A stretch of 54,888 bases of DNA, taken from positions 1 through 54,888 of the forward strand of contig VGBO01000010.1 in the NCBI GenBank assembly GCA_016870475.1, in the 5' to 3' direction. The position numbers and the translations under genes were made by a program. Origin of the DNA: Actinomycetota bacterium. Its GTDB lineage: Bacteria > Actinomycetota > Acidimicrobiia > Acidimicrobiales > CAIXPF01. Position 1 is the first letter of the stretch. Each line of letters opens with the position of its first letter. This document shows positions 1-54,888 of the stretch, piece after piece. The notes below the pieces were generated by a model that was not told the origin of the DNA, did not search any database, and was given only the letters and a program-made list of their open reading frames with translations.

Positions 1-475
1 CGTAGTTCTCGTTCGGCGCCGCCGCGGTGCTCGTCGACCCGTCGAGGAACAGCAGCATCGCCGCGTCGGTCGTCATCTCCTGCAACAACGTGCGGAAATC
101 GCCGAGCGCGTGGCGGCGGAGCCGTGACAGGTAGCGGGCAAAGGGCGCTGGGAACTTCACCACACCGAACGACACGGCGAAGTGGTCGTGCCAGAACCAC
201 GCCATCGACTCCACGAGCGGCCGTGGACTCTTGGTCAGCGCGCCGAACCAGCCGTCGAGGATGCCGAGTGCCTGCTGCTGCCGTTCGTCGGGGTCGTTGG
301 AGTAGGTCGCCGTCGACCACGGGTCGGGCGCTGCAGCCACACCGTGCGCATCGGGCGACGTGAGCTCGTCGACCCAACGCGCCGCACCGAGGCCGACCGC
401 ACGATCGAGTCCACCGGGAGCGAACCCGAAGGTCGCCCGGCGCCCGAGTGCAGCGATGTCCGCAGTGCTCGACAT
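1..475 (-). CDS. DUF1800-family protein, N-terminal part (runs off the window start)
   Basis: Not in the ORF track because no stop lies in the window. Translating the minus strand from ATG at 475 gives MSSTADIAALGRRATFGFAPGGLDRA...ESMAWFWHDHFAVSFGVVKF...GDFRTLLQEMTTDAAMLLFLDGSTSTAAAPNENY, matching DUF1800 hallmarks (MxxFWHxHF, MLxFLDG, NENY). Confidence 0.85.
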   Translation of the reverse strand, partial: MSSTADIAALGRRATFGFAPGGLDRAVGLGAARWVDELTSPDAHGVAAAPDPWSTATYSNDPDERQQQALGILDGWFGALTKSPRPLVESMAWFWHDHFAVSFGVVKFPAPFARYLSRLRRHALGDFRTLLQEMTTDAAMLLFLDGSTSTAAAPNENY

Positions 476-574
476 GATCGGTGACCGCTCCCTTCCTGCG
501 ACGTTACCGGTACCGTTCCCCGCGACGTTACGGTGCCGGGGTAAGGCGTTCGTGAGAAGTCGGTGAGGACGCGG

Positions 575-1906
575 TCAGGACCAATGCACCCGGGCGAGGC
601 ACGACGTCGTGCAGTACCACACGTCGTGGTCGTCGCCCGCGGTCAGGAACATCCCGTTCCCGACGCGTGAACCGGTGCGGACACGATCGATCAGTTCGCC
701 CGACGCGAGGTCGACGACGATCAGATCGTCGAACCCGTCGTCGGTGAAGTCGTTCGTGACGAGCTCACCGGAATCGGGGAACACGACCGGTTGCATGACC
801 GGGCGGACGTCGAGCGCCCACCGGACCTCGAGTTCGGGGCCCGACGTGTCGACGCCGGCGAGACCTCCCTGCACCGAATCCCACACGACTGCGGTCGACC
901 ACTCGGGCACGTGCACGGGCGGCGAGACGATGCCGCCACCCGGTGTGCCGAATGGTTCGATCGCACGCACGTCGCTCGGATCGTCGAGGTCGAGCCGCAA
1001 CAGCCGCAACGCACCGGACCACGGGGCAGGCAGTCGCCACGACACCGCGCGCCCCGGCGGCTCCTCGAACCGGCCGTTCGGCAGCGTGCCGTGGATCCGT
1101 CGCACCGACCACACGTCGCCGCAGTCGAGTACCCAGCACGCCCCATCGGCGATGCAACCGTCCCACGCGAGACCGGTGTCGTCACCGGCGTGGCGGTACC
1201 GGGCCCGCCAGTCGTCGACGACGAGCTCCCCGCCGTCGACCGCGACCCGCCACACGTGCTCGGTGCCGGGCACGTAGACCCGTTCGACACCGTCATCGCC
1301 GATGTCGGCGGCGATGCGTCCCATCGAACCCTCGGGAAGGGTGAGCGACCCGATCACCTCGAGTGAACCCGCCGCGAGTCGGGTCAACGTCGTGCCGCCC
1401 TGCCCCTCGAGGCGGAGATCCTTCGTGAGCAACGACCCGTCCGCGAGGACGAGCAGCCCGTTGTGGCTGCGATCGATCGGCAGCGCACGCTCGGTGAGCA
1501 CCGACAGGTCTGTCGGATCGAGGCGGTGCACGAACGACCCGTTCACGTGCACGATCGAACCGTCGGCGTGCGCGAGCACCGCACCACACCACACGTGTGC
1601 ACCGCAGGGCAGCTCCGGCGAGGTCGCCAGCGGTTCGAGGGAGTCGGGGTCGAGGCGCTGCACCCACCCGAACGGTGGCGGTCCGCTGAACGCGGCCATC
1701 GTCCCCCCGACGAACCACTCTCCGGGGTCGCGCCGCACCACCATCACGTTCCACCGGTCGTTGCGCCGGAACTTCACCGATGCCGTGCGCGACGCCGCGT
1801 CGAGTCGTCCGTGTGCCGCCTTCTGCCGCCTGTTCCCGCCGCATTCCACCGGCCACGGCGACGGCCAGTAGCCCGAATGCGGTGTCGAACGATCGAGTGC
1901 GGTCAC
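575..1906 (-). CDS. Beta-propeller-like hypothetical protein
   Basis: ORF 575..2011 trimmed to GTG at 1906, which has a TACGCT -10 box 8 nt upstream and avoids overlap with the divergent gene at 1939. Repeated blade-like segments (GSIVHVNGSFVHRLDP, DLIVVDLASGELIDRV). Confidence 0.65.
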   Translation of the reverse strand: MTALDRSTPHSGYWPSPWPVECGGNRRQKAAHGRLDAASRTASVKFRRNDRWNVMVVRRDPGEWFVGGTMAAFSGPPPFGWVQRLDPDSLEPLATSPELPCGAHVWCGAVLAHADGSIVHVNGSFVHRLDPTDLSVLTERALPIDRSHNGLLVLADGSLLTKDLRLEGQGGTTLTRLAAGSLEVIGSLTLPEGSMGRIAADIGDDGVERVYVPGTEHVWRVAVDGGELVVDDWRARYRHAGDDTGLAWDGCIADGACWVLDCGDVWSVRRIHGTLPNGRFEEPPGRAVSWRLPAPWSGALRLLRLDLDDPSDVRAIEPFGTPGGGIVSPPVHVPEWSTAVVWDSVQGGLAGVDTSGPELEVRWALDVRPVMQPVVFPDSGELVTNDFTDDGFDDLIVVDLASGELIDRVRTGSRVGNGMFLTAGDDHDVWYCTTSCLARVHWS

Positions 1907-1914
1907 GGCGGCGG

Positions 1915-1930
1915 AGCGTACCGGTAGCGT
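1915..1930. promoter_or_regulatory. Divergent leaderless promoter pair (minus TACGCT, plus TAGCGT)
   Basis: AGCGTA-CCGG-TAGCGT; each box is 8 nt from its start codon (1906 minus, 1939 plus). Confidence 0.55.
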
Positions 1931-1938
1931 CCCGTCGC

Positions 1939-2841
1939 ATGGACCTCCACCTCGCCGCCCGCCGCCTCGGCGCCGCTCTCGAACCCTTCGTCGGATCGGT
2001 GTTCTTCGCACCAGAGGTGCACGCCGCCTACGAAGCCGTCGGGTTCGACCCGAGTCCGGGACTGTTCAACGGCGTCGCAGCGCCGGAGATGTGCGCCTAC
2101 TTCACGAGCCGCGGCTCCCTCATGGGCGACGTCCCCGGCGAGGTCGTCGCGGCAACCTTCGCCGTGTTCCGCCCACAGATGGTCGTCGACGCCGTCACCG
2201 CCGGCCGTACCCGCATCGCCATGCCTGCACTCCGGGTCATCCGCCACGACGCCGCGGTCGCTGCGCTCCGCCGCATTCTCGGAGCGCGGCCCGACGGGGT
2301 CGACGTGGTACGCGACCTGCTCGGGCGCGCCGCGGCGACGCTGCGACCCGAAGGACGGGCGCTCTACGCAGGTGTGCTCGCCGTCCCCCTCGACGACGAT
2401 CCGCTCGCCACTGCGTGGCAGCTCGGCGAGCAGCTCCGCGAGTTCCGTGGCGACGCGCACACCGCCGCGTGGACCGCCGCCGGATTCGACGCCACCGAGA
2501 TCGGCATCCTCACCGAGCTCTACTGGGGACTGCGCCCCTACACCTACACCCGGACCCGCGGTTGGACCCCTGCCGAACACGAGGCAGCCATCGACCGATT
2601 GCGCACCCGGGGCCTCGTCGACGGCGATGCGTTCACCGACGCCGGACGAACCGCTCGAGAGGCCGTCGAGGAGGCGACCGACCGGCAGGTCCGACCCGCG
2701 CTGGACGCGCTCGGCGCCGACCTCGACCATCTGCTCGACGTGCTCGGCCGCTGGTCCGCGGCCGTACGTGCTGCGGGCTGTTACCCGGCCACCGGCCCGC
2801 ACGAGCCCGCCGTTCAGGCCCGTTCGACCCCGCTCCTCTAG
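1939..2841 (+). CDS. SCO6745-family (HTH-type) conserved protein
   Basis: MDLHLAARRLGAALEPFVGSVFFAPEVHAAYEAVGF...RGSLMGDVPGEVVAATFAVFRP is typical of this actinobacterial family; TAGCGT 8 nt before ATG. Confidence 0.75.
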   Translation: MDLHLAARRLGAALEPFVGSVFFAPEVHAAYEAVGFDPSPGLFNGVAAPEMCAYFTSRGSLMGDVPGEVVAATFAVFRPQMVVDAVTAGRTRIAMPALRVIRHDAAVAALRRILGARPDGVDVVRDLLGRAAATLRPEGRALYAGVLAVPLDDDPLATAWQLGEQLREFRGDAHTAAWTAAGFDATEIGILTELYWGLRPYTYTRTRGWTPAEHEAAIDRLRTRGLVDGDAFTDAGRTAREAVEEATDRQVRPALDALGADLDHLLDVLGRWSAAVRAAGCYPATGPHEPAVQARSTPLL

Positions 2842-2844
2842 GCT
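2839..2844 (+). promoter_or_regulatory. -10 box TAGGCT overlapping the stop codon TAG of the upstream gene
   Basis: 6 nt before GTG 2851. Confidence 0.5.
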
Positions 2845-2850
2845 TCCCCC

Positions 2851-4218
2851 GTGCAGGGCGGCCGACCGGAGCGCAAGGCGACCTCCACGTCGAACTTCGG
2901 CGTGTCCCGCCGTGAGAACCACGACGCGAGCGGGTTCTACGAGCGGTTCGTCGCCCCTGAGGTCTCGAGTGACGACACGGTGCAGGCCGCCGTCGACGTC
3001 GACTGCATCCACGTGCACGACGCCCGGTCGATGACGCAACTCCCCGACGCGAGCGTGGCGCTCGTCGTCACGTCGCCTCCGTACTTCGCGGGCAAGGCGT
3101 ACGAGGAAGCGCTCGGGCAGGGAGCCGTACCGGCGAGCTACGCCGAGTACCTCACCATGCTCGAGGACGTGTTCGCCGAATGCGTGCGCGTCCTCGAACC
3201 CGGTGGACGCATCGCCGTCAACGTCGCCAACCTCGGTCGAAAGCCGTTCCGCTCGCTCACCGCAGACGTCACGACGATCCTGCAGGACCGGTTGCGCCTC
3301 CTGCTGCGCGGCGAGGTCGTCTGGGTGAAGGCCCGTGGTGCATCGGGGAACTGCGCCTGGGGTTCGTTCCAGCGACCCACGAACCCGGTACTGCGCGACC
3401 TCACCGAACGCGTCGTGATCGCATCGAAGGGCAGGTTCGACCGGGCGGTTCCGGCGCGGCGGCGGGCCGAGCGCGGGCTCCCGCACGAGCACAGCCTCAC
3501 CCGCGACGAGTTCATGGACGCGACGACCGACCTGTGGGAGATCGCACCCGAGAGCGCGACCCGGGTCGGCCACCCTGCCCCGTTCCCCGTCGAACTGCCC
3601 GAACGGCTCATCCACCTCTACACCTACCGGGGCGACGTCGTCCTCGACCCGTTCATGGGGTCCGGCAGCACGGCGGTCGCAGCGGTGCGCACCGGCCGGC
3701 ACTACGTCGGTTTCGACCTCGACGCGACCTACGTCACCGCGGCCGAGGAGCGGGTCCTAGCGGAGCGTGCCCGCGTCGCGCTCGACGACACCGCACCCGG
3801 CGGTGACCCCGACGGCCCGGCTGCACGCGAACACGCGGCGGCACGCCTCACCGACGCCGGGTGGAGCGAGGTCACCCGAGGGCCGTCGCTGCCCGGACAG
3901 ATCGAGATCGACCTCGCAGCGCGTGACCGGAGCGGCCGGACCTGGCTGTTCGACGTGTGCGGCGGGTTCACCGCCGTCCGACCGGGGCTCGCCCGGCCCG
4001 ACACGTTCTGGAAGGCGCTCGGCCGCGCCGCCCTCGTACGTGCCGCCCGGCCCGGCGCCCCCTACGTGCTCCTCACCACGGCGCTTCCGGGCGGGGCCAG
4101 CAGGGCGACGCTCGGGGCGGTCGTCGGCACCGGGCCGAGCCACAGCGTGCGCGACGTCGTCGTGCTCACCGAACCCGCCGACCTCGCCCGCCTCGCAGCC
4201 CACGCAGCGGGCGGCTGA
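2851..4218 (+). CDS. Site-specific DNA methyltransferase (TSPPY / DPFMGSGST, N4/N6 class) with C-terminal PD-(D/E)xK-like extension
   Basis: TSPPYFAGKAYEE catalytic motif, DPFMGSGSTAVAAVRTGRHYVGFDLD SAM motif; C-terminus GQIEIDLAARDRSGRTWLFDVCGGFT...TFWKALGRAALV...YVLLTT. Confidence 0.88.
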   Translation: MQGGRPERKATSTSNFGVSRRENHDASGFYERFVAPEVSSDDTVQAAVDVDCIHVHDARSMTQLPDASVALVVTSPPYFAGKAYEEALGQGAVPASYAEYLTMLEDVFAECVRVLEPGGRIAVNVANLGRKPFRSLTADVTTILQDRLRLLLRGEVVWVKARGASGNCAWGSFQRPTNPVLRDLTERVVIASKGRFDRAVPARRRAERGLPHEHSLTRDEFMDATTDLWEIAPESATRVGHPAPFPVELPERLIHLYTYRGDVVLDPFMGSGSTAVAAVRTGRHYVGFDLDATYVTAAEERVLAERARVALDDTAPGGDPDGPAAREHAAARLTDAGWSEVTRGPSLPGQIEIDLAARDRSGRTWLFDVCGGFTAVRPGLARPDTFWKALGRAALVRAARPGAPYVLLTTALPGGASRATLGAVVGTGPSHSVRDVVVLTEPADLARLAAHAAGG

Positions 4219-4234
4219 GGCCCACGGCGGACGT

Positions 4235-4897
4235 TCAGGCCCCGCCGCCCGTCAACCCGGCGAACCGGGCGGGGTCGAACTCGATGAAGGTCGCCTCGGC
4301 CAGAACGAAGACCCCGTCATCACCGCTGCCCGTGCAGCCGACGATCAGCCTCCGTCCCTGACGGTCGAGCAGCCGTGCGCGGAACTCGACCGGCACGCCC
4401 ATCGGCGCCCCGGCGACCAGACGGATCCGCAGCTCACCGGTGAACGCGACCGTCTGCAACGTCGGCATCAGCGCAGCCATCGCCTCGTCGACGATCGCCG
4501 CGACCACACCACCGTGCACCCGGGCCGGTGGGCCCTCGAACGGTGCGGTGAGCGTGAGTCTCGTCACCGCCTCGTCGCCTTCACGATGGTGCGACGCCCC
4601 CATCCCGAAGGGGTTGTACACGCCGCCCACCAATGACCCCGGGTCGAAGTGGATGACCTCACCGTCGCCCGGCGGTTCGGGCATGCGGCCGGTGAGCCGG
4701 AAGTGCTCCCAGCGCTCGTTCCCGCTCATGTCGGTGCTCTTGTCGCGCACCCGGGCGGTCTCGGCCTCCGCCGACAGGGGTTCGAGCACCTCTGCGATGC
4801 GGGCGAGCAACTCCGGTTCCAGCACCCGGCCCGCAACCGCGTTGCCGAGGCGGCGCACCGCGGCGGCCGCACGTCGTCGATCGTCGTCGAGGATCAC
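4235..4897 (-). CDS. PaaI-family (hotdog) thioesterase
   Basis: ARVHGGVVAAIVDEAMAAL hotdog motif; start GTG 4897 with TAGCCT -10 box 8 nt upstream. Confidence 0.75.
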   Translation of the reverse strand: MILDDDRRRAAAAVRRLGNAVAGRVLEPELLARIAEVLEPLSAEAETARVRDKSTDMSGNERWEHFRLTGRMPEPPGDGEVIHFDPGSLVGGVYNPFGMGASHHREGDEAVTRLTLTAPFEGPPARVHGGVVAAIVDEAMAALMPTLQTVAFTGELRIRLVAGAPMGVPVEFRARLLDRQGRRLIVGCTGSGDDGVFVLAEATFIEFDPARFAGLTGGGA

Positions 4898-4905
4898 GGG
4901 CGCCG

Positions 4906-4923
4906 AGGCTAGGTCAGTAGCGT
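4906..4923. promoter_or_regulatory. Divergent leaderless promoter pair
   Basis: AGGCTA (minus TAGCCT) at 4906-4911 and TAGCGT at 4918-4923; start codons at 4897 and 4932. Confidence 0.55.
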
Positions 4924-4931
4924 CCCCGCCG

Positions 4932-5555
4932 ATGAACGACGACTGGGCCGCCTGGCGGGCACGCACCGACCTCGACGCCTACGACCGGCGCTGGGAGCAG
5001 CTCGCCCGCGACGGCGCGAACCCCCACGGCGAGGCCGACCGTGTCGAGGAACTCCTCCCCGGCGGCGGTGGTCGGGTGCTCGACGCCGGCTGCGGTACCG
5101 GGCGTGTGGCGATCGAGCTCGCCCGACGCGGCCACCACGCCGTCGGTACCGACCTCGACGCCGACATGCTCGAACGCGCCCGACGCAAGGCCCCCGACCT
5201 GCAGTGGGTCGAGGCCGACCTCGCCACGCTCGACCTCGGGGAGACCTTCGACTTCGTCGTGCTCGCCGGCAACGTCGTCCGGTTCGTCGCCACGGCGGAC
5301 CGGGGCGCCGCCGTGCATCGTGCCGCTGCACACGTCGCGCCGGGCGGCCGACTGCTCGTCGGGTTCCAGCTCGTCCCCGGCGGACCGACGGTCGAGGACC
5401 ACCTCGGATGGTGCGCCGAGGCGGGCCTGCAGGTCGAACGCCTCGACGCCACCTGGGACGGTGCCCCCTACGCCGAGGGCGACTACGTCGTGGCCCAGCA
5501 CGTCCGGCCGCTCAGACCTCCATCGGGAGCGACGGATCGGCCGCCCACTCGTTGA
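4932..5555 (+). CDS. Class I SAM-dependent methyltransferase
   Basis: VLDAGCGTGRVAIELARRGHHAVGTDLDADMLERAR; TAGCGT 8 nt before ATG. Confidence 0.8.
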   Translation: MNDDWAAWRARTDLDAYDRRWEQLARDGANPHGEADRVEELLPGGGGRVLDAGCGTGRVAIELARRGHHAVGTDLDADMLERARRKAPDLQWVEADLATLDLGETFDFVVLAGNVVRFVATADRGAAVHRAAAHVAPGGRLLVGFQLVPGGPTVEDHLGWCAEAGLQVERLDATWDGAPYAEGDYVVAQHVRPLRPPSGATDRPPTR

Positions 5556-6351
5556 GCGAGTTGTCGTACACCGCCACGTCGCTGCGGCCCAGACGGAACA
5601 ACGTGAACGCGTCGGCCGAGGCTGCGACCCCACCACCGCAGTAGGCGATCACCCGACCGGTGCCCGTCACGTCGAACATCGACTGCAGTTCGTCGAGGGG
5701 GCGGAACCGGTTCGTCGTCGGGTCGACGAGCTCGACCGCCGCGACGTTCGCCGACCCGGGGATCCGTCCCGGACGGGCGTAGTTCTGCACCTCACCGCGG
5801 TGCTGTGCCCCGTCGAGCGCGTTCACCACGCACGTCGCGCCGTCGCCGATCGCGGCGAGGACCTCGTCTCGGCCGACGAACAACCCGGCCCGGGGGCGCG
5901 GGGTGAGGGTCGCCGCAGGGAAGGTTGCGACCTCGGTCGATACCGCGCCACCCGACGCCTGCCACGCCGTCCACCCGCCGTCGAGCACCGCCGCCGTGTC
6001 GACCCCGCACGCCCGCAGCATCCACCACACCCGTGACGCCCACATGCCCGGTCCACGGTCGTAGAGCACGATCCGGTCGCCGTCGCCCACGCCCAGACGG
6101 CCGAGCGCTGCGCACACGTGGTCGGCGCCGGGGAACGTGAAGCGAAGCTTCGCCGACGTGTCCGACAGGTCCTCCTGCAGGTCCACGAACATCGACCCCG
6201 GCACGTGGCCCGCCTCCCAGTCCGGGCGGGCGCTCTGCACGCGGAGCCCACCGCCGTCACGGGGGACGAGGTGCACGGTGCACTCGAGCACGCGCAGGTC
6301 GGGGGCGCCGAGTTCGGCGGCCAGCCATTCGGGGGCAACGAGCGGTTCCAT
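5512..6351 (-). CDS. Sulfurtransferase (tandem rhodanese, 3-mercaptopyruvate sulfurtransferase-like)
   Basis: VIAYCGGGVAAS active-site Cys loop and two rhodanese halves. Start set at ATG 6351; the upstream ATG at 6360 overlaps a CAGAAT -10-like box. Confidence 0.82.
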   Translation of the reverse strand: MEPLVAPEWLAAELGAPDLRVLECTVHLVPRDGGGLRVQSARPDWEAGHVPGSMFVDLQEDLSDTSAKLRFTFPGADHVCAALGRLGVGDGDRIVLYDRGPGMWASRVWWMLRACGVDTAAVLDGGWTAWQASGGAVSTEVATFPAATLTPRPRAGLFVGRDEVLAAIGDGATCVVNALDGAQHRGEVQNYARPGRIPGSANVAAVELVDPTTNRFRPLDELQSMFDVTGTGRVIAYCGGGVAASADAFTLFRLGRSDVAVYDNSLNEWAADPSLPMEV

Positions 6352-6356
6352 GCCGA

Positions 6357-6650
6357 TCATTCTGGCGTGGCGGACGCGCCCTCGCCGCGTCGCTCCGCTG
6401 CGGCGATCACCCGTTCCATCTCCTCGAGCTGCAACGGATCACGCAGGCTCAGCAGAGCGGCGTAGAACCGGATACCCCGGGGGGTTCCCTGCACGCGCAC
6501 CGGGATCCGTTCCGAGAGGTCGAGGTCGTAGTTCTTCGGAATGTCCACCGACTCGATGCCGGCCTCCCGAAGGTCCGCCTCCGTCGCCGGGAGCTCACCA
6601 CCGCCGTAGAAGTACAGATCGGCGTCGACGAAGAACGTGAACTCGGCCAT
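6357..6650 (-). CDS. Conserved hypothetical small protein
   Basis: MAEFTFFVDADLYFYGGGELPATEADLREAGIESVDIPKNYDLDL...; SD-like ggagg before ATG 6650. Confidence 0.55.
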   Translation of the reverse strand: MAEFTFFVDADLYFYGGGELPATEADLREAGIESVDIPKNYDLDLSERIPVRVQGTPRGIRFYAALLSLRDPLQLEEMERVIAAAERRGEGASATPE

Positions 6651-6685
6651 CGGTCCTCCGGGTGCGACCACCCGGCGTCGGGGGC

Positions 6686-7417
6686 CTAGCGGTTCGGGAC
6701 GGTGACGACCTCGCCGAACCGGCGATCGTCACGCACGAGCGCCACGATCGCCGCAACCAGGTCCTCCACGTGCAGTCTGGCCGCCAACGGGAGGCGACGG
6801 CCCACTCGGACCGCCCCAGCCGGATGCACCGCCACGCCCGACCGGTCCGGGTCGGCGAGCCCGGGGCACACGACGTTCACCCGAACGCCGTGCGATCCCG
6901 ACAGCGGCGCGCATGCCCGGGTGAAGCTGACCACCGCCGCCTTCGCAGCCGCGTGCACCGGATCGGACGGCAACGGGTCGAGGCTGTCCGCCGTCACCGT
7001 GTTCACCACGACCCCGCCGCGACCCTCCATGATCGACAGCGCCAGTCGCGTCGCCTCGAGCAACGCCGTCACCTGGGCGTCGATCACGTGGCCGACCCGC
7101 GCGAGTGACGCATCGGCCAAGCCGCCCGCCCCCGGGATCGGGGTCGGGTGGTTGCACACCACGTCGACACGGCCCTCGGCGGCCGAGACCTCGGCGAAAG
7201 CATGGGCGACATCGACCGTGTCGGCGGTGTCGACGAGGCGAGGCACCGCCCGCGCGCCTGCCGCACGAACGGCCGCCGCCACCGCGACGAGCCCCTCGGC
7301 GTCGTTGTCGAACAGCGCCACCACCGCGGCGCCGGCCTCGGCGAGCGCCACGGCGACCGCGGCACCGACCTCGGTCGCCGCGCCCGTGACGATGCTCACC
7401 GCGCCGACGAAACCCAC
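6686..7417 (-). CDS. SDR-fold protein with degenerate catalytic motifs
   Basis: TGAATEVGAAVA Rossmann motif; VHAAAK where YxxxK is expected; CNHPTP in place of NNAG. Confidence 0.75.
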   Translation of the reverse strand: MGFVGAVSIVTGAATEVGAAVAVALAEAGAAVVALFDNDAEGLVAVAAAVRAAGARAVPRLVDTADTVDVAHAFAEVSAAEGRVDVVCNHPTPIPGAGGLADASLARVGHVIDAQVTALLEATRLALSIMEGRGGVVVNTVTADSLDPLPSDPVHAAAKAAVVSFTRACAPLSGSHGVRVNVVCPGLADPDRSGVAVHPAGAVRVGRRLPLAARLHVEDLVAAIVALVRDDRRFGEVVTVPNR

Positions 7418-7502
7418 GCGGGACTATCTACCAGCCGCCGCGCGTCAGGCGGTGGACCCTCCCGGCCACGGTCGCCCCGGCGGGCTTCGCCGGGTCGGTC
7501 GG

Positions 7503-8204
7503 TCAGTCCGACAGTTCCTCGTACCGCCACGAAGGACGCACCATCCACAGCCGATGACGGGGCCCCGGTCGATCGAGCTCGTCGCTGTCCGTCCCTGACA
7601 GCACGTCACCCGGGTAGATCGACACCTGACCCTCCTCGCCGAGGTGCACGAGGCGGGGGGTGAACCGGTGGTAGCGCTCTGCTGGCACCGATGCGAGCGC
7701 GTGGTCGACCGAGGAGTAGCGCGCGAGCCGGAGCAGCGACACGAACGTGGGGGGTGGTAGCTCGACGTCGCCCCGGTCGCGCGCCTCGAGCGCTGCCGAC
7801 GGGGTGATCCAGAGGTGATCGCTGATCTCGCCTCCGTCGACGATGACCTCCGAAGCCCCCTCACCGAGACCGGCCAGGTAGAACCAGGTCGCAAACCGGC
7901 GTGGCCGACCCGGCGGGGTCGTCCAGTGCGCCCACGGGACGAGCGCGTCGGCCGACACGCTGATCGACGCCTCCTCGGCGGCTTCCCGCACTGCCGCCGC
8001 CCGTGCCGCCCACTCGTGGTCGTCGGGCCGGCCCGGCGCGTAGTCCTCCGGGTCGAACCGGCCACCCGGGAAGACCCACGAGCCGCCGTGGAAGACGAGC
8101 TCGGCACTGCGCTGCAGCAGCAGCACCTCGAGCGGTCCGGCCGAATCGGCGCCGTCCCGCACGACGATCACGGTGGCCGCATTCCGAATGGGGACGTCGT
8201 CCAT
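7503..8204 (-). CDS. NUDIX hydrolase (NUDT7/19-like)
   Basis: GGxFDPED...AAVREAAEEASISV Nudix box. Start at ATG 8204 (MDDVPIRNAATVIVVRDG), with TAGGGT 7 nt upstream. Confidence 0.82.
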   Translation of the reverse strand: MDDVPIRNAATVIVVRDGADSAGPLEVLLLQRSAELVFHGGSWVFPGGRFDPEDYAPGRPDDHEWAARAAAVREAAEEASISVSADALVPWAHWTTPPGRPRRFATWFYLAGLGEGASEVIVDGGEISDHLWITPSAALEARDRGDVELPPPTFVSLLRLARYSSVDHALASVPAERYHRFTPRLVHLGEEGQVSIYPGDVLSGTDSDELDRPGPRHRLWMVRPSWRYEELSD

Positions 8205-8211
8205 GTCGGGC

Positions 8212-8235
8212 ACCCTAACCCGTCGCCACTACCGT
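8212..8235. promoter_or_regulatory. Divergent leaderless promoter pair
   Basis: ACCCTA (minus TAGGGT) 8212-8217 and TACCGT 8230-8235; both 7 nt from ATG 8204 / GTG 8243. Confidence 0.55.
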
Positions 8236-8242
8236 CGATCCC

Positions 8243-9013
8243 GTGCCGCCGCCGCTCGCCCACGAGCTCCACGAACCGGCCGTCGACGTGTCCGACGACC
8301 GCGCCGACCTGCTGCCGGTCGTGCTCACGCACGGCTTCGGCGGGACGTTGCGGATTTGGGACCCGACATGGCCCGCGCTCGCTGCAGCCGGGCACCGGGT
8401 CCTCACCTGGGACCTGCCCGGTCACGGTCGCAGCGACTGGGGTTCGGACCCCGCCACGTACACGCTCGACGCGGTCCTCGACGCCTGGGAGGACCTGCTC
8501 GACCGGTCCGGCATCGACCGGGCGTGCATCGGTGGGCTGTCCCTCGGCGGGCAGCTCGCACTTGCGTTCCGCAACCGTCGCCCGGAGCGCGTCGCGGCGC
8601 TCGTCCTCGCGGACACCGGCCCAGGGTTCCGTGATCCCGACGCCCGGGCGAAGTGGAACCGTGGGGTCGAGTTCCGTGCCCGTCTCATCGAGACGAAGGG
8701 GTTCGGGGCGCTCGGCAAGGAGGCCGGGGTCGGACTCGACCGTCACCTCGACCCGCAGGGGCTCGTGCTCGCCGCCCGCGGCTACCTCGAACAGCGGGAC
8801 TCCTCGATGATCGACCGCCTCGGCGAGATCGACGTCCCGACCCTCGTCCTCGTCGGCAGCGAGGATCGCCATTTCCTCGCCGCGACCGACTACCTCGCCC
8901 GGAAGATCCGAGGGGCCCGCAAGGTCGTGGTGGACGGTGCGGGCCACGTCGCGAACCTCGACCGGCCGGAAGCGTTCAACGACGCGCTGCTCGGGTTCCT
9001 GGCCAGCCGCTGA
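8243..9013 (+). CDS. Alpha/beta hydrolase
   Basis: THGFGGTLRIWD...GHGRSDWG...GGLSLGGQLAL...GAGHVANLDRPEAF; TACCGT 7 nt before GTG. Confidence 0.85.
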   Translation: MPPPLAHELHEPAVDVSDDRADLLPVVLTHGFGGTLRIWDPTWPALAAAGHRVLTWDLPGHGRSDWGSDPATYTLDAVLDAWEDLLDRSGIDRACIGGLSLGGQLALAFRNRRPERVAALVLADTGPGFRDPDARAKWNRGVEFRARLIETKGFGALGKEAGVGLDRHLDPQGLVLAARGYLEQRDSSMIDRLGEIDVPTLVLVGSEDRHFLAATDYLARKIRGARKVVVDGAGHVANLDRPEAFNDALLGFLASR

Positions 9014-9665
9014 GGCTGCAACGGCGAGCCGGACTCACCTCGACCGGGCCGACCTCGAGGAGGTCGACGATGGTCGGAGCGGCTCCGTTCGCAGCGATTC
9101 CCTCGAAGCGCACCAGGTGGGTTCCGCCGTCGGCGGCCCAGGAGCGGTTCCACTCGCCGTACCGCAACACGTCCACGGCGCGGTCCTGCAGTCGGTCGGT
9201 GCGCACGAACTCGCTGCGGGCCGTGTGCTGGATGAGGAGGGAGTTCTCGGGCGCTTCGAGGGCGATGCCCATCACGACGGCGACGACCACGCCGCCGAAT
9301 GCGTTGGTCCCGTCGTACCCGATCGCATTCCGTTCGGCGACCATGTCGACGATCGTCACATCGCAGGGCCGGCACTGGCCGATGTAGAAGCCGGAGTTGG
9401 GATGGCCCGACGCGAGGCTGTGCTGGATCAGACCGTCATGGCCAGTCCCGTACTCGAAGGCGGCGACGTTCCCGCTCACGAACACGCCGTTGAGCAGCTT
9501 GAACCGACCGTCGAGTACGACGGCGTTCCGGTCCGTGCCACGGAGCGTCACCCAGTCGAGGGTGATCTCGACCGCCTCGTGGTAGGTGCCCGGGCCAACC
9601 TCGATCGTCCTGCCGGATCGGGCGGCCTTCACCGCCTCGGCGATGAGGAGCAGCAGCGGTCGCAT
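8976..9665 (-). pseudogene. Decayed right-handed parallel beta-helix (pectate-lyase-like) protein remnant
   Basis: TIEVGPGTYHEAVEITLDWVTLRGTDRNAVVLDGRFKLLNGV then abruptly HDGLIQHSLASGHPNSGFYIGQCRPCDVTIVDMVAERNAIGYDGTNAFGG. Lacks signal peptide, central strands and C-terminus expected of this family. Confidence 0.5.
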
Positions 9666-9773
9666 GCGTGGGAGGGGCCTTCGACGGTGAGCGTCGGCGG
9701 CGAGTCCTAGTCGACTGGGCACGCAGGATTGCCCTTGCTCCGGTGCGATCGTCGGTACCGTTGGCCGAGCGCG

Positions 9774-11006
9774 ATGCGGAGGATCGAGATCGAAGGTAAG
9801 GCCGGGGTGAGGAACACGTGGGACCGGAGCGCCCCGACGCGGCGCGCGCTGTTGAACGAGGCGCAGCGACAGTTCGCGGCCCGCGGACCAGGCGCCGTGT
9901 CGATCCGATCGATCGCCGCCGGCGCAGGCTGCTCCCACACCCTCATCGGCCGCTACTACGGGTCGAAGGAGGGTCTCGAGGGGGCCGTCGTCGCCCGCAT
10001 CGCGGCGAACCTCCGCCGTCTGGTCGCTGCGGCGTCGTCCGATCCGGCGGACATCGCGGCGGCGCTGCTCGCGGTCGCGCGCGAACACCCCGACGTCGGC
10101 CGGGTCGTCATCCGTTGCGGACTCGGTGAGCTCGACCCGGCCCCGGTCCTCGCCGGGCGGAGCCTGCCGCGCCACGTCGCTGCGGAGATCGAGCGTCGGC
10201 GCGGTGGCGACCCGCTGAAGCCCTCCCCGACCGCGCGAGCCGTTGCGTACTCGGTGCTGAGCGTGGTGCTCGGGTACCTCACGTTCGAGGAGTTCTTCAT
10301 CATCGGCACCCGCTCGGCGGAGATCGACGAACCCGTCCGCGATGCAGCCGTGGTCGATGCCGTCCGGGTGCTCGTGGAGCGGGGCTCCGACGCAGCGATC
10401 GAGGTGCCCTGGGCGACCGGCGCGACATCCCGCCGCTCGGGGCCGGACCCGGCAGGCCGTCCCGCGAGCGCTCGCGACGCGCTGATCCGGGCGGCGTTGG
10501 AGCTCTACGTCGAACTCGGCCCGGCCGACGTGCGAACCCGGGCGATCGCCGAACGAGCCGGCGTGAACCAGGGGCTCATCTACCACTACTTCCGGTCCCG
10601 CCGAGCGCTGATCGCGGAGGCGTTGAGCCTGGCGAACTCCCCGCTCGAGCAGGCCACCATTCGCGACGGCGAGTTCGACCTCGGAGCGGCCCTCGCGCTC
10701 GGGTCGACGCTCGGCTCGCTCGTCATCGCGGCGCGGTACCTCGTCGACGGCGGGCACATGGCCGACGTGCGGTCGTCATTCCCGGTCTTCGATTCCGCGC
10801 TCGCGCTCTACGACGAGATCCCCACCGGGTCCGGCCCGCGGTCGCTCCGGGATCCACGTCTTGCCGTGCTCGCCGCCGCCACGGTCTTCGCCGCACCGTC
10901 GGTCTGGGACCGCATCCTGCGCAAGGGACTCACCATTCCCGCCGCGGCGGACCTCACCGCGTCACGAGGCTGGGCAGCACAGCTCCTGCTCGATCAGCCC
11001 CGCTGA
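9774..11006 (+). CDS. Tandem TetR/AcrR-family regulator (two HTH domains in one polypeptide)
   Basis: HTH-1 VSIRSIAAGAGCSHTLIGRYYGSKEGL; HTH-2 DVRTRAIAERAGVNQGLIYHYFRSRRALIAEAL. Confidence 0.85.
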   Translation: MRRIEIEGKAGVRNTWDRSAPTRRALLNEAQRQFAARGPGAVSIRSIAAGAGCSHTLIGRYYGSKEGLEGAVVARIAANLRRLVAAASSDPADIAAALLAVAREHPDVGRVVIRCGLGELDPAPVLAGRSLPRHVAAEIERRRGGDPLKPSPTARAVAYSVLSVVLGYLTFEEFFIIGTRSAEIDEPVRDAAVVDAVRVLVERGSDAAIEVPWATGATSRRSGPDPAGRPASARDALIRAALELYVELGPADVRTRAIAERAGVNQGLIYHYFRSRRALIAEALSLANSPLEQATIRDGEFDLGAALALGSTLGSLVIAARYLVDGGHMADVRSSFPVFDSALALYDEIPTGSGPRSLRDPRLAVLAAATVFAAPSVWDRILRKGLTIPAAADLTASRGWAAQLLLDQPR

Positions 11007-11065
11007 GCGTCGACTCCGCCCGCAACGACTGGTCGGGTGGAAACAGTAGCGCCTAGCCTGCTCTC

Positions 11066-11200
11066 GTGCTCCCGATCGACCTCAGTGGTCCCACGACGCT
11101 CGCGCTGCTGATCATCGGGTTCGGCGTCGCGATCATGACTCGGCCCACGCGGCGTCGGCCGACGGGGAATCAGGCCCCGCCGTCGAAGCGGGCCCGGTAG
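11066..11200 (+). CDS. Small 44-aa single-TM protein (unlisted ORF)
   Basis: GTG start: VLPIDLSGPTTLALLIIGFGVAIMTRPTRRRPTGNQAPPSKRAR*. TAGCCT box 6 nt before GTG; hydrophobic helix followed by a basic tail. Confidence 0.4.
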   Translation: MLPIDLSGPTTLALLIIGFGVAIMTRPTRRRPTGNQAPPSKRAR

Positions 11201-11739
11201 TCCTCGGCGAGCTGGAGGAGGTCTCGAGAGCGCTCCTTCGCCCGCCGGGCCGGAGCGCCGACGTAGATGCCCCAGGGATCCGCGGACGTCGTGAACACCG
11301 ACCCGGCGCCCGCCGAGACGCCCTCTCCGATCGTCACCCCGGGCAGCAAGATGGTTCCCGTGCCGAGGATCGCGTACCGGCCGACGAGCGTCGGTTCCGA
11401 CCGCTCACGCTTGAACTCCCCAGGAATCGTCGAGTTCGTCATCGTCCGGCCGGAGTAGTCGTCCGTCTGCGCAACGATGTGGCAGCCGTAGGCGAGCGTC
11501 GAGAAGTCGGCGAGCGTCACGCCCGCCCGTCCGCCGGCGAGGTTGCAGAAGACCGTGACGTGCACGTTCCGGCCGATGGTCACGGAGCCCGCGAGGACGC
11601 AGAAGTCGTCAATCCGGGAGTTGTCACCGATCGAGATCCGGTCGACGTCGTACAGCGCGGCGCGGTCGCTGATCCGCACGTTCCTGCCGATGTGGCGGAA
11701 CCCCATCGAGCTCAGCTCATCGTCGCTGAAGTAGCCCAC
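11170..11739 (-). CDS. Left-handed beta-helix (hexapeptide) acyltransferase
   Basis: Hexapeptide repeats ISIGDNSRIDDFCVLAGSVTIGRNVHV...GTGTILLPGVTIGEGVSAGAGSVFT...VGAPAR. Confidence 0.82.
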   Translation of the reverse strand: MGYFSDDELSSMGFRHIGRNVRISDRAALYDVDRISIGDNSRIDDFCVLAGSVTIGRNVHVTVFCNLAGGRAGVTLADFSTLAYGCHIVAQTDDYSGRTMTNSTIPGEFKRERSEPTLVGRYAILGTGTILLPGVTIGEGVSAGAGSVFTTSADPWGIYVGAPARRAKERSRDLLQLAEDYRARFDGGA

Positions 11740-11742
11740 CGC

Positions 11743-11769
11743 TCAGCACGTCCGCCGACACATAGCCAT
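11743..11769 (-). CDS. Candidate leaderless leader peptide MAMCRRTC
   Basis: ATGGCTATGTGTCGGCGGACGTGCTGA; ATCGTA (minus TACGAT) at 11776-11781, 6 nt from ATG; its stop is 3 nt before the GTG of the acyltransferase. Confidence 0.3.
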   Translation of the reverse strand: MAMCRRTC

Positions 11770-11829
11770 GCGTCGATCGTACGGGAACGACCGCAGCGCA
11801 CCCCCGCCGACGCTCGGTAGCGTGCGGCG

Positions 11830-13065
11830 ATGGCCGCCATCGCGTACCCGATCCCCGACGACGTCACCTCGGTCCTCGCCGATCTCGACCCGTTCCTCGA
11901 GGCGGAGGTCCTGCGACGCCATCGCGACCACCACGAGGCGCTCAGCGATCCCCGCCACCGTTACGACGCCGAAGGCCGGTACACGCCCGAGGTGCAGCAG
12001 CTCATCCGAGAGGTGCGCACGGCGGCGTCGTCGGCGGGGTTCTTCAACCTCGCCGTACCCGTCGGCATGGGCGGGCGGGGGATGGGCTACCTGGCGTACT
12101 ACTCCGCGTGGGAGCACATCAAGCGTCGCTGCGGCGCCCACAACTGGCTCGGCACGTACGTGCTGTCGCACTGGGCGTTCGGGCCGTCGCGTGTGCTCGA
12201 GCAGCTCAGTCCGCAGGCGACGACCGACGTGTTGCCCGACCTCGTCGCCGGTCGCACCTCGATGTCGTTCGGGCTGTCCGAACCCGACGCCGGGTCCGAC
12301 GCCGCGAACCTCCGGACGACCGCCACCCCCGACGGTGACGGCTGGCGGCTGAACGGCACGAAGATCTGGACGACGAACGTCACCTTCGCCGACTGGATCC
12401 TCGCCTTCGCCGTCACCGACCCGGCCCGGGCCGCAGCCCGTCGTGGTGGGATCTCCGCGTTCCTCGTCCCCATCGACGCGCCTGGGTTCCGGGTCGAGGA
12501 GATCATCCTGCTCAACGGTGAGATCGGCGGGGTCGAAGGACGATCCACCTTCACCGACGTGCGCGTCGAGCCGTGGCAGCTCGTCGGGCCGCTCCACGAG
12601 GGGTTCTCGCTCGCGATCATGGGGGTGTCGCTCGGGCGCGTGTACAACGCGGCCCGGGCGGTCGGTTACGCCCGCTGGGCGCTCGACCTCGCACTCGACC
12701 ACACCGCCACCCGGGTCACGTTCGGCAAGCCGATCGCCGAATACCAGGGCGTCGCCTTCCCACTCGCCGACGCGGCCATGCAGGTGCACGCCGCCCACCT
12801 GATGGGCATCAACGCCGCCGCGCTGCTCGACCGTGGGGAACGGGCGATCAAGGAGCTCTCGATGGCGAAGTGCTACGCGGTGCAGGTGTGCCTCGACGCC
12901 GTCGATCGGGCGATCCAGACCTTCGGCGCCCGTGGGTTCCGCAACGAACTGGGGCTCATGGAGGCGTACCACACGCTGCGTGCCATCAACGTCGCAGACG
13001 GCACGAACGAGATCCTCAACCGCACGATCTTCCAGCGGCTCGCCGCAGGCGACCGCGACCTCTGA
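11830..13065 (+). CDS. Acyl-CoA dehydrogenase family protein
   Basis: MSFGLSEPDAGSDAANLRTTA; RVTFGKPIAEYQGV; GARGFRNE...NVADGTNEILNRTI; TAGCGT 6 nt before ATG. Confidence 0.9.
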   Translation: MAAIAYPIPDDVTSVLADLDPFLEAEVLRRHRDHHEALSDPRHRYDAEGRYTPEVQQLIREVRTAASSAGFFNLAVPVGMGGRGMGYLAYYSAWEHIKRRCGAHNWLGTYVLSHWAFGPSRVLEQLSPQATTDVLPDLVAGRTSMSFGLSEPDAGSDAANLRTTATPDGDGWRLNGTKIWTTNVTFADWILAFAVTDPARAAARRGGISAFLVPIDAPGFRVEEIILLNGEIGGVEGRSTFTDVRVEPWQLVGPLHEGFSLAIMGVSLGRVYNAARAVGYARWALDLALDHTATRVTFGKPIAEYQGVAFPLADAAMQVHAAHLMGINAAALLDRGERAIKELSMAKCYAVQVCLDAVDRAIQTFGARGFRNELGLMEAYHTLRAINVADGTNEILNRTIFQRLAAGDRDL

Positions 13066-13086
13066 ACGCCGCGGCGTCGACGCCGC

Positions 13087-14331
13087 TCAGAAGATGTCGG
13101 GGTCGACGCCGAGCAGGAGCTGCCCGAGTCGGGGGTGCACCCGATCCGGGTGCGCGTTGATGTGCAACGGCATCGCCGTGAAATCCCTCCAGCGACGCTC
13201 GAACGTCCCGCTCTCCCGCAGGCCGTTCCCGCCCTGGGTGCGCAGCAGCAACTGCATCGCCTGCTCGCAGAGCTGCAGAGCGATCGCCGGCACCGACGCC
13301 TGGCGGCGGTAGTCGAACTCGGTGGGGAACACGTCGACGGCGATCCGCTCGTCGACCTCGGCGGTCGCCCGTTCGATCATCGACCGGGCCGCTGCGAGCA
13401 GCGAGGCGACCTCGCCGAGGTTCGCCTGCACCATCGGCATCTGGGCCATGGACGCGCCCATGATCGCCCGACGCCCCCCGCCGATCGACGCGACGGCCTC
13501 GGCGAGCGCGGCGGTCACCACGCCGACCGCCATCGAACCGAGCCACAGGTCGGACAGGCCGACCCAGTCCTCCCGGTAGCGGTGGGAGATCATCGGCAGG
13601 TCCGGATCCCGCAGGATCTCCGCCCGGTTCGCGGCGTACCAGGGAACGCAGCGTTCGAGCGGGATGACGACGTCCTCGTAGTGCACGGTGTCCGTCGCGG
13701 TCGCACGCAGTGCTGCGGCGTCCCAGGTCGGTTCGATGCGCACACCCGGTTCGTCGAGCCGGACGATGCTGAACCGCAGATCGGCGGCCGTCACCGGCGA
13801 GGTGCCGTCGGTGAGAGCGAACGCGACGCCGGCCCAGTCGGCGTACCGGCAACCCGATCCGAACCCTGCCGGGCCCGACAAGCGCACGACGTCGCCGTCG
13901 ACACGCCCGAGCACCCGGCTGCCGGCCCCTGCCGGGAAACACACCCACTCGTGCCGTTCGACGATGCCGGCGAGCAGATCACGATGCGCGGGACCGAGCG
14001 CTCCGCAGAACAGGTGGAAGACGCACAGGTGGTTCCACAGGCACCACGCCGTCGAACTGCAGGCGCTGGCGATCGCCCCGAGCTCTGCGCCGAGTTGCCC
14101 CATCGACGCCTCGTGGCCGCCGATCGCACGGGTTGCCGAGAGCGCGAGCACCTCCGAGGACTTGATCCGTGCGATGACCGCCGGGTCGATCGTGCGGGTG
14201 CGGTCGGCCTGCGGCGCCTGGTCGGCGATCGCATCGAGCAGGTCGGCCGCCCAGATCGCCGGGGGCTGGCGCACGAACGCAGCAGCGCCGGTCGCCTCGA
14301 CCGTCGTCGGCGAGTCCTCGATCGTCGTCAT
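13087..14331 (-). CDS. Acyl-CoA dehydrogenase-like flavoprotein (HsaA/monooxygenase-like)
   Basis: MTTIEDSPTTVEATGAAAFVRQ...SACSSTAWCLWNHLCVFHLF...LLLRTQGGNGLRESGTFERRWRDFTAMPLHINAHPD; SD-like ggggag before ATG 14331. Confidence 0.75.
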   Translation of the reverse strand: MTTIEDSPTTVEATGAAAFVRQPPAIWAADLLDAIADQAPQADRTRTIDPAVIARIKSSEVLALSATRAIGGHEASMGQLGAELGAIASACSSTAWCLWNHLCVFHLFCGALGPAHRDLLAGIVERHEWVCFPAGAGSRVLGRVDGDVVRLSGPAGFGSGCRYADWAGVAFALTDGTSPVTAADLRFSIVRLDEPGVRIEPTWDAAALRATATDTVHYEDVVIPLERCVPWYAANRAEILRDPDLPMISHRYREDWVGLSDLWLGSMAVGVVTAALAEAVASIGGGRRAIMGASMAQMPMVQANLGEVASLLAAARSMIERATAEVDERIAVDVFPTEFDYRRQASVPAIALQLCEQAMQLLLRTQGGNGLRESGTFERRWRDFTAMPLHINAHPDRVHPRLGQLLLGVDPDIF

Positions 14332-14372
14332 ACCCGCTCCCCCGCTGGCTGGTTGTTCCCGCTCGAAGCCGG

Positions 14373-14382
14373 AGCGTACCGT
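14373..14382. promoter_or_regulatory. Overlapping bidirectional -10 element AGCGTACCGT
   Basis: Minus TACGCT and plus TACCGT share the central TA; plus box is 8 nt from ATG 14391. Confidence 0.45.
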
Positions 14383-14390
14383 GCCCGGTG

Positions 14391-15797
14391 ATGCAGGCAG
14401 AAGGCGCGCCTCAGGCCCCTCGACGGGCATGGCTCGCGCTCGCCGTGGTCGCGTCGGCGACGCTGCTCATCGCGTTCAACCAGACCGGGACGAACATCGC
14501 GTTCCCGGAGTTCGAGCAGGAGTTCCCGAACGCCGGGCGGACCCTGCTGTCGTGGTCGATCACCGGCTACAACATCGCCCTCGCCGCCCTCATGCTGCTC
14601 GGCGGTCGGTTCGCCGACCGGTTCGGACGCCGCCGCATGTTCCTCGCCGGCGTCGCCGTCTTCACGCTCGGCAGCATCGGGACCGCGCTGGCGGCGTCGG
14701 TGTGGATGCTCATCGGGTTCCGCATCGTGCAGGCCGTCGGCGGTGCGGTGGTGCTCCCGGCGTCGCTCGCCACCGTGCTGCCCGACTTCCCCGACGGTCG
14801 CCGAGGATCGGTCGTCTCCACGTGGTCGGCGACGAACTCGCTCGGCGCGGCCGTCGCCCCGAGCATCTCCGCGTTGATCATCGCGGCCGTCGGCTGGCGG
14901 GGCGTCTACCTCGTCGGCGTGCCCGTCTGCCTGATCGCGCTCGTCGCCGGCCGCAGGCTCCTGCGCGAATCGTCGTCGTCGGAGACCGCACGGGTCGACA
15001 TGCTCGGCGTCCCGCTCGTCGCCCTGTCGGTCGGTGCACTCACCCTCGGCATCGTCGAAGGTCCGAACTGGGGGTGGACGAGCCCCGGCGTGCTCTCCTC
15101 GCTCGCGCTCGCCGTCGTCGTGTTCCCCGTCTTCCTGCTCCGGTCGTGGCGGCACCCTGCGCCGATCCTCGACCTGGCGGTGTTCGCCCGCAGGTCCGTG
15201 TGGTCGTCGAACATCGCGAACCTGTTCCTCGCCATGGCCGGCATGTCGATCTGGCTCGTCTGGCCGCTGTACCTCACGAACGTCTGGGGTTATTCGCTGC
15301 TCCAGACCGGTCTCGCGATCACCCCGGGGCCGATGAACGCCGCATGGGTCTCCCTCGTCGCCGGCCGCATCGTCGACCGTCGCGGCCCGCGGGAGCTCAT
15401 CACGATCGGTTGTCTGTTCCCCGTCGCGGCGACCGTGTTCTTCGCCACGCGCGGGCCCACCGACACGACCTACCTCACCGATTTCCTCCCCGGCATCCTG
15501 CTGTTCTCGACCGGGTTCGGACTCACGTTCTCCCCGCTCAACGCGGCGTCCCTCGAAGGCGTCCCCGCCGCAGCGTTCGGACAGGTGAACGCGGCGTTCA
15601 ACACCATCCGCACCCTCGGTGGGGCGATCGGCACCGCTGCCGTCGTTGCCGTGCTCGCCGGCGCGTCGAAGGAGAACCCGGCGCCGTTCGACCACGCGTA
15701 CCTGCTCCTCGCCGGGTGTGCCGCCTGCTCGGCGGCCACCGTCATGCTGCTGTACCCGAAGCGGCGACCGGCCCACAGCGAGACCGCCGCCGCCTGA
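14391..15797 (+). CDS. MFS transporter (DHA2-like)
   Basis: ALMLLGGRFADRFGRRRMFLAGVAVFTLGS, multiple TM segments; TACCGT 8 nt before ATG. Confidence 0.87.
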   Translation: MQAEGAPQAPRRAWLALAVVASATLLIAFNQTGTNIAFPEFEQEFPNAGRTLLSWSITGYNIALAALMLLGGRFADRFGRRRMFLAGVAVFTLGSIGTALAASVWMLIGFRIVQAVGGAVVLPASLATVLPDFPDGRRGSVVSTWSATNSLGAAVAPSISALIIAAVGWRGVYLVGVPVCLIALVAGRRLLRESSSSETARVDMLGVPLVALSVGALTLGIVEGPNWGWTSPGVLSSLALAVVVFPVFLLRSWRHPAPILDLAVFARRSVWSSNIANLFLAMAGMSIWLVWPLYLTNVWGYSLLQTGLAITPGPMNAAWVSLVAGRIVDRRGPRELITIGCLFPVAATVFFATRGPTDTTYLTDFLPGILLFSTGFGLTFSPLNAASLEGVPAAAFGQVNAAFNTIRTLGGAIGTAAVVAVLAGASKENPAPFDHAYLLLAGCAACSAATVMLLYPKRRPAHSETAAA

Positions 15798-15855
15798 CCG
15801 GAGCCGGAGACGGTCGGGTAACGTGCCCCACAGTCCGAGCAAGGGGAGTGCGGGG

Positions 15856-17133
15856 ATGGCCATCACCGAAGCGGAACCGACGGCGTCGAAGAACGCCTGG
15901 CGGCAGATCACGCCGGGCGTCGAGGGGTGGACACGCACGGCACGCCCGGGTGACCCGAACAAGTACTTCATGGTCTCCACGGACTGTCACGTCACCGAAC
16001 CGTTGTCGTTCCTGCGCAACGTCGAACCCGAGTACCTCGACCGGATCCCGCGCACCGAGGAGCGCGAGGACGGATCGAAGTGGATGATCACCGAGGGCAA
16101 CCAGCCGATGATGGTCGTCCCCGGAGCGAAGACGAAGACCGTGCAAGAGCAGCAGGTCTTCGAACGGGCCGAGCACAACCGTCACTCCGGCTCCCGCATG
16201 GAGGACGAGGACCTGCTCCGCGTGAAGTCGGGCAGGTCGATCGAGCAACGCCTCGCCGACCAGCTCGTCGACGGCGTCGACGCGGAACTGCTCTTCCCCA
16301 ACACCGGCCTGCTGTGCTGGGCGACCCCGGACCCGCGCTTCGCGATGGCGATGTGCCGGGCGTGGAACCGTTGGGCGCACGACCACGTGGGCGAGCACAT
16401 GCAGGGCCCGAACCCGCGCATCCTGCCCATGGCCCTCATCGCGAGCGGCGACATCGACGGCGCGATGGCCGAGGTGCGCTGGGCGGCGGAGCACGGGTTC
16501 CGCGGGGTGTGCCTCGGGAACTCGCCGGCCTACGGCCCCAACGTCCCGGGGAGCCTCCAGTACAACGACCCGGCGTTCGAGCCGCTCTGGTCGACCATCG
16601 AGGAGACCGGCCTCGTCATCACGTTCCACGTCTCGACGGGGCGCGACCCCCGTGCGGTCGGCGGGAACGGCGGCGCGATCATCAACTACGTCTGCCACTC
16701 GATGGAGACGACCATCGAACCGATGGTGCAGCTCATCACCTCCGGGGTGATCGAACGGCACCCGGGGATCCGCGCCGGTCTCGTCGAGAGCGGCATCGGC
16801 TTCCTGCCCTGGATGCTCGAGGCGATGGACTACGCCTACAAGGCGCACCACTTCTGGGTGCGGCCGGTCATCCCCGACCTCCCCTCGGAGTACTTCCGCC
16901 GGAACTGCTTCGCAACGTTCCAGGAGGACCACGTCGGACTCGCGCTCGTCGAGCAGCTCGACCTCGTGGACAACGTGATGTGGGCGAACGACTACCCGCA
17001 CCACGAAGGGTCCTGGCCGCACTCCGCCGCAGCGATCGAACGGATGATGGGTCACCTGCGGGAGGACAGCCGGGCGAAGATCCTCGGTCTGAACGCTGCC
17101 CGGGTGTTCGGCCTCACACCCGCCCGGGGCTGA
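15856..17133 (+). CDS. Amidohydrolase-2 family protein
   Basis: VSTDCHVTEPLSFL...LVITFHVSTG...NVMWANDYPHHEGSWPHS. Confidence 0.85.
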   Translation: MAITEAEPTASKNAWRQITPGVEGWTRTARPGDPNKYFMVSTDCHVTEPLSFLRNVEPEYLDRIPRTEEREDGSKWMITEGNQPMMVVPGAKTKTVQEQQVFERAEHNRHSGSRMEDEDLLRVKSGRSIEQRLADQLVDGVDAELLFPNTGLLCWATPDPRFAMAMCRAWNRWAHDHVGEHMQGPNPRILPMALIASGDIDGAMAEVRWAAEHGFRGVCLGNSPAYGPNVPGSLQYNDPAFEPLWSTIEETGLVITFHVSTGRDPRAVGGNGGAIINYVCHSMETTIEPMVQLITSGVIERHPGIRAGLVESGIGFLPWMLEAMDYAYKAHHFWVRPVIPDLPSEYFRRNCFATFQEDHVGLALVEQLDLVDNVMWANDYPHHEGSWPHSAAAIERMMGHLREDSRAKILGLNAARVFGLTPARG

Positions 17134-17920
17134 GGGTCGCTCGTCGGCGCTGCCAGACCACCGACAGCGCCAACAGGCCGAGGCTCAGAACGAGCAGGGC
17201 CGTCGACAGCACGTGCACCTGCGGCGCGAGCTCGCGCTGGAACGATCCGTAGACGTACTTCGGGAAGTTGGCATCCCCGTCGCCCGACACGAAGAACGTG
17301 ATGATCACGTCGTCCATCGACAACGAGAACGACAGCAACATCGCGGCGACGACCCCGGGAACGACCATCGGGAACGTGACCGTGCGAAACGTCCGCCACG
17401 GTGGGGCGCCGAGATCCATCGCCGCGTCCTCGAGCGTCCAGTCGATGCCGCGCAGACGCGCCTTCACCGTGAGCGCGACGAAACTCAGGCAGAACATGCT
17501 GTGCGCCAACAGGATCGTCAGCGGACCACGGTCCACGCCGAGATCGAGGAACAACAGGGCCAGCGAGGACCCCATCACGATCTCCGGCGTGGTCAGGGGC
17601 AACACGAGCAGCAGATCGACGAGCGCGCCGCCGCGGAACCGGTGGCGGACGAGCGCGAGGGCGACCAGCGTCCCGAGGACCCCGGCCACGAGGGACGCGG
17701 CGCCCGCGATCCGCAGCGAGAACAGCACCGCGGCGGTGAGTTCCTCGCGCTCGAAGGGGTGCAACCAGTTTTCCATCGTGAACCGCTGCCACACCAGGTT
17801 GTACCGGCCCGCAGGCTCGTTGAAGCTGAAGGCGACGATCACCACGATCGGGGCGAAGAGCAGCACGAACCCACCGAGCGCGGCGAGGCCCACGATGCGG
17901 CGACCCCACGACCCGGTCAC
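17114..17920 (-). CDS. potC: ABC transporter permease, spermidine/putrescine type
   Basis: DLGAPPWRTFRTVTFPMVVPGVVAAMLLSFSLSMDDVIITFFVSG (EAA loop, PotC-like); GTGA overlap with potB. Confidence 0.88.
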   Translation of the reverse strand: MTGSWGRRIVGLAALGGFVLLFAPIVVIVAFSFNEPAGRYNLVWQRFTMENWLHPFEREELTAAVLFSLRIAGAASLVAGVLGTLVALALVRHRFRGGALVDLLLVLPLTTPEIVMGSSLALLFLDLGVDRGPLTILLAHSMFCLSFVALTVKARLRGIDWTLEDAAMDLGAPPWRTFRTVTFPMVVPGVVAAMLLSFSLSMDDVIITFFVSGDGDANFPKYVYGSFQRELAPQVHVLSTALLVLSLGLLALSVVWQRRRATLSPGRV

Positions 17921-18804
17921 GACGTCAGCTCCTCGGTGCCGAGCACCCGGGCGTAGACGAGCACCGCGACGGTGATCACCGCCATCAGAAGGAACGAGAT
18001 CGCCGCCGCCCCCGGCTGGTCGAGCTGCACGAGGAACCGGTCCTGCACCACGTTCCCGATCATGCGACTCGACGTGCCACCGAGGAAGTAGGCGTTCACG
18101 AAGTCGCCGGTGGCGGGGATGAACGTCAGGAGCGACCCGGCGAACACCCCTGGCAGCGACAGCGGCAGGACGACCCGTCGGAACGCCGACCATCCCGACG
18201 CGTACAGGTCACCGCAGGCATCGAGCAGGCGCAGATCGATGCGCTCGAGGCTCACGTACAGCGGCAGCACCATGAACGGCAGGAAGTTGTAGGTGAGACC
18301 GCCCACCACGGCGACCGGGGTGTCGAGCAACCGGTCCCCGTCGATCCACCCGACCGTGCGGAGCACGGCGAGGACGCCCGTGGCACGCAGCGCACGCACG
18401 ATCACGCTCTCGTCTGCGAGCAGCACCGTCCAACTGATCGTCCGCAAGAGGAACGACGTGAAGAACGGCACGATGACGAGACCCACCAGCGCAGCACGGA
18501 AGCGGCCGCCGTGGACCACGACCCAGTACGCCATCGGGTACCCGATGACCAGACAGGCGAGCGTCGCCACGCCGGCGAACAGGAAGCTGCGCCCGAGCTG
18601 GGTGCCGTAGGCGCCGAACACGTCGCCGTAGTTCGACCAGTCCCAACGGAACGCCGGATCGAAGTCGTAGCGCGAGCGCTTCGTCGACAACGACATGACG
18701 AACAGGTTCCACAGCGGCACGAGGAAGAACACCCCGAGCCAGGCCACCCCGGGGCCGACGAGCAGGTACGGCGTCAGCCGCCGACCGCCGACCCGGGTGC
18801 TCAC
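17917..18804 (-). CDS. potB: ABC transporter permease, spermidine/putrescine type
   Basis: PYLLVGPGVAWLGVFFLVPLWNLFVMSL...DLYASGWSAFRRVVLPLSLPGVFAGSLLTFIPATGDFVN. Confidence 0.88.
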   Translation of the reverse strand: MSTRVGGRRLTPYLLVGPGVAWLGVFFLVPLWNLFVMSLSTKRSRYDFDPAFRWDWSNYGDVFGAYGTQLGRSFLFAGVATLACLVIGYPMAYWVVVHGGRFRAALVGLVIVPFFTSFLLRTISWTVLLADESVIVRALRATGVLAVLRTVGWIDGDRLLDTPVAVVGGLTYNFLPFMVLPLYVSLERIDLRLLDACGDLYASGWSAFRRVVLPLSLPGVFAGSLLTFIPATGDFVNAYFLGGTSSRMIGNVVQDRFLVQLDQPGAAAISFLLMAVITVAVLVYARVLGTEELTS

Positions 18805-19937
18805 GACCCGGTGAGCTTCGAGAACGCCTCGGAGAGACGGGACTCCTCGTCCTCGGAGAGGGAGCGGAAGGTGTAGAGCCGCTTCTCGGTCGCCGCGTCG
18901 GGGAACAGCGCCGTCGAATCGGCGAGGGCCGCGCCGTCGCCGCCGGCAGCACGCAACGCCTCACGAACCCCTTGAACCGGCGAGATGTACTGCACCGACG
19001 CGGTGATCCGAGCCGCATTCGTCGGGTCGTACACGAAGTCCATGAACTTCGCGACCGCGTCGAGATCGGTCGTCCCCTTCGGGATCACCATAGCGTCGGC
19101 CCACTTCATCCCACCCTCGTCGGGCACCACGTACGCCAGGTCCGGGTTCTCGAGCGCCAACTGGGCGATGTCGCCCGACCACGCCACGCAGGCGGCGAAC
19201 GAACCCTTCGTGAGCTCGTCCTGGTAGTCGTTGCCGGTGAACTTCCGGATCTGCCCGTCGGACTTCGCCTTGCGCAGTCGTTCGATCGCCCGTTCCGCAT
19301 CGGCGACCGATGCCGTCTCGGGGTTCTTCCCGTCGGCGAGCATCAGCAGCCCGAGGGTGTCGCGCATCTCGGTGAGGAACCCGACCTTGCCGGCGAGATC
19401 GGGGTGGAACAGGTCGTCCATCGACCGGATCTCCTTCCCGCCGGTGGCCTTGCGGTTGTAGGCGATGCCGGTCGTGCCGGTCTGCCACGGCAGCGACCAG
19501 CGACCCTCCGGATCCCATGTCGGCCGCTGCAGGCCGGGCAGCAGGTTCTTCGCATTCGGGATCGCGTCGATGGGGAGCGGCTCCAGCCAGCCGAGATCGG
19601 CGAGACGGGGGACCAGCCAGTACGTCGGCGTGATGATGTCGGCGCGGATCGTCTTGCCCGCCGAGAGGGTGGGCTGGATCTTCGCGAAGTACTCAAGGTT
19701 GTCGTTGATGTCCTCGTTCCAGTCGACGGGGATCCCGGTCGCCTTCTCGAACAGGTCGAGTGTCGCCTCACCCTCGGGCTCGACGTCGATGTAGATCGGC
19801 CAGGTCGCGACCCGGAGTCGTCGGCCACCGACGGCGTCGTTGCCGCACGCGGTCAGCAGCGACGGCGCGAAGACGCCGCCTGCGGCGACAGCGGCCAGGC
19901 CACCGAGGAAACGACGACGAGACGTGTGCAAGGTCAT
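18801..19937 (-). CDS. potD: Spermidine/putrescine-binding protein (Tat/lipoprotein-type signal)
   Basis: [28 protein letters not shown]; PotD-like [11 protein letters not shown]...[22 protein letters not shown]. Confidence 0.87.
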
Positions 19938-21028
19938 GCGGGGACACCTCCGAGAGCGGAACGGGTTTCGGGACGGTCCGCCGCTGATGCGGCGGCGTCG
20001 TCGTGGGGGAGCGCCACGGCGTCGGCCGCCTGCCACGCCACCCACACTCGACCGCCCGGACGGGCGAGCGTGGTGTCAGCGGCGGCGTCGACGTCGACGA
20101 GGAGCTCGGTGCCCTCGGCGGTCACGCAGGTGCACCGGACGACCGCACCGAGGAACGCAGCGGACGTGACCGTCGCCTCGACGCCGGGGCCGGTCGAACG
20201 ATCGGCGTCGACCGGCTGCAGGCTCATGCGCTCGGGTCGGACGGCGACGAGTCGACCGTCGGTCGCGACGAGGTTCGACGTCCCGATGAACGTCGCGACG
20301 AACCGGTTCGCCGGACGGTCGTACACCTCGCGGGGCGATCCGATCTGACAGACCCGGCCGCCGTCCATCACCGCGATCCGGTCGGACATGGCGAGCGCCT
20401 CGGCCTGGTCGTGGGTCACGTAGACGAACGTCGTGCCGAGCTCCTGCTGGATCCGCTTCAGCTCGGTCTGCATCGACTCGCGCAACTTCAGGTCGAGTGC
20501 CCCCAACGGCTCGTCGAGGAGCAACGCCCGGGGTCGGTTCACGAGCGCGCGCGCCAACGCCACGCGCTGCTGCTGGCCGCCGGAGAGCTGGGCAGGACGC
20601 CGACCGGCGAGGTCGGGGAGCCGAACCACCTCGAGCAGCTCCCGCACCCGCCGGCCGACCTCGACCTTGGGGACCTTGCGGCTGCGCAGCCCGAACGCGA
20701 CGTTGTCGAAGACGTTCAGGTGCGGGAACAGCGCGTACTGCTGGAACACCGTGTTCACATCCCGCCGGTAGGGCGGAACACCGCTGACGTCCACGCCGTC
20801 GAGCAGCACCCGTCCGGTCGAGGGACGCTCGAACCCGGCGATGAGCCGCAAGGACGTCGTCTTGCCGCATCCCGACGGGCCGAGCAGCGAGAAGAACTCG
20901 CCCTCACCGATCCGGAGGCTGGTCTCGTGCAGTGCCGTCGTCGCGCCGAACCGCTTGCCAACCCGGTCGAACGCGATGACCGGTGCGGTGTTCCCTGTGG
21001 GCGACTCGGACAACCTGTTGGCCTCCAA
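19934..21028 (-). CDS. potA: Spermidine/putrescine ABC transporter ATP-binding protein (TTG start uncertain)
   Basis: [56 protein letters not shown]-like C-terminus. Confidence 0.9.
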
Positions 21029-21175
21029 CGGGCGGGGCGGTGGACGGACCGGCGAATCCTAGGCCGACGAGCCCCCTCCGCACACGCCTCGGAGGCCCGG
21101 CGGACCGGGCGACCCCTCCCCGGTGGGGTGACTCGGTAGGCTCACGACCCGTACCTCGAAGGAGGCCCCGCCCGC

Positions 21176-22507
<1,332 letters not shown>

Positions 22508-22520
22508 TCCGCCCCTCGCC

Positions 22521-23234
22521 ATGATCGTGCGCGACCACGGCGACGGCACCTGGACGCTGTTACGCCAGCACGACCACGGGCTCTCGGCCGGTCTGATCGC
22601 CGCGGCGTGGACGCGACGAGTCATCCCCGACGACGACGTCGTCTTCGCGGTCGCGCACCACGACATCGGTTGGGTCGGCCTCGACGCGACCGTGCACCGC
22701 TCCCCGGTCACCGGTGTCCCGTACTCCTTCATCGACCACCCGGACGCACCGAAGTACGCCGCCTACCGCGCCGGACTCGACCTGCTCGAGACCGCCGGGC
22801 CGGTCGTCGGCTGGCTCTGCAGCGCCCATTTCGCGCGGTTCGTCGAATCGCTCGATGATCCGGTCTCGGCAGCGTTCCTCGCTGCCGAGCAGGCCCGCCA
22901 GGAACGCCTGTGGCCGGCGATCGCAGCGGGACGGCAGGCGGTGATCCACGACGAGCTCAGCGTGCTCCGCACCTGCGACGCGCTGTCGTTGTTCTTCTGC
23001 CTGAACGATCCGGGCAGCAGCACCTGGCCCTGGTACCGCGACGGTGTGGCCTTCGGCGACGAGCGGCTCGACGTGCGTTGGGACGGGCCCGACCGGGTCG
23101 TGATCGACCCCGATCCGCTCGCCCGACCCGTCGACGTCACCGTGCCGTGGCGGCGCATCGACGCGCACGACCGGACCGTCACCGAAGGTGTGCTCTCCGT
23201 CACTCTTGGTGGAACCGGCGCCGGAACCCGCTAG
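22521..23234 (+). CDS. DUF3891-family protein
   Basis: MIVRDHGDGTWTLLRQHDHGLSAGLIAAAW...VAHHDIGW...DALSLFFCL. Confidence 0.75.
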   Translation: MIVRDHGDGTWTLLRQHDHGLSAGLIAAAWTRRVIPDDDVVFAVAHHDIGWVGLDATVHRSPVTGVPYSFIDHPDAPKYAAYRAGLDLLETAGPVVGWLCSAHFARFVESLDDPVSAAFLAAEQARQERLWPAIAAGRQAVIHDELSVLRTCDALSLFFCLNDPGSSTWPWYRDGVAFGDERLDVRWDGPDRVVIDPDPLARPVDVTVPWRRIDAHDRTVTEGVLSVTLGGTGAGTR

Positions 23235-23326
23235 AGTCGGACCGCTTTCGTCCGGCACCGTGTCGGATGGCGTCGGTTCCCGCCCCGAGCGTGATACCGG
23301 TGCGGCAATCGAAAAGCAGGAGCCAC

Positions 23327-24679
23327 GTGCCCTCCACCTTCCTCGACCTCGGCGTGCCCGAGGCCGTGTCCGGCCCGCTCGCGGAGCGCGGCATCACCAC
23401 GGCGTTCCCGATCCAGGAACTCGCCATCCCCGCCGCCCTCGACGGCCGCGACGTCTGCGGACGTGCGCCGACCGGCTCCGGCAAGACCCTCGCCTTCGGG
23501 ATCCCGCTCGCCCTGCGCGTCGAGCGGGCGAAGCCGTTCCACCCCAAGGCGCTCGTGCTCGCCCCCACCCGGGAGCTCGCCCAGCAGATCGACGGCGAAC
23601 TGCAGCCGCTGCTCGCGCCGTCCGGCCGACGGACCGCCACCTTCTACGGCGGTGTCAGCTTCGTCCCGCAGATGAAGAACCTGCGCCGTGGGGTCGACGT
23701 CGCCGTCGGCTGTCCCGGGCGCATCGCCGACCTCGTCAACCAGGGCAACCTGCACCTCGACCAGGTCGCCTTCGTCGTGATCGACGAGGCCGACCGCATG
23801 GCCGACATGGGATTCCTGCCCGAGGTCCGGCGGCTGTTGGACCTCGTCCGTCCCGACCGCCAGACGCTGCTCTTTTCGGCGACGCTCGACGGTGACGTCG
23901 ACGTGCTGATCCGCAGCTACCAGAGCGACCCGGTCCGTTGCGAGGTGCAGGCCGACGAACGAGACGGCACGCGCACCGAGCACCGTTTCGAGCGCATCGC
24001 GCCCGACCGCCGCATCGACCGCACCGCCGACCTCGTCGCCGCCCACGGGCCGACCGTGGTGTTCTGCCGCACGAAGTACGGCGCCGATCGCGTCGCCGCA
24101 CAGCTCGGCAAAGCCGGTGTCGCCGCCGTCGCCATCCACGGCGGACGCTCGCAGGCGCAGCGCCAGACCGCGCTCGACAACTTCTCGCGTGGTCGGGCGC
24201 AGGCCCTCGTCGCCACCGACGTCGCCGCACGCGGTATCCACGTCGACGACGTCGGGTGCGTCGTCCACTTCGACCTCCCCGCCGATCCGAAGGACTACGT
24301 CCACCGTTCGGGCCGCACCGGTCGTGCCGGCGCCAGCGGTGTGGTCGTCTCCCTCGTCGTCGACGGTGTCCGTGGGCAGGCTCGCCGCCTGCAGGAGGCA
24401 CTCGCCCTCCCCGTCGCGCTCGTCGACGCCCCCGCGGGCGCGGCACCGTCGACCCCCGCCACGCCGAAGGCCGTACCGACCGTCGCCGCCGCCGCGCCGG
24501 TCGCGGCGAACGCCGGCCGCCCCGGCGCGGACCGTCGCCCCGGGCGCCCTGGTGGCGCGCCGGCCGGCCGTCGCCACCGCGCCGGTGGCGGAGGCGGGAG
24601 CGGCCCTGGTGGCGCCGCCGTCGGTCGCCCCGGATCACGCCAGCGCCGGCGGGAGCGCGCCGAGGCTCGCGACCGCTAG
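23327..24679 (+). CDS. DEAD-box RNA helicase
   Basis: APTGSGKTLAFGIP, PTRELAQQI, VVIDEADRMADMGF, VATDVAARGIHVDDV, HRSGRTGRAG. GTG 23327 has SD caggag upstream; an in-frame ATG at 23267 is an alternative start. Confidence 0.92.
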   Translation: MPSTFLDLGVPEAVSGPLAERGITTAFPIQELAIPAALDGRDVCGRAPTGSGKTLAFGIPLALRVERAKPFHPKALVLAPTRELAQQIDGELQPLLAPSGRRTATFYGGVSFVPQMKNLRRGVDVAVGCPGRIADLVNQGNLHLDQVAFVVIDEADRMADMGFLPEVRRLLDLVRPDRQTLLFSATLDGDVDVLIRSYQSDPVRCEVQADERDGTRTEHRFERIAPDRRIDRTADLVAAHGPTVVFCRTKYGADRVAAQLGKAGVAAVAIHGGRSQAQRQTALDNFSRGRAQALVATDVAARGIHVDDVGCVVHFDLPADPKDYVHRSGRTGRAGASGVVVSLVVDGVRGQARRLQEALALPVALVDAPAGAAPSTPATPKAVPTVAAAAPVAANAGRPGADRRPGRPGGAPAGRRHRAGGGGGSGPGGAAVGRPGSRQRRRERAEARDR

Positions 24680-24682
24680 GTT
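24677..24682 (+). promoter_or_regulatory. -10 box TAGGTT overlapping the stop codon of the DEAD-box gene
   Basis: 8 nt before ATG 24691. Confidence 0.5.
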
Positions 24683-24690
24683 CCCCGCTC

Positions 24691-25080
24691 ATGCAGGACC
24701 GGCCCACCGCAGCGGAGCTGGTCGCAACCGTCACCGAGTTCCTCGAGTCCGAGGTGCTCCCCAACGTCGACGGCACGCTCCGCTACCACACGCTCGTCGC
24801 CGCCAACCTCCTCAAGATCCTGCGGCGCGAGGTCGACCTCCAATCCGCCGCGGACGCCGCCGAACGGACGGCGCTGCAGGACCTCCTCGGCGCGCCCGAG
24901 GTCGACGACCTGCTCACCCTCAACGAACGGCTCCACCGTCTCCTGCTCGAGGCCGACGACCTGCAGCCGGGGTTCGAGGCCCGGGCGTGGCAGGTGCTCA
25001 TGGAGGCCACCGGCGCCAAGCTCGCCGTGAACAAGCCGGGCTACGACCGCTACGACATGGCGATCGAGGTGACCCCGTGA
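24691..25080 (+). CDS. DUF6285-family protein
   Basis: MQDRPTAAELVATVTEFLESEVLPNVDGTLRYHTLVAANLLKILRRE; precedes an APH-like gene with GTGA overlap; TAGGTT 8 nt before ATG. Confidence 0.75.
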   Translation: MQDRPTAAELVATVTEFLESEVLPNVDGTLRYHTLVAANLLKILRREVDLQSAADAAERTALQDLLGAPEVDDLLTLNERLHRLLLEADDLQPGFEARAWQVLMEATGAKLAVNKPGYDRYDMAIEVTP

Positions 25081-26123
25081 CCCACCTGCGCGACCTCGGC
25101 CGGATCGCGGAGGATCTCGGCGACTACCTGAGCGGCGCGTGGGGTCGACCGGTCACCGCCGTGCGGCTCGTGGAGACCTCGGTCGGTGCCCGCCGCGGGA
25201 ACATCCTCTTCGACGCCGAGGACCCGACGAACCCGGCCGGCCCGACCACGCACGAACTCGTCGTGACCATCTACCCACCCGCCGGTGCGGTGCTGTTCGG
25301 CGTCGAGTCCGAGACGACGGTGCTCCGGCTCGCCGAAGCCGCCGGCGCCCCGGTCGCCCACGTGTACGAGGTGTGCACCGACCCGACCAGGTTCGGCGAA
25401 CCGTTCTTCATCTCGTCCCGCGTGCGCGGCGACTCCCTGCCACGCAACCTGCTGCGCATGGTCGCCGCCGACGACACGCTCGGCCCCCGCATCGGTCGCC
25501 AGCTCGGCGCGGCGTTCGCGGCGATCCACCGCACGCCGGGGTCGGCCACCCCCGAGGCGGTCCGCCGCGGTGCGCTCACCGACCGGCCGAGCGAGATCTC
25601 CCTCGCCGTGCTCGGCGAGCAGCTCGACGAGCTCCTGCAACCTGCGCCCGTGTTCGCGCTCGGTCTCCGCTGGCTCACCCGCAACCAGCCGGACTGGACC
25701 GGTGAGCACGTCATGGTGCACTCCGACGTGCGCAACGGGAACATCCTCGTGAGCCCCGACGGCGGGCTCGAGGCGATCCTCGACTGGGAGGGCTGCCACA
25801 CCGGCGACCCGCACGAGGACCTCGCCTGGTTGTGCGTGCGCACGTGGCGATTCGGCAACGACCACCTCGAGGTCGGCGGCCTGTGCGAACGCCGTCATCT
25901 CGTCGACGGCTACGAGGAGGCCGGGGGGCGGTTCGACCCGGACGCCTTCACCTGGTGGAAGATCCTCGGCACGCTGCGCTGGGGCATCGGCCTGTCCCGT
26001 CAGGCGACCCAGCACCTCAACGGGACCTACCGCAACATCGCCATGGCGGCATCGGGTCGTCGGGCCGTCGAGCTCGAGTACGACCTGCTGCGGCTCCTGC
26101 AGGCGGCGTCCGCAGCCCGCTGA
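25077..26123 (+). CDS. Phosphotransferase (APH/choline-kinase-like) family protein
   Basis: VMVHSDVRNGNILVSPDGGLEAILDWEGCHTGDPHEDLAWLCVRTWRF kinase-like loop. Confidence 0.85.
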   Translation: MTHLRDLGRIAEDLGDYLSGAWGRPVTAVRLVETSVGARRGNILFDAEDPTNPAGPTTHELVVTIYPPAGAVLFGVESETTVLRLAEAAGAPVAHVYEVCTDPTRFGEPFFISSRVRGDSLPRNLLRMVAADDTLGPRIGRQLGAAFAAIHRTPGSATPEAVRRGALTDRPSEISLAVLGEQLDELLQPAPVFALGLRWLTRNQPDWTGEHVMVHSDVRNGNILVSPDGGLEAILDWEGCHTGDPHEDLAWLCVRTWRFGNDHLEVGGLCERRHLVDGYEEAGGRFDPDAFTWWKILGTLRWGIGLSRQATQHLNGTYRNIAMAASGRRAVELEYDLLRLLQAASAAR

Positions 26124-26132
26124 AGCGCTCGG

Positions 26133-26915
26133 TCAGGCGCCGCCCTGCGCCGCCCGGTTCCGCTCCTGCACCTGCGCCCGGCGGGCGGCGATGTCCTCGG
26201 GGGACACCGCCGTCATGTGCTCACGCGCCCGGTCCCGTTCGATGCGGAGCCCCTCCGCCATCGTCACGAGGGCACCTTCGTCGTACACCCGCTTCAGGTT
26301 GCGCACGGCGCGCCGGTCGTTCCCGGCGATCTCCGCAGCGAGCGCGACGGCCCGGTCCGTGAGGGCGTCGTCGTCGACCACCTCGTTCACGAGGCCCCAC
26401 GCCAATGCGGTCGACGCGTCGAGGAACATGCCCGAGAACGACAGCTGCTTCGCCCGGTTCATCCCGATCAGTCGGGGCAGCCGCTGGCTGATCCCCCAGG
26501 TCGGCAGGATGCCGACCCGCGCGTGCGTGTCGGCGAAGCGGGCGCTCCGGCCCGCGACGAGGAGGTCGCAGGCGATCGCCACCTCGAACCCGCCGGTGAT
26601 CGCCACACCGTTGATCGCGCCGACGACCGGCACGGGGGAGGCGACGATCGCGCCGACGAGGTCGTCCGACCCCGGCGACGCCGGTCTCGGCGCGCCGCCC
26701 GGTGCACCGAGCTCCTTCAGGTCGACGCCGGCGGAGAAGGCCTGCCCGGCGCCGGTGAGCACGATCGCGCCGACGTCGTCGGAGGAACCGAGTGCGCTGA
26801 TCGCCGCCGTCGCCTCCTCTCGGAGCGCGACGGAGAGCGCGTTGCGCGCCTCAGGACGATCGAGGGTGACGACGGCGACACCGTCGACGGGACGGGAGAT
26901 CCGGACCAGAGCCAT
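26133..26915 (-). CDS. Enoyl-CoA hydratase/isomerase family protein
   Basis: VVTLDRPEARNALS, AFSAGVDLKELG, GVAITGGFEVAIACDLLVAGRSARFADTHARVGILP. Confidence 0.9.
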   Translation of the reverse strand: MALVRISRPVDGVAVVTLDRPEARNALSVALREEATAAISALGSSDDVGAIVLTGAGQAFSAGVDLKELGAPGGAPRPASPGSDDLVGAIVASPVPVVGAINGVAITGGFEVAIACDLLVAGRSARFADTHARVGILPTWGISQRLPRLIGMNRAKQLSFSGMFLDASTALAWGLVNEVVDDDALTDRAVALAAEIAGNDRRAVRNLKRVYDEGALVTMAEGLRIERDRAREHMTAVSPEDIAARRAQVQERNRAAQGGA

Positions 26916-26941
26916 GCCTCTGGCCTAGCAGCCCGGGGGGC

Positions 26942-27376
26942 TCAGCGCAGGGCGTACACCCGGTAGGTGACGCTGCCCGGCACCGCCCGACCGACGCCGA
27001 CCGCCTGCACGCCGTTGAGCCACGAGTACCGCTCGTCGCCCGTCTCGAACAGCGGCGCCGTGCGCAGTTCGCTCGCACCGTCGCCGGGACGACCGACCCC
27101 GGTGTAGGTCATGAGGATCGACGCGCCGTCGTCGGTGTTGAGCAGCAGGCGGACGTCGAGCTTGAACGTGCCGTCCGCCCGATTCGTCACCCAGTCGCCG
27201 CCCGGGGGGACGACCGTGCCCCGAAGGCGCGGGCCCTCGAAGGTCCCGCCGGTCACGGTCGCCGCGACGCGGCTGCCCTGCGGACCGTTCTTGATCACCT
27301 GGTGGCGGGCCATCGCCACCTCGGCGGTCAGTTCGAAGAGGAACTCGGCCTCGAGTGTCGTCGTGTCGTCTGCCAT
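26942..27376 (-). CDS. DUF3237-family protein
   Basis: TLEAEFLFELTAEVA...GTFEGPRLRGTVVPPGGDWVTNRADGTFKLDVRLLLNTDDGASILMTYTGVG; TAGGGT 6 nt before ATG. Confidence 0.8.
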   Translation of the reverse strand: MADDTTTLEAEFLFELTAEVAMARHQVIKNGPQGSRVAATVTGGTFEGPRLRGTVVPPGGDWVTNRADGTFKLDVRLLLNTDDGASILMTYTGVGRPGDGASELRTAPLFETGDERYSWLNGVQAVGVGRAVPGSVTYRVYALR

Positions 27377-27382
27377 GGGCGA

Positions 27383-27388
27383 ACCCTA
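27383..27388 (-). promoter_or_regulatory. -10 box TAGGGT overlapping the stop codon of the upstream minus-strand gene
   Basis: 6 nt before ATG 27376 (minus). Confidence 0.5.
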
Positions 27389-28174
27389 ACGCCGGGTGCC
27401 GTGGGCGTGCGGCGCGAACCGGTCGATTCGCACGAACCGGTCCGTGTCGTCGAGCACGACCAGCAGCACCTCGGCCGGACCGTCCCCGAACGCCACGCGC
27501 ACAGCGATTGTGTCGCCCGCGCCGACGACGGCGTCGACACGGACCCGTGCCGGTTCGTCGGCATCGGCGTGCACCGCACCCTCTGCCGCGCGCCACGCGG
27601 CCGAACCCTCGAGAACGGTCGGCGGATCGCAGGAGTCCGGGCGCACGAGGACACCGTCGGCGACGAACGCGTCGACGGCGAGGCCCGCATCCCACGACCA
27701 CGCCTCCGCCCACCGTGCGACGAGATCCCGCGCTGCGCCCGCGGACCGCCGCAGCGAACCGTCCGGCGCCGGGGGGGTGACGAAGGACCCGTCGTCGAGG
27801 ATGCGTCGCCGTTCCCAGGGGAGGAAGCGGTGTTCCTCGATGATCATCCCGTCGGCGTCGAGCCGCCACCAGCACAGCAACGGCGCCGACATCGGCACGG
27901 CGTCCACCGTGTCGCGGCCGACCTGCAGGGCCTCGACGACCACGGTGTCGCCCTCGGCGTCGGCGACGACCCGCACCACCCGGCAGCGACGGTCCGGCAC
28001 GCGCAGGTACGACTCGACTTCGAGGCGGGTCAACGCGTCGAGCCCCACGGCGAGCGGTGCGCCGTCGAGGTCGACGACGGTCACGTCGGCGGCATAGCAG
28101 GCCGCGACGTGGGCCGACGGGTCGCCGGCACGCGACGACACCCAACGTTCGACGACCTCACGGGGGGTGGGCAC
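27386..28174 (-). CDS. SnoaL/NTF2-like (tandem) hypothetical protein
   Basis: VPTPREVVERWVSSRAGDPSAHVAACYAADVTVVDLDG... second NTF2-like half ARWAEAWSWDAGLAVDAFVADGVLVRPDS; TACCGT 6 nt before GTG. Confidence 0.6.
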   Translation of the reverse strand: MPTPREVVERWVSSRAGDPSAHVAACYAADVTVVDLDGAPLAVGLDALTRLEVESYLRVPDRRCRVVRVVADAEGDTVVVEALQVGRDTVDAVPMSAPLLCWWRLDADGMIIEEHRFLPWERRRILDDGSFVTPPAPDGSLRRSAGAARDLVARWAEAWSWDAGLAVDAFVADGVLVRPDSCDPPTVLEGSAAWRAAEGAVHADADEPARVRVDAVVGAGDTIAVRVAFGDGPAEVLLVVLDDTDRFVRIDRFAPHAHGTRR

Positions 28175-28180
28175 CTCCGC

Positions 28181-28190
28181 ACGGTACCGT
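28181..28190. promoter_or_regulatory. Perfect palindromic bidirectional -10 element ACGGTACCGT
   Basis: Reads TACCGT on both strands; 6 nt from GTG 28174 (minus) and 7 nt from ATG 28198 (plus). Confidence 0.6.
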
Positions 28191-28197
28191 CGCCGGC

Positions 28198-28989
28198 ATG
28201 TCCGACCGGACGCCGCGCTGGGATCCCGATCAGTACCTCCGCTTCGGCGACGAACGCGCCCGACCATTCGCCGACCTCGTCGCACGGATCGACATTGCAG
28301 CGCCCGCTGTCGTCGTCGATCTCGGGTGCGGCCCCGGCACGCTCACCGTCGGGCTCTGCGAACGGTGGCCCACGGCGTCGGTGATCGGGGTCGACAGCTC
28401 ACCGGACATGGTCGCCGCCGCACGGCCGCTCGCGAACGAACGCGTGCAGTTCTTCGAGGCGGACCTCCGCACCTGGCGACCGGGTGATGCCGCCGACGTC
28501 GTCGTCGCCAACGCCACGCTCCAGTGGGTCGAGGGGCACGACCGTCTGCTCGGCGACCTCCTCGACATGCTTCGCCCCGACGGCGTGCTGGCGTTCCAGG
28601 TGCCCGGCAACTTCGACGCGCCGAGCCACCGCTGCATCGAGGAGACCGTGTTGTCGGACCCCTGGCGCGACGTCGTCGACGCCTCGGTGCTCGAGCGCCC
28701 CCGCTCCCACGCCGCCGCGCACTACCTCGAGGTCCTCGCCGACCTCGGTTGCCTCGTCGACGCGTGGGAGACCACCTACCTGCACGTCCTGCACGGCGCC
28801 CGCCCCGTTCTCGAGTGGGTGCGTGGTACGGCGTTGCGGCCCGTCCTCGCCGCGCTCGACCCGTCGCGCCACGAAGAGTTCTGCGACGCCCTCGCCGCCC
28901 GACTCGCCGTCGTCTATCCGCAACGGAACGGGCGGACGGTGCTGCCGTTCCGGCGGATCTTCGTCGTGGCACGACGACCCGCACGCTGA
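28198..28989 (+). CDS. tam: Trans-aconitate 2-methyltransferase-like
   Basis: WDPDQYLRFGDERARPFADLVARI...VVDLGCGPGTLT...VGVDSSPDM-type motif; NATLQWVEGHDRLL...LAFQVPGNFDAPSH. Confidence 0.82.
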   Translation: MSDRTPRWDPDQYLRFGDERARPFADLVARIDIAAPAVVVDLGCGPGTLTVGLCERWPTASVIGVDSSPDMVAAARPLANERVQFFEADLRTWRPGDAADVVVANATLQWVEGHDRLLGDLLDMLRPDGVLAFQVPGNFDAPSHRCIEETVLSDPWRDVVDASVLERPRSHAAAHYLEVLADLGCLVDAWETTYLHVLHGARPVLEWVRGTALRPVLAALDPSRHEEFCDALAARLAVVYPQRNGRTVLPFRRIFVVARRPAR

Positions 28990-29050
28990 AGCAACTACGG
29001 TGCGCAGCGCACGGTCGGCGGGGTACCGACCGCAGGACGATGGGGGACAC

Positions 29051-29902
29051 ATGGGCCGACTCGACGGCAAGGTCGCAGTCATCACCGGCGGGGCGAGTGG
29101 CATCGGTGCCGCCACCGCGGAGCTGTTCGTCACCGAAGGGGCGAAGGTCGTCATCGGGGACATGCAGGCCAGTGCGGGCGCCGAGGTCGTCAGCCGGCTC
29201 GGCAAGGACTGCGTGTACGTGCGTTGCGACGTGTCCAAGGAGGACGAGGTCGCCGGCATGATCGACGAGGCGATCCGCGAGTTCGGCCAGATCGACGTGC
29301 TGTTCAACAACGCCGGCTTCGGCGGGGCGATCGGGCCGATCGAGTCGATCTCCGAAGCCGACTTCGACCTCACCTTCGACGTCCTCCTCAAGGGCGTGTT
29401 CTTCGGCATGAAGCACGCCGCGCCGCACATGAAGCGACAGGGATCGGGGTCGATCATCTCGACGGCGTCGGTGGCGGGCCTGCGCACCGGCAACGCCGGG
29501 CACCTGTACAACGTCGCGAAGGCCGGCGTGATCCACCTCACCACCTCCGTCGCCAACGAGCTCGCCGAGGAGAACGTGCGGGTGAACTGCATCTGCCCGG
29601 GCTTCATCGCCACCCCGCTCGCCGCCGGTCGACCCATCGAGTACCAGGGGCGGGAGGCAGCGGAGCGTCGCGTCGACAAGATGCGTAGCGTTGCCAGCGA
29701 GGCCCAGCCCATGAAGCGGATCGGCGAACCGATCGACATCGCCCAGGCGGCGCTGTTCTTCGCCTCCGATGACTCCCAGTGGGTCACCGGCCACGCGATG
29801 GTCGTCGACGGCGGGTTCTGCACGGGCAAGCCGTGGCGGCGTCAGCCGGACGTTTGGACCGAGGCGAAGCCGATCCGCGTCTACCGCCCCGAGGGCCGCT
29901 GA
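29051..29902 (+). CDS. SDR family oxidoreductase (canonical)
   Basis: TGGASGIG, NNAG, S-x(n)-LYNVAK active site; SD-like ggggga before ATG. Confidence 0.9.
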   Translation: MGRLDGKVAVITGGASGIGAATAELFVTEGAKVVIGDMQASAGAEVVSRLGKDCVYVRCDVSKEDEVAGMIDEAIREFGQIDVLFNNAGFGGAIGPIESISEADFDLTFDVLLKGVFFGMKHAAPHMKRQGSGSIISTASVAGLRTGNAGHLYNVAKAGVIHLTTSVANELAEENVRVNCICPGFIATPLAAGRPIEYQGREAAERRVDKMRSVASEAQPMKRIGEPIDIAQAALFFASDDSQWVTGHAMVVDGGFCTGKPWRRQPDVWTEAKPIRVYRPEGR

Positions 29903-29913
29903 CCGTCGGCGCC

Positions 29914-30720
29914 GTGCGCGCACCCCTGCACGACCGGCTGGCGCTTGATGAGCTCGGCGGCGACCGGTTCCGGGGCGCGCCCGAACCGGGACACCGTCAC
30001 GTCTTCGGCGGTCTCGTCGTCGCGCAGGCGCTCGCGGCGGCGTGCCGCACCGTCGGCGTCGACCAGCACGTCCACTCGCTCCACGCGACGTTCGTGCGCA
30101 CCGGCCGGTTCGACGAGCCGCTCGACCACCACGTCGAACGCACCCGCGACGGCGTGTCGTTCGCGACCCGCCGCGTCGTGGTACGCCAACCCTCCGCCGA
30201 CCCGGTGCTCGTGCTCACCGCGTCGTTCCACGGCGACGAGGACGGCGACGACTACCAACCGCCCGTCGAGCTGACCGGGCTCCCTCGCCCCGAGGACCTC
30301 CCGCCGGGCCGCTACGACGGCGACGTGGTCGACTGCCGCGACGTCCCGCCCGCCGGCGGACCGCCGCACGAACGCCACATGTGGTTCCGGGTGCGCGGGG
30401 ATCTCGGCGACGACCCGCTCGTGCACGTGCTCGCCCTCGCCTACGCGTCGGACAACGGGCCCACCCGGGCCGCACGGGAACCCCAGGCCCACCTGCTCGA
30501 TCGGGCGTCACGCCAGTCGTTGTCGCTCGACCACGCCGTGTGGTTCCTGCGGCCGACCCGAGCGGACCGTTGGTTGCTCTCGACGTTGCGACCCGTCTCC
30601 ACCGGGCGGTCCCGGGGTCTCGTGCACGGCACCGTCCACACCGCCGACGGGGTGCTCGTCGCCGCGGTCACCCAGGAGGCGCTGCAGCGGCTCGGACCGG
30701 CGGACGATCAGGCCCGGTAG
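29914..30720 (+). CDS. tesB: Acyl-CoA thioesterase II-like (TesB)
   Basis: FGGLVVAQALAAACRTV...HSLHATFVRTGRFDEPLDHHVERTRDGVSFATRRVVVRQ; second hotdog SLDHAVWFLRPTRADRWLL. Confidence 0.85.
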   Translation: MRAPLHDRLALDELGGDRFRGAPEPGHRHVFGGLVVAQALAAACRTVGVDQHVHSLHATFVRTGRFDEPLDHHVERTRDGVSFATRRVVVRQPSADPVLVLTASFHGDEDGDDYQPPVELTGLPRPEDLPPGRYDGDVVDCRDVPPAGGPPHERHMWFRVRGDLGDDPLVHVLALAYASDNGPTRAAREPQAHLLDRASRQSLSLDHAVWFLRPTRADRWLLSTLRPVSTGRSRGLVHGTVHTADGVLVAAVTQEALQRLGPADDQAR

Positions 30721-31553
30721 GCCGCCACGACCGCCGCGAGCCGGTCGAGCTCCCGGCGCACCTCGTCGAGATCCGGCGTGCTCAACGACCACACGACCTC
30801 GTCGACGCCCGCCGCCACGTACTCCTCGAGCAACGGCACCACGTCCTTGCCGGGACGGATGTCCCAGCGGAGCGAGATCTCGATCTCGGCTCGGGTGCGG
30901 CCCACCGCCGCGAGCTCCTCCTCGAGGGTCACGAGGCGTGTCCGCAACCCCTCCGGCGACGGTCCGAGCGGATGCCAGCCCTGACCGAACCTGGCGACCC
31001 GCCGCAACGCCGGGCGCCGGTTCCCACCGATCACCACCGGCAGCGGGGACTGGAGCGGCTTCGGTGCGACGTGCGCACCGCCCACCCGCAGCCAGCGGCC
31101 CTCGAAGGTCGGTTCGTCGTCGGTCCACAGCGCACGCATGAGAGCGATCGCCTCGTCGGTCCACGCGCCCCGGTCGGCGAAGGGCACGTCCGCCACCTGG
31201 ACGTGCTCGTCCTCGAGGCTCCCGACGCCGAGTCCGGCCACCACCCGCCCGCCCGACAGCACGTCGAGCGTCGCGAGCGCCTTCGCGAGGCCGAAGGGGT
31301 TGCAGTAGGGCAGCACCAGCACCGACGTGCCGAGTCGGACCCGTGACGTGCGCGCCGCCACCCAGGTGAGCAGGGTCGTCGCGTCGTGGTACGCACCGGC
31401 CCCGAGCCGGTCGCGTACGTACCCGATGTTCAGCAGGTGGTGGTTCACCCACAGTGAGTCGAACCCGCGCTCCTCCGCCGCCGGACCGAGTGCCACCAAC
31501 CCCTCGACGTCGGCGATCCCCCAGTTGTTCGGGATCGTGTAACCGAACCGCAT
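30708..31553 (-). CDS. LLM-class (F420-type) oxidoreductase
   Basis: MRFGYTIPNNWGIADVEGLVALGPAAEERGFDSLWVNHHLLN...RVRLGTSVLVLPYCNP. Confidence 0.85.
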   Translation of the reverse strand: MRFGYTIPNNWGIADVEGLVALGPAAEERGFDSLWVNHHLLNIGYVRDRLGAGAYHDATTLLTWVAARTSRVRLGTSVLVLPYCNPFGLAKALATLDVLSGGRVVAGLGVGSLEDEHVQVADVPFADRGAWTDEAIALMRALWTDDEPTFEGRWLRVGGAHVAPKPLQSPLPVVIGGNRRPALRRVARFGQGWHPLGPSPEGLRTRLVTLEEELAAVGRTRAEIEISLRWDIRPGKDVVPLLEEYVAAGVDEVVWSLSTPDLDEVRRELDRLAAVVAAYRA

Positions 31554-31564
31554 CGCTTCTCCTC

Positions 31565-32986
31565 TCACCTGCCCGGCACGCCGTGGCGCATCGGACCCGC
31601 CGGATAGGCGACGAACATCGACACGGCGAGCAGGAGCATCAGCACGAGCGCGAGCACCCACGACACCTGGAAGGCGTCGAGCCACTCGGCGGGTGCTCGC
31701 TCCCGTCCTGCGATCGCCGCCCCCACGGCGATGCCGACCGCGGTGGCGAGCTGGAACACGGTCGTCCGCCCGGCCCCCGCCATACCGAACCGGTGTGGGG
31801 GGACGTCACGCATCGCCGCGCCCACGATCAACGAGAACCCGTTCGCCGAGCACACGCCCATCAGCAACCCGGGAACGAGCACCCCGGCGACGAGGGACGG
31901 GGTGAGTCCCGTGAACAGGAGGTGCGCGGTCATCCCCGCTGCGCCGGAGACGCCGCACAGGACCAGCAGAGGGCGAGCGCCGAACCGGTCGGCGATCCGC
32001 CCCGAGATCGGAGCGAGCAGCGCCGAGAGCAGCGGGCTCGGCGCGATCGCGAACCCGGCCTCGAGCACCGACCACCCCCACACCCGCTGCAGGTAGGTGG
32101 GCAACAGCACGAGCCAGTCGAAGAACGCAACGGCGAAGATGAACGCCGCAGCGTTCGCCGCGGCGTAGGACCGCAACCGGAACAGCCCGAGATCGAACAG
32201 GGGCACCGGGTGGCGCGTCGACCGCCACAGGAAGAACGCCATGCACCCGACCCCGGCGGCGAGGGTCGCGACGATGGTCGGCGACGCCCAGCCGGACGAC
32301 TCGGCCTGGGTGATCGCGAGGATGAGGCACCCCACGGACAGCGACGCGAACGGGACCGCCACCCTGTCGGTGCGGGCAGCCTCGACGGCACGGGGCGGAC
32401 GGGGGAGGAACCGCAGACCGACGGCGACGGCGACGATCGCCACCGGGACGTTGATGAGGAACACCGCCCGCCAGCCGAAGGCCTGCACGAGCACCGACCC
32501 GAGCGACGGGCCGATCGCCGCCGCCAACCCGCTCGTAGCGCCCCACACGCCGACCGCGGTCTGTCGACGGCTGGGCGGGAATGCGTCGAGCACGAGCGCG
32601 AGCCCCGACGGGAACAGGAGGGCCCCGCCGACGGACTGCACCACCCGCGACGCGATGACGAGCTCTGCGGTCGGCGCGAGCCCCGACCCCGCCGACCCGA
32701 GCGCGAACACGGCCAGGCCGGTGATGAACACCGGGCGGCGCCCCACCCGGTCGGCGAGCGACCCGGCGAGCAGCAGCAGCGCGGCGACCCCGATGTTGTA
32801 CGCCGTGAAGATCCACGACAACGTCGCCGGCGACGACGTGGGGAACGCCTCACGGATCTGAGGGAACGCCACCGAGATGATCGTGATCTCGAGCGCCACC
32901 ATGAACCCGGCGGTCGCCGCGATGACGAGGGTCAACCACGCGCGGGCGTCGACCTCGACCTCCTCGGCGACCCCCGGAACGCTCAC
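31565..32986 (-). CDS. MFS transporter (DHA2-like, 14-TM type)
   Basis: VALEITIISVAFPQIREAF...WIFTAYNIGVAALLLLAGSLADRVGRRPVFITGLAVFALGS; GTGA overlap with the upstream ligase. Confidence 0.87.
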   Translation of the reverse strand: MSVPGVAEEVEVDARAWLTLVIAATAGFMVALEITIISVAFPQIREAFPTSSPATLSWIFTAYNIGVAALLLLAGSLADRVGRRPVFITGLAVFALGSAGSGLAPTAELVIASRVVQSVGGALLFPSGLALVLDAFPPSRRQTAVGVWGATSGLAAAIGPSLGSVLVQAFGWRAVFLINVPVAIVAVAVGLRFLPRPPRAVEAARTDRVAVPFASLSVGCLILAITQAESSGWASPTIVATLAAGVGCMAFFLWRSTRHPVPLFDLGLFRLRSYAAANAAAFIFAVAFFDWLVLLPTYLQRVWGWSVLEAGFAIAPSPLLSALLAPISGRIADRFGARPLLVLCGVSGAAGMTAHLLFTGLTPSLVAGVLVPGLLMGVCSANGFSLIVGAAMRDVPPHRFGMAGAGRTTVFQLATAVGIAVGAAIAGRERAPAEWLDAFQVSWVLALVLMLLLAVSMFVAYPAGPMRHGVPGR

Positions 32987-34542
32987 TCGGCGGCGACCGC
33001 GTCCGTGGTCTGCCGGAGCACCCGCTTCAGCACCTTGCCGGAGGGGTTCCGGGGGATCACGTCGATGAAGGACACCGCCTTCGGCATCTTGAACCGCCCG
33101 AGTTTCCCGTCGCACCAGGCGATGACGTCCGCCTCGGTGAGCGAGTCGTCGGCTCGGACCACGACCGCGAGCGGGGATTCCCCCCACTTCGCCGACGGGA
33201 TGCCGATCACGGCGACCTCCTTCACCCCGGGATGGCCGAGGATCACGTTCTCGATCTCCGCCGGGTAGACGTTCTCGCCGCCCGAGATCAGCATGTCCTT
33301 GATCCGGTCCTGCACGAAGATGAAGCCGTCGGCATCCATCACGCCGGCGTCGCCCGTGCGCAACCACGTCGACCCGTCGGCCTGGTCGAACCACAGCGTT
33401 TCCGTCGTCGCCTCCGGGCGGTTCCAGTACTCCTTCATCACGTGGGGGCCACGGATGAGGATCTCGCCCTGCACCATCGGCGGGAGGTCCCGCAGTTCGG
33501 CGTCGACGACCCGCACATCCGACAGGAAGTAGCCGCGACCAGCGGTCCCGGGCCGCTCGACCGACTGCTCGGCGGTCGAGGCCGTGCCGATGCCGTAGCT
33601 CTCCGTCAGCCCGTAGAGCTGCCACAGCGGGATGCCCATGTCGGTGTACGCCTGGATCGACGTGACCGGCACCGGCGCGGCGCCGGACATCGCCCAACGC
33701 AGGTGCTCGTGCCGAGGCTTTACCTGCTCGACGATGTCGAGCATGAACGTGAGCATCGCCGGTACGAGCAGCGTCCCGGTGATCCGCTCGTCGTCGATGA
33801 CCGTCCACGCCACGTGCGGGTCGAACTCACGCAGGATCACGTTCGTCGCACCGAGGTGGACCATCGCCTGCGCCGGGTAGAGCGCACCGATGTGGAACAT
33901 CGGCAGGCAGACCTGGTACCGGTCGCCGTTGCGGACGTCGAAGGTGAGCGCGCCGTTCACCGACGCCCAGTAGCCGCTGGCCTGCGTGTGCACGGCGCCC
34001 TTCGGCAGACCCGTCGTGCCCGACGTGTACATGATGTGGAGAAGGTCGTCGTCCTCGGCGAGGATCGCCGGTTCGTCACCCGACGCAGCGGCGAGCACGT
34101 CCTCGTAGCCGTGCGCGAACCCGAGCCGGGACTTCGAGCCGATCTGGATCCAGTGCCGGACCGCGGTGCGGTCGCCGCGGGCGTGCAGCTCCTCCACGGT
34201 GGCGGTGAAGTCGTCGTCGAAGATCAGCGACGTGGCACCGGAGTCGGCGAGGATGAACTCCAACTCGTCGGCGATCAGCCGCCAGTTCAGCGGGACGACC
34301 ACGATGCCGAGCTTGGCGCACCCGAAGAACGCCTCGAGGAACTCCGGCCCGTTCTTCGCGAGCACACCGACCCGGTCGCCGGTGCGCACGCCGAGACGGA
34401 CGAGGGCGTCACCGATGCGGTTCGCCCGTTCGTTCACCTCCGTGTACGTGAACCGACGACCGCTCGCGACGTCGACGACGCCCTCCATGGTCGGGTTCTG
34501 GCGGGCGCGGCGGGTGAGGATTTCTCCGACGTTCACCTTCAT
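32983..34542 (-). CDS. AMP-dependent acyl-CoA synthetase/ligase
   Basis: IMYTSGTTGLPKGAVHTQ, QLYGLTESYGIG, GWLRTGD-like WLRTGDAGVMDADGFIFVQDRIKDMLISGGENVYPAEIE. Confidence 0.92.
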   Translation of the reverse strand: MKVNVGEILTRRARQNPTMEGVVDVASGRRFTYTEVNERANRIGDALVRLGVRTGDRVGVLAKNGPEFLEAFFGCAKLGIVVVPLNWRLIADELEFILADSGATSLIFDDDFTATVEELHARGDRTAVRHWIQIGSKSRLGFAHGYEDVLAAASGDEPAILAEDDDLLHIMYTSGTTGLPKGAVHTQASGYWASVNGALTFDVRNGDRYQVCLPMFHIGALYPAQAMVHLGATNVILREFDPHVAWTVIDDERITGTLLVPAMLTFMLDIVEQVKPRHEHLRWAMSGAAPVPVTSIQAYTDMGIPLWQLYGLTESYGIGTASTAEQSVERPGTAGRGYFLSDVRVVDAELRDLPPMVQGEILIRGPHVMKEYWNRPEATTETLWFDQADGSTWLRTGDAGVMDADGFIFVQDRIKDMLISGGENVYPAEIENVILGHPGVKEVAVIGIPSAKWGESPLAVVVRADDSLTEADVIAWCDGKLGRFKMPKAVSFIDVIPRNPSGKVLKRVLRQTTDAVAAE

Positions 34543-34564
34543 GGGCGGACATTCTGCCCCAGCG

Positions 34565-35242
34565 TCACCCCGGCAGGGGAGACGGGGCGGAGGGGAGACG
34601 GCCGTCGGCTACGGCGCCGTCGAGCACGGCACGGGCGAACGCCCACAACTCCGGGGCGGCGTCGCCGATCGGGGCGTTCACCTCGAGCACCCGGTCGAGG
34701 TGCACGCCGTGGTCCTGCCAGGTGCGCCCACCCGAGAGCGCGTTGAGCAGCACCGGCTGGAGGCGGTCGACCGCGTAGGCGAACCTCGCCTCGGGGGTGG
34801 CCCGGTCCTCGTACTCCTCCCACAGCGCTCGGAGCCGAGCGCCCTCCGCCCCCGGGAGCAACCCGAAGATCCGGTCGGCGGCCTCCGCCTCCGCCCGGGC
34901 CTTGTCCGCCATTGCGACGGTGTCGTAGACGAGCACGTCGCCGGCGTCGATCTCGACGACGTCGTGCACGAGCAGCATCTCCACGACGCGCGGGACGTCG
35001 ATCGCGTCGGCCGCGTGGGGGGCGAGCAGCAGCGCTAATAGCGCCAGGTGCCAGCTGTGCTCGGCGGAGTTCTCCGGTCGCGACGCGTCGACCAGCAGGC
35101 TGCGGCGGTGCACCCGCTTCAGAGCCTCGAGCTCGAGGAGGAACCGGACGCGGGCGGCGAGGTCGTCGCCCCCGGCGCCGCGTGCCGCGTCGACCACCTC
35201 CTCGACATGGGGGTGGCCGTCGTGGGGGGAGGCACTGCTCAC
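34565..35242 (-). CDS. HD-domain hydrolase (YfbR/HDDC2-like)
   Basis: RPENSAEHSWHLALLALLL...VVEMLLVHDVVEIDAGDVLVYD metal motif. Confidence 0.82.
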   Translation of the reverse strand: MSSASPHDGHPHVEEVVDAARGAGGDDLAARVRFLLELEALKRVHRRSLLVDASRPENSAEHSWHLALLALLLAPHAADAIDVPRVVEMLLVHDVVEIDAGDVLVYDTVAMADKARAEAEAADRIFGLLPGAEGARLRALWEEYEDRATPEARFAYAVDRLQPVLLNALSGGRTWQDHGVHLDRVLEVNAPIGDAAPELWAFARAVLDGAVADGRLPSAPSPLPG

Positions 35243-35826
35243 AGCTTCTCCGGGCCGATCCAGGGGGCTGCGGCGGGGGGTTCGTCCGCCAACTCGTCGA
35301 GCAGCGCAGCGGGTCCGCCAGCTACCCGCAGGCGGGCGAGGTGGCGGTGCTTCACGAACCCGTCGGTCTCGGTGCGCCGCAGGAACCCGAGCAGATCGCC
35401 GAAGAACCCGTCCACGTCGAGCAGACCGACCGGCTTTTCGTGCAGGCCGAGCTGCGCCCAGGTGAGCGTCTCGAACAGTTCGTCGAGCGTGCCGAGACCG
35501 CCGGGCATCGCCACGAACGCGTCGGCGAGCTCGTACATGAGGGCCTTGCGCTCGTGCATCGTCGCCGTGTGGTGGAGACGGGTCACCCGGTCGTGGGCGA
35601 CCTCCCGGGAGAACAGGCCGGTCGGGATCACGCCGGTGACCGACCCGCCGGCGTCGAGCACTGCGTCGGCGACGATGCCCATGAGTCCGACGGCACCGCC
35701 GCCGTAGACGAGCTCGATCCCGCGGGCAGCCAGCTCGGCGCCCATGGAGCGTGCCGCCTCGACGTAGGAGGTCCCCTCGCCCGGGCGCGACCCGCAGAAC
35801 ACGCACACCCGTCGGAGTTCCGGCAC
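35239..35826 (-). CDS. TIGR00730 (LOG-like) Rossmann-fold protein
   Basis: VCVFCGSRPGEG...LVYGGGAVGLMGIVADAVLDAGG...AMPGGLGTLDELFETLTWAQLGLHEKPVGLLD; TAACCT 8 nt before GTG 35826. Confidence 0.87.
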   Translation of the reverse strand: MPELRRVCVFCGSRPGEGTSYVEAARSMGAELAARGIELVYGGGAVGLMGIVADAVLDAGGSVTGVIPTGLFSREVAHDRVTRLHHTATMHERKALMYELADAFVAMPGGLGTLDELFETLTWAQLGLHEKPVGLLDVDGFFGDLLGFLRRTETDGFVKHRHLARLRVAGGPAALLDELADEPPAAAPWIGPEKL

Positions 35827-35879
35827 GGTGGCCGAGGTTAGCGACGACCGGGGCCGGACTCGGGGGTACAGTCCGCCCC

Positions 35880-36536
35880 GTGGGCCACGACCACGACCAC
35901 GACCACGACCAGGACCAGGACCAGGACCACAGCGACGTGCCGCCGCCGCTCGCACTCCGGGTGAAGGCGTTGCAGAGCGTGCTCGCCGCCAAGAGCATCG
36001 TCAGCGAGGCCACCGTCGACCGGATCGTCGACGCGTACGAGCACCGCATCGGCCCACACCTCGGGGCGGGCGTGATCGCCCGCGCCTGGATCGACCCGGC
36101 GTTCCGGGAACGCCTGCTCGCCGACGGCACCGAGGCGGCACGGGACCACGGGATCCGCGGCCTCGACCCCGGCGTTCGGCTCGTCGTCGTCGAGAACACC
36201 GCCGACGTGCACAACGTCGTCGTGTGCACCCTCTGCTCCTGCTATCCGCTGCAGCTCCTCGGGATGCCGCCCGTCTGGTACAAGTCGGCCCCCTACCGGT
36301 CCCGGGTCGTGCAGGACCCGCGCGGCGTGCTCGCCGAGTTCGGCACCGACGTCGACGACGACGTCGAGGTGCGGGTGTGGGACTCGAACTCCGAGGTCCG
36401 CTATCTCGTCCTCCCCGAACGGCCCGCCGGAACCGACGAGCTCGACGAGGCGGCACTCGCCGCCCTCGTCGGCCGAAACGCCATGGTCGGCGTCGAACAC
36501 GTCCTGCCGCCCGCCGACCCGCCGCCGGCACCGTGA
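35880..36536 (+). CDS. nthA: Nitrile hydratase alpha subunit, Co-type, with (HD)4(QD)3 N-terminus
   Basis: VVVCTLCSCYPLQLLGMPPVWYKS metal-binding motif with Thr (Co-type); ALQSVLAAKSIVSEATVDRIVDAYEHRIGP; TACAGT 7 nt before GTG. Confidence 0.93.
   Translation: MGHDHDHDHDQDQDQDHSDVPPPLALRVKALQSVLAAKSIVSEATVDRIVDAYEHRIGPHLGAGVIARAWIDPAFRERLLADGTEAARDHGIRGLDPGVRLVVVENTADVHNVVVCTLCSCYPLQLLGMPPVWYKSAPYRSRVVQDPRGVLAEFGTDVDDDVEVRVWDSNSEVRYLVLPERPAGTDELDEAALAALVGRNAMVGVEHVLPPADPPPAP
35886..35927 (+). repeat. In-frame hexanucleotide tandem repeat (CACGAC)4(CAGGAC)3
   Basis: Direct reading: ggc CAC GAC x4, CAG GAC x3, then CAC AGC GAC. Confidence 0.9.
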
Positions 36537-37156
36537 ACCGCATCCACGACCTCGGCGGGATGCACGGGTTCGGCCCAATCCACGCCGAACCCGAACGTTC
36601 CGAACCCCCCTTCCACGAGCCGTGGGAGGCGACGGCCTGCGCGCTGATGCTCGGCACCTTGCGGCTCGGTCGGTGGAGCCTCGACCGCTTCCGACACACC
36701 ATCGAACGGCAGGCGCCGCTCGACTACCTGCGGCGCAGCTACTTCGAGAAGTGGTTCGAGGCCGTGTGCGAGCTCGCAGTCGCAGAGGGCCTCGTCACCG
36801 AGGACGAGCTGCGGACCGGCGTCGCCGACACGCCGGTCCGACCCCGTGACGAACGCTGGACACCGGACTTCTCGACCGATCGGGCACCGAGGTGGGCCGC
36901 CGGCGACCGGGTGCGGGCCGTCGTGCGCAACCCCGCCGGGCACACCCGGCAGCCCCGCTACGTGCGCGGTCGGGTCGGTACCGTCGTGCGGGTCGCCGGA
37001 GCCGAACCACTCCCGGAGGCGGCGGCGGAGGACCGTTGCGAGGTCGGCCACGTGTACCTCGTGCGGTTCGAGGCGGCGGAGCTCTGGGGTGCCGACGCGA
37101 CCGGCCGTGACGCCGTCTACCTCGAGCTCTGGGACGACCACCTGGAGGCGGCGTGA
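36533..37156 (+). CDS. nthB: Nitrile hydratase beta subunit
   Basis: MNRIHDLGGMHGFGPI...PRYVRGRVGTVVRVAG...HVYLVRFEAAELWG; GTGA overlap. Confidence 0.92.
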   Translation: MNRIHDLGGMHGFGPIHAEPERSEPPFHEPWEATACALMLGTLRLGRWSLDRFRHTIERQAPLDYLRRSYFEKWFEAVCELAVAEGLVTEDELRTGVADTPVRPRDERWTPDFSTDRAPRWAAGDRVRAVVRNPAGHTRQPRYVRGRVGTVVRVAGAEPLPEAAAEDRCEVGHVYLVRFEAAELWGADATGRDAVYLELWDDHLEAA

Positions 37157-37572
37157 CCGCCGGCGCCGCCGCACCGCCTCCCGACCTCCCGGTGGCCCTG
37201 CCCGGTGACGAGGACGGGCCGGTGTTCGAGGAGGCGTGGCAGGCCGAAGCGGTCGCCCTGACCGTCGGGCTCGTCGGGGCCGGGGTTTTCACGTGGGCGG
37301 ACTGGACCGCGGCGCTCTCCGCAGCGATCGCCGCCGCCCAGGCGGCCGGCGACCCCGACCTCGGCGACACCTACTACGAGCACTGGGTCACCGCACTCGA
37401 GGCGCTCTGTGGACGCACCGGGGTCGCGGTCGACGCCGAGGTCGACCGCCACGCGGACGCCTGGCGAGCGGCCTACCTGCGCACCCCGCACGGTCGGCCG
37501 GTCGTCCTCGACCCCCACGACGTCGAAGTCGGCACCAGGGGGAGTTTCCGCCCCCCCGACGCCCACGGGTAG
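37153..37572 (+). CDS. Nitrile hydratase accessory/activator protein (P14K-like)
   Basis: PVALPGDEDGPVFEEAWQAEAVALTVGLVGAGVFTWADWTAALSAAI...TYYEHWVTALEAL; beta-subunit-like fold, third in the operon, GTGA overlap. Confidence 0.85.
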   Translation: MTAGAAAPPPDLPVALPGDEDGPVFEEAWQAEAVALTVGLVGAGVFTWADWTAALSAAIAAAQAAGDPDLGDTYYEHWVTALEALCGRTGVAVDAEVDRHADAWRAAYLRTPHGRPVVLDPHDVEVGTRGSFRPPDAHG

Positions 37573-37575
37573 CGT
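37570..37575 (+). promoter_or_regulatory. -10 box TAGCGT overlapping the stop codon of the NHase accessory gene
   Basis: 8 nt before ATG 37584. Confidence 0.5.
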
Positions 37576-37583
37576 TGCCGCCC

Positions 37584-39130
<1,547 letters not shown>

Positions 39131-39134
<4 letters not shown>

Positions 39135-39331
39135 CCGGACCCGAGATCACCCCCGCCCCGCAGCCGGAGGAGGTCGCGGCGATCCTCGCCGCGTACGAGG
39201 CGCTCTGGCCGAAGCCCCTAGCGTTCGCCGACGCGGCGGCCGGCGGTGAGGTGCAGCGTTGGCGGTTCTCCGGCCGGTGGTGGTCCAAGCCCGCCCCGCT
39301 GCGCCGGGAGATCCCCGCCGGCTACCGCTGA
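39131..39331 (+). CDS. Acyl-CoA carboxylase epsilon subunit-like
   Basis: Small protein: PQPEEVAAILAAYEALWPKP...WRFSGRWWSKPAPLRRE; GTGA overlap with the beta subunit. Confidence 0.72.
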
Positions 39332-39342
39332 GCCGTCCTGCC

Positions 39343-40149
39343 ATGGACTTCCGGGACGACACCCGACTCGTCGCGCTCGGTGACGGACGGTTCTCGGCCA
39401 CGCTCGACGACCGGTGGTGGATCGTCGTCGGACCGAACGGTGGCCTGCTCGCAGCGCTGCTGCTGCGCGCCGCCGTCGCCGTCGTCGCCGAGGTCCGAGG
39501 CGACGTGACGCCGCGCATCCAGACGACGCAGTACCTCGCCACCGCGGTCGAGGGGGAGATCGACCTGCACGCCGTCATCGAACGATCCGGCCGCCGGATC
39601 GTCCTCGTCGCCGTCGACGTGCGCCAGGGTGACCGGGTGCTGTGCCGGTCGCGGGTCACCTTCGGTACCGCCGAGCCACCGGTCGTCGCCGTCGTCGACC
39701 ACACGCCACCCGAGGTCGGCGCGCCGGCGGACACGCCGCTCGACTACCGACCGGTCGGCGGCAACGACGTGAACATCCGGGCCCGGCTGCAGCGTCGGTT
39801 CGCGCTCGAGCGGCCCGGCTGCTGGGGTGGTTGGCTCCGCATGGAACCCCCCGTGCCCTACGACCACGTGGTCGTCGCCAGCCTCATGGACAACTGGCCG
39901 CCGTCGTTGCGCACCCACGTCGACGATCCGGCCCGGGCGAACCGGCTGCACACCACGACGATCGAGCTCACCACCTACTTCCGCACGGCGACGCTCGACC
40001 TCGCCGACGACGACGAGTGCCTGATCGTGCTGCGGTCCGGCACCTCCGCCGAGGGCTACCACCAGGAGGACGCCGAGCTGTGGTCGCCCGACGGGCGGCT
40101 GCTCGCGACCTCACGCCAGCTCGCGCTCGTCTTCGACCACGAGCACTGA
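39343..40149 (+). CDS. Thioesterase family (double hotdog) protein
   Basis: WWIVVGPNGGLLAALLLRAAV...RRIVLVAVDVRQGDRVLCRSRVTFG...EGYHQEDAELWSPDGRLLATSRQLAL. Confidence 0.8.
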   Translation: MDFRDDTRLVALGDGRFSATLDDRWWIVVGPNGGLLAALLLRAAVAVVAEVRGDVTPRIQTTQYLATAVEGEIDLHAVIERSGRRIVLVAVDVRQGDRVLCRSRVTFGTAEPPVVAVVDHTPPEVGAPADTPLDYRPVGGNDVNIRARLQRRFALERPGCWGGWLRMEPPVPYDHVVVASLMDNWPPSLRTHVDDPARANRLHTTTIELTTYFRTATLDLADDDECLIVLRSGTSAEGYHQEDAELWSPDGRLLATSRQLALVFDHEH

Positions 40150-40154
40150 GACGG

Positions 40155-41381
40155 TCACGCCACCCGGCGGATCTCCGGTCGGCGGAGGAGCCACGCGGCG
40201 AGCACCGCCAGCCCGGCGACGCTGCTGACCGTCACGGCGAGCGACGGGTCGGTCCGGCGGGCGAGCACGCCCAGGCTGAACATCCCGAACGGCAGGCTGC
40301 CGATCGCCATGGACAGCAGGCCCATCGCCCGGCCCCGCACCGCCGGATCGGTCACGCTTGCGACCAGCGACCCCTGCGTCGACCCGAACCCCGCCGCGCA
40401 GAACCCGCACAGGAACAGCGCCGGCAGTGCGAGCGCGTACACGGGCATGTTCGCGAAGACGGCCAGCATCACCATCCCCGCAGCACCCCCGGCGACGTAG
40501 ATGTGGCCGCGCACCGTCGGCTGCCAGGCGGCGATCACGTAGGACCCGGTCATCGTCCCAAGGCCGTTCGCCGACGCGAGCAACCCGGCGAGGAGCGCCC
40601 CGACCTCGAGCTTCGACGCGAACACGGGAACGAGCGGCATGAAGGCGAAGAAGAAGAAGTTCAGCACGACCGTCACGCCGAGCAGGCTGCGCAACGCCGG
40701 GTTCGCCCGCAGGAGGGCGACGCCCTCGCGCAGGTCGGCCCGGATCGACGACGGGGGCCCGACGCGGGTCACGGGGATCGGCGGCACCGACCGGAACAGC
40801 AGGAACGCCACGAGGTAGACGACCCCGATCACGCCGAACACCGCGCCGACCCCGAGCGCGTCGATGAGCGCGCCACCCGACGCTGACCCGAGCGTGTTGC
40901 CGCCGAAGAGGGCGAGTGACTCGAGCGCCACGGCGTTCGTCACGAGGGTCGGCCCCACGAGGTCGAGCACGAACGTCCGTCGGCTCGTCATGTCGACGAC
41001 GTTCCCCACGCCGACGAGGAGCACGAACACGTAGAACGACCACAGCGGTGCCCGGTCCGTCACCACGAGCAGCCCCATCACCATCGACGCCGGTGCGAGC
41101 ACCAGGAGCTGGCCGCTGATCGTGCGCGCCCGGTCGAAGCGGTCCGACACCAGACCAGCGAGGATCCCGCCGAAGAACATCGGGGCGAAGAACACGCTCC
41201 CGACGACCTGCACGAGCAACGGGTTCGCCGTCCGGCGGTTCACCTCGAAGGTCGACACGAAGATCGCCGCCCAGCGTGACCCGTGCCAGAGCCACCCCGT
41301 CGCCCACGTGCGGCCGAAGCCCGGGACCTGGAACGACGCCCGTGCACCGGATCCGCCCGTGTTCTCCGCGATGTCCGTCAT
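40155..41381 (-). CDS. MFS transporter (enterobactin-exporter-like)
   Basis: MTDIAENTGGSGARASFQVPGFGRTWATGWLWHGSRWAAIFVSTFEVNRRTANPLLVQVVGSVFFAPMFFGGILAGLVSDRFDR; SD-like G-run before ATG. Confidence 0.85.
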   Translation of the reverse strand: MTDIAENTGGSGARASFQVPGFGRTWATGWLWHGSRWAAIFVSTFEVNRRTANPLLVQVVGSVFFAPMFFGGILAGLVSDRFDRARTISGQLLVLAPASMVMGLLVVTDRAPLWSFYVFVLLVGVGNVVDMTSRRTFVLDLVGPTLVTNAVALESLALFGGNTLGSASGGALIDALGVGAVFGVIGVVYLVAFLLFRSVPPIPVTRVGPPSSIRADLREGVALLRANPALRSLLGVTVVLNFFFFAFMPLVPVFASKLEVGALLAGLLASANGLGTMTGSYVIAAWQPTVRGHIYVAGGAAGMVMLAVFANMPVYALALPALFLCGFCAAGFGSTQGSLVASVTDPAVRGRAMGLLSMAIGSLPFGMFSLGVLARRTDPSLAVTVSSVAGLAVLAAWLLRRPEIRRVA

Positions 41382-41450
41382 GTCACCCCCCCCAGCCGTA
41401 CGGGGAGCGTACCGGTGACGCTCCGCGGTGCAGGGACTACGGTCGACGGC

Positions 41451-42457
41451 ATGACGCAACCGTTCCGTTTCGGGGTGATGTACGACTGTCGGATGCGTGA
41501 GGGCAGCGGCGCACCATGGCCGACGTCTACGCCGCGACGGTCGAACAGGCCGCCCTCGCCGACCGGCTCGGCCTCGACTTCGTGTGGTTCACGGAGCACC
41601 ACTTCATCCGGGACGGCTATCTGCCGGCGTTCCAGCCGCTCGCCGGGGCCATCGCCGCGGTGACGAGCCGGATCCGGATCTCCAACGACATCGCGCTGCT
41701 GCCGCTCTACCACCCGGTGCGCCTCGCCGAGGAGCTCGCCGTCCTCGACCAGCTCAGCCGCGGTCGCATGGAGTTCGGGATCGGCATGGGGTACGTCCCC
41801 GAGGAGTTCGCTTCGTTCGGCCACTCGGTCCGCAACCGGGTCTCCCTCACCGAGGAGGCCATCGAGATCCTCCGCCAGGCGTGGTCCGACGGACCGATCG
41901 ACTTCGTCGGCAAGCGCTACAAGGTGCAGGGCGTCGAGGTGTTCCCCAAGCCGTACCAGCCGGGTGGGCCGCCGCTGTGGATCGCGGCGATGAAGGAAGG
42001 CGGAGCCCGTCGTGCCGGCCGCTTCGGCACGCACCTTCTTCCCCAGGGAACGCCCGAGGAGGTCCTGCACCCCTGGCGCGAGGAGCTGATCAGCCGGGGG
42101 GAGAACCCCGACGACTACCGCGTCGGCATCGCCCGGTCCGTCCTCGTCACCGACGATCCCGAACGGGACTGGCCGATCGTGCGCGACGCCGAGCGCTACC
42201 GCATGGGCGTCTACGAGCACTTCTTCGCCGTGACCCCCGACGAGTACACGTGGAACCGGCGCGACGTGTCCCCCATCCCCCAGACGTGGATCGTCGGCGA
42301 CGCCGATCACTGCGTCGCCGAACTCCGCCGGTTCCGTGAGGGGTACGGGATCACCGACGTCGCGACTGCCGGACTCCCGCCCGGCCTCGACCCGGAGTTC
42401 ATGGGGCGGAACCTCGAACGGATCGCCACCGAGGTGTTGCCCCGCCTGCGCGACTGA
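41451..42457 (+). pseudogene. LLM-class (F420-type) oxidoreductase with an apparent 1-nt frameshift near 41519-41522
   Basis: Frame from ATG 41451: MTQPFRFGVMYDCRMREGSGAPW. The frame then shifts to DVYAATVEQAALADRLGLDFVWFTEHHF (ORF 41516..42457). TACGGT 7 nt before ATG 41451. Confidence 0.7.
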
Positions 42458-42462
42458 TCGCG

Positions 42463-42864
42463 TCAGTCGCGGTCGTGGTGGCAGACCGCCTCGAGCAGGA
42501 AACCGTCCGGATCCTCCCAGAAACAGGCGAAATACGGCTGCGGGTACTGCGGGAAGACCTTCGGTTCCTCGACGACGACCGATCCGAGCGACACGGCGAG
42601 GTCGTGCGCGCGGACCACGTCGCCGCGGGTCGGCACGGCGAACGCCAGGTGCTGCAGCCCCGTCGAACGTCGGCTGTACGGCCCCGGACGCTCCGACGGG
42701 TAGAAGAACAGGTACGTCCCCGGCTTCCCGCCTGCCGGTCGGTAGGCGAACTCGTCGACATGGTCGAGGAACGGTTCGAAGCGCAACGCCGGCAGCAGTG
42801 CGCCGTAGTAGCGCCGCGCGACGTCGAGGTCGGAGACGTTCACGCCGAGATGACCGAGCGGCAT
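42463..42864 (-). CDS. VOC (glyoxalase-like) family protein
   Basis: MPLGHLGVNVSDLDVARRYYGALLPALRFEPF...LQHLAFAVPTR...YFACFWEDPDGFLLEAV. Confidence 0.87.
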   Translation of the reverse strand: MPLGHLGVNVSDLDVARRYYGALLPALRFEPFLDHVDEFAYRPAGGKPGTYLFFYPSERPGPYSRRSTGLQHLAFAVPTRGDVVRAHDLAVSLGSVVVEEPKVFPQYPQPYFACFWEDPDGFLLEAVCHHDRD

Positions 42865-43496
42865 CAGCTCTCCACCAGATCCTCGGTGGGGACCCCGTAG
42901 TTGCTGAGCAGCGGCAGGTACGGGGTCGGGTCGACGCCTGCGGGCCAGCCGAGCGCACGCATCTGCCCCGAGGAGCGACGCCCGGTGAGCGCGCGCAGGA
43001 GCTCGAAGGGGGAGCACGTCGGGGTGACCGGCGCCAACCCGGCCGCCACGGAACGGTCGTGGAACGCGGGCAGGTAGCGGGCGAGGCCAGCCTCCACCGC
43101 AGCACCGTCGCGCGGTGCCGGCCGGCCGAGGGCACCGGCGAGATCGTGCTCGTGGGTGACGAGGTCGGCGTTGAAGCGCAACCCCCAGATCGGGTCGGCG
43201 TCGACGAACGCGTCGATGCGCGGCGCGATCGCCTCCCATACGTCGAGGACCTCGTCGAGCGGGCGCCCTCGGAACCGCTCGACCTGGTTCGCCGTCCAGG
43301 CGTCGGACCCGAGGTCGGTGGTGCGCCCGTCCATGATGTCGGTCGGCACGCCGAGGACGTGCGCGAACACGTCGTGAACGGTCCACTCGGGACACGCCGG
43401 GACGCGCAACGCTGCCGCAGCGGCGTCGAGCGAACGCCCGACGGCGATCACGCGGCGTCGGGTGTCGGCGTGCACGGTTCGCTGGTCGAAGGCCAT
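42864..43496 (-). CDS. Maleylpyruvate-isomerase-N/DinB-like (TIGR03083-type) protein
   Basis: VPACPEWTVHDVFAHVLGVPTDIMDG...LRFNADLVTHEHDLAGALGRP; SD cgaggag upstream. Confidence 0.8.
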   Translation of the reverse strand: MAFDQRTVHADTRRRVIAVGRSLDAAAAALRVPACPEWTVHDVFAHVLGVPTDIMDGRTTDLGSDAWTANQVERFRGRPLDEVLDVWEAIAPRIDAFVDADPIWGLRFNADLVTHEHDLAGALGRPAPRDGAAVEAGLARYLPAFHDRSVAAGLAPVTPTCSPFELLRALTGRRSSGQMRALGWPAGVDPTPYLPLLSNYGVPTEDLVES

Positions 43497-43516
43497 GGCC
43501 GTCGCGCTCCTCGGGG

Positions 43517-45127
43517 TCAGATGGGTGGGATCGTCCGGTGCCGTGGCGGGAACGCCGCGACCCGGCGCGGCGCCGTTCGGGCGAACGTGGTGGCGAGCAC
43601 GCGACGGGTGTCACGCGGGTCGACGACGTCGTCGATGCCGAAGGCCTCCGCGCCGCGCAGGGCGCCGCGTTGCGCCCGGAACACGCCGATCAGCTCGTCT
43701 CGTCGTGCCGTCGGGTCGGGGGCGGCGAGGTAGTCGGCGCGGTACGCCACGTCGACGGCCCCCTCGATGTTCATCGCGCAGATCTCCGCACCCGGCCAGG
43801 CGATCGCGAGGTCGGCGTCGAACGCCCGCCCGCCCGCCATGGCGAAGTACCCGAGGCCGTAGCCCTTGCGGAGCACGACCGACGCCCGCGGCACGGTCGA
43901 GTTGCCGAGCTCGTGGATCAGCTTCGCGCTGCGACGGCCGAGCGCCGTCCGCTCCGCACCCGGGCCGATGAGGAACCCGGGCATGTCGATGAGGAACACG
44001 AGCGGCAGACCGAACGCGTCGCACAGGGCGATGAAGTGCGCCGCCTTGTCGCAGGCGTTCGCGTCGAGCATCCCGGCGAGGTGGCCGGGATTGCTCGCCA
44101 CGAACCCGACGGGCCGACCGTCGAGCCGTGCGAGCGACGTCACGATGTTCTTCGCGAAGGTCGGCTTGAGCTCCATCACCGACCCGACGTCCGCGATCCG
44201 TTCCACGACGCGGCGGACGTCGTACCCCTTGCGGGAGTTCGTCGGCACGAGCGACACCAGGTCGTCGTCGCGACGGCCGATCGGGTCGCCGCACGGTGCG
44301 AACGGCACCGGCAGCGACGAGTTCGAGGGGAAGTACGACAGGAACCGCCGCACGGCCTCGAGGGCCGCCTCGTCGTCGTCGACGGCGAGATCCGCGAGGC
44401 CGTGACGGGTGGCCTGCACGTCCGGGCCGCCCATCTCCTCGTTCGTGAGCTCCTGGCCGGTCGCCGCCTTCACGAGTGCGGGTCCGGCGATGCCCATGGT
44501 CGCGCGCCGGGTCATCACCACGAAGTCGCACAATCCGGAGAAGTTCGTCGGCCCGGCGAACCCCGCACCGAGCATCGCGGCACACATCGGCACCCAGCCC
44601 GACATGCGGGCCATCGCCGCGAACGTGCCCAACCCACCGGCCGTGTTGCCGCCGGCCGCGAAGTGGCGGGCGTCGAGCCCCTCCTGGATGCGGTGTCCGC
44701 CGCCTTCCAGCAGCAGCACCAGCGGATGGCCGTGCTCGAGCGCCGCGTGGGTCACCCGGGCGTGCTTCTCGCCGCCAACCTTGCCGTTCGACCCGCCGAG
44801 GATCGTGAAGTCGAAGCTGACCACCGACACCGGCCGGCCGTCGACGGTCGCCGTGCCGGTCACGACCCCGTCGCCGGGCGCCTCGAGGTCCTCGGTGAAC
44901 GCGGTCTCCCGGCTCGGCTCCACGAGCGCACCGACCTCGAGGAAGCTGCCGGCGTCGGACAGTGCGGCGACGCGTTCCCGGGCGGTGAGACGACCCCGGT
45001 CGTGCTGACGGGCGACCGCCGCCGGGCGGGTCGCATCGAGCCCGAGGGCTCGCTTCGCCTCGACCGCAGCGAGGAGCTCCTCGGTCTCGGTCCGTGTCCG
45101 TTCCACTTCGCCGGGGTCGTGCGCCAC
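43517..45127 (-). CDS. Acyl-CoA carboxylase carboxyltransferase-family protein (second paralog)
   Basis: RLTARERVAALSDAGSFLEVGALVEPS...GGHRIQEG...FSGLCDFVVMTRRATMGIAGPALVKAATG; start GTG 45127 with TAGGGT 7 nt upstream. Confidence 0.88.
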   Translation of the reverse strand: MAHDPGEVERTRTETEELLAAVEAKRALGLDATRPAAVARQHDRGRLTARERVAALSDAGSFLEVGALVEPSRETAFTEDLEAPGDGVVTGTATVDGRPVSVVSFDFTILGGSNGKVGGEKHARVTHAALEHGHPLVLLLEGGGHRIQEGLDARHFAAGGNTAGGLGTFAAMARMSGWVPMCAAMLGAGFAGPTNFSGLCDFVVMTRRATMGIAGPALVKAATGQELTNEEMGGPDVQATRHGLADLAVDDDEAALEAVRRFLSYFPSNSSLPVPFAPCGDPIGRRDDDLVSLVPTNSRKGYDVRRVVERIADVGSVMELKPTFAKNIVTSLARLDGRPVGFVASNPGHLAGMLDANACDKAAHFIALCDAFGLPLVFLIDMPGFLIGPGAERTALGRRSAKLIHELGNSTVPRASVVLRKGYGLGYFAMAGGRAFDADLAIAWPGAEICAMNIEGAVDVAYRADYLAAPDPTARRDELIGVFRAQRGALRGAEAFGIDDVVDPRDTRRVLATTFARTAPRRVAAFPPRHRTIPPI

Positions 45128-45171
45128 GGCGGCGACCCTACCGGTCGACCCGGCGTCGGGCCCGTCGTCCC

Positions 45172-45675
45172 TCAGCGGCCCGGACGCCAGAACACGGCGA
45201 GGTGGGCGAGACCGCCACCGACGCCGCCGACGCCGGCGATCGCCGCCCACCACCAGCTCGTCGCGAGGCCCGCGTCGCCGATGCCGAGGAGCGCGTCCAC
45301 CGAGATGCGGCCCGGCCCGGTCGCCCCGGCCGTGAACGTAGCGATCGCGAGCACGAACACGTACTCCCACCCCTGGTCGGGGTTGAAGATGAAGAAGCCC
45401 TTGTCGCGGTGCGCCGTGATGCCCGCCACGACCATCGTCCCGACGATCGCCGCGGCCGCCAGCGGGGTGGCGAACCCGACGGCGAACGCGAGTCCACCCA
45501 CGATCTCGCTGCCCGCCGCCATCCGGGCGTTCAACAACCCCGGCCGCACCCCCATCGACGCGAACCAGCCCGCCGCCCCGGCGAGACCGCCGCGCACCTT
45601 GTTCGCGCCGTGCAGGAACATCGTCACGCCGACGCCGACACGCAGCACCAGCAACGCCAGATCGACCGGATCCAT
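45172..45675 (-). CDS. DoxX-family membrane protein
   Basis: LLVLRVGVGVTMFLHGANKVRGGLAGAAGWFASMGVRPG...ARMAAGSEIVGGLAFAVGFATPLAA. Confidence 0.87.
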   Translation of the reverse strand: MDPVDLALLVLRVGVGVTMFLHGANKVRGGLAGAAGWFASMGVRPGLLNARMAAGSEIVGGLAFAVGFATPLAAAAIVGTMVVAGITAHRDKGFFIFNPDQGWEYVFVLAIATFTAGATGPGRISVDALLGIGDAGLATSWWWAAIAGVGGVGGGLAHLAVFWRPGR

Positions 45676-45701
45676 GCGCGCATCCTGCCATCATTCGCAG
45701 C

Positions 45702-46673
45702 GTGACCACCGCACCCCGCCTCGACCTCGACGTCGTGTTCGGACTCCCCGTCGCCGAGACGGTCGCCGGGTACCAGGACTTCGCCCGCCTCGTGGTCGAC
45801 CTCGGGTACCGGCGGCTCTGGATGCCGGAGACCTACCGGTTGGACCCGATCAGCTTCGGCGGCTGGGTCGCATCCACGTTCCCCGGCCACCCGGTCGGCC
45901 TCGGTCCGATGCCCGGGGTGTTGCGCACCGGCCCGCAGCTCGCCATGGCCGCCGCCACGCTCGTCGGCCTCGGCGCCACCGACCTCGAGGCGATCGTCGG
46001 CGCATCCTCCCCCGCCATGGTGCAGGGGTGGCACAACCGGCGTCCCCTCACCGTCGCCGGGATGGCGTCGCTCCTCGCCGCGACCCGGGCCGCGTGCGAC
46101 GGTGCGCCGACGGCGCACGAGGACGGGGAGTTCCGCACGAGCGGGTTCACCAACGGGTTCGGTGCCGTGCGCCTGCCGATCGGCATGGCGTCGTTCGGCC
46201 CGCGCATGCTCCGACTCGCCGGACGGATCGCCGACCGGGTGGCGCTCAACATGATCAGCCCCGCAGCCGTGCCGGCGTTCGTCGCCGAGATCGCCGAGGG
46301 CGCCCGAGCGGCGGGCCGGCCCACGCCACCGGTGACGGTGTGGGCGCACGTCTGCCTCGACCCGACCGAGGAGAACGTGACGTTCTCCAAGCGGTTCCTC
46401 GCCGGGTACGTGCGCGTCCCCGGCTACGACCGGAACTTCGCCCTGCAGGGCTTCGCGGACGTGGTCGAGGCCGCCAAGGCGGCACCGTCGGCCCGGGAGG
46501 TGCGCGCGCTGATCCCCGACGAACTGCTCGTCACCGCACTCGGGTTCGGCTCGCTCGCCGAGATCCGGGCACGCCTCGACGCGTACCGGGAGGTCGGCGT
46601 CGGCATGGCGATCGTGCCGTCCACGGTGAGCGACCCGGGAGCGGTGCGGACCATGACGGCGCTCGCCCGATGA
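45702..46673 (+). CDS. LLM-class (F420-type) oxidoreductase
   Basis: DLDVVFGLPVAETVAGYQDFARLVVDLGYRRLWMPETY...LSL-type barrel motifs; IGMASFGPRMLRLAGRIADRVALNMISP. Confidence 0.8.
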   Translation: MTTAPRLDLDVVFGLPVAETVAGYQDFARLVVDLGYRRLWMPETYRLDPISFGGWVASTFPGHPVGLGPMPGVLRTGPQLAMAAATLVGLGATDLEAIVGASSPAMVQGWHNRRPLTVAGMASLLAATRAACDGAPTAHEDGEFRTSGFTNGFGAVRLPIGMASFGPRMLRLAGRIADRVALNMISPAAVPAFVAEIAEGARAAGRPTPPVTVWAHVCLDPTEENVTFSKRFLAGYVRVPGYDRNFALQGFADVVEAAKAAPSAREVRALIPDELLVTALGFGSLAEIRARLDAYREVGVGMAIVPSTVSDPGAVRTMTALAR

Positions 46674-46713
46674 CGGACCGCGTCCGGACCATCGCATGTG
46701 GGAGGCTGCACCG

Positions 46714-47424
46714 GTGCGCGTGACCGAGATCTGGCGCTACCCGGTGAAGTCGATGCAGGGTGAACGGCTCGACCGCAGCACCGTCGGGATTGCGGGCCTC
46801 GCCGGGGACCGGCAGTGGGGCGTGCTCGACACGGCCACCGGACTCACCCTGACGGCGCGTCGGGAACCCCGCCTGCTCGAGGCGACCGCCCGCTACGACG
46901 AGGCGACCGACGACGTGCACCTCGACCTCCCGAACGGTGCCACCGACCTGTCCGCTTGGCTCGGTCGCCCGGTGCGGCTCGTCCGCGCCGGAGGCGGGGT
47001 GCGTGGGCGCTACGAGATCGCCGAGGACGCCGAGGACGAGGCCGGGTCGCCGTGGGTGCAGTGGGACGGACCAGACGCCACCTTCCACGACACCGGGCGG
47101 ACCGTCGTGTCGGTCCTCGCCACCGGGTCGTTGCGCTCCTGGGACGTCCGCCGGTTCCGGGGCAACCTGATCGTCGAAGCCGGCGAGGGCGCGGAGGCGT
47201 CGCTCGCCGGGCACGTGGTCGCCCTCGGCACGGCGCGGGCTTCCGGCACGCGGCCGATCAATCGTTGTGTGCTCGTCACCCGTCCGCAGCCCGGCGGGAT
47301 CGCTCGCGACCTCGACGTGCTGCGCACCATCAACCGCGAACGTGACGGGAAGCTCGGTGTCGGTCTCCGCGTCACCACCGCCGGTGTCGTCGCCGTCGGC
47401 GACGAGATCACCGTCCTCGACTGA
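46714..47424 (+). CDS. MOSC-domain protein
   Basis: VTEIWRYPVKSMQGERLDRSTVGIAGLAGDRQWGVLD...RRFRGNLIVEAGEG...RPINRCVLVTRPQPGG; SD ggagg 9 nt upstream. Confidence 0.88.
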   Translation: MRVTEIWRYPVKSMQGERLDRSTVGIAGLAGDRQWGVLDTATGLTLTARREPRLLEATARYDEATDDVHLDLPNGATDLSAWLGRPVRLVRAGGGVRGRYEIAEDAEDEAGSPWVQWDGPDATFHDTGRTVVSVLATGSLRSWDVRRFRGNLIVEAGEGAEASLAGHVVALGTARASGTRPINRCVLVTRPQPGGIARDLDVLRTINRERDGKLGVGLRVTTAGVVAVGDEITVLD

Positions 47425-47453
47425 CCGCAACCCCACCCTTGGAGCACCTCCCC

Positions 47454-48266
47454 GTGGAAACCGCAGGAACCCTCGCCCGACCCGACGGCATCGTCCTCGC
47501 CTACGAGGACACGGGCGGCGACGGCCCCGTCGTGGTGCTCACCCACGGGTTCACGCTCACGCTCCGGTCCTGGGACCCGACCGTCGCCCCGCTCGTCGAG
47601 GCGGGCTACCGGGTCGTGACCTGGGACGTGCGCGGCCACGGGTGGACGGCCGGGCCCGACGACCCGGCGCCGTACACGCTCGACGCGGTGATCGGCGACC
47701 TCGCCGCACTCATCGACCACGTCACCGACCGGCCCGTCGTCCTCGGCGGCTTGTCCTTCGGTGGGATGCTCGCCATGGCGGCCTGGGCGGACCCGTCGTT
47801 CCGCCGTCGGGTGCGGGCGCTCGTGCTCGCCGACACCGGGCCCGGGTTCCGCAATGCGGAAGCCCGCGACGCCTGGAACCGCACGGCGCACGAGCAGGCC
47901 GACGCGCTCGCCACCCGAGGCGCTGCGACGTTCCTCGAAGGTGACCTCGGTCCGACCCAGCCCGGCGCCGAGGCGCACCTCGGCCTCGAACGCCACCGGA
48001 GCCTGCGCTCCCTCGAGCTCGCCATGCGCGGGTTCCTCACCCAGCACGACGCCCGCATGATGGACACGCTCGACACGATCGACGTGCCGACCCTCATCGT
48101 CGTCGGTGAGGACGACACCCCGTTCCTGCGGGCGTGCGACGTGATGGCCGGCAAGATCGCCGGTTCCCAGCTCGTCCGCATCCCCGCTGCCGGCCACCTC
48201 GCGAACCTCGACAACCCAGCGGCGTTCGACGCCGCGCTCGGCGGTTTCCTGCGGGGCATGGCGTGA
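47454..48266 (+). CDS. Alpha/beta hydrolase (paralog of the 8243 gene)
   Basis: THGFTLTLRSWDPTVAPLVEAGYRVVTWDVRGHG...GGLSFGGMLAMAA...AAGHLANLDNPAAF. Confidence 0.87.
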   Translation: METAGTLARPDGIVLAYEDTGGDGPVVVLTHGFTLTLRSWDPTVAPLVEAGYRVVTWDVRGHGWTAGPDDPAPYTLDAVIGDLAALIDHVTDRPVVLGGLSFGGMLAMAAWADPSFRRRVRALVLADTGPGFRNAEARDAWNRTAHEQADALATRGAATFLEGDLGPTQPGAEAHLGLERHRSLRSLELAMRGFLTQHDARMMDTLDTIDVPTLIVVGEDDTPFLRACDVMAGKIAGSQLVRIPAAGHLANLDNPAAFDAALGGFLRGMA

Positions 48267-49432
48267 CGGGGCCCGGCGGCGACGACCGGCCGGGACCGCT
48301 CGCCGACATCCGGGTCCTCGACCTGTCGACCGTCTTCGCCGGTCCCAACTGCGCCCGCTACCTCGCTGATTTCGGCGCCGACGTGATCAAGGTCGAACGG
48401 CCCGACGGAGGCGACACGTCACGCAACGTCGGCTGGCGCGACCCCGTCGACGGGCAGACCTACTTCCACAAGCTCGCGAACCGCGGCAAGCGCGCCATCA
48501 CCCTGGACCTGAAGTCCGACGAGGGACGCGATCACCTGCTGCGACTCGTCGACCGGTCCGACGTGCTCGTGGAGAACTTCCGCCCGGGCAAGCTCGAGGC
48601 GCTCGGGCTCGGGCCGGACGTGCTGCACGCCCGGAACCCGCGGCTGGTCGTCACCCGGGTCACCGGGTTCGGGCAGACGGGTCCGTACCGGCATCGGGCC
48701 GGGTTCGCGACGCTCGCCGAGGCGATGAGCGGGTTCGCCGTCATCAACGGCGAACCGGACCGCGGTCCGCTGCTCCCGCCGATCGCCCTCACCGACGAGG
48801 TGACCGCGCTCGTCGCTGCGTTCGGCACGATGGTCGCCCTCCACAGCGGGGTCGGCCAGGTCGTCGACGTGAGCCTGTTCGAGTCGCTGTTCCAGCTCAT
48901 GGGGCCGTTGCCGTCCGCGTACGGCGTGCTCGGCTACCTGATGCCCCGCATGGGGTCGCGCCTGCCGTACACCGTGCCGCGGAGCTGTTACCGCTGCGCC
49001 GACGGACGTTGGGTCGCCGTGTCCACCACCGCCGACCCGGTGGCCCGACGGGTGATGCGGCTCATCGGCTGCGGTGACGACGAACGCTTCGCCACCTTCG
49101 AGGGTCGCACCGCACACGCCGACGAGCTCGACGACCGGATGGCCGCATGGCTCGCCGAACGCCGCGCGGCCGACGCCGTTGCCGCGTTCGAGGAGGCCGA
49201 GGCCGCCGCGGCGATCGTCTACGACATGGCCGACATCTTCGCCGACCCGCACTTCGCCGCCCGCGAGGCGATCCTCACGACCGACGGCACCCCACAGCAG
49301 GGTCTCGTCGCAAAGCTGTCGGGCACCCCGGGCCGGGTCCGGTGGACCGGCAGGCCCCTCGGCGCCGACACCGACGAGGTGCTCGCCGAACTTGAGGTGG
49401 ACGCGGCTCGAGACGGCGACGAGGTCCCATGA
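48263..49432 (+). CDS. CoA transferase (family III, CaiB/BaiF)
   Basis: IRVLDLSTVFAGPNCARYLADFGADVIKVERPDGGDTSRN...KRAITLDLKSDEGRDHLLRLVDRSDVLVENFRPG; GTGA overlap. Confidence 0.92.
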   Translation: MTGPGGDDRPGPLADIRVLDLSTVFAGPNCARYLADFGADVIKVERPDGGDTSRNVGWRDPVDGQTYFHKLANRGKRAITLDLKSDEGRDHLLRLVDRSDVLVENFRPGKLEALGLGPDVLHARNPRLVVTRVTGFGQTGPYRHRAGFATLAEAMSGFAVINGEPDRGPLLPPIALTDEVTALVAAFGTMVALHSGVGQVVDVSLFESLFQLMGPLPSAYGVLGYLMPRMGSRLPYTVPRSCYRCADGRWVAVSTTADPVARRVMRLIGCGDDERFATFEGRTAHADELDDRMAAWLAERRAADAVAAFEEAEAAAAIVYDMADIFADPHFAAREAILTTDGTPQQGLVAKLSGTPGRVRWTGRPLGADTDEVLAELEVDAARDGDEVP

Positions 49433-49974
49433 CCGCTGGTCGCTCGTCGGCGACGATCCGCTCGGCGGTCGCCGCCGACGTACCGTCGCTACCGCGGGTC
49501 GAGACGAGTTCGGGCACGCGCTCTCGAACGATCGGGCTCCATTCGATCGCGGACGACCTCCCGCCGGACCAGGGACGACTTCTCGAGCACGTGGACGCTG
49601 GCACCGCCTGGGTCGCCGAGATCGCCGACGTGATCGTCGGATACGCGATTGCCAGTGTCGTCGACGGAGCAGGCCACCTCGACCAGGTGAGCGTGGTGCC
49701 CGAGGCGGAGCGCAGGGGAATCGGCAGCGCGCTCATCGACATCGTGGTCGATTGGTCACGACGCTCGGGACATGAGCACATCACGCTCACCACGTTCGTG
49801 GACGTGCCCTGGAACGGGCCGTTCTACGAGAGCCTCGGATTCCGCTACCTCGAGGAAGCATCGTTCGGGCCGGAGCTGCGGGAGATCCGCGCGTATGAAC
49901 GCGCTTGCGGGCTCGACGTTGTCGCCCGCGCTGCGATGTGGCGCCATATCGACGGGGGACGAGGCGCAGACTGA
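49429..49974 (+). CDS. GNAT-family N-acetyltransferase
   Basis: LDQVSVVPEAERRGIGSALIDIVVDWSRRSGHEHITLTTFVDVPWNGPFYESLGFR. Confidence 0.88.
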   Translation: MTAGRSSATIRSAVAADVPSLPRVETSSGTRSRTIGLHSIADDLPPDQGRLLEHVDAGTAWVAEIADVIVGYAIASVVDGAGHLDQVSVVPEAERRGIGSALIDIVVDWSRRSGHEHITLTTFVDVPWNGPFYESLGFRYLEEASFGPELREIRAYERACGLDVVARAAMWRHIDGGRGAD

Positions 49975-49976
49975 CG

Positions 49977-50804
49977 TCAGTCGGCGGGTTCGACGATCGC
50001 GGTGCCCTGCGCCATGACCCGCTCGCCGCCGACGTCGAGGAGCTCGACACGCGCGGTGAGCGACGAGGGTCGGCGGCGGAGCACCGTCGCCGTTGAGCGG
50101 AACGGCCCGCTCTTCGCTGCGCCGAGGTAGTACACGTGCAGGAACCCGAGCCGCGGTACCGCAGTGGGCAGGCCGGTCGCCGGGTCGGGAGCCGACGCCG
50201 CGAGGTCGAGCGCCGCCTGTTCGAGCGCGACGGCGACGACACCGCCCTGCACCGACCCGAAGCTGTTGCGGATCGTCTCGTGCAACCCGAACTCGACGAC
50301 CCCGGGGGCGCGGTGGTCGAACCCGACGAGGTCCGCGATCGGTTCGGCGATCGCGGCCTCCCCCCGGCCGTAGTCGACGACGTCGGCCACGACCGTCACC
50401 GGCGTGTCGCCACGTCGGGGCAGCCGACTGAAGGTGACCTCGGCGTAGGCGACCGGTTCGCCGTCGGCGTCGACGGTCGTCTCGCTCACCACCGAGTTGC
50501 GCCCCGCCCGCACCACCCGGGACACCGCGTGCAGGGTCGACCCGGCCGGTGCACCGGCGATCCGGTGGATCGCGAGGTCGAACGTCGCCGTCCAGTCGGG
50601 TTCGACCTGGCGCACGGTCAGCGTGCCGGCCGCCATGTCCACCATCACCCCGATCACGGCGAGGCGGGCGTCGCCGGCTGCGTCGCAGATCTCCGGGGAG
50701 ACGGGCATCGTCGAGGTGAGGCGGTCGACCTCGCGCCGGTCGAGAATGATCCCGAGTTGCCGCAGGAGATGCCCGGGTGGCGGGTAGATGCGGGGCGTCG
50801 TCAT
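49977..50804 (-). CDS. Thioesterase-family (double hotdog) protein
   Basis: Hotdog-type GSVQGGVVAVALEQAALDL...RLGFLHVYYLGAAKSGPFRSTATVLRRRPSSLTARVELLD; TAGGGT 9 nt before ATG. Confidence 0.72.
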   Translation of the reverse strand: MTTPRIYPPPGHLLRQLGIILDRREVDRLTSTMPVSPEICDAAGDARLAVIGVMVDMAAGTLTVRQVEPDWTATFDLAIHRIAGAPAGSTLHAVSRVVRAGRNSVVSETTVDADGEPVAYAEVTFSRLPRRGDTPVTVVADVVDYGRGEAAIAEPIADLVGFDHRAPGVVEFGLHETIRNSFGSVQGGVVAVALEQAALDLAASAPDPATGLPTAVPRLGFLHVYYLGAAKSGPFRSTATVLRRRPSSLTARVELLDVGGERVMAQGTAIVEPAD

Positions 50805-50861
50805 GCCGGGGCGACCCTAGTCCCCGGGCGCGTCGGCCTCGACGTGCCTACAGTTCCGGCG

Positions 50862-51368
50862 ATGCAGGACCAACCGACCGACGAGTCGCTCGTCCCCGAC
50901 GAGACGAGAGCCCTCGTGGGCACCCTCGTCGCTGAACCCGTCCGGGCGGAGATCACCGCGAAGGAGTCGCAGCGCTACGCGCAGGCGGTCGGCGACCTCG
51001 ACCCCGTGTACTTCGACATCGACGCCGCCAGCGCCGCCGGTCACCCGACCCTCGTCGCCCCGCCGACGTTCGTCACCCACGCCGTCGTCGTCGGCCTGCC
51101 GCTCGACCGCATCCGCACCGACGGCTTGTTCACCGGCGCCATGCCGATGCGACTACGGGTGCAACGCACCATGTTCGGCGGTGAGGAGTGGGACTTCGAC
51201 GCCCCGGTGTACGTGGGTGACACGATCACCGCGGAGACCCGCCTCGCGTCGATCGACGAGAAGGCCGGTTCGAAGGGGCCCTTCGTGCGCATCGTGCGGG
51301 AGACCACGTTCACCAACCAGCACGGCGACGTCGTTGCCCGCAGCCGGCAGATCGGGATCGCACGATGA
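50862..51368 (+). CDS. MaoC-like dehydratase, N-terminal-domain type
   Basis: ITAKESQRYAQAVGDLDPVYFDIDAASAAGHPTLVAPPTFVTHAV; TACAGT 7 nt before ATG; ATGA overlap with the next gene. Confidence 0.85.
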   Translation: MQDQPTDESLVPDETRALVGTLVAEPVRAEITAKESQRYAQAVGDLDPVYFDIDAASAAGHPTLVAPPTFVTHAVVVGLPLDRIRTDGLFTGAMPMRLRVQRTMFGGEEWDFDAPVYVGDTITAETRLASIDEKAGSKGPFVRIVRETTFTNQHGDVVARSRQIGIAR

Positions 51369-51787
51369 GCCCCACCCAGGTCCACCTCGAGGACGTCGCC
51401 GTCGGCGCGGTCCTGCCCCGGGTCGTCCGAAACGCGAGCCGCGTGCAGCTCTTCCTCTACTCCGCCGCGACGTGGAACCCGCACCGCATCCACTACGACG
51501 TCGACTACGCCCGCTTCGAAGGGCACGAGGACGTGCTCGTGCACGGCCCGCTGCAGGGGGCCTGGCTCACCCAGTACGTGACCTCGTGGGCGGGTCCGCG
51601 CGCGCGGCTGCTGTCGGTGCAGTGGCAGAACCGGGCGAGTGCGTTCCCCGAGCGCGACCTCCACTTCGACGGCCGGGTCACCGCCGTCGACGGCGACGTC
51701 GTCACCCTCGAGATCACCGAGGCGGACCCCGACGGCCGGGTGCTCATGCCCGCGACGGCGACGGTCCGACTGCCCCGCAGGGGCTGA
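51365..51787 (+). CDS. MaoC-like dehydratase, second subunit
   Basis: RVQLFLYSAATWNPHRIHYDVDYARFEGHEDVLVHGPLQGAWLTQYVTSWAG. Confidence 0.87.
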   Translation: MSPTQVHLEDVAVGAVLPRVVRNASRVQLFLYSAATWNPHRIHYDVDYARFEGHEDVLVHGPLQGAWLTQYVTSWAGPRARLLSVQWQNRASAFPERDLHFDGRVTAVDGDVVTLEITEADPDGRVLMPATATVRLPRRG

Positions 51788-51808
51788 GGCGCCTCGTTCG
51801 ACCCTCCG

Positions 51809-52339
51809 TCAGATGCCGGCGATCCGGGCGACGCGCGGGTCGTCCGGGCCGAGCAGGACCGCGAGCCGCTGGGTGCACACGGCACGGTCGAGCGTTCCCG
51901 ACGCCGCCATCTCGTCGATGTCCACCCAGTCCTTCGGCCGGTCGAACATCGCCTTGAACACGGCGAGGTCCTCGGGAGCGAGGATCCGGATCGAACTCCC
52001 GGCGAAGGGCACCGTGCGACGACGGGTGGCGACCTCGAGGTGGAACGGTGACGCGGCGAAGAACACGTCGATCGGCGTGTCGTCCCACCACAGGCGCACC
52101 TGATCGTCTGCGAGTGCGGCCCGGACGTCGGCCTCGCCGTACACGACGCCCGCGGGGAGGGCGGTGAAGACCCGGGCGGCGTCGGACGCCTCGACGAACA
52201 CGTTCACGTCGATGTCACGGGTCCCACGCGGCTCCTCGGTCGCGTAGGCAAGCGCCAGCGCGCCGCCGATCGCCCACTCGATCGCGGCGTCGTCGAGCGC
52301 TGCGGCGATGGCACGGACGCGATCGACGAGCGACGTCAC
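51809..52339 (-). CDS. Nucleotidyltransferase-fold protein, candidate toxin
   Basis: IEWAIGGALALAYATEEPRGTRDIDVNVFV...DDTPIDVFFAAS (NTase GG...DxD, third acidic residue); GTGA overlap with the upstream HTH gene. Confidence 0.75.
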   Translation of the reverse strand: MTSLVDRVRAIAAALDDAAIEWAIGGALALAYATEEPRGTRDIDVNVFVEASDAARVFTALPAGVVYGEADVRAALADDQVRLWWDDTPIDVFFAASPFHLEVATRRRTVPFAGSSIRILAPEDLAVFKAMFDRPKDWVDIDEMAASGTLDRAVCTQRLAVLLGPDDPRVARIAGI

Positions 52340-52623
52340 CGGCGGGCCTTCGCGAGCGGGCGGGGCCGGTAGGGGAGCGCCTCGGCGAGGGTCAGGGCGT
52401 CGACGAGGCGGCGGGCCTGGACCTCGGCGTCGAGCGGGCGGGTGACGTGCACCTCGTACCCCATGGCGTCGATGATCCGGCCGGCGGCCTCGAGTGACGG
52501 TTGGCGACGACCGCGTTCGTACGCGTTCAACACGGTCGGGACGATGCCCGCACGCCGGGCGACCTCGGCCTGGCTCAGCCCTGCCCGCTGTCGGAGGCGA
52601 CGGAGGAGGCCACCGGAGAGCAC
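52336..52623 (-). CDS. XRE-family HTH regulator, candidate antitoxin
   Basis: LLRRLRQRAGLSQAEVARRAGIVPTVLNAYERGRRQPSLEAAGRIIDAMGYEVHV; GTG 52623 with TAGTAT 7 nt upstream. Confidence 0.8.
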   Translation of the reverse strand: MLSGGLLRRLRQRAGLSQAEVARRAGIVPTVLNAYERGRRQPSLEAAGRIIDAMGYEVHVTRPLDAEVQARRLVDALTLAEALPYRPRPLAKARR

Positions 52624-52630
52624 CCGGCGG

Positions 52631-52661
52631 ATACTACCCCAGTATGAGCGGATCCGCTCAT
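52631..52661. promoter_or_regulatory. Candidate autoregulatory operator: two overlapping dyads at the XRE-NTase promoter
   Basis: ATACT-accCC-AGTAT (52631-52645) contains the minus -10 TAGTAT; ATGAGCGGATCCGCTCAT (52644-52661) is a perfect 18-bp palindrome over the spacer/-35 region. Confidence 0.6.
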
Positions 52662-54646
52662 GTCGAGCGGTGCGCGCCTGCGAGCTCGACGATGTCGGCC
52701 ATGATCCGGCCGAGCTCGAAGTCCTTCGGCGTGTAGACCGCCGCCACCCCGGCCGCGAGCAGCGGGCCACGGTCGTCCTCGGGGATGATCCCGCCCACCA
52801 CCACCGGGGCGTCGACGCCTGCGGCGCGCACCAGCCGCACCACGTCGGGCACCACCTCGAGGTGACTGCCCGACAGGATCGACAGGCCGATCACGTCGGG
52901 GTCCTCGTCGCGCGCCGTGGCGGCGATCTGCTCCGGCGTCGATCGGATCCCCTGGTAGATGACCTCCATCCCGGCATCCCGCGCCGCGACGGCGATCTGC
53001 TCGGCGCCGTTCGAATGGCCGTCGAGCCCCGGCTTCGCCACGAGGAACCGCGGCGGACCGCCGGCGAGCGATCGCACCGAATCGGCGACCGCGCCGAGCG
53101 ACGGAGGTCGGCGCCCCGCACTCGCGCCCCCGACCCCCGTCGGCGCCCGGTACTCGCCGAACACGTCCCGCAGCGCCGCACCCCACTCGCCGGTCGTGCC
53201 GCCGGCGTGCGCGAGAGCGATCGACGGCTCCATCAGGTTCCCGTCGCCCTCGGCCACCCGGCGGAGCTCGTCGAGCGCACGCTGCACGGCCGCCTCTTCG
53301 CGCGCCGAACGCCACGCCCGCACATCGGCGATCATCTCGTCGCCGACCGCCGGGTCGACCTTCAGGATCCGTTCGTCGCCCGCGAGCGGGCCCGGAGCGC
53401 TGTCGGTGAACGCATTCACCCCGACGACGGTCTGCTCGCCCGCCTCGATCCGGCGCAGTCGATCCGTGTGGCTGCGGACCAGGCGGCTCTTCAGCTCGCC
53501 GATCGCCGTGAACGCACCACCGAGCGACAGCACCTCGTCGAGCTCCGCCTGCGCGGCGTCGACGAGCTCCGCCGTGCGACCCTCCACGACCTTCGAACCC
53601 TCGAAGATGTCGCCGTACTCCAACAGGTCGGTCTCGAACGCGAGCACCTGCTGGATCCGCAACGACCACTGCTGGTCCCACGGCGTCGGCAGGCCGAGCG
53701 CCTCGTTCCACGCAGGGAGCTGCACCGATCGGGCACGGGCCGAACGCGACAACGTCACCCCGAGCATCTCGAGGACGATCCGCTGCACGTTGTTCTCCGG
53801 TTGCGCCTCGGTCAGCCCGAGCGAGTTCACCTGCACGCCGTACCGGAACCGGCGGGCTTTCGGGTCGGCAACGCCGTACCGCTCGAGACCGATCCGGTCC
53901 CACAGCGTGGTGAACGCCCGCATCTTGCAGGTCTCCTCGACGAACCGGATGCCGGCGTTGCAGAAGAAGCTGATCGCCGCGAACACCGAGGCGAATGCGT
54001 CGTCGTCGACCTGCCCCGAGGCCTTCACGGCGTCGAGCACGTCGATCGCCGTCGCCAACGAATAGGCGATCTCCTGCACCGGCGTCGCGCCCGCCTCCTG
54101 CAGGTGGTACGAGCAGATGTTCACCGGGTTCCAGCGCGGCACCCGCCGGTTGCAGAACGCGACCATGTCGACGATCAGCCGCCGCGACGGCTCCGGCGGG
54201 AAGATGTACGTCCCCCGGGAGAGGTACTCCTTCACGATGTCGTTCTGCGTCGTGCCCCGCAGCACGGCCGGGTCGATGCCCTGCTCCTCGGCGTACGCGA
54301 CGTAGAGCCCCAACAGCCACGCAGCGGTCGCGTTGATCGTCATCGACGTGTTCATCCGGTCCTGCGGGATGCCGTCGAGCAGGGTGCGCAGGTGACCGAG
54401 GTGCGTGACCGGCACCCCCACCTTGCCGACCTCGCCCCGGGAGAGCGGGTGATCCGGGTCGTAGCCGGTCTGGGTGGGGAGGTCGAACGCGATCGACAGG
54501 CCCGTCTGCCCCTTCGACAGGTTCGTCCGGTACAGCTCGTTCGACGCCTTCGCCGTGGAATGGCCCGAATAGGTGCGCATCAACCACGGGTCGTCGCGCC
54601 GAGGCGCGGCGGGATCCTGTGGGGCGGGGGCGTTGTCGGCGGACAT
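52658..54646 (-). CDS. meaA: Ethylmalonyl-CoA mutase / MeaA-type acyl-CoA mutase with C-terminal B12-binding domain
   Basis: WLMRTYSGHSTAKASNELYRTNLSKGQTGLSIAFDLPTQTGYDPDHPLSRGEVGKVGVPVTHLGHLRTLLDGIPQDRMNTSMTINATAAWLL; B12 motif KPGLDGHSNGAEQIAVAARDAGMEVIYQG. Confidence 0.9.
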   Translation of the reverse strand: MSADNAPAPQDPAAPRRDDPWLMRTYSGHSTAKASNELYRTNLSKGQTGLSIAFDLPTQTGYDPDHPLSRGEVGKVGVPVTHLGHLRTLLDGIPQDRMNTSMTINATAAWLLGLYVAYAEEQGIDPAVLRGTTQNDIVKEYLSRGTYIFPPEPSRRLIVDMVAFCNRRVPRWNPVNICSYHLQEAGATPVQEIAYSLATAIDVLDAVKASGQVDDDAFASVFAAISFFCNAGIRFVEETCKMRAFTTLWDRIGLERYGVADPKARRFRYGVQVNSLGLTEAQPENNVQRIVLEMLGVTLSRSARARSVQLPAWNEALGLPTPWDQQWSLRIQQVLAFETDLLEYGDIFEGSKVVEGRTAELVDAAQAELDEVLSLGGAFTAIGELKSRLVRSHTDRLRRIEAGEQTVVGVNAFTDSAPGPLAGDERILKVDPAVGDEMIADVRAWRSAREEAAVQRALDELRRVAEGDGNLMEPSIALAHAGGTTGEWGAALRDVFGEYRAPTGVGGASAGRRPPSLGAVADSVRSLAGGPPRFLVAKPGLDGHSNGAEQIAVAARDAGMEVIYQGIRSTPEQIAATARDEDPDVIGLSILSGSHLEVVPDVVRLVRAAGVDAPVVVGGIIPEDDRGPLLAAGVAAVYTPKDFELGRIMADIVELAGAHRST

Positions 54647-54673
54647 CCCACCATTGTGCAGGGCGGTCGCAGG

Positions 54674-54888
54674 TCAGCGGAAGGCGGCGGGCAACGGCCG
54701 CTGCAGCGCGAGGCCGAGTCGGCGCAGGTACTCCGGCCGTGGGATCTCCACGACACCGAGACTCGCGAGGTGCTCGGTGCGCCACTGGCAGTCGAGCAGC
54801 GTCGCGTCGTGGTCGTCGAGCAGCTCGACGAGCGCCACCAGCGCGACCTTCGATGCGTCGTCCACCCGGTGGAACATCGACTCGCCGG
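54674..54888 (-). CDS. aat: Leucyl/phenylalanyl-tRNA--protein transferase, C-terminal part (runs off the window end)
   Basis: GESMFHRVDDASKVALVALVELLDDHDATLLDCQWRTEHLASLGVVEIPRPEYLRRLGLAL. Confidence 0.9.
   Translation of the reverse strand, partial: GESMFHRVDDASKVALVALVELLDDHDATLLDCQWRTEHLASLGVVEIPRPEYLRRLGLALQRPLPAAFR

Follow-up and report, generated by a model that had tools for sequence, protein, structure and literature searches.

A shared-TA core in the 23-bp gap between two divergent genes of an Acidimicrobiia genome: a predicted bidirectional promoter of two leaderless mRNAs

How are two divergent genes transcribed when only 23 bp lie between their start codons? The locus that raises this question lies in the window, the 54,888-nucleotide stretch of DNA analysed here, which is contig 10 of an Acidimicrobiia MAG (2.45 Mb, 98.7% complete). 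On the minus strand, a gene for a SnoaL-like domain protein of 262 aa (27386..28174) has a predicted leaderless start at GTG 28174 and matches SnoaL_2 (PF12680) with an E-value of 6e-13 in the Pfam/NCBIfam search. On the plus strand, a methyltransferase gene of the trans-aconitate 2-methyltransferase type (28198..28989, 263 aa) has a predicted leaderless start at ATG 28198; in the same search it matches NF010703 with an E-value of 4e-94 and 314.9 bits, just below the curated cut-off of 320 bits, and is counted as a near relative of that family, not as a member. The two start codons, 24 nt apart, are exactly those chosen by the gene finder, which relies on the coding score only and is blind to promoters. 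No regulator gene adjoins the locus.

The bases from 28172 to 28200 read CAC-CTCCGC-ACGGTACCGT-CGCCGGC-ATG, and the element ACGGTACCGT at 28181-28190 is identical to its own reverse complement. It reads TACCGT on either strand, at 28185-28190 on the plus strand and at 28186-28181 on the minus strand, with T28185 and A28186 common to both; it is an instance of the core ANNNTANNNT, two opposite-strand TANNNT boxes that share a central TA. The first T of the predicted −10 box of the methyltransferase gene (28185..28190, plus) stands 13 nt before ATG 28198, and that of the SnoaL-like gene (28181..28186, minus) stands 12 nt before GTG 28174. Neither spacer holds a usable Shine-Dalgarno sequence: the 7-nt spacer CGCCGGC on the plus side (28191..28197) has none, and the GGAG in the 6-nt spacer on the minus side (28175..28180) abuts the GTG, so that at zero spacing it is not usable for that start. 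The palindrome, the two TACCGT boxes with a common TA, both starts and both spacer lengths are as the first-pass annotation had given them, to the base.

Within the window, ACGGTACCGT is found once (0.05 expected), as is the full pattern CAY-N6-ANNNTANNNT-N7-RTG (0.06 expected); local odds of about 6%, reckoned after the fact, are thus modest. By itself, ANNNTANNNT shows no enrichment in the window, with 4 occurrences vs 8.3 expected. The weight of the support is comparative, and the register kept in relatives together with the enrichment across 99 genomes is strong evidence that the 10-base element very probably initiates both genes, in opposite directions.

Judging from the position of the box, leaderless TANNNT promoters are widely used in this organism. 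Among the 423 starts scored in 455 kb of its own genome, TANNNT has its first T at a distance of 12, 13 or 14 nt upstream of the start codon in 26, 23 and 29 cases, respectively, compared with about one per position elsewhere. The same genome has two further shared-TA sites, one at positions 14673-14702 of contig 39, between an SDR gene and the gene for an HTH_67 protein, and one at positions 15479-15509 of contig 21, which resembles the site at a MazG-like/alcohol dehydrogenase pair in another genome of the family, G002. A leaderless start is not a general trait of the methyltransferase gene: TANNNT stands at the start in 2 of 80 wider actinobacterial homologues, and in relatives from the same family the gene sits inside an operon.

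These relatives (genomes G001, G004 and G005) suggest that the element is inherited. In all three, the SnoaL gene diverges from an amidase gene, which is followed by an aminotransferase gene and then by the methyltransferase gene, and the SnoaL-amidase gap contains a core of the same kind (AGACTACCGT in G001 and G004, AGGCTACCGT in G005). The SnoaL GTG is 6 nt from the core in each of them, the same spacing as in the window. The forward box TACCGT is invariant in all four sites, along with the SnoaL start codon and the first A of the core, whereas the SnoaL proteins share only about 32-38% identity across these genomes. The minus boxes of the relatives are TAGTCT (G001 and G004) and TAGCCT (G005). 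What is kept is ANNNTANNNT, and the perfect palindrome, which the first-pass annotation had treated as the essential feature, is not essential, because the orthologous sites are imperfect.

On the plus side, an ATG lies 8, 8 and 6 nt past the core in G001, G004 and G005, respectively, compared with 7 nt for the methyltransferase ATG of the window. In the relatives this ATG opens only a short ORF of 11-12 codons, and the TGA that ends this ORF shares bases with the start codon of the amidase gene, as GTGA or ATGA; therefore a leaderless large gene on the plus side would be specific to the lineage of the window. The short ORF is possibly a leaderless coupling leader peptide (L036, 6866-6922; L037, 4261-4320; L038, 8366-8420). 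The gene between the core and the methyltransferase varies while the core is retained. At this place the window genome has neither the amidase nor the aminotransferase gene, and their homologues elsewhere in it are merely 33-47% and 27-39% identical, respectively. With the first two genes of the operon missing, the methyltransferase ATG stands at the position of the operon's first ATG. The simplest account would be a deletion of the amidase and aminotransferase genes, by which the methyltransferase inherited an existing forward −10 box; in the same lineage TAG(T/C)CT apparently gave way to TACCGT as the minus box, making the palindrome perfect.

The arrangement recurs at dozens of other gene pairs in this group of bacteria. 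Across 99 genomes of the order, we counted patterns of the form CAY-Nx-ANNNTANNNT-Ny-RTG, with the reversed pattern and an off-register version as controls and with the 18-bp alternative TANNNTA counted alongside; the counts were compiled by hand from tables. In the main stratum, 63 genomes with low chance rates as ranked by the control counts of the other patterns, there are 181 in-register shared-TA sites with spacers of 6/7 nt and 149 with 7/8 nt, against 37 off-register sites (p ~1e-8 and ~1e-7, respectively) and 73 and 56 sites for the reversed pattern. In-register shared-TA boxes are thus 4-5 times commoner between divergent start codons than off-register ones. In the genomes with high chance rates, which are probably AT-richer, every pattern is at chance level. 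Where the DNA of the sites was examined, 23 of 50 (46%) are flanked by two coding-like divergent ORFs, compared with 10 of 448 (2.2%) box-less start pairs of the same spacing. The 18-bp form gives 42 and 34 sites between divergent leaderless starts vs 37 off-register, that is, no enrichment, and it was rejected as the typical architecture there. A genome-wide search for palindromes between divergent starts had been suggested by the first-pass annotation, which named the TANNNTA type; its expectation holds for the shared-TA form ANNNTANNNT and fails for the type it named.

Several of these sites are conserved at well-known genes. In several families of the order, one TA core is common to the Pup ligase gene pafA and a small ORF that diverges from it. 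Of the 28 pafA loci read, 8 have the perfect ACGGTACCGT, identical over 10 bp in 8 genomes, and 5 have variants, with flanks that differ; pafA genes with a divergent start keep the shared core, and those without one usually retain only their own box. Between groES and an alpha/beta hydrolase gene, the shared core is ACGCTAGCGT in four genomes from the same family as the window and ACGGTACCGT in a second family, and murF and ddl diverge from a single ACGGTACCGT core in two genera. The groES core is a perfect TA-centred palindrome in which the inner bases change symmetrically between families. Overall, 23 perfect palindromes were observed among the 237 listed sites of high-GC genomes, where 14 would be expected if the boxes paired randomly (p 0.01), that is, about 10% of such sites vs about 6% expected from box frequencies, and part of this excess comes from pafA orthologues counted repeatedly. 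No other box comes near TACCGT in frequency (84 of the 474 boxes tabulated), so that symmetry among the inner bases mostly follows from the preference for certain boxes. With a slight excess only and orthologues that lack it, perfect palindromy was rejected as a selected trait.

Three other explanations of the site were considered. The core could be a one-way promoter that fires in the SnoaL or the methyltransferase direction only, the opposite box being a coincidence favoured by the frequency of TACCGT. Overlap is unavoidable for any two boxes with a 23-bp spacing, and the full pattern would turn up by chance in the window with a probability of about 6%, which leaves some room for such an accident. 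However, both half-boxes are retained in the three diverged relatives, the in-register doubles are enriched across the order, and coding-like ORFs lie on both sides; taken together, these facts make a one-way promoter unlikely. The retention of both half-boxes also gives indirect support to the view that two-way transcription would depend on the shared element.

A perfect inverted repeat between divergent genes also resembles an operator, and the slight over-representation of perfect palindromes fits the suggestion that the element mainly binds a dimeric regulator of one or both genes and is not a pair of −10 boxes. But the orthologous sites lack the perfect symmetry and yet retain the outer A/T and the TA, an operator of 10 bp would be a short one, the same core stands at the unrelated pairs of pafA, murF/ddl and groES, and a regulator gene is missing next to the locus. 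We regard this explanation as very improbable. Least credible of all is a chance palindrome in a GC-rich genome, with both genes transcribed from elsewhere: the lack of enrichment of ANNNTANNNT over the whole window agrees with it, whereas the register with both starts, the conservation in relatives and the order-wide enrichment speak against it.

We therefore favour, with a probability of roughly 0.8, the reading that the 23-bp gap is one bidirectional promoter of the sigma-A type with two leaderless mRNAs, inherited from an ancestor and left in place while genes beside it were lost. RNA polymerase would bind the TA-centred core in either orientation; the plus-strand −10 contact with TACCGT would lead to a start at or near A28198, and the minus-strand contact with TACCGT to a start at or near G28174. 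The two mRNAs would have their 5′ ends at the start codons or within 1-2 nt of them and would be translated as leaderless messages. The ancestral promoter would have separated the SnoaL gene from the amidase-aminotransferase-methyltransferase operon, as the same core does in the relatives, and loss of the first two genes of the operon would have brought the conserved forward box immediately in front of the methyltransferase ATG. This agrees with the original proposal of one element for two oppositely oriented leaderless genes, which now gains comparative support from the register in relatives and the order-wide enrichment. The mutually exclusive firing that was proposed with it would follow on steric grounds. 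Alternative promoters may lie inside the coding regions.

Bacteria are known to use bidirectional promoters in which −10 elements are shared (Warman et al. 2021 Nat Microbiol, as summarised in PMC10268837 and PMC12825309). According to the same summaries, a spacing of 18 bp is the commonest, 10 and 23 bp also being common; simultaneous occupancy is sterically impossible, and competition is negligible at basal activity and emerges once one direction is activated. In all five E. coli cases tested, basal activity was too low for competition (PMC12825309). The site described here matches the 23-bp class, in which opposite-strand −10 elements share bases, starts are about 23 bp apart and polymerase binds either way, and would be its most compact, doubly leaderless form; its start codons are separated by 24 nt, within 1 nt of that class (PMC12825309), and the TA steps of its two −10 elements coincide at T28185/A28186, a coincidence that we ascribe to the class from our own geometry. 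In contrast to the promoters of E. coli and Salmonella, described mainly at the 18-bp spacing, the form enriched at divergent leaderless starts in the 99 genomes is the 23-bp shared-TA one and not the 18-bp one, and here the promoter occupies the entire intergenic space.

Passages of PMC3898074 and PMC3160421 establish leaderless TANNNT promoters for Actinobacteria, and those of PMC3898074 state that divergent promoters commonly lie in close juxtaposition in M. tuberculosis. The promoters described in these passages, for M. tuberculosis and in a survey, respectively, resemble ours in having TANNNT about 12 nt before the start, no Shine-Dalgarno sequence and an A or G start; ours differs in that two of them are fused back to back, and the passages of PMC3898074 contain no shared −10 elements. 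Our literature search, which covered few subscription papers, returned no description of doubly leaderless shared-TA promoters.

For the Acidimicrobiia, it seems somewhat likely that the shared-TA core ANNNTANNNT is a widespread and conserved promoter type, which drives two leaderless mRNAs from a gap of 22-26 bp, serves core genes such as pafA, groES and murF/ddl, and is inherited as one unit even when its neighbouring genes change, of which this locus would be an example. Its conservation across deep divergence and its use by the genes for the Pup ligase and GroES would make it a source of natural and testable cases of competition between polymerase orientations at well-known genes. If this picture is correct, two genes could hardly be driven by less DNA: the whole 23-bp gap would act as promoter, and neither mRNA would carry an untranslated leader. 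Gene loss could then hand a ready-made promoter to a gene that had not used it before, with no need to build another.
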